NCBI GenBank assembly: GCA_016840385.1
Contig: JAEOSL010000052.1
Coordinates: 1-22,603, forward strand
DNA: 22,603 bases
Origin: Candidatus Thorarchaeota archaeon
GTDB taxonomy: Archaea > Asgardarchaeota > Thorarchaeia > Thorarchaeales > Thorarchaeaceae
Direction: 5' to 3'
Part shown: positions 1 to 22,603 of the stretch, piece by piece
Numbering within the stretch: position 1 is the stretch's first letter
Layout: every line of letters starts with the position of its first letter
Made by a program: the position numbers and the translations under genes
The notes under the pieces: model-generated
The model's database searches: none
Told to the model about the DNA's origin: nothing
The model's input: the letters and a program-made list of their open reading frames with translations, nothing else

Positions 1-491
1 ACCTGAAGGTCTTCAATATCCGCCAGGACACACTGCACAAGGCGACGACCTATCTTGCCAAGAGCCACGGTAAGGTAGTGATCGAGGACCTGTTAGTGTC
101 CGGGCTGCTGAAGAACCGAAGGCTTGCAAGAGTCATAGCTGATGTGGGATTCTATGAGTTCAGACGACAGCTGGAGTACAAGTGTGGGTGGTACGGTTCT
201 GAGCTTGTTGTTGTATCAAGGACCTTTCCTTCATCGAAGATGTGTTCACAGTGTGGGTACAGAAAGAAGGATCTTGCTCTATCAGAGAGGGAGTATCAGT
301 GTGAACAGTGTGGGTTTGAGATTGATAGGGATCTCAATGCTGCACTGAATCTGGTCGCCGTCAGTTTGCCGGAGACTGAAAACGCCTGCGGAGAGGAAGT
401 AAGACGTCGCAAATCTTCCGAGATTTGCAATGCAGCCTCGATGAAACAGGAACCGAACATCATCCCGGACTCGATGTCCAGGAATGTCTAG
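1..491 (+). CDS. tnpB: TnpB-family RNA-guided nuclease (IS200/IS605 OrfB), 5'-truncated by window edge
   Basis: The reading frame is open from base 3 and enters from outside the window, so the N-terminal part (helical domain and first RuvC segment) is not visible. What remains is the end of a TnpB protein. It has the RuvC-II acidic motif in VVIEDL, then SSKMCSQCG and CEQCG forming a four-cysteine zinc ribbon, then DRDLNAALN carrying the last RuvC aspartate. TnpB proteins are nucleases guided by an omega-RNA made from the 3' end of the element. The tail after the RuvC core (ending KQEPN...) looks like the typical low-complexity tail reading into the transposon right end, and contains a perfect hairpin (409-428). 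No TnpA transposase is visible; it could lie upstream. Catalytic residues in the visible part are intact, so this is not obviously a decayed copy. Confidence 0.93.
   Translation, partial: LKVFNIRQDTLHKATTYLAKSHGKVVIEDLLVSGLLKNRRLARVIADVGFYEFRRQLEYKCGWYGSELVVVSRTFPSSKMCSQCGYRKKDLALSEREYQCEQCGFEIDRDLNAALNLVAVSLPETENACGEEVRRRKSSEICNAASMKQEPNIIPDSMSRNV
409..428 (+). repeat. Perfect hairpin in the tnpB 3' end (right-end / omega-RNA candidate)
   Basis: GCAAATCT at 409-416 and AGATTTGC at 421-428 pair perfectly over 8 bp with a TCCG tetraloop. The hairpin lies inside the last 30 codons of tnpB. IS200/IS605 elements carry subterminal hairpins recognised by TnpA, and TnpB guide RNAs overlap the gene's 3' end, so this is the natural place for such a structure. 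Which of the two roles applies cannot be told from one copy. The exact right end of the element was not located. Confidence 0.6.
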
Positions 492-527
492 GTTTCGGGG
501 AACGGTTGTCTGAAATCGAGTATTGTC

Positions 528-1040
528 TTAGCTCTCTGCAAGTTCCTTAAAGAATGACTCATAGTCTATCTCAAACGGAACGCGTGTACCTAGACGTACC
601 CTTTTCCTGTCTTGTTCTATCTCGACATACCCATGCCCCTGCAATTCTCTTAGGTCCGCCATCACACCTCTCAGTGCCTTCTTTCTGAATTCACATACCC
701 GATCAACAGATACCCATCCACCTTCCTGGTAGGCGAGTGTGATGACGATAAGAAGTGTCGCAGCTAGTCGGTCTGGTAATGCAGTCGCTTCTTGTGCAAG
801 TTTAACCTCATCTGATGTATCCAGATAGAACACTCCTGCTACAGGATTGTGTTTGACAAAAAGGCCAAGTGGTGTGATTCTTTTGTGGAGGCTTCCCAGT
901 TTCTGAAATAGAAGATGACGTCCTACATCTTCAGGAAGTCCCAGTGCATCAAGCATATCCTCTACACTTGCACCAATGGGGGTGCCTGTTCTTGTGAGGA
1001 GCTTAACTAACACAGCATATTCGTTCATTATTGCCAACAT
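528..1040 (-). CDS. Tandem winged-helix protein, ScpB/kite-like
   Basis: 170 residues, predicted as two consecutive winged helices: residues about 6-75 (ending in a GVFYLDTSDE-like strand) and about 88-155 (LPDRLAATLLIVITLAY, then RVCEFRKKALRGVMADLREL, GYVEI). The second half follows the ScpB pattern of an LS...ETLAIIAY helix, an I-RG-like segment and a strand with FE/F-D near the end. ScpB dimers bind the kleisin ScpA in SMC complexes. The gene is on the same strand as scpA/smc, 2.5 kb downstream, with only plus-strand genes between. Start: ATG at 1040 lies about 24 bp from a TTTAAA box, suggesting a leaderless message; ATG at 1028 (fifth codon) is an alternative. It could instead be an ordinary wHTH transcription factor. 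The fold is reasonably sure, the ScpB role is inferred. Confidence 0.5.
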   Translation of the reverse strand: MLAIMNEYAVLVKLLTRTGTPIGASVEDMLDALGLPEDVGRHLLFQKLGSLHKRITPLGLFVKHNPVAGVFYLDTSDEVKLAQEATALPDRLAATLLIVITLAYQEGGWVSVDRVCEFRKKALRGVMADLRELQGHGYVEIEQDRKRVRLGTRVPFEIDYESFFKELAES

Positions 1041-1060
1041 CTTGAGAATCTCATGAATCG

Positions 1061-1066
1061 TTTAAA
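1061..1066. promoter_or_regulatory. Palindromic TATA-like box shared by divergent genes
   Basis: TTTAAA (within TTTAAAA, 1061-1067) sits in the 49-bp gap between the ScpB-like gene (minus) and the membrane-protein gene (plus). Its centre is about 24 bp from the ATG at 1040 and 26 bp from the GTG at 1090. That is the archaeal TATA-to-start-site distance in both directions, so both transcripts would be leaderless or nearly so. No Shine-Dalgarno sequence is visible before either start. Confidence 0.4.
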
Positions 1067-1089
1067 ACCTGAGGGTATTCATTATCGAT

Positions 1090-1593
1090 GTGCAAGAAGA
1101 GCGCCATGTATATGAAATGAAGGATTTAACAGTATCAAAGTTATTTTCCAAATTGAGTGGTGAAGGAGATTTGGACTCGAAAAGGGACTACATTGCGATT
1201 GTAAGTATTATTGCAATATTTGTTGTTTTATCCCCCAGCAACTTAAGTTACGGTCCTGATACCTTCGTACATATTACCGGTTTTCAGCTGTTTTTATTTT
1301 TGGTTTCTGTCATTCTAAGATACGCAAATTATGTTATGGAGTCACCAGCCCAAAACACTAACAGTGCATTAGATTATCGTCCTTCCACTCATTGTATTCT
1401 TTTTATCATAATAGCACCAATGCTGTCAATTCTAATTGGCATCTTGGCTGGCGATGATAGTTACATGACTCTTTTTCCGTTCATATCACTGCTATCTGTC
1501 AATATGATTCTCTCAGCTATTCTTGGAGCTCTTATTGCAAAGCAGATCTATGCATTGAGGTATTCTAATACAACTCCAGACTCATTTTGCTAG
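1090..1593 (+). CDS. Unknown four-helix membrane protein
   Basis: 167 residues, not recognised. A hydrophilic N-terminus of about 33 residues is followed by four hydrophobic stretches: roughly 35-50 (YIAIVSIIAIFVVL), 64-82 (GFQLFLFLVSVILRYANYV), 102-120 (HCILFIIIAPMLSILIGIL) and 128-155 (FPFISLLSVNMILSAILGAL), then a short polar tail ending in Cys. No conserved polar motif points to a transport or enzyme role. The GTG at 1090 is placed about 26 bp from the TTTAAA box; an in-frame ATG ten codons in is an alternative start. The gene is visibly AT-richer than its neighbours, and together with the plus-strand cassette that follows it interrupts a minus-strand SMC/ScpA/ScpB-like arrangement, which hints at acquisition by transfer. 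Confidence 0.65.
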   Translation: MQEERHVYEMKDLTVSKLFSKLSGEGDLDSKRDYIAIVSIIAIFVVLSPSNLSYGPDTFVHITGFQLFLFLVSVILRYANYVMESPAQNTNSALDYRPSTHCILFIIIAPMLSILIGILAGDDSYMTLFPFISLLSVNMILSAILGALIAKQIYALRYSNTTPDSFC

Positions 1594-1607
1594 TCACATC
1601 ATGTGAC
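1593..1607. promoter_or_regulatory. Perfect palindrome, candidate operator
   Basis: GTCACATCATGTGAC is a perfect 7-1-7 inverted repeat that starts in the stop codon of the upstream gene and ends 31 bp before the TATATATA box of the micro-ORF operon. A further half-site (TGTGAC) follows at 1615-1620, and TCATGTGAC recurs at 1888-1896 inside the second micro-ORF. The position just upstream of an archaeal core promoter suits an activator site; the dimer symmetry suits an HTH regulator. It could also form a terminator-like hairpin for the preceding gene, but no T-run follows. Confidence 0.5.
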
Positions 1608-1638
1608 TCCCACCTGTGACCCTAACAAGTGGCTCCGC

Positions 1639-1646
1639 TATATATA
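1639..1646 (+). promoter_or_regulatory. TATA box of the micro-ORF/MFS operon
   Basis: TATATATA stands out in the gap 1594-1678. Its centre is about 36 bp from the first micro-ORF ATG at 1679, so transcription should start near 1668-1670, leaving a leader of about 10 nt without a Shine-Dalgarno sequence. It is the only strong archaeal promoter seen before the MFS gene at 2141, which implies that the micro-ORFs are on the same transcript as the exporter. Confidence 0.6.
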
Positions 1647-1678
1647 CTAAATCTGAGTAGTAATTCTTGTGAAATATC

Positions 1679-1780
1679 ATGGCTCTAACAACTAACTCCC
1701 GAACCAAGTCCGCACAGAAGAAGAAGCGCAACGTATCTGCCGATGCTGTTGCTTATGCTTTCATGACCTTCGTGAGGTAA
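1679..1780 (+). CDS. Micro-ORF 1 (33 aa), first of four before the MFS exporter
   Basis: ATG 1679 to TAA 1778-1780. The peptide begins MALTTNSRTKSAQKKKRN, is strongly basic in its middle (KKKR at 14-17), and ends VSADAVAYAFMTFVR. The tail resembles that of micro-ORF 4 (ISTEAIARLYFRR): [VI]-S-[AT]-[DE]-A-[VI]-A followed by aromatic residues and a final Arg; both also begin Met-Ala-Leu. This likeness, and the tight chain of SD-preceded ORFs after it, are the reasons to believe it is translated. The ATG is about 10 nt from the predicted transcription start. No signal peptide is visible and no known family is recognised. It may be an exported peptide, a regulatory leader peptide, or a small functional protein. 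Confidence 0.55.
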   Translation: MALTTNSRTKSAQKKKRNVSADAVAYAFMTFVR

Positions 1781-1785
1781 TTCTA

Positions 1786-1905
1786 ATGAAACATTCTGAG
1801 CGACTGATCACTTGGCAGCTCTCTGAGACCGATAGCTGGTCACAGAGTGGTCATAGTTACGGTCAGTCCGTCTCAGAAATACCATATCATGTGACCAACG
1901 TATAG
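1786..1905 (+). CDS. Micro-ORF 2 (39 aa)
   Basis: ATG 1786 to TAG 1903-1905, 5 nt after micro-ORF 1. GAGGT at 1774-1778, in the last codons of micro-ORF 1, gives a Shine-Dalgarno with 7 nt spacing. The peptide starts MKHSERLITWQLSETDSW and continues with a Ser/Gln/Gly-rich stretch (SQSGHSYGQSVSE); it is polar, with two Trp and no hydrophobic segment. It shows no clear similarity to micro-ORFs 1 and 4. An 8-bp inverted repeat (1822-1829 with 1870-1877) lies within it and could form an RNA stem. Function unknown. Confidence 0.5.
   Translation: MKHSERLITWQLSETDSWSQSGHSYGQSVSEIPYHVTNV
1822..1877 (+). repeat. Inverted repeat inside micro-ORF 2, possible attenuator stem
   Basis: TCTGAGAC at 1822-1829 is the exact reverse complement of GTCTCAGA at 1870-1877. 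After one C-C mismatch the pairing continues for about three more base pairs inward (1831-1833 with 1866-1868), leaving a loop of about 32 nt. In a translated leader, such a stem could be opened or allowed to form by ribosome position. The long loop makes this uncertain, and chance cannot be excluded. Confidence 0.3.
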
Positions 1906-1918
1906 GAGATTGTGACTA

Positions 1919-2035
1919 ATGATGACTGTAAACGATAATTCTCGATTGATTCGCATGACAATGGAAAACAGACACATCAATGTACAAACTTCTGAGCTGT
2001 TGGCACTTTCTAACCATTCAACAATGAGGTGCTAA
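1919..2035 (+). CDS. Micro-ORF 3 (38 aa)
   Basis: ATG 1919 to TAA 2033-2035, 13 nt after micro-ORF 2. GGAG at 1905-1908 overlaps the preceding stop codon and gives an SD spacing of 10 nt. A second ATG follows directly at 1922. The peptide starts MMTVNDNSRLIRMTMENR, carries five Met after the two initial ones or alternative start, and ends in Met-Arg-Cys. It is polar and has no recognised domain. A faint (S)RLI similarity to micro-ORF 2 (SERLI) is too short to count as homology. Function unknown. Confidence 0.48.
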   Translation: MMTVNDNSRLIRMTMENRHINVQTSELLALSNHSTMRC

Positions 2036-2036
2036 A

Positions 2037-2135
2037 ATGGCATTAGCAAAAATCAATCCCAAACCCCGTAAATTGAACATAGACAATCCCAAGATTTCCA
2101 CCGAGGCGATTGCAAGGCTTTACTTCAGGAGATAA
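2037..2135 (+). CDS. Micro-ORF 4 (32 aa), similar to micro-ORF 1
   Basis: ATG 2037 to TAA 2133-2135, starting one base after the stop of micro-ORF 3. GAGGTG at 2026-2031 is a strong Shine-Dalgarno 5 nt from the ATG. The peptide starts MALAKINPKPRKLNID, is basic and proline-containing, and ends ISTEAIARLYFRR, matching the VSADAVA...FVR tail of micro-ORF 1 position by position through the [VI]S[AT][DE]A[VI]A core. A 6-bp inverted repeat (2030-2035 with 2043-2048) places its start codon in a small hairpin loop, which could modulate initiation. Its end carries the SD of the MFS gene (AGGAG, 2127-2131). Confidence 0.55.
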   Translation: MALAKINPKPRKLNIDNPKISTEAIARLYFRR

Positions 2136-2140
2136 ATAGA

Positions 2141-3484
2141 GTGACTGAAGTTGTAACTGCTGATGAAACTGAGAAAAAGACCGAGACCAAGGGTTTCAGT
2201 ACAGTACTTGCTCATCGTGATTTTGCTCGACTCTGGTCTGGGCAGCTTGTTGCAAACGTTGGTAGAGCAATTTGCTCACTTGCTTTGATGTTCTTTGCAT
2301 TTGATCTCACAGGTTCTGCAATGGCAATGGCTATTCTTGCAATGGTTCAAACTATACCTATTGTATTGTTTGCTGGCTTTGTTGGAGTCTATGTTGATCA
2401 ATGGAATCGAAAGAAGATTATGGTTGCATCTGACATTTTACGTGCAATAGCAATTGTGCTAATTCCTCTCACTATCTATTTCCCTACATTCTTACCTACT
2501 ATCTATTGGGTGTACATTCTCACATTTATCTGGGCAACTGGTAACGCCTGGTTCTTTCCTGCAAGGAGTGCATCAATCCCCAATCTAGTTGAAGGCGACG
2601 AATTAGTCGCTGCAAACTCCCTTTCACAGATGACTTTCCAAGTAGTTCAGTTAGTTGTTCCTCCTGTTGGAGGTATTCTTGTTGCCCTCCTTGCCCCCGA
2701 TTACTTCCTTGCCTTTGCAATCACAGCAATGACCTTCGTACTCTCTGCAATTGCACTCCAGGGTATCAAGACAGATTTGACTCCCTCTCGCAATGATCTC
2801 GACAAGGAATCTTTACGCTCACAGATAATTGAAGGTGGTAGATTCGTTATTGCTAATGCGATTCTATCATTCCTCTTTGTCTTTGCAATGATGCTTGCAT
2901 TCTCCTCTGGAATCCTCAATGCTCTCCTCATGCCATACTTTGAAGGCGAGTTAGGATTGGGCTCTCTACAGATTGGACTTGTTCTGAGCGCAGGAGCTGC
3001 AACTGGTGCTGTCACTGCTATCTACTTCAGCAGGAAGAAGAACATAAACAAACCCCTATACATTGTAGCAACTGCAGGTCTTCTTGCTGGGTTTGCTATC
3101 TTTGCTATGGTCATTGCCTTTGACCTAGTTACTGTGATGTTATCATGGGCTATGATTGGAGCTGTTGATGTAATGTTGAATATTCCACTGGTTGTACTCA
3201 TGCAGGAACTAGTTTCTGATGAGCTACGAGGTCGTGTCTTTGCACTACTCAATGTCGCCTTCACTGCTGTCCAAGTTGTTGGAATGGGCATAGGTGGAGT
3301 GTGGGCTGAGTCTGTTGGATCAACCGGTCCTCCATTAATTGGTGCAGCAATCGCTATGGTAATTGTAGCCCTCATCGGCTTTGCAGCCATCTCAATCTTC
3401 AAACTACACTCTCGTCTTCCTGAGAAGAAAGTTGAGTCTGAAGAAGAAGAGGAGCAACTAGCCACTATTGAGATTTCCACATAA
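2141..3484 (+). CDS. MFS efflux transporter (MFS_3/EntS-MefA-like)
   Basis: 447 residues with twelve predicted membrane helices, a usual MFS length. The N-terminal half starts with FARLWSGQLVANVGRAI and carries the motif-A-like loop GVYVDQWNRKKIMVASDI between helices 2 and 3 (about residues 81-98), then the PARSASIPNLV segment typical of the enterobactin-exporter/macrolide-efflux branch of MFS. The second half repeats the pattern (ELRGRVFALLN at about 361-371). The C-terminus ends in an acidic tail (ESEEEEEQ). Members of this branch are proton-driven exporters of siderophores, macrolides or other amphipathic compounds; the substrate here is unknown. The GTG start at 2141 has AGGAG at 2127-2131 inside micro-ORF 4, so translation is probably coupled to the four micro-ORFs. 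Confidence 0.85.
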   Translation: MTEVVTADETEKKTETKGFSTVLAHRDFARLWSGQLVANVGRAICSLALMFFAFDLTGSAMAMAILAMVQTIPIVLFAGFVGVYVDQWNRKKIMVASDILRAIAIVLIPLTIYFPTFLPTIYWVYILTFIWATGNAWFFPARSASIPNLVEGDELVAANSLSQMTFQVVQLVVPPVGGILVALLAPDYFLAFAITAMTFVLSAIALQGIKTDLTPSRNDLDKESLRSQIIEGGRFVIANAILSFLFVFAMMLAFSSGILNALLMPYFEGELGLGSLQIGLVLSAGAATGAVTAIYFSRKKNINKPLYIVATAGLLAGFAIFAMVIAFDLVTVMLSWAMIGAVDVMLNIPLVVLMQELVSDELRGRVFALLNVAFTAVQVVGMGIGGVWAESVGSTGPPLIGAAIAMVIVALIGFAAISIFKLHSRLPEKKVESEEEEEQLATIEIST

Positions 3485-3505
3485 TCGTTCACACGATATC
3501 CGACC

Positions 3506-4159
3506 TCAGGTTGCATCTAGCACCTGGGGTCTCCATATCTCCCTTGTAACTGGATTGTAGAGTAGCCTACCTCGTGATACAAGGATGATTACGTAGAGGA
3601 AGTGTTTCAGAAAAACATCGAACTCATCACTTTCAACTATGTCATCAAAAATCACTTTGCCATCCAAAGGGATCGTTTTGATAAATCTATCCAAGTCTTC
3701 GATGAAGACAGAGTCTTCAGTATCGAGTGCGAATCCATTTGGAAGTGGAGTCATTTCTGGTATCTTGTCTTCAGGAGGTTCTTTCGATAATGCTTCAATG
3801 AGTTGTACAACTCGCGCTAGAGACCCTCCCAGCGATGCGTGTTCAAGATGTCCAATAGTAATTGGTTGCTTCTGAACAAGAAGTCGAGCCAGCTGCTTTG
3901 TTGATTTTCCTTTCAGACGAGCAACATATACCTCTGGAGATGCAAGGACTCGTGCAAGTTCTTGAACTCGATTTACTTTGGCACTAAGAACCTCATTCAA
4001 CATCTCGTCTATATCCAATCTGGTATCAAGTTTCTCTGCTAGCTCCTGTAACTCTCGATAGGGTTCAGTTAGTCTTAACTCAAGAGGATCAATATCGCCT
4101 GATCGAGCTGCCTGCAAAATCTCATAGACCTTTTCCGCAAGACTCTGGTTCTCAGCCAT
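3506..4159 (-). CDS. scpA: Kleisin ScpA, SMC partner
   Basis: 217 residues, MAENQSLAEKVYEILQAARS at the start. The first part (about 5-60) resembles the ScpA N-terminal helical domain with a DPLELRL segment; the end (DEFDVFLKHFLYVIILVSRG, then LYNPVTREIWRP) is the winged-helix region that binds the SMC head. ScpA closes the SMC ring between the two ATPase heads. I chose ATG 4159 rather than the longer frame starting at 4258: it follows AGGAGG with 9 nt spacing, begins with a ScpA-like sequence, and lies 13 nt after the smc stop, whereas the longer form would overlap smc by 86 nt. It converges with the MFS gene (21-bp gap). No terminator is evident between them. Confidence 0.82.
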   Translation of the reverse strand: MAENQSLAEKVYEILQAARSGDIDPLELRLTEPYRELQELAEKLDTRLDIDEMLNEVLSAKVNRVQELARVLASPEVYVARLKGKSTKQLARLLVQKQPITIGHLEHASLGGSLARVVQLIEALSKEPPEDKIPEMTPLPNGFALDTEDSVFIEDLDRFIKTIPLDGKVIFDDIVESDEFDVFLKHFLYVIILVSRGRLLYNPVTREIWRPQVLDAT

Positions 4160-4172
4160 TTCATATTTCCTC

Positions 4173-7100
4173 CTACTGTCCTTTGAACTTAGGACTCTCA
4201 ATAATGACTGATGGTTCAGTTCCATTGGGTGAAACGACACCCAGTATCTTGTCCGCATGTTTCAGAAGATGTGTACTCTTAGCAGGTGTAAGAAGAACGA
4301 ACTGACTTCTTCGTGATGCGTCGTGTAATAATCTGCTAACAAGTTCGGTGTTTGTTGCATCTAGAAATGTGTCCACTTCATCTAGAATGTATACAGGAGC
4401 TGGATTGAATCTTTGTAATGCTAGGATGAGTGAAATTGCAATGAGTGACCTCTCACCACCTGAACCTGCGCTAATAGCCCCAAACCCTTCTGCCTTAATT
4501 CTTGTTTTGAACTCGACACCATAGTCACCACTACGCATGGCTAATTCAAATCGTACGCTTCCTGGGAATTGTACACTTCCAAGAACCTCATTCACACGCC
4601 TCTCGACCTTTCGAAGAGTTTCGTTCATTCCATTATGATATTGTTCACGGATACTCTTGACTGCAGATTCTGCTTCATCCAGTTCTTCCTTAAGCTCAGT
4701 AACTCTCTCAACAAGTGTTACTATACGTCCTTTGAGTTGTGTTTCAGTGTGAGCAACACTTTCAGAAACATCTTGATAATCATCTAGAATATGCCTTAGT
4801 TTAACAAGTTCATTTCTAACAACATCCAGCGGTCTCAGAATTTTGGGTCGTGTAAGTCCTTCAAGATCTACTTGTAAATTCTCTAGCTCATACTCCATGT
4901 TGGTCAGCTGTCTCTTTGATTGAAGAACCTGAAGTTTACGTTCCTTGATCATAAGATTGAGTTCTACCATTCTACTGCTGAGAGACCTATTTGTTTCTCT
5001 CAGAGTTGCAAGATCCTCAAGAAGCGTTGTTCGGTTGCTATGTGTCTGCTCTTGACTTTCTTTCATGACTTCAATTTTCTCTAGGATTTCTGAAGTGGCA
5101 TTCTTCGATTCCTTGATCTCTTTTCGTAATTCTTGCAGACTATTGGATAACATATCAACATTTTCTGCTATCCTCTTCAAATCCTGACGTTTGATTTCTT
5201 CATCTCTCTCTGCTGCATTTGCATTACTATCGATTCTTGTGAGTTCTGTCTGCAAACGCCTGTGTTTAATCCTAAGTGCTGAATCTTGTCCTACCAATCT
5301 ACTTCGTTCTGGAGGTTGAGTGTTATCCAGTTTTCGAAGACTCCTCTCTGCTTTCCCTAAATCTAGTTGAAGTACCTTCAGCTCGTCATCAAGAGCAACA
5401 ATTCGCTCTTCCTGCTCTGGTAGATTTTCAAGTAACTTCTTTCTCCTCTCCCAGCTTCCACCCCATCGAGTCATCTGGCTAAGAAGATCAAGAATCTCCT
5501 CGCGTTGATTCGTAAGAGAATCCAGATTGGTCATTGTATCAGTTACTTTTTTGCGTGAAATTGTGAGTTCCTTTGTTGCTCTTGTGAGCCTATCCTGGAG
5601 TGGTGCAGTTGAAACCATTCCAGAGGGTACTAATTTTGGATTACTGACTATCTTCCCATCTTCTGGAACAATGACATATCCATCAAGAGAAACTGCTCTG
5701 AGATTCTCTTTTGTTGCAAGTCTTGTAGCTGTCCTTGTTGTTTTGGTTAGTACGAAATCTCCAATTGCTCTCTGTAGCAATTGCTGGGTTTCGGGATCAA
5801 CATTGAGGTTATCCCAGAGCCATCCCTCTATTCCAGATGAGCTTTTGAGTGTGGGTCTCTCGATTGATTGTCCTGCATCTTTCAATAGGATGAGTGGAGA
5901 AGGCGCATCAGAGTTGTCACGTAATTTCTGAAGAATTTGGAAATCTGTTTCTTCTGTAACGATGAAAGCAAAAGCAAGATTCTCTGAGAGGACTGCCTCT
6001 ACTGCAGTTGCAATAGAATCATCAGCACTGAATACTTCAATCAATGGACCTGTAACTGATTCCAGCTTGTGCTCTGCAATTGCATCCTTCAATTCACGTA
6101 CGCTTTCAGGAACTCTCTTTGAGGTTTCTGACAATCGTACATTTAGATCATCAATCTCTTTCTGCAGGGTTGAGAGGAGACTGCTCTGTCTAAATCGTTC
6201 TTCATTGAGTGCAGAAATCTCTCTCTCAAGCTGGCTTTTTTGACGAGTCAATTCCTTTTCGTCAGATTTCTCCATAACTGTCCAGACATGTGACCATTTG
6301 CTTTCTATGGCTTGAAGTTCTGCTCCCTCAACTTGAACTCTCTCTCTTACACTTCTGAGGAGTAAATCCTTTCCTTCACTCTCTGCTTGAAGTGCTTTGT
6401 ATCTGCCATGCGTTTCTGCTCTCTTCGTATTCCATTCTGCAAACGCTTCGAGTTCATCTCGAATTCTAGTCCGCTCTTCTTCTATCTCTTGGAGTTCCAC
6501 ACGAAACTGTCTTTGTTTCTCCATAGTAGATTCTTTGGTAGAACTAATTCGTTCGATGTCTTCTTGGAGTTTTTCTTTTCGTCTCTTCTCCGAGTTGACT
6601 TGCTTCTCTAACTCGCGAAGTTCGCTAACCTGTTGTTTTGAACTACCTTCTAATCGTGTAAGATTTCTTTCCTCTTCCTCAATCTTCGCATCGATTCTAC
6701 CTATTTCTACTTGAAGATTAGATAGTGCAGAATTTAGCTCATCATTTTCAGACTCATTTTCAGCAATGCTGGATTGTATTTCTTTCTGTTCATCGAGAAT
6801 AGAAACAAGACCTGATTCCTTTCCTTCAATCTCATCCTTGACACTCTTCACCTTCTCAGTGATGTCGTCAAATGATGCCCATTTCAGATCGTGCTCAAGG
6901 GTTTTCTCTTGTTCGAGAAGAGATCTCTTTCTGTCCAATCTATCAAGGTCATGTTTGAGGAGCTCTAGTTCACGCTCCACTGATTTAGATTCAGTAAGTG
7001 CGGCTTCCAACCTGTGACGACTTTGAATAACCTCGGTTTCTTGAATGACAATCCTATCTCTTAGCCCATCAAGACCAGTTCCTTCTTCCACAAGACGTCT

Positions 7101-7547
7101 TACCTCATGGGGGTCCATATCTCGAATTGCATTGATTCTTTCTTGGGGAATGAAGACGAGGGGATTGTCAGTATCTAGCCCGAATGAGGAAACAATATGC
7201 CGTAACTCTGCTGCTTTCACTCTACGCCCATCAACGTACGCTCGGGGAATACCATCTCGGTCGATCTTACGTAGGAATTTTCGATTCTGACCATTTACTT
7301 TGACTGTAACTTCAACTTGAGCAGCACTGGCTCCATGGCGAATGAAATCACTCCATTTTGAATAGCGATTCTCTCGTTGATTTGATCCTAGTGCAAACTT
7401 GAGTGCATGGAATATCGATGTTTTACCTGAACCATTGGGACCTGCTAGGACTGTGAGACCTTTGTCAAAGTGAACTACTCCCGAGTAGAATGAAAGGAAG
7501 TTATCCAACTTTGCAGACTCTATATGAGCCCTTACTTTACTACTCAA
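4173..7547 (-). CDS. smc: Chromosome segregation ATPase SMC
   Basis: 1124 residues, near the usual SMC length. Walker A GPNGSGKTS at 36-44, Q-loop FIPQERIN at about 132-139 followed by EVRRLVEEGTGL, a long coiled coil, a hinge domain at about 496-640, a second coiled coil, then the C-terminal head with the ABC signature AGSGGERSL (about 1029) and Walker B VYILDEVDTFLD (about 1050). SMC dimers entrap and organise DNA using head ATP hydrolysis. The signature begins G-S-G-G-E where most SMCs have L-S-G-G-E, and the D-loop side reads DEVDTFLDATN instead of DEIDAALDDAN. Start is TTG 7547, with a GGGG run upstream; no ATG or GTG is available near the conserved N-terminus. The gene lies 14 nt after the AAA+ gene and 13 nt before scpA, so the three are an operon. 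Confidence 0.95.
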   Translation of the reverse strand: MSSKVRAHIESAKLDNFLSFYSGVVHFDKGLTVLAGPNGSGKTSIFHALKFALGSNQRENRYSKWSDFIRHGASAAQVEVTVKVNGQNRKFLRKIDRDGIPRAYVDGRRVKAAELRHIVSSFGLDTDNPLVFIPQERINAIRDMDPHEVRRLVEEGTGLDGLRDRIVIQETEVIQSRHRLEAALTESKSVERELELLKHDLDRLDRKRSLLEQEKTLEHDLKWASFDDITEKVKSVKDEIEGKESGLVSILDEQKEIQSSIAENESENDELNSALSNLQVEIGRIDAKIEEEERNLTRLEGSSKQQVSELRELEKQVNSEKRRKEKLQEDIERISSTKESTMEKQRQFRVELQEIEEERTRIRDELEAFAEWNTKRAETHGRYKALQAESEGKDLLLRSVRERVQVEGAELQAIESKWSHVWTVMEKSDEKELTRQKSQLEREISALNEERFRQSSLLSTLQKEIDDLNVRLSETSKRVPESVRELKDAIAEHKLESVTGPLIEVFSADDSIATAVEAVLSENLAFAFIVTEETDFQILQKLRDNSDAPSPLILLKDAGQSIERPTLKSSSGIEGWLWDNLNVDPETQQLLQRAIGDFVLTKTTRTATRLATKENLRAVSLDGYVIVPEDGKIVSNPKLVPSGMVSTAPLQDRLTRATKELTISRKKVTDTMTNLDSLTNQREEILDLLSQMTRWGGSWERRKKLLENLPEQEERIVALDDELKVLQLDLGKAERSLRKLDNTQPPERSRLVGQDSALRIKHRRLQTELTRIDSNANAAERDEEIKRQDLKRIAENVDMLSNSLQELRKEIKESKNATSEILEKIEVMKESQEQTHSNRTTLLEDLATLRETNRSLSSRMVELNLMIKERKLQVLQSKRQLTNMEYELENLQVDLEGLTRPKILRPLDVVRNELVKLRHILDDYQDVSESVAHTETQLKGRIVTLVERVTELKEELDEAESAVKSIREQYHNGMNETLRKVERRVNEVLGSVQFPGSVRFELAMRSGDYGVEFKTRIKAEGFGAISAGSGGERSLIAISLILALQRFNPAPVYILDEVDTFLDATNTELVSRLLHDASRRSQFVLLTPAKSTHLLKHADKILGVVSPNGTEPSVIIESPKFKGQ

Positions 7548-7561
7548 TATCGTTCCCCTAG

Positions 7562-8632
7562 CTAACGACCCATTATTCTCTGAAGCCTATCACTGCTTTT
7601 CTTAGCCCTGAGCAACCTTGTAAGACGGTCCTCCGGACTGCCACTCAACAAGTAGGGGTGTTTCGCTAGAAATTCCCTATCATCTTTTGACAGTGGCATA
7701 CCATCATTCAACACCTCTATGACCCGCTGAGTTCCTGCGTAGTCTTCTCCCACAGCCATCAAGTACAACTGGTCGAGAAAATCATCGGGATATTCACTGC
7801 TTAGTGCATCCAATGGTGGTTGTGTTGTACCTGCTGTCCTTCTAACTACCGAATCAAGAAATCGAGGATTACTCAGAGGTATTACACCACTTTTCTCAAT
7901 AATTTCTTCAATCTGTTCTCTGGGTATCTGACCTGCATCAGAGGTTTCTGACATGAATAAAGAGACAGCTAACCGTTTCATACTGGCAAAGCTCCACCCA
8001 TCAGTAAGTTCCGCAACCACTGTTGGATCGATGTCATCTCTACTTTTCAGAATCTGTTCAATGATACGAACCCTGTCTTCTAGAGAAGTGCCTTCAATGA
8101 TGTAGGTCCTATCAAACGCTGAGAGTAACTCAGCATCAATATCACTTGGTCGAGTTGTTGTACCTACTACCAAGACCTCTTCCCCATCCCAACTAGTTCT
8201 AGTGATCTCATCAAGAAGGATTGCTGCTTGATCACTATTACTTGGAGCGATTGCATCCACCCGCTCTACCAACATCACTGCTGGAGAGTTCATTCGTGCG
8301 AACTCAAACCCAACTCTAAGTAACTCAGAACCTCTTTTAGCCTCATTGAGAATTTCCTCAATCTTGAATCGTACCAACTTCAATGGTACCTCCCGACATA
8401 GATGATGAGAAAAGGCTTCAAAGTCGGTACCTGGTGGTCCAATAAGGAGCACTCTAGCACCAAATTCGAGACCTACCTCGGACATTTTCCGTTTCATGCT
8501 ATCAAAACGATTCATCAGTGAATGATGTTCCATCGCTTTTGTGACAACGGAATACTGACTTACTCTCTCTACAGGCTGACTTTCTGGTTCTGTCAGTGTA
8601 ACTGCTTCTGCATACGTGCTTTCTTCGACCAA
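7562..8632 (-). CDS. Degenerate AAA+ protein (probable pseudo-ATPase) at the SMC locus
   Basis: 356 residues. Residues 58-195 follow the Cdc48/FtsH-type AAA+ core, but the active site is replaced: Walker A reads GPPGTDFEA (65-73) where GPPGTGKT is expected, losing Lys and Thr. Walker B reads VMLVERVD (119-126) where ..DE.D is expected. Sensor 1 reads TTTRPSDID in place of ATNRP..LD. The FDR arginine-finger motif (173-175) and the lid-like EDRVRIIEQIL remain. A C-terminal helical region (about 255-356) is not recognised. Likely a non-hydrolysing structural or regulatory AAA+ subunit. The start is TTG 8632; the frame stays open 17 codons further to a TAG, without ATG or GTG, and that extension (containing KAKQWGYK) looks coding-like, so a non-standard start cannot be excluded. 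It heads the smc-scpA operon, 14 nt before smc. Confidence 0.8.
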   Translation of the reverse strand: MVEESTYAEAVTLTEPESQPVERVSQYSVVTKAMEHHSLMNRFDSMKRKMSEVGLEFGARVLLIGPPGTDFEAFSHHLCREVPLKLVRFKIEEILNEAKRGSELLRVGFEFARMNSPAVMLVERVDAIAPSNSDQAAILLDEITRTSWDGEEVLVVGTTTRPSDIDAELLSAFDRTYIIEGTSLEDRVRIIEQILKSRDDIDPTVVAELTDGWSFASMKRLAVSLFMSETSDAGQIPREQIEEIIEKSGVIPLSNPRFLDSVVRRTAGTTQPPLDALSSEYPDDFLDQLYLMAVGEDYAGTQRVIEVLNDGMPLSKDDREFLAKHPYLLSGSPEDRLTRLLRAKKSSDRLQRIMGR

Positions 8633-8668
8633 CTTGTATCCCCACTGTTTGGCCTTTGGGAATTTTTC

Positions 8669-8725
8669 ATAAAACCATATTACCTATTCGGCTTAGGTAA
8701 GATGTGCGCGCGGTTCAGAAATATA
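8669..8725 (-). promoter_or_regulatory. Possible TATA boxes for the AAA+-smc-scpA operon
   Basis: Two candidates read on the minus strand in the gap 8633-8738. TTTTATG (plus 8669-8675) would start transcription near 8646 and give a leader of about 14 nt. TATATTT (plus 8719-8725) would give a leader of about 64 nt. Neither can be preferred firmly; the nearer one suits the short leaders seen elsewhere in the window. Nothing else is recognised in this gap. Confidence 0.3.
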
Positions 8726-8738
8726 GTGTATTGAAGCG

Positions 8739-9767
8739 CTATGAACCCTTTGCTTCGACAGTTACTACTTCGTGATACTGTTGTGTAACCGGATTTTTCT
8801 TGCTCCAGTAAACCCATAGAATTACACAGGGTAAAACAATCAGTGTCCAGAGGATAATATCACCAATCGTACAAAGCAACAGATCTGTTCCAAGGGGATC
8901 GAGCCACAATCGCCCCAAATCCAATAGATGAACCAATGGAAATACAAGGATTACACCAAATAATCTCCGAAGTAAGACTCCATCTACTTTGCATGCATAA
9001 CCAGCACCGAATTTGCCACCAAATATCTTACCAACAGCAAGAGCCGCAGTGTAGAAGATGAACACTGATGCATCTCCTATTTGAGGGATAATTGCTAGAT
9101 TCATAGCCGTTCCAGCAATTGAAATGAATATCATTGAGAAGACTGAGGTTGCTGCTGCAATGAGCATTGGCATTCCTAGAACGATGCATAGAACTGGTAC
9201 GATTATTGCGCCACCTCCCAAACCAAGCATCGCTCCGGCTATACCAGCAACAAAACACCCGAAACCTGCAATAATCATTCTAGGGACATTATTGCTTGCA
9301 ATGTCATATTCTGTAACATCGCAGTCACTATCTGTTCCATTTGATTTTCGTTTTGTTAGGAGCATCATCAATGCAATAGGAGCTAGACATACTCCAAAGA
9401 TAATTCGTAAGACGTAATCGTCAACAATCATGGACTTTAGAACTACTCCAATGTACAATCCTGGAATTGCCAGTAGTGCAATTAGAAGACCTAGTTTGAA
9501 CATGATGGGTTTCTTTTCATTTCGATTATATTCGATTGAACTGGGTATTGCTAGAAAAAGCACAGCAAATAGGGATACGGCAGTTGAAAATTGTGCGGTG
9601 AGTCCGAATACAAGAATGAGCATTGGTGTTCTAAAAACGCCTCCGCTGATTCCAACCATTGAGGAGCCAAGTCCTATAATAAACGACATTAAAACAAGAA
9701 GCCCAAACTCGAAAACAAATGCTTGCATTATTGGGATTTGCTCCTTGTTTTGTACATCATCTTTCAC
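8739..9767 (-). CDS. TSUP permease (TauE/SafE family)
   Basis: 342 residues with about eight membrane helices in two similar halves. The halves begin with the family's glycine-rich signatures: GLGSSMVGISGGVFRTPML (about 33-51) and AMLGLGGGAIIVPVLCIVLG (about 179-198). A polar loop (about 139-165, rich in Ser, Asp, Asn) separates them. TSUP proteins move sulfite, sulfonates, thiosulfate or other small organic anions across the membrane; the substrate cannot be read from sequence. The start is uncertain: GTG 9767 gives a 13-residue polar leader, while ATG 9728 begins MQAFVFEFGLL directly before the first helix and has GGAG 12 nt upstream. It is transcribed away from the MoxR-type ATPase and in the same direction as, but after an apparent gap from, the SMC operon (tail-to-head, 106 bp). 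Confidence 0.87.
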   Translation of the reverse strand: MKDDVQNKEQIPIMQAFVFEFGLLVLMSFIIGLGSSMVGISGGVFRTPMLILVFGLTAQFSTAVSLFAVLFLAIPSSIEYNRNEKKPIMFKLGLLIALLAIPGLYIGVVLKSMIVDDYVLRIIFGVCLAPIALMMLLTKRKSNGTDSDCDVTEYDIASNNVPRMIIAGFGCFVAGIAGAMLGLGGGAIIVPVLCIVLGMPMLIAAATSVFSMIFISIAGTAMNLAIIPQIGDASVFIFYTAALAVGKIFGGKFGAGYACKVDGVLLRRLFGVILVFPLVHLLDLGRLWLDPLGTDLLLCTIGDIILWTLIVLPCVILWVYWSKKNPVTQQYHEVVTVEAKGS

Positions 9768-9807
9768 TACCGCACTGCATGAGTAGTTGTCCGGAAAATG
9801 GGCCTCA

Positions 9808-9813
9808 TTTAAA
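9808..9813 (-). promoter_or_regulatory. TATA-like box for the TSUP gene
   Basis: TTTAAA, in the perfect palindrome CATTTAAATG (9806-9815), lies about 43 bp upstream of the GTG at 9767, predicting a start site near 9785 and an 18-nt leader. The palindrome may also serve the divergent side, but it is too far from 9922 to be that gene's TATA box. The rest of the 154-bp divergent gap holds the inverted repeat at 9896-9918. Confidence 0.3.
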
Positions 9814-9895
9814 TGAAGAGGTAGTGTGTAGCTAAAATTCTGTTGACTTGAAGGATATTTCGCGCGTCATATGCGATGTTCATAAGCGTTATAGC

Positions 9896-9918
9896 AACAC
9901 AACATTGTAGGCTGTGTT
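9896..9918. promoter_or_regulatory. Inverted repeat between TATA and start of the MoxR gene
   Basis: AACACAAC (9896-9903) and GCTGTGTT (9911-9918) are inverted repeats of 8 bp with one mismatch and a 7-nt spacer, ending three bases before the ATG at 9922. A weak TATA-like TTATAG lies at 9889-9894, about 30 bp from the ATG. A repressor bound here would block the start site, so this is a plausible operator for the MoxR-VWA operon. Confidence 0.4.
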
Positions 9919-9921
9919 ACA

Positions 9922-11631
9922 ATGAGTATCCCTTCGGACAAGCTACGAGAGTTGGTCCACAGTGTGGTTACCACAGTTGAGAGTAGAGGTCTCTTTGTTC
10001 ACTCAACTGATTTAGAAATTAAATATACAACCAGCAGTCAAAGTAACAAAGTACAGACTGCTAGACTTCCTCTCATCGTAGGTTCTTGTGTACTCAATGC
10101 GCTAGTCCCCCGTTCTGCAATGTTGCTAGTGGGTGGGCATGGCGGAGGAAAAACCACTCTAGCTAAGATACTAGGTCGGATGATGACAAGCAAAGGGCTT
10201 GAAGAAATAGAAGATGGTATTCTTCGAGGTCACCCTCAACTTACTGAAGAAAAAATGGTGGCAACACTCAGACCCGGTCCCTTGATGAAAGAGGGAGTTG
10301 AGGTCGTTGTCTGGCGCTCATTTGTAACTGGCTTCTGGAAAATCATAGATGAAGTAAACCGACTCACTCCTCATTCTCAGAATATCTTGCTCTCATTGCT
10401 TGCAGAAGGTGAGGTCAAATATTATGATGAAGTCAAGAGATGCGAGGAGTTCTGTCTCTATGCAACCCTCAATCCTGCTGATGCAGGTACCTTTGAAATG
10501 GGTCCCCCGTTCCTCGATAGGTTTGGGATGGCTGTACCTATTACAATGCCTACCGTTAGTGATCTAGAACTGATTCTTGCTTCCAGAGATGACCGCTTGT
10601 TTGGTTACGATGAATTATGGCAAGTTCCTGCTCTACTAACAGAAGAGAATCTACTGACGATATGGAATCTTGCAGATAAGGTGCCAGTATCGTCTGAGGC
10701 TTCTGAATACATGAGGTCCATAGTCCGTGAATTTGGTGCCTGTGTTCGAGGGGACAAGAGTCAATCTTCAGGTCTTTCTGTGGAAACAGGTCTCTGTGAT
10801 GGTTGTCACTTCAATACTGCAAAGAGTGTCTGCAATAAGGTGATTATTCCTCTCAGCGTTAGAGCTGTGAAGGACTTGAACAGATACGCAAAGGCTGCAG
10901 CTTGGTTAGTGGGAGCTCAGGAAGTGACCATTGAAATTGTGAAGTCACTCGCACCTCTCGTTTTCTGGCATAGGACTCGGTTTGTACGAGATGAGTTGGA
11001 GCGGTCTCCGTATTACGGTGACATCTATGCATTCACACAACATCTTGTCGAATTAGCCACTGCGCGATTTGCTCAGAGAAGTGCTGCAATAGAAATCATT
11101 GAGAATTTGAAGCAGGGAAAGCAATCAAAAGAATCACTTGATCAACTTAAAGAAATGTCAAAGAGCGATTTACTAGTTCGTCTTGATTATGCTCAATTTG
11201 CAAAGGAGCTAAAGAAATCGAAATACGCAAAGACAGTTCAAAGCATTGAGCGCGGCATCAAAAGTAAGGATGTTGACAAACTTACAGAACTACACGATGA
11301 ATTACTTCGTGATACCGACTTTCCTAACAGAAGCATGCTCCTGAAACAGACAACCGATGCGTTGCATAAACTCACATTGACTCAATTTGAGCTGACCTTC
11401 GAACAATGGCAAGATATCTGGACAACAATAGGAGTAAGATATCCGAAATTAACCCCTGTCCTCAAAGAAACTTTAGAACCACCAAAGCGGAAAGTTCTCA
11501 GGATTGATGGTCTCACATTGGTAATCTATGTGACTGGAGATTCAGCTGAATCCTCAGTATTTCTTGAGATATCTGGAGGATCTGAGGCATTGAAGTTAAA
11601 GAAAGAATTGGAGGACCAGTTGAAATCGTAG
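9922..11631 (+). CDS. MoxR-family AAA+ ATPase with a cysteine-cluster insert
   Basis: 569 residues. The AAA+ core has Walker A GGHGGGKT (71-78), Walker B KIIDEVNR (140-147, Asp143 Glu144), sensor 1 ATLNPAD (Asn184) and LDRF with Arg200 as likely arginine finger, in the MoxR/helix-2-insert style. The lid region ends LSVRAVKDLNRYAKAAAWL (311-329), like the sensor-2 helix of MoxR proteins. Between core and lid is a cysteine group, C274, C292, C295 and C304, of metal- or Fe-S-binding appearance and not usual for MoxR. About 240 further residues follow, mostly helical and charged, with no recognised domain. MoxR ATPases act as chaperones that remodel or load metal into partners, usually working with VWA-domain proteins; the VWA partner gene starts 12 nt downstream. 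Active-site residues are intact. No clear SD before ATG 9922, consistent with a very short leader. Confidence 0.88.
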   Translation: MSIPSDKLRELVHSVVTTVESRGLFVHSTDLEIKYTTSSQSNKVQTARLPLIVGSCVLNALVPRSAMLLVGGHGGGKTTLAKILGRMMTSKGLEEIEDGILRGHPQLTEEKMVATLRPGPLMKEGVEVVVWRSFVTGFWKIIDEVNRLTPHSQNILLSLLAEGEVKYYDEVKRCEEFCLYATLNPADAGTFEMGPPFLDRFGMAVPITMPTVSDLELILASRDDRLFGYDELWQVPALLTEENLLTIWNLADKVPVSSEASEYMRSIVREFGACVRGDKSQSSGLSVETGLCDGCHFNTAKSVCNKVIIPLSVRAVKDLNRYAKAAAWLVGAQEVTIEIVKSLAPLVFWHRTRFVRDELERSPYYGDIYAFTQHLVELATARFAQRSAAIEIIENLKQGKQSKESLDQLKEMSKSDLLVRLDYAQFAKELKKSKYAKTVQSIERGIKSKDVDKLTELHDELLRDTDFPNRSMLLKQTTDALHKLTLTQFELTFEQWQDIWTTIGVRYPKLTPVLKETLEPPKRKVLRIDGLTLVIYVTGDSAESSVFLEISGGSEALKLKKELEDQLKS

Positions 11632-11643
11632 GGGTTTATCAAA

Positions 11644-13380
11644 ATGGAATCTTCTAGTAACGAACCTGCGTGCAATGATACCCTCAGAGTAGTTGCTGGA
11701 CAAGCATGGTCTCAAGCTATACAAGACTTCTATCACCCACCTCTTCCAGAACCTGAGATTGAACATAATCACGAAGTATCCAGTTTCTTCTACATTGATT
11801 CCAGCAGTTGGACCGTTCACCTCAACACCGCTGGAGTTCCTGTCCATATGCTAATTTCAGATGCAGAGCAGTATCTAACTTCAGTATGTCATCATGAGAT
11901 TCAGCATTATCTCCTCTGTCCATTTGATGGTGTAATGAATGGGAGAATGTTTACTGCTGCTCGAAAACATGTGAATGATGCTACAGCGATGTTCGTATGT
12001 AATCTGTACGCGGACCTTGTTGTGGATTCCAATCTGCTCAGAAGATTTCCCACTCTTACGCACAAGAGGATTAATTCATCAATCCATGATTCAGCTGTAC
12101 GAATCCATGACCACAGTGATCTTTGGAAACTGATAGTAACGTGTTACAGAGTGATGTGGGGATTCCCGATTCCTCCCACAGTGAAAATCAGTCAGGATAT
12201 TTTTGAGGCTGCAACTGAGATTGTGGAAGTTGCTCGGAGTTCAATTGACCACGAACATCGTTGGCCTAAAGCATGCGAGAAGATTGCTAAGATAATTGAC
12301 GATTGGACTCCTGAGGAAGACGAAGGATTACCTGGCTCATCTTCTGGTGGGTCAAAGAGTGTGACACAAGAGAGTGTTGATGGTTCTGAAGAAACAATAG
12401 AGATTCCTCTTGATGTGGATGCAATAATGGGAAATCCCATTGAAGCAAGGAATGGAAACCGCGCAGGGAAATGTAGGGATCAACCTGTACGATTTGATTC
12501 AGAAGAGGAGATGGAACGACTTGCTATGGATGTAGAACAACTTGGAGGGGATATTGAGGACCTTCAAGGCGTCTATCTCACAGCAGGGGTTGGGTCAGAA
12601 CGAGCGGCATGGACAAGGTTCTGGTACCGAGCAAAAGCTCGTGGAGAAATCCGATTTGAAGTGGATGCAGAACGAATGACAGGATCTGTACCACTTACAC
12701 CCGAAGTTTGGAGACTTGGCGATCCACTGGAAGAACTTGATATCGTGCAATCTCTTCAGACATTTCCCGTTTTGATTCCTAATCGAACAACAAGAAAATG
12801 GCAACAATTCAAAACAACAGGGGCTGAGATTTCGAAATCTCCTCCTGACATGTTGATTGTAATTGATTCTTCGGGTTCTATGACTTGGTCAATGCGAAAA
12901 CGAACAATATCTGGAAGCTATCACACTGCTCTTGTTGCAGCATTTGCTGCAATGGATTTTGCATTCCGTCGCGGGTGTAGAGTTTCTGCAATTAATTTCA
13001 GTGATGGTTCTCAGACATGTGATTGGTCTAATGAACGAGCACCGGTGGAGCGAGTTCTCTTGTCCTACCAAGGTGGTGGTACTGTAGCTCCTGTGAAGAA
13101 GATTACTGAGGCTTGTGTGAAAGCTGAATCTGAAGTGATTGCTCTGCTCATTACCGATGCCGAAGTTGCCAATTGGAAGCAAATGGTTCGTACGGTAGAG
13201 AAACTATCCAAGCAAGGACACAAACTCTTCATGTTTCACATAGGTGCAGGAAAAGGAGCTAGAGTAACTAAAATCCATGAAGCTCTATCAAAGGCGGGTG
13301 CCACGGTTTATCCAATTAAGTCCGTGAAAGATCTTCCAGGACTAGTCATCAGGGAAGTCAGTGAAGTGTTCAGAGGATAG
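11644..13380 (+). CDS. Metallopeptidase-like / VWA domain protein, MoxR partner
   Basis: 578 residues. The N-terminal part holds HEIQH at 84-88, a zinc-peptidase HExxH motif, followed about 40 residues on by YADLVVD (122-128) whose acidic residue may be the third ligand, as in putative metallopeptidase domains paired with VWA domains (DUF2201 type). A Ser/Gly/Glu-rich linker (about 222-252) leads to a middle region and a C-terminal VWA domain (about 402-577) with the MIDAS motif DSSGS (408-412), the distal Thr480 in QGGGT and Asp505 in ITDAE; all metal-site residues are present. The VWA domain would recruit the MoxR-type ATPase encoded 12 nt upstream; a GGGG run precedes the ATG. Whether the peptidase-like part cleaves anything is not known. 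Its end is only 5 bp from the convergent nfnB-like gene. Confidence 0.85.
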   Translation: MESSSNEPACNDTLRVVAGQAWSQAIQDFYHPPLPEPEIEHNHEVSSFFYIDSSSWTVHLNTAGVPVHMLISDAEQYLTSVCHHEIQHYLLCPFDGVMNGRMFTAARKHVNDATAMFVCNLYADLVVDSNLLRRFPTLTHKRINSSIHDSAVRIHDHSDLWKLIVTCYRVMWGFPIPPTVKISQDIFEAATEIVEVARSSIDHEHRWPKACEKIAKIIDDWTPEEDEGLPGSSSGGSKSVTQESVDGSEETIEIPLDVDAIMGNPIEARNGNRAGKCRDQPVRFDSEEEMERLAMDVEQLGGDIEDLQGVYLTAGVGSERAAWTRFWYRAKARGEIRFEVDAERMTGSVPLTPEVWRLGDPLEELDIVQSLQTFPVLIPNRTTRKWQQFKTTGAEISKSPPDMLIVIDSSGSMTWSMRKRTISGSYHTALVAAFAAMDFAFRRGCRVSAINFSDGSQTCDWSNERAPVERVLLSYQGGGTVAPVKKITEACVKAESEVIALLITDAEVANWKQMVRTVEKLSKQGHKLFMFHIGAGKGARVTKIHEALSKAGATVYPIKSVKDLPGLVIREVSEVFRG

Positions 13381-13385
13381 ATTGG

Positions 13386-14831
13386 CTACTCTGACTCTTC
13401 CTGCTCTTCTTCTTCTGAGCCTGGCTGGGGTTGGTTAGTCAAGTAAGCTTGGATTGACCTAGCTGCGATTCTTCCAGCACCCATCGCTTCAATAACGGTT
13501 GCTGCTCCTGTAACTATGTCTCCACCTGCCCAGACTCTATCCACACTAGTACGGTTGTTCTTGTCGACCTCGATGTAGCCCCACCTGTTGAGCTCGAGAT
13601 CAGGCATTGTGTTGATCAACAGTGGATTCGCTCCTGCACCAATAGATATGATAACTTGGTCACACTCAAACTCGAAATTGGACCCCTCAATGGCTATTGG
13701 TCTCCTTCTTCCACTGTCATCAGGTTCACCCAGCTTCATTCGGATACACTCCATTCCAGTGACCTTTCCATCCTTCCCAAATATTTTTACAGGATTGGTC
13801 AACAACTGGAAGTCAATGCCTTCTTCTTCGGCATGATGTACTTCTTCGCCTCTTGCGGGAAGCTGCTCTCTTGCTCTTCTATATACAATTGTGACTTCTG
13901 CACCAAGCCTTCTAGCTGTTCGAGCTGAATCCATTGCGACATTACCGCCACCCACAACACATGTGTGTTTCCCTGGAGGTAGAGGTGAGTCATAATCGGG
14001 AAATAGGTATCCCTTCATCAGGTTACCTCTGGTCAGGTATTCGTTTGCTGAGAATACTCCATTCAGTTCTTCACCTTCGATTCTCATGAACGTCGGGAGT
14101 CCTGCTCCAACTCCAATGTATACAGCATCATACTCTTCGAGGAGTTCATCCATAGAAATAGACATTCCAACAACTGCATTCAGCTCGATTTCTACACCTT
14201 GTTTCGCAAGGTAATCGACCTCAGCCTTTACAATTTCTTTAGGCAGTCTGAATTCTGGTATTCCGTAGACAAGAACGCCGCCTGCTTCATGAAGTGCCTC
14301 AAATATCGTTACACCATGACCTTCAAGAATCAGGTCTCCTGCTACTGTAAGTCCAGATGGTCCTGACCCGACTACGGCAACTTTCTTACCGCTAGATTTT
14401 GGTTTCTTTGGAATTTCCACCAGATTGTTATTCCTCTCATAGTCCGCAACGAAACGTTCGAGAGCACCGATAGATACTCCACCAAATCTCTTGAACAATG
14501 TACAAGCGCCCTCACATTGTGATTCCTGAGGACATACTCGACCCGTAACTGCGGGAAGTACATTTGTTTCTTTGATCTTTCGCGCAGCCTCAACAAATTT
14601 CCCCTGTGATACCAATTCGAGGAACTCAGGTATCTGCACTCCAACTGGACAGCCACCGACACAAGGTTTGGTCCTGCAGCTAATACACCTGACTGATTCT
14701 CTCATAGCCATTTCGGGAGATAATCCCAATGGCACCTCTTCGAAATTAGCGGCCCGCGTATTGGGATTCTGTTCAGGCATCTTTGCACGTGGGATAGCCA
14801 TCCGTTCTTTGGGGGTTATCTTTTCAGTCAT
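13386..14831 (-). CDS. nfnB: NfnB/GltD-type FAD oxidoreductase subunit
   Basis: 481 residues, the usual length of NfnB and glutamate synthase small-subunit relatives. The N-terminus has a [4Fe-4S] site C49-x2-C52-x4-C57-x3-C61 and a second set C100, C106, C110 with Glu103 in VCPQESQCEGAC; in Thermotoga NfnB one cluster is held by three Cys and one Glu, which fits. An FAD-binding VVGSGPSG follows (153-160), then a second dinucleotide site CVVGGGNVAMD (about 305) for NADPH. NfnB carries the bifurcating FAD. Glutamate synthase is unlikely because no large subunit is present and the NfnA partner directly precedes it: nfnA's TAG is immediately followed by this ATG. Last gene of the five-gene operon. 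SudA-type sulfide dehydrogenase is an alternative name for the same architecture. Confidence 0.88.
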   Translation of the reverse strand: MTEKITPKERMAIPRAKMPEQNPNTRAANFEEVPLGLSPEMAMRESVRCISCRTKPCVGGCPVGVQIPEFLELVSQGKFVEAARKIKETNVLPAVTGRVCPQESQCEGACTLFKRFGGVSIGALERFVADYERNNNLVEIPKKPKSSGKKVAVVGSGPSGLTVAGDLILEGHGVTIFEALHEAGGVLVYGIPEFRLPKEIVKAEVDYLAKQGVEIELNAVVGMSISMDELLEEYDAVYIGVGAGLPTFMRIEGEELNGVFSANEYLTRGNLMKGYLFPDYDSPLPPGKHTCVVGGGNVAMDSARTARRLGAEVTIVYRRAREQLPARGEEVHHAEEEGIDFQLLTNPVKIFGKDGKVTGMECIRMKLGEPDDSGRRRPIAIEGSNFEFECDQVIISIGAGANPLLINTMPDLELNRWGYIEVDKNNRTSVDRVWAGGDIVTGAATVIEAMGAGRIAARSIQAYLTNQPQPGSEEEEQEESE

Positions 14832-15707
14832 CTAAGCGACCTCCTTCTGTGCTCGCTTCTCTTTCAAAATTGCACCATCTTGCTTACACTGGTGAAATTG
14901 GAATGCTAAATTCTCCTCTGGCACATACGCCCGCTTTCTCGTAAAGACCAACTCCCAGTTCACTTTGTGTGCATCAAAGTCAGGACCATCAACACAGGCA
15001 AATCTTGTTTCTCCTTCCACCTCCACTCGACAAACTCCACACATTCCTGTTCCATCCACCATCAGTGTGTTTAGAGCTGCAACTGTTGGAATATTGTGAG
15101 GTTTAGTTCCCCTGCTGGAAACCATCATCATGTATGTGCATCCAACAAAATGAGCGTGGTCGATTTTGCCTTCTTTCTCAAGTATTTGTGGAAGTGCTTC
15201 CTTCACATGTCCTTTGATACCCCGGGATCCGTCACCAGTCACAATGTAAAGTTCATCCACGACTTCTCGGAGCTTTTCCTCGTTATACACGATATATGAG
15301 GTTCGAGCTTCCATCAAACCGACAACTCGGTTACCGGCTTCTTTGAATGCCTTAGCAAGAGGATAGATTGCACCAAGACCATAACAACCTCCACCGAGAA
15401 GAACTGTACCCCACTTCTCAATTATTGTTGGTCTACCGAGCGGTCCCACAACAGTGTGAACAGTTTCACCGGGTTTCATTCTTCCTAGTTTCATTGTCGA
15501 AACGCCAGCTTCAAGATAGAACACGGTTATTGTTCCAGCTTCAGCGTTCCAATCGGACAAAGTGAATGGTACTCGTTCACCGACTTCGTCAGGTATTATC
15601 ATAATGAATTGGCCTGGTTTTGCGCGTGCAGCAATAGCTGGTGCTTCCAAGACAAGTCTGTGAGTATTGGGAACGATCTCTTCGTTCACCAGGATTTTGC
15701 CTCTCAT
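14832..15707 (-). CDS. nfnA: NfnA-type FAD/NAD(P)-binding subunit
   Basis: 291 residues, ferredoxin-NADP reductase fold. FAD contact RVPFTLSDW (45-53), nucleotide-binding GGGCYGLGAI (105-114), and a C-terminal [2Fe-2S] site in VDGTGMCGVC...CVDGPDFDAHKV with C223, C226, C238; Asp218 sits where the Asp ligand of Thermotoga NfnA lies. NfnA oxidises NADH and passes electrons to NfnB, where the flow is split between NADPH and ferredoxin. It begins by a 4-nt ATGA overlap with the nuoG-like gene and ends next to nfnB without a gap. PyrK or SudB are family alternatives; the NfnB neighbour and Asp ligand favour NfnA. Confidence 0.88.
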   Translation of the reverse strand: MRGKILVNEEIVPNTHRLVLEAPAIAARAKPGQFIMIIPDEVGERVPFTLSDWNAEAGTITVFYLEAGVSTMKLGRMKPGETVHTVVGPLGRPTIIEKWGTVLLGGGCYGLGAIYPLAKAFKEAGNRVVGLMEARTSYIVYNEEKLREVVDELYIVTGDGSRGIKGHVKEALPQILEKEGKIDHAHFVGCTYMMMVSSRGTKPHNIPTVAALNTLMVDGTGMCGVCRVEVEGETRFACVDGPDFDAHKVNWELVFTRKRAYVPEENLAFQFHQCKQDGAILKEKRAQKEVA

Positions 15708-17935
15708 TCAGCTGCCTCCTTTGCTTTCTCCAGTCTTTGGACAAGTTCATCCAGAGACTCCTTGGATTTCGATTTATCCCGATCTGGTAATGCTTCTATG
15801 AAGGTTGCCAAATCTTGGATTCTCTCTGGAAGAGTTGCACCTCGATATCTCGGATACCAATCATGCTTACCCTTTCGTGCAGGTTTCCAAGACGATCTTC
15901 TCCATTGGCCTTCAGTTTCGATGTTACGTGTGAAAGTAGACAACTCCTTCCAGATGTCATCAACTTTCTTGTACTCGAAACCACTACTCCCAAGCTTCTT
16001 ACCAATTTCTGCAAGAATCTCCCAATCTGCTCGTGTAATTCCTGGTGGTTTTACAGCCGCTTTCATCTTGAGCGGTTTCATCTCAAGGTTCACAAATGTA
16101 CCATCTTCCTCAACAAATGTAGTTGAGGGAAGGATTACAGCAGCTAAATCGATCCACTCTGATGGGTACGGTGATTGATAGATAATGTTTGGTACCTTCT
16201 CAAATCCTTCTACACCAATGGAACCATCCAAAACATATAGAACATTTAATTCTCCCTTTCGTGCCTTCTCACGCATTTCAACAAGGTGTAGACCGTCTGA
16301 AAGGTTTCCGCCTCCCCATGATTTCTCAACCTTGGATTTTGCATCCTTTAATGTGATAGACGAGGGACCGGGGAGCATCTCGGGACGTAAGCCAGCTTTC
16401 ATTACTCCTGCTTCGTTGCCTAATGGGAACAATGGGACCAGAGCACCATCTTCCCCAGCAAGTTTGACAAGTGAACGGAGAGCTTGTTCTGGTTCTTGGA
16501 GCTCAAGAATTTCAGGTCCTACCAATATTAATCCGGTTCCATTCTTTGTCATTTCAGCTAACACGCTTGGAATCTTCTTTGGCGGAGTTGGCAAATACTC
16601 TGTTGCCCATCGTTGCAGATTTACACCGACCTCGCCAACAACTGTGAGGGGTGTGCCTTCTTTCACTGCCTTGTAGACCATTTTTGCAACAACTTGGTGA
16701 GTCTTTACAAAGTCGCCACCTACAGATAATATCCAGTCAACATTTTCCAAATTTCCGAGATCCTTTATTTTTGCAAAATCTTGTTCTTGTGCAAGTTCTT
16801 TGTGAATGAGCGCAGGGAAATCTGAGCCAGAAAAGTCAACATTAGCACTCTTGACACCTGCTCTTGCAAGTTTATGCAAGGTATAAGCAGACTCTGAACT
16901 CATCTGTGGACTTCCCAAAAAACCAATCTTCTCAGGATCCGCTTCAGTCAATATTCTAGATACTTCTGTGATTGCATCATCCCATGATACTGGGACATCC
17001 ACTCCATTTTGTTTGACATGAGGTGTTTTGAGTCGGTCTGGAGCATTGTTTATTGGTGGGATACAGAATCGTCCCAAAACGCACATATGACCGTGATTCG
17101 GACTGCTCTCTCTTCTACCTGGACTTGTTCCCATTACACGTTCCCACTTGAGGTCTAGTTGTACTTGACATCCAAACCCGCAGAGTGTACATGTTGTTTC
17201 TACTGATTCATCTGGTGAACCAATCCACTTTGACAATCTCGGAGTAATTGCACCAGTTGGACATACGTCTACACAGGCACCACAGAACCAACATCCACTG
17301 TCTATGTGAGATGTTCCAAAGGCTGTATCTACCCTTGTTCCATAGCCTCTATCGGTCAAAGTGATGGCATTAGTTCCACGAACTTCGTCACAGATTCTTA
17401 CACATCGGGCACAGAGAATACAAAGATTATAATCTCGGTCAAAGAAGGGATCGCTTCTCTCCACTGAAACACTCTTGTATTCGGGTTGGTAATTCAAATC
17501 TTTGGTTTCTAGAAGTTCCGCAACTTCACGCAGTTCACATATCTCTCTATTCGGACAAGTGTTACATCCGGTGACTGCGCCAGCTCTGTGTGACTCAGTT
17601 CTATACTCTAAACATGCTGGCCATTCATAGCAGACAATACAGGCACTGGGATGCTCTCTCAATATCAATTGCAGAATGTTCTGCTTCATCTTAGTCAATT
17701 CGTCTGATTTTGACTTGACTACCATACCATCCTTTGGAGGTGTCGTGCATGATGCAACAAATCCCCTCCCCCCTTCAATCTCTACAAGACACATCCTACA
17801 GCCGCCGTAGGCATCCAACTCTGGATGATCACAGAGGGTTGGGATTTGTATTCCTCCAGATCTAGCAACATCAAGCAATGATTGTGCATCGTCTTCAAAC
17901 TGGATTTTCTTTCCATCAATAGTCAGTGTAGGCAT
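15704..17935 (-). CDS. NuoG/FdhA-like multi-cluster iron-sulfur subunit, probably without active molybdenum site
   Basis: 743 residues. In order: [2Fe-2S] domain (C35, C46, C49, C63); a His-Cys region H95-x3-C99-x2-C102-x5-C108; a second Cys triplet C124-x2-C127-x5-C133; a 2[4Fe-4S] ferredoxin domain (C172/175/178/182 and C215/218/221/225); a further [4Fe-4S] site (C249, C252, C256, C285) leading into a molybdopterin-oxidoreductase fold with NAPDRLKTPHVK, VSWDDA and, near 645, FVEEDGTFVNLEMKP. At the place where formate dehydrogenases have Cys or Sec in a CHSP-like segment this protein reads VDFSGSDFPAL, with no ligand Cys. It also lacks the C-terminal cofactor-binding domain of full-length FDH. 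It is therefore best seen as an electron wire, as in complex I NuoG. Its TAA/ATG overlaps hydB by 1 nt. Confidence 0.85.
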   Translation of the reverse strand: MPTLTIDGKKIQFEDDAQSLLDVARSGGIQIPTLCDHPELDAYGGCRMCLVEIEGGRGFVASCTTPPKDGMVVKSKSDELTKMKQNILQLILREHPSACIVCYEWPACLEYRTESHRAGAVTGCNTCPNREICELREVAELLETKDLNYQPEYKSVSVERSDPFFDRDYNLCILCARCVRICDEVRGTNAITLTDRGYGTRVDTAFGTSHIDSGCWFCGACVDVCPTGAITPRLSKWIGSPDESVETTCTLCGFGCQVQLDLKWERVMGTSPGRRESSPNHGHMCVLGRFCIPPINNAPDRLKTPHVKQNGVDVPVSWDDAITEVSRILTEADPEKIGFLGSPQMSSESAYTLHKLARAGVKSANVDFSGSDFPALIHKELAQEQDFAKIKDLGNLENVDWILSVGGDFVKTHQVVAKMVYKAVKEGTPLTVVGEVGVNLQRWATEYLPTPPKKIPSVLAEMTKNGTGLILVGPEILELQEPEQALRSLVKLAGEDGALVPLFPLGNEAGVMKAGLRPEMLPGPSSITLKDAKSKVEKSWGGGNLSDGLHLVEMREKARKGELNVLYVLDGSIGVEGFEKVPNIIYQSPYPSEWIDLAAVILPSTTFVEEDGTFVNLEMKPLKMKAAVKPPGITRADWEILAEIGKKLGSSGFEYKKVDDIWKELSTFTRNIETEGQWRRSSWKPARKGKHDWYPRYRGATLPERIQDLATFIEALPDRDKSKSKESLDELVQRLEKAKEAAE

Positions 17936-19764
17936 TAGTGGGCACCTCCCTTCTCGAAGGCTGATTTTTTCAAAACCGATGATGCCTTCGGTGGGCAGAC
18001 TTCAAAGCAAGCTCCACATTTGATGCATATATCCTGGTCGATAACATGAACAACTTCCTTTTCGCCAGTGATAGCACTAGCAGGACAGATTCGTTTGCAC
18101 GCTCCGCAAGCTATGCAAGTTTCCTTATCGATCTCATACCTGATGAGATCTTTACAGACCATCGCTCTGCATTTCTTGTCTTTGATGTGTTCTTCGTACT
18201 CGACTCTGAAATATCGTAAGGTAGTAAGTACAGGATTGGGAGCTGTCTGACCTAGACCGCAGAGTGACCCGTCTCTTATTGTGACTGCAAGGTCCCCTAA
18301 GGTGTCAATATCCTTTGGTTCTCCTTTTCCAGCTTTGATCTTGTCGAGGATTTCTAACATTTGTAGAGTTCCGATTCTGCAAGGAGCACATTTTCCACAT
18401 GATTCCTCCTGAGCGAATGATAGAAAGAATCGAGCAACATCAACCATGCATGTTGTTTGATCCATCACAATCATGCCGCCAGAACCCATGATGGTCCCGG
18501 CCTTAGTCAAAGAATCATAATCCACATCGAGGTCAATCATGTCAGCAGGTACACAACCTCCCGAAGGACCTCCTGTCTGAACTGCTTTGAATTCCCCATC
18601 ACCCTGAATTCCACCACCTATATCATAGATGATGTTTCGTAGAGTTACACCCATCGGGACTTCCACTAATCCAGAATTCTCTACCTTTCCCGTTAGTGCA
18701 AAGACAGCAGTACCTTTGCTTTTCTCGGATCCAACAGAAGCAAACCACTCCGCACCCTTTGCTAGAATATGTGATGTTGACGCAAGTGATTTTGTGTTAT
18801 TGAGGACTGTAGGCTTTCCCCACAATCCGCTCTCAGTAGGATATGGTGGTCGTGGTCTGGGCATTCCTCGTTTACCCTCGATAGAAGCAAGGAGAGCTGT
18901 TTCTTCTCCGCAGACAAATGCACCAGCACCTTCCTTGACATGAATCTTAACACAGAAGTCTGTCCCCAGAATATTATCTCCTACAAATCCACGTTCAGTA
19001 GCATCTTCAAGTGCTTTTTTGAATCTCTCAACTGCAAGTGGGTACTCATGACGGACATATATGAAACCTTCATTGGTACTGATTGCATAGCAAGCGATTA
19101 AGATTCCCTCTAAAACACTGTGTGGGTCTGCTTCCAACAACGAGCGGTCCATGAATGCACCTGGGTCGCCCTCGTCAGCATTACACACTACATATTTCTG
19201 ATCACCTAGTGCTTCCCTTCCAAATTTCCATTTCAGGCCAGTTGGAAAACCTCCTCCACCTCTACCTCGTAGACCTGAATCAATCACCTCTTGAATGACC
19301 TCTTCAGGAGTCATCTCAGTAATAGCTCTCTTGAGACCGTCGTATCCTCCTCGATCAATGTAGTCATCAATGTTCTCGGGATCAATTTCACCGCAATTCT
19401 TGAGAATGATCCTGTGTTGATGTGAATAGAATGGAATATCATCATATTTTGGAATCTTCTCACCGGTGTTTGGTTCAACATAATAGAGATCCTCGACAGG
19501 TTCCCCCTTTCCAATATGCGACTCGACAATCTTGGGAATATCGGAATCCTTGACCATTGCATAGAATGTGCCTTCTGGTTCTATTGCAATTATCGGACCC
19601 TGCTGGCAAAAACCATGACATCCAGTTTTCTTGATCTCGACTTTCTTTCCGAGACCTTGTTTCTTAATCTCTTCTTCTAACATAACATGAAGAACATCTG
19701 ACTTTGATGACTCGCAACCTGTTCCTCTACAAATGAACACAATTCTCTTATCGTCATCAGTCAT
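17935..19764 (-). CDS. NuoF/HydB-type NADH-binding flavoprotein
   Basis: 609 residues, the extended HydB form rather than the shorter complex I NuoF. N-terminal thioredoxin-like [2Fe-2S] domain with C12, C17, C49, C53. FMN/NADH core with GLRGRGGGGFPTGLKW (164-179), CNADEGDPGAF (194-204) and GAGAFVCGEETALL (279-292). Cluster N3-type site C456, C459, C462, C502. A C532-x4-C537 pair, then two [4Fe-4S] ferredoxin motifs (C550/553/556/560 and C580/583/586/590). In bifurcating hydrogenases and the related Bfu family this subunit takes electrons from NADH through FMN and, with its extra clusters, serves the ferredoxin branch. It overlaps nuoE by 4 nt (ATGA) and the next gene by 1 nt. Confidence 0.92.
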   Translation of the reverse strand: MTDDDKRIVFICRGTGCESSKSDVLHVMLEEEIKKQGLGKKVEIKKTGCHGFCQQGPIIAIEPEGTFYAMVKDSDIPKIVESHIGKGEPVEDLYYVEPNTGEKIPKYDDIPFYSHQHRIILKNCGEIDPENIDDYIDRGGYDGLKRAITEMTPEEVIQEVIDSGLRGRGGGGFPTGLKWKFGREALGDQKYVVCNADEGDPGAFMDRSLLEADPHSVLEGILIACYAISTNEGFIYVRHEYPLAVERFKKALEDATERGFVGDNILGTDFCVKIHVKEGAGAFVCGEETALLASIEGKRGMPRPRPPYPTESGLWGKPTVLNNTKSLASTSHILAKGAEWFASVGSEKSKGTAVFALTGKVENSGLVEVPMGVTLRNIIYDIGGGIQGDGEFKAVQTGGPSGGCVPADMIDLDVDYDSLTKAGTIMGSGGMIVMDQTTCMVDVARFFLSFAQEESCGKCAPCRIGTLQMLEILDKIKAGKGEPKDIDTLGDLAVTIRDGSLCGLGQTAPNPVLTTLRYFRVEYEEHIKDKKCRAMVCKDLIRYEIDKETCIACGACKRICPASAITGEKEVVHVIDQDICIKCGACFEVCPPKASSVLKKSAFEKGGAH

Positions 19765-20228
19765 TTCTTCTCCCCCTTCTTTTCCTCGCGATCTTTCTTG
19801 TCTATCTGAATAAAGACTCTCGATATCTTGCGCTGGTTCATTTTTCCATGCACTTCTTCATCGACAACTGCTACTGGTGCCAACGCACAACAACCAAGGC
19901 AAGCAACTCGTTCCAAGCTATATCTCCCATCTTCAGTCGTTTCGCCTGGCTCTACTCCCAGTCTCTCGGTTGTTGCTGAGAGCAGACTTTCACCACCTTG
20001 CACAAAGCACGCGGTTCCCATACACATCTTCACTTGGTGCTTACCTGGGGGTGTGAACCTGAAATTCTTGTAAAAAGTTGCCACGCCATAGACTTCTTGC
20101 TCGCTGAGATGCGTTTCCTCTGCAAGCTTCTTTATGGCTTCCTGAGGAATGTATCCCAATCGCAGCTGAATCTTTTGTAGAGAAGAGATAAGCTCTGATA
20201 CAAGGGTTTCTCTAGAAGGCTCAAGCAT
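19761..20228 (-). CDS. nuoE: NuoE/HydC-type [2Fe-2S] thioredoxin-like subunit
   Basis: 155 residues, usual for NuoE. The N-terminal helices (LGYIPQEAIKKLAE, HLSEQEVYGVATFYKNF) are typical of the family, followed by the thioredoxin-like domain with cluster ligands C69, C74, C110 and C114 (extra C113). The tail is highly charged (KKDREEKKGEKK). It partners the NuoF/HydB subunit. First gene of the five-gene operon: ATG 20228 lies about 27 bp downstream of TTATAAAAG, so the message is probably leaderless and no SD is needed. Confidence 0.92.
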   Translation of the reverse strand: MLEPSRETLVSELISSLQKIQLRLGYIPQEAIKKLAEETHLSEQEVYGVATFYKNFRFTPPGKHQVKMCMGTACFVQGGESLLSATTERLGVEPGETTEDGRYSLERVACLGCCALAPVAVVDEEVHGKMNQRKISRVFIQIDKKDREEKKGEKK

Positions 20229-20250
20229 GAGTCCGCGTCAAATATATGAG

Positions 20251-20259
20251 TTATAAAAG
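20251..20259 (-). promoter_or_regulatory. TATA box of the nuoE-nfnB operon
   Basis: Plus-strand TTATAAAAG; on the minus strand CTTTTATAA. Its centre is about 27 bp from the A of the nuoE ATG, the standard archaeal TATA-to-start distance, predicting a leaderless transcript. The remaining gap to the methyltransferase gene (20260-20432) shows no gene, strong repeat or terminator that I can support. Confidence 0.55.
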
Positions 20260-20432
20260 CGTTGTGAAATATGATGAAACAGATATGATTTCTCTACCTG
20301 TAGTGTTCGCTGTTGTCGATATCGTGACTAGAGCTTAGGGTCATCAGTGCAATAGGTAAGGGCAAACATGCACCTCGTGGAATTCATAATTTCCTCTCAT
20401 GCAAATAATAGGCAGATACAGCATCACCCTCT

Positions 20433-21128
20433 CTATACCCTAATCACGCAAAAGATGCTGGATTTATCTATCTCGCGGATAGTTACTTCCAGATCTAACT
20501 GATTGGTGAGTTTCAGAAAATCCTCTGGCCTAAACGTTGAAGCTTTGAAACCATCTTCGCACACAATAACTCCATCTGATGTTTTTGACCAATCAATCTC
20601 TCCGATGAGTCCCTCTTCTGATTGCATTTTGAACCAGTTCAACCGATGTTCCCAGAATTTAGGAGAATAACTCGAAAACAGGCATACTCCTCCTGCTTTC
20701 GTTACTCGTACACTTTCCAGTATTAGCTCCTGTGGATCTACCTTGAAAGCAGAAATTCCATTTTGAATGCAAACCAATTTGTCGATTGACTTGTCTGGAA
20801 TAGGTAATTTCTCTGCGCTGGCTTGAATCAAATGACATCGTCGACTCTCCTCAATATACTCGGAGGTGAGTTCGAGACTTTCGTATGAAATATCGATCCC
20901 GATTACCTCTGAAGAGAAAGATAGCAATTTTTTCAAAGCTCGACCATAACCACAACCTAACTCCAAAGTATAATCTGAACTATTGATGTGATTCAAAACA
21001 AAGTCCATCTCTGATTTGAGATATTCCTGTACTCTGGGAGGTGCAATGTCGTAGCATCTCTTCAGATTGTTTGATGACAATTTTTCAGAATAGTATGCAT
21101 TCATTCTATCGAGCTCTCGCGTTTTCAT
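20433..21128 (-). CDS. Class I SAM-dependent methyltransferase
   Basis: 231 residues. SAM-binding motif I LELGCGYGRALKKLL (about 55-69), acidic motif II end VIGIDISYESLEL (about 75-87), a motif near ASAEKLPIPDKSIDKLVCIQ (about 103-122) and post-motif III ESVRVTKAGGVCLFSSYSP (about 137-155), in the order of UbiE/Methyltransf_11 enzymes. The substrate cannot be told; a Trp/Phe-containing segment (KFWEHRLNWFKM) after the core may shape the acceptor site. ATG 21128 has no SD visible. It is divergent from the NAD(P)H-hydrate repair gene and probably monocistronic in this window. Confidence 0.8.
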   Translation of the reverse strand: MKTRELDRMNAYYSEKLSSNNLKRCYDIAPPRVQEYLKSEMDFVLNHINSSDYTLELGCGYGRALKKLLSFSSEVIGIDISYESLELTSEYIEESRRCHLIQASAEKLPIPDKSIDKLVCIQNGISAFKVDPQELILESVRVTKAGGVCLFSSYSPKFWEHRLNWFKMQSEEGLIGEIDWSKTSDGVIVCEDGFKASTFRPEDFLKLTNQLDLEVTIREIDKSSIFCVIRV

Positions 21129-21224
21129 CTATCTAGGTATGAAATGAGTCTTACTCTTCAAGAAATGCATTGATATAGCCAGTATGTAACAAGTAATTCA
21201 ATACTCACATGAGTGTGGTACTAA

Positions 21225-22603
21225 ATGGAATCTAAACCCATAACCACTGATGAGATGCGTTCACTTGAACTCAACGCAAAGTATCTTGGAGTTTCTCACA
21301 GCCTGCTCATGCAGATAGCTGGTCGAGAAGTTGCTCGAGTAATTACTGACAATGAGGAAGTTGAAGGCAAATCAATAGTGATACTCTCCGGTCTAGGTGG
21401 GAATGGTGGCGATGGAATTGTGGCAGCAAGGTACCTCGATGAAGCAGGTGCCAAAGTCAAGGTCTTTCTCTTAGGTCACGAGAAGACCATCTCAAATGAA
21501 GACACTCTAATGAACTGGAATATTCTCAAGAATCTCAAGCGTATTTCAATCTCGACACTGAAAACTGAGTCTGATGTAAATTCATGTGATGCAATTGAGC
21601 GAGCTGATATTCTCGTGGATGGGTTGATGGGCTTCGGTCTGCACTCCAAACTCAGAGAGCCTCTTCTATCCACTGTAAAGATGATTAACAAATCAAATGC
21701 TACGAAATATTCTATCGATGTGCCCACAGGGATTGATTCTGACACTGGAAAAGTACATGGAGATGCAGTGAAGGCTGATCATACAATTTCTCTACATGCA
21801 ACAAAAATCGGTATTCGCAAGGCAGAAAATAATGCAGGCAAAGTGCATGTTGTTACAATTGGAATTCCCAAGGAGGCCTCGTATACATGTGGTCCCGGAG
21901 ACCTTGCATTCTACAGTCAACCTCGAAGTTCTACTGCAAAGAAAGGAGATTCAGGAAGGATTCTTGTCATAGGCGGGAGCGATGTATATTCAGGAGCTCC
22001 TGCACTTTCAGGTATGGCTGCATTAAGAACAGGTTCTGATTTGGTGAGTATACTTGCTCCCGAACCTGTTGTTCCTACTATCCGAGAGTATAGCCCGAAT
22101 CTGATGGTGGCAAGTCTAGGAGCTAAGATATTTCAACCTGAGGCCGTTGACTCAGCACTTGAGATGTCCGATAGAAATGACGTAGTAGTAATTGGTCCTG
22201 GATTGGGAACCCATCCTGAAACAATGGTTGCTGCGAAGACATTAATTGAGAAGCTAATTGAAATTGGGAAGCCAATGGTGATTGATGCGGATGGGTTGAA
22301 GGTCCTTGAAAAGTCTGGGATAAAATTGAATCCTGAAAAAATCATTCTTACTCCGCATTGGGGCGAATTGAAGGTTCTTCTTTATCCAGATATTGGAGAC
22401 CCTGAAAAACAGTATAACCGTACTAAGAGAGCTCTTGATGCAGCTGCTCAATACAACTGCGTGGTTCTATTGAAAGGATCTGTAGATGTCATAGCACATC
22501 CAAATGGTTCAACTAAGCTGAATAGGACTGGAACCCCCGCAATGACCGTCGGAGGTACCGGGGATGTCCTCACTGGAATCATTGCTTCACTTCTTTCCCG
22601 AGG
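21225..22603 (+). CDS. nnr: Bifunctional NAD(P)H-hydrate epimerase/dehydratase, 3' end outside window
   Basis: The ORF is open from ATG 21225 to the window edge (459 full codons). The N-terminal YjeF_N domain (about 1-225) has the GLGGNGGDG loop (about 64-72), VDGLMGFGL and SIDVPTGIDSDTG. The C-terminal carbohydrate-kinase-like dehydratase domain (from about 240) has KGDSGRILVIGGS, VIGPGLG, VIDADGLKVL, TPHWGEL and, at the edge, GGTGDVLTG. The enzyme repairs hydrated NADH and NADPH: the epimerase interconverts R and S forms and the dehydratase restores the cofactor using ADP or ATP. Missing are only the last few dozen residues. The protein starts with ESKPITTDEMRSLELNAKYL, which matches the family's N-terminus, so ATG 21225 is secure. 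The 96-bp divergent gap upstream shows no clear TATA box. Confidence 0.92.
   Translation, partial: MESKPITTDEMRSLELNAKYLGVSHSLLMQIAGREVARVITDNEEVEGKSIVILSGLGGNGGDGIVAARYLDEAGAKVKVFLLGHEKTISNEDTLMNWNILKNLKRISISTLKTESDVNSCDAIERADILVDGLMGFGLHSKLREPLLSTVKMINKSNATKYSIDVPTGIDSDTGKVHGDAVKADHTISLHATKIGIRKAENNAGKVHVVTIGIPKEASYTCGPGDLAFYSQPRSSTAKKGDSGRILVIGGSDVYSGAPALSGMAALRTGSDLVSILAPEPVVPTIREYSPNLMVASLGAKIFQPEAVDSALEMSDRNDVVVIGPGLGTHPETMVAAKTLIEKLIEIGKPMVIDADGLKVLEKSGIKLNPEKIILTPHWGELKVLLYPDIGDPEKQYNRTKRALDAAAQYNCVVLLKGSVDVIAHPNGSTKLNRTGTPAMTVGGTGDVLTGIIASLLSR

Follow-up and report, generated by a model that had tools for sequence, protein, structure and literature searches.

The window analysed here is a 22,603-nucleotide stretch of a Candidatus Thorarchaeota contig in which four short ORFs (33, 39, 38 and 32 codons) lie in series ahead of an MFS gene, with gaps of 5, 13, 1 and 5 nt. 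An earlier note, made from the sequence alone, had described this chain with the same lengths and gaps, and re-reading bears it out, together with the TATA box at 1639–1646 (TATATATA) upstream of the chain and the Shine–Dalgarno sites GAGGT before ORF2, GGAG before ORF3, GAGGTG before ORF4 and AGGAG before the MFS gene. The features of the locus, all on the plus strand, are as follows.

1593–1621, plus strand: P1 operator, comprising GTCACA (1593–1598), TGTGAC (1602–1607) and TGTGACC (1615–1621); kept in MFS loci.
1639–1647, plus strand: P1 TATA box, TATATATAC, read in the sequence and kept in aligned loci.
1679–1780, plus strand: ORF1, a type I micro-peptide of 33 aa, net charge +6 (HMM E 4e-14).
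1786–1905, plus strand: ORF2, 39 codons, overlying the P2 element and probably not a conserved product.
1837–1897, plus strand: P2 element, comprising TGGTCAC (1837–1843), TGGTCA (1848–1853), GGTCA (1861–1865), CATATC (1883–1888) and TGTGACCA (1890–1897).
1919–2035, plus strand: ORF3, a diverged micro-peptide of 38 aa (HMM E 9.8e-11, its own sequence being in the training set).
2037–2135, plus strand: ORF4, a type II micro-peptide of 32 aa, net charge +6 (HMM E 2e-14).
2141–3484, plus strand: MFS exporter of the DHA3 type, GTG start at 2141 (MFS_1 1.1e-35, MFS_3 1.2e-30).

The regularity of the chain had been judged hard to obtain by chance. Among 5000 dinucleotide shuffles of 1640–2140, scored for ATG ORFs of at least 30 codons lying no more than 15 nt apart, eight contained a chain of three and none a chain of four. 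The arrangement suits coupled translation, as first read, and the final codons of ORF4 (AGG AGA TAA) hold the Shine–Dalgarno of the MFS gene.

ORF1, ORF3 and ORF4 are mutually related. Across the MFS loci most of them begin with MALTTN or MALAK, and they continue through a variable, basic middle and end in STDAxAYAYxTVR or STEAIAxAYFRR. The most diverged member is ORF3 of the window's clade, and in several relatives ORF3 ends in AYAYxTVRR like type I. A search with 35 family members produced no match in Pfam or PHROGs at 0.05 or among PDB sequences at 1, and the four ORFs of the window had no match in NCBIfam at 1; the only Pfam match among these four is a sub-threshold one of ORF3 to CzcE (13.6 bits against a cut-off of 30). 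The AlphaFold2 model of ORF1, based on 35 alignment rows, is one helix with a pLDDT of 70 and a low pTM of 0.26. As judged by their sequences, the three ORFs are members of one previously unrecognised micro-peptide family. ORFs of about 30 residues are usually skipped by gene callers.

A profile of the 35 peptides detects the family, among the matches listed, in every one of the 47 class genomes at an E value of 1. At 1e-3 it is found, again among the matches listed, in 45 of 227 Asgard genomes, all of them among these 47, the 180 others giving no match. Matches are weak throughout in G007–G010, G013 and G015, with best E values running from 4e-5 to 0.004; four of these six pass 1e-3 among the matches listed. 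Of 80 further stretches taken, 76 hold a detected peptide (the exceptions being L111, L117, L126 and L155), and 202 family peptides were detected across 95 loci.

Conservation of the micro-ORFs in relatives, on which the earlier proposal had staked itself, holds for ORF1, ORF3 and ORF4, which are under amino-acid selection, and fails for ORF2, the frame of which is shifted in five loci. In each of two clades comprising five genomes, and with the caveat of short peptides and non-independent pairs, dN/dS was estimated: it is 0.40 and 0.34 for ORF1 (1.1–2.5 in its other frames), 0.26 and 0.29 for ORF3 and 0.16 in both clades for ORF4, with values of 0.78–2.5 in the other two frames of the three ORFs taken together. 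Pooled sets give 0.45 for type I and 0.28 for type II, and 1.1–1.5 in the other frames.

Some of the conservation resides in the nucleotides themselves. In 74 type I ORFs starting with MAL, codons 2, 3 and 6 are nearly fixed synonymously (GCT in 67, CTA in 65 and AAC in 66), and the last Arg codon is AGG in 68 of the 74 MAL-type ORF1s because the embedded Shine–Dalgarno requires AGG. The start region and last codon therefore carry nucleic-acid signals, and conservation of the C-terminal VR/RR is partly dictated by the Shine–Dalgarno. A clear Shine–Dalgarno-like word occurs within 18 nt upstream of only 75 of 111 type II or other ORFs, compared with eight of 91 type I ORFs, the latter being mostly the first after the promoter. 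The synonymous conservation of the first codons and the AGG bias of the last, like the P2 element within ORF2 and a hairpin within a third ORF described below, would be expected if the cassette served purely as DNA or RNA (a promoter, a re-initiation ramp and a terminator) and the peptides themselves were irrelevant. Such a reading is nevertheless improbable: the Ala and Tyr codons near the type I C-terminus vary synonymously while the residues stay, and the dN/dS values of 0.16–0.45 occur only in frame. Unlike the start region and last codon, the inner C-terminal motif thus appears to be retained as protein.

The second ORF is a different case. Its frame is intact in nine loci (the window, L001, L002, L003, L005, L006, L007, L008 and L135) and shifted in five (L004, L009, L010, L013 and L016), and these five retain three TGGTCA-like repeats, spaced by 11–12 nt, and the CATATCcTGTGACCA block. 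The half-sites of P2 barely vary among loci. In clade A the dN/dS of ORF2 is 0.30 with a synonymous rate that is low too, and its translation there is possible. A pattern search located P2 in 28 loci. Of these, 26 have an MFS match (the remaining two are L096 and L142), and more than one MFS type is represented among the genes that it accompanies. A version of it lies immediately 5' of the first micro-ORF in L034 and L035. In 17 scorable cases the CATAT starts 36 or 39 nt ahead of the next detected micro-ORF; the P1 TATA box of the window starts 40 nt ahead of ORF1. P2 is absent from L011, L012, L015, L017 and L033, which have P1 alone and one or two detected micro-ORFs. Taken together, ORF2 is probably better read as a regulatory DNA element, a putative second operator/promoter, that happens to be open.

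The P1 operator links the family across the class. A search for TGTGACTN6TGTGACCC with at most one mismatch, made independently of the peptide profile, yielded 123 sites in 43 of the 47 class genomes, compared with 16 for the reversed control, and between 0 and 8 matches per genome. An ATG lies exactly 77 nt downstream of all 69 exact sites; by a hand count it opens a family peptide at 64 of these, is cut by the contig end at four (L155, L173, L176 and L178) and opens an unrelated ORF at one (L172). The 54 one-mismatch sites, as far as they were examined, include several with no listed peptide match nearby. With a looser pattern, 77 of 95 cassettes have P1 at 76 or 77 nt ahead of their first ATG; eight further short stretches, also checked for operator sites, lie outside the 95-cassette counts. 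One genome, G011, has strong peptide matches and zero operator matches. The divergent HTH gene at 528–1040, which adjoins the MFS locus in many genomes, is not favoured as the P1 regulator because it was not found in 13 of the 47 genomes (which are possibly incomplete), several of them with exact P1 sites.

The 95 cassettes differ in what follows the peptides. An MFS match lies downstream on the same strand in 39 (by tblastn, and including the two remnants in L093 and L135): 20 match the MFS gene of the window and 19 match two further types, 211–596 nt on, one example of each of which is Pfam MFS_1. The other 56 have no MFS match in the stretch examined, some stretches reaching the contig end before any downstream gene, and in 51 of these no same-strand ORF of at least 120 aa starts within 100 nt after the last detected peptide. 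The 39:56 split does not represent an unbiased frequency because the cassettes entered the set through MFS homology, an operator match or a peptide match.

A third small ORF ending in xEVLALEAT or a close variant is present in 37 of the 56 non-MFS cassettes, compared with none of the 39 MFS cassettes, and it overlies a hairpin of 15 bp with a T-rich tract after it. In an alignment of 35 of the 37, two-sided changes occur in one or more sequences at seven of the 15 pairs, and the covariation score was reached by none of 500 shuffles. Pairing is possible in 84.6% of cells, compared with 27–46% in slid controls; the control slid by −2 equally has seven pairs with two-sided changes, but 12 such cells against 21. 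The C-terminus of the third ORF is therefore at least partly an RNA signal, which would most simply be a terminator. Other cassettes have a hairpin directly after the stop (z of about −6 in L136 and L137 and −3.8 in L092, relative to shuffles of single-base composition). The cassette tends to terminate or else to run on towards an exporter.

Nineteen neighbouring proteins were scanned, with matches that include desulfoferrodoxin, hemerythrin, flavodoxin, a tRNA-editing domain, hydrolases and a methyltransferase (names without a Pfam call were assigned by eye), and no common functional theme was found among them. The same flanking genes recur across genomes, as compared by eye, so a mobile-element origin of the cassettes is not favoured.

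The MFS protein of the window matches MFS_3 (107 bits, cut-off 27) and MFS_1 (123.6 bits, cut-off 33.4) in Pfam. Its match to TIGR00900 (216 bits) is under the cut-off of 319.6, and identity as a Mef macrolide exporter is not indicated by the NCBIfam Mef(A) score of 74.3 bits against a cut-off of 675. Its closest named relatives are from Candidatus Thorarchaeota. The MFS, HTH and membrane proteins had no match in PADLOC, and no similarity was found to phage records. A 23S rRNA macrolide-site motif was not matched in the 47 genomes; of two genomes scanned with the LSU model, one gave a match, confined to the end of the gene. Loci with this MFS gene were taken from a genome-contig scan (17) and from the class genomes (three: L033, L034 and L035). 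The peptide HMM finds micro-ORFs upstream in 20 MFS_3-type loci, including the window and L135; L035 has a diverged ORF only, which the HMM does not report, and L014 starts within the MFS gene, so that its upstream region lies outside the stretch.

Several relatives provide natural losses of the exporter. In G026 (L135) the middle of the MFS gene is deleted, with matches confined to residues 1–62 and 370–444. In G029 (L142) an MFS match is absent from the 3.6 kb stretch examined, and the cassette is directly followed by the convergent gene that follows MFS in the window (3506–4258; 47.9% identity). P1 and P2 persist at both loci, as do intact ORFs of types I and II. At another site, L093, three detected peptides precede an MFS_1-type gene reduced to its last 85 or so residues.

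These observations bear on the two models that the earlier note had offered. In one, the micro-ORFs are cis leader peptides on which ribosome stalling or re-initiation under a ribosome-targeting drug sets the level of the exporter. Its basis, short co-directional ORFs at a resistance-type gene, is borne out in the 20 MFS_3-type loci, in 10 of which, including the window, the MFS start is 5 nt past the last micro-ORF. The position of the MFS Shine–Dalgarno inside ORF4, the conserved C-terminal motif, the drug-type MFS homology and the related layouts at further MFS genes also fit. A general role for such control does not survive the lack of an MFS match in 56 of the 95 cassettes, the absence of a large same-strand ORF close by in 51 of these, or the persistence of the cassette after MFS loss in L142 and L135. 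In addition, no terminator-like fold was found at the ORF4–MFS junction of the window (by shuffles preserving single-base composition only), and the leader RNA folds only slightly better than its shuffles (z −1.72, with five of 100 folding as well). Nor does the description of a short ORF as solely a control element of the next gene suit cassettes of which 37 of the 56 without MFS end in a hairpin. With an exporter missing from over half of the copies examined, leader-peptide control fails as a general account; as the main explanation it is weakened and now unlikely, and it is possible at exporter loci.

The other model, taken here as one of signals or antimicrobials that leave the cell through the MFS protein, would account for cationic peptides (mean about +5) upstream of exporters. 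As exported products, however, the peptides have outrun their supposed carrier: they occur in 45 of the 47 class genomes, among the matches listed, compared with 20 of 47 for MFS_3 at 1e-60, a comparison in which the genomes are possibly incomplete and the MFS_1 types could substitute. Selection on them is purifying and not diversifying, and DHA3 carriers are known for small molecules. Export of the peptides is accordingly given little credence here. The wider form of the proposal, that the peptides work with the MFS protein, survives.

Known systems resemble parts of the arrangement. Erythromycin-resistance mini-genes, which came from laboratory selection, encode E-peptides some five residues long; like the Thorarchaeota cassettes, they are short ORFs linked to drug resistance that have no downstream target gene. 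The streptococcal mefA–msrD genes are described as one operon under two leader ORFs, MefAL (eight residues) and MsrDL (six), on which ribosomes stall when macrolide is present and which work through transcription attenuation (PMC10314930). They share with the present locus short ORFs ahead of resistance genes, one of which is a DHA3-type macrolide exporter (PMC10314930), whereas the Thorarchaeota ORFs have 32–38 residues and form one conserved family, and 56 of the 95 copies examined have no MFS match. The peTrpL peptide of Sinorhizobium meliloti, a leader peptide derived from an attenuator, acts in trans on multidrug efflux genes (PMC7298713). It likewise connects a small ORF product to efflux pumps, its trans action being known where that of the present peptides is inferred; unlike bacterial peTrpL, the archaeal peptides, known so far as sequences, are encoded in multi-copy tandem cassettes with a shared operator. 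Re-initiation coupling from leader genes has been proposed as a general boost in bacteria (PMC4833913). As there, stop and next start are a few nucleotides apart and terminating ribosomes may feed the next start; four ORFs in series and a conserved peptide family set the present case apart.

The earlier note knew of no described archaeal system of this form, and none was found among the top-listed papers of the literature searched. Small-ORF operons in Thorarchaeota were likewise the subject of none of these papers, in a literature that excluded most subscription papers and preprints.

The explanation considered probable is that the cassettes are Thorarchaeota-specific mini-operons of cationic micro-peptides under a shared operator, the peptides acting in trans and the exporter being a coupled last cistron. 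Several co-regulated mini-operons per genome would make small cationic peptides, with a DNA-binding regulator presumably acting at the shared P1 operator. The peptides would be translated in series by coupled re-initiation along a transcribed cassette, later starts usually being served by a Shine–Dalgarno within the last codons of the preceding ORF. Many cassettes appear to end in a terminator-like hairpin and to encode small peptides alone, from which it would follow that the peptides act in trans. Given the exporter-less cassettes and their terminator hairpins, the peptides are probably products that act in this way. In the exporter version, the MFS gene would replace the terminator ORF as a translationally coupled last cistron, and the second operator P2, a likely promoter, would be gained under ORF2. 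Peptides and pump might then respond jointly to a toxin or stress. It seems that these tiny conserved proteins are independent products and not mere switches for one pump.

A more specific version is put forward tentatively. The cassettes may constitute a stress or toxin micro-peptide regulon, a two- or three-peptide operon present in several copies per genome under one operator, in which the peptides are the effectors, perhaps on the very ribosome that translates them or on a common partner, and into which pumps have been recruited in place of the third peptide. Two of its peptides, both cationic, share the STDAxxxAYxxxR-like C-terminal motif and the third ends in EVLALEAT.

The family is a multi-copy one, its peptides about 30 residues long and its cassettes sharing a promoter; it belongs to one Asgard class and is unmatched in the domain libraries searched. 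Within the archaeal phylum that is nearest to eukaryotes it supplies small proteins defined concretely enough to be tested, and with them the exact operator and TATA sequences of a putative regulon of uncultured archaea. What appeared to be a leader-peptide array would, on the evidence of the genomes compared, turn out to be a kind of free-standing peptide operon to which exporters have become attached.

The following features lie in the window upstream of P1, the operator/TATA element that precedes the first micro-ORF of the MFS locus.

78-491, + strand: C-terminal part of a transposase of the TnpB / IS605 type, with a match to Cas12f1-like_TNB (3e-25), at the edge of the window
528-1040, - strand: divergent gene with weak helix-turn-helix (HTH) matches only in the domain search
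1090-1593, + strand: membrane-protein-like ORF between the HTH gene and P1, with no family match in the domain search

Matches to the HTH gene are present in 34 of the 47 genomes of the class, with a single match per genome in most of the 34, and among these genomes the homologues often adjoin the MFS locus. At three loci from relatives (L001, L006 and L008) the HTH gene stands directly before P1.

Loci L095 and L098 carry a variant of the cassette, the mini-operon of conserved micro-peptides, that lacks P1 and in which a different first peptide, with an RTLDSLYYDY motif recognized by eye, precedes the type II ORF. In L097, L106, L131 and similar loci, an additional small ORF with a recurrent NFGLxYxQNxDFKYxIQNNA-like pattern, together with AT-rich DNA, separates the MFS_1-type gene from the last detected micro-ORF.

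At L094, L100 and L108, which have no MFS match, a desulfoferrodoxin gene is located a few hundred nucleotides upstream of the cassette on the same strand; this assignment comes from Pfam for the L094 protein only and from a similar protein start for L100 and L108. At L093, three intact micro-peptides are followed by an MFS_1-type gene reduced to an end piece, which makes this locus another natural loss of an exporter, at a different site.
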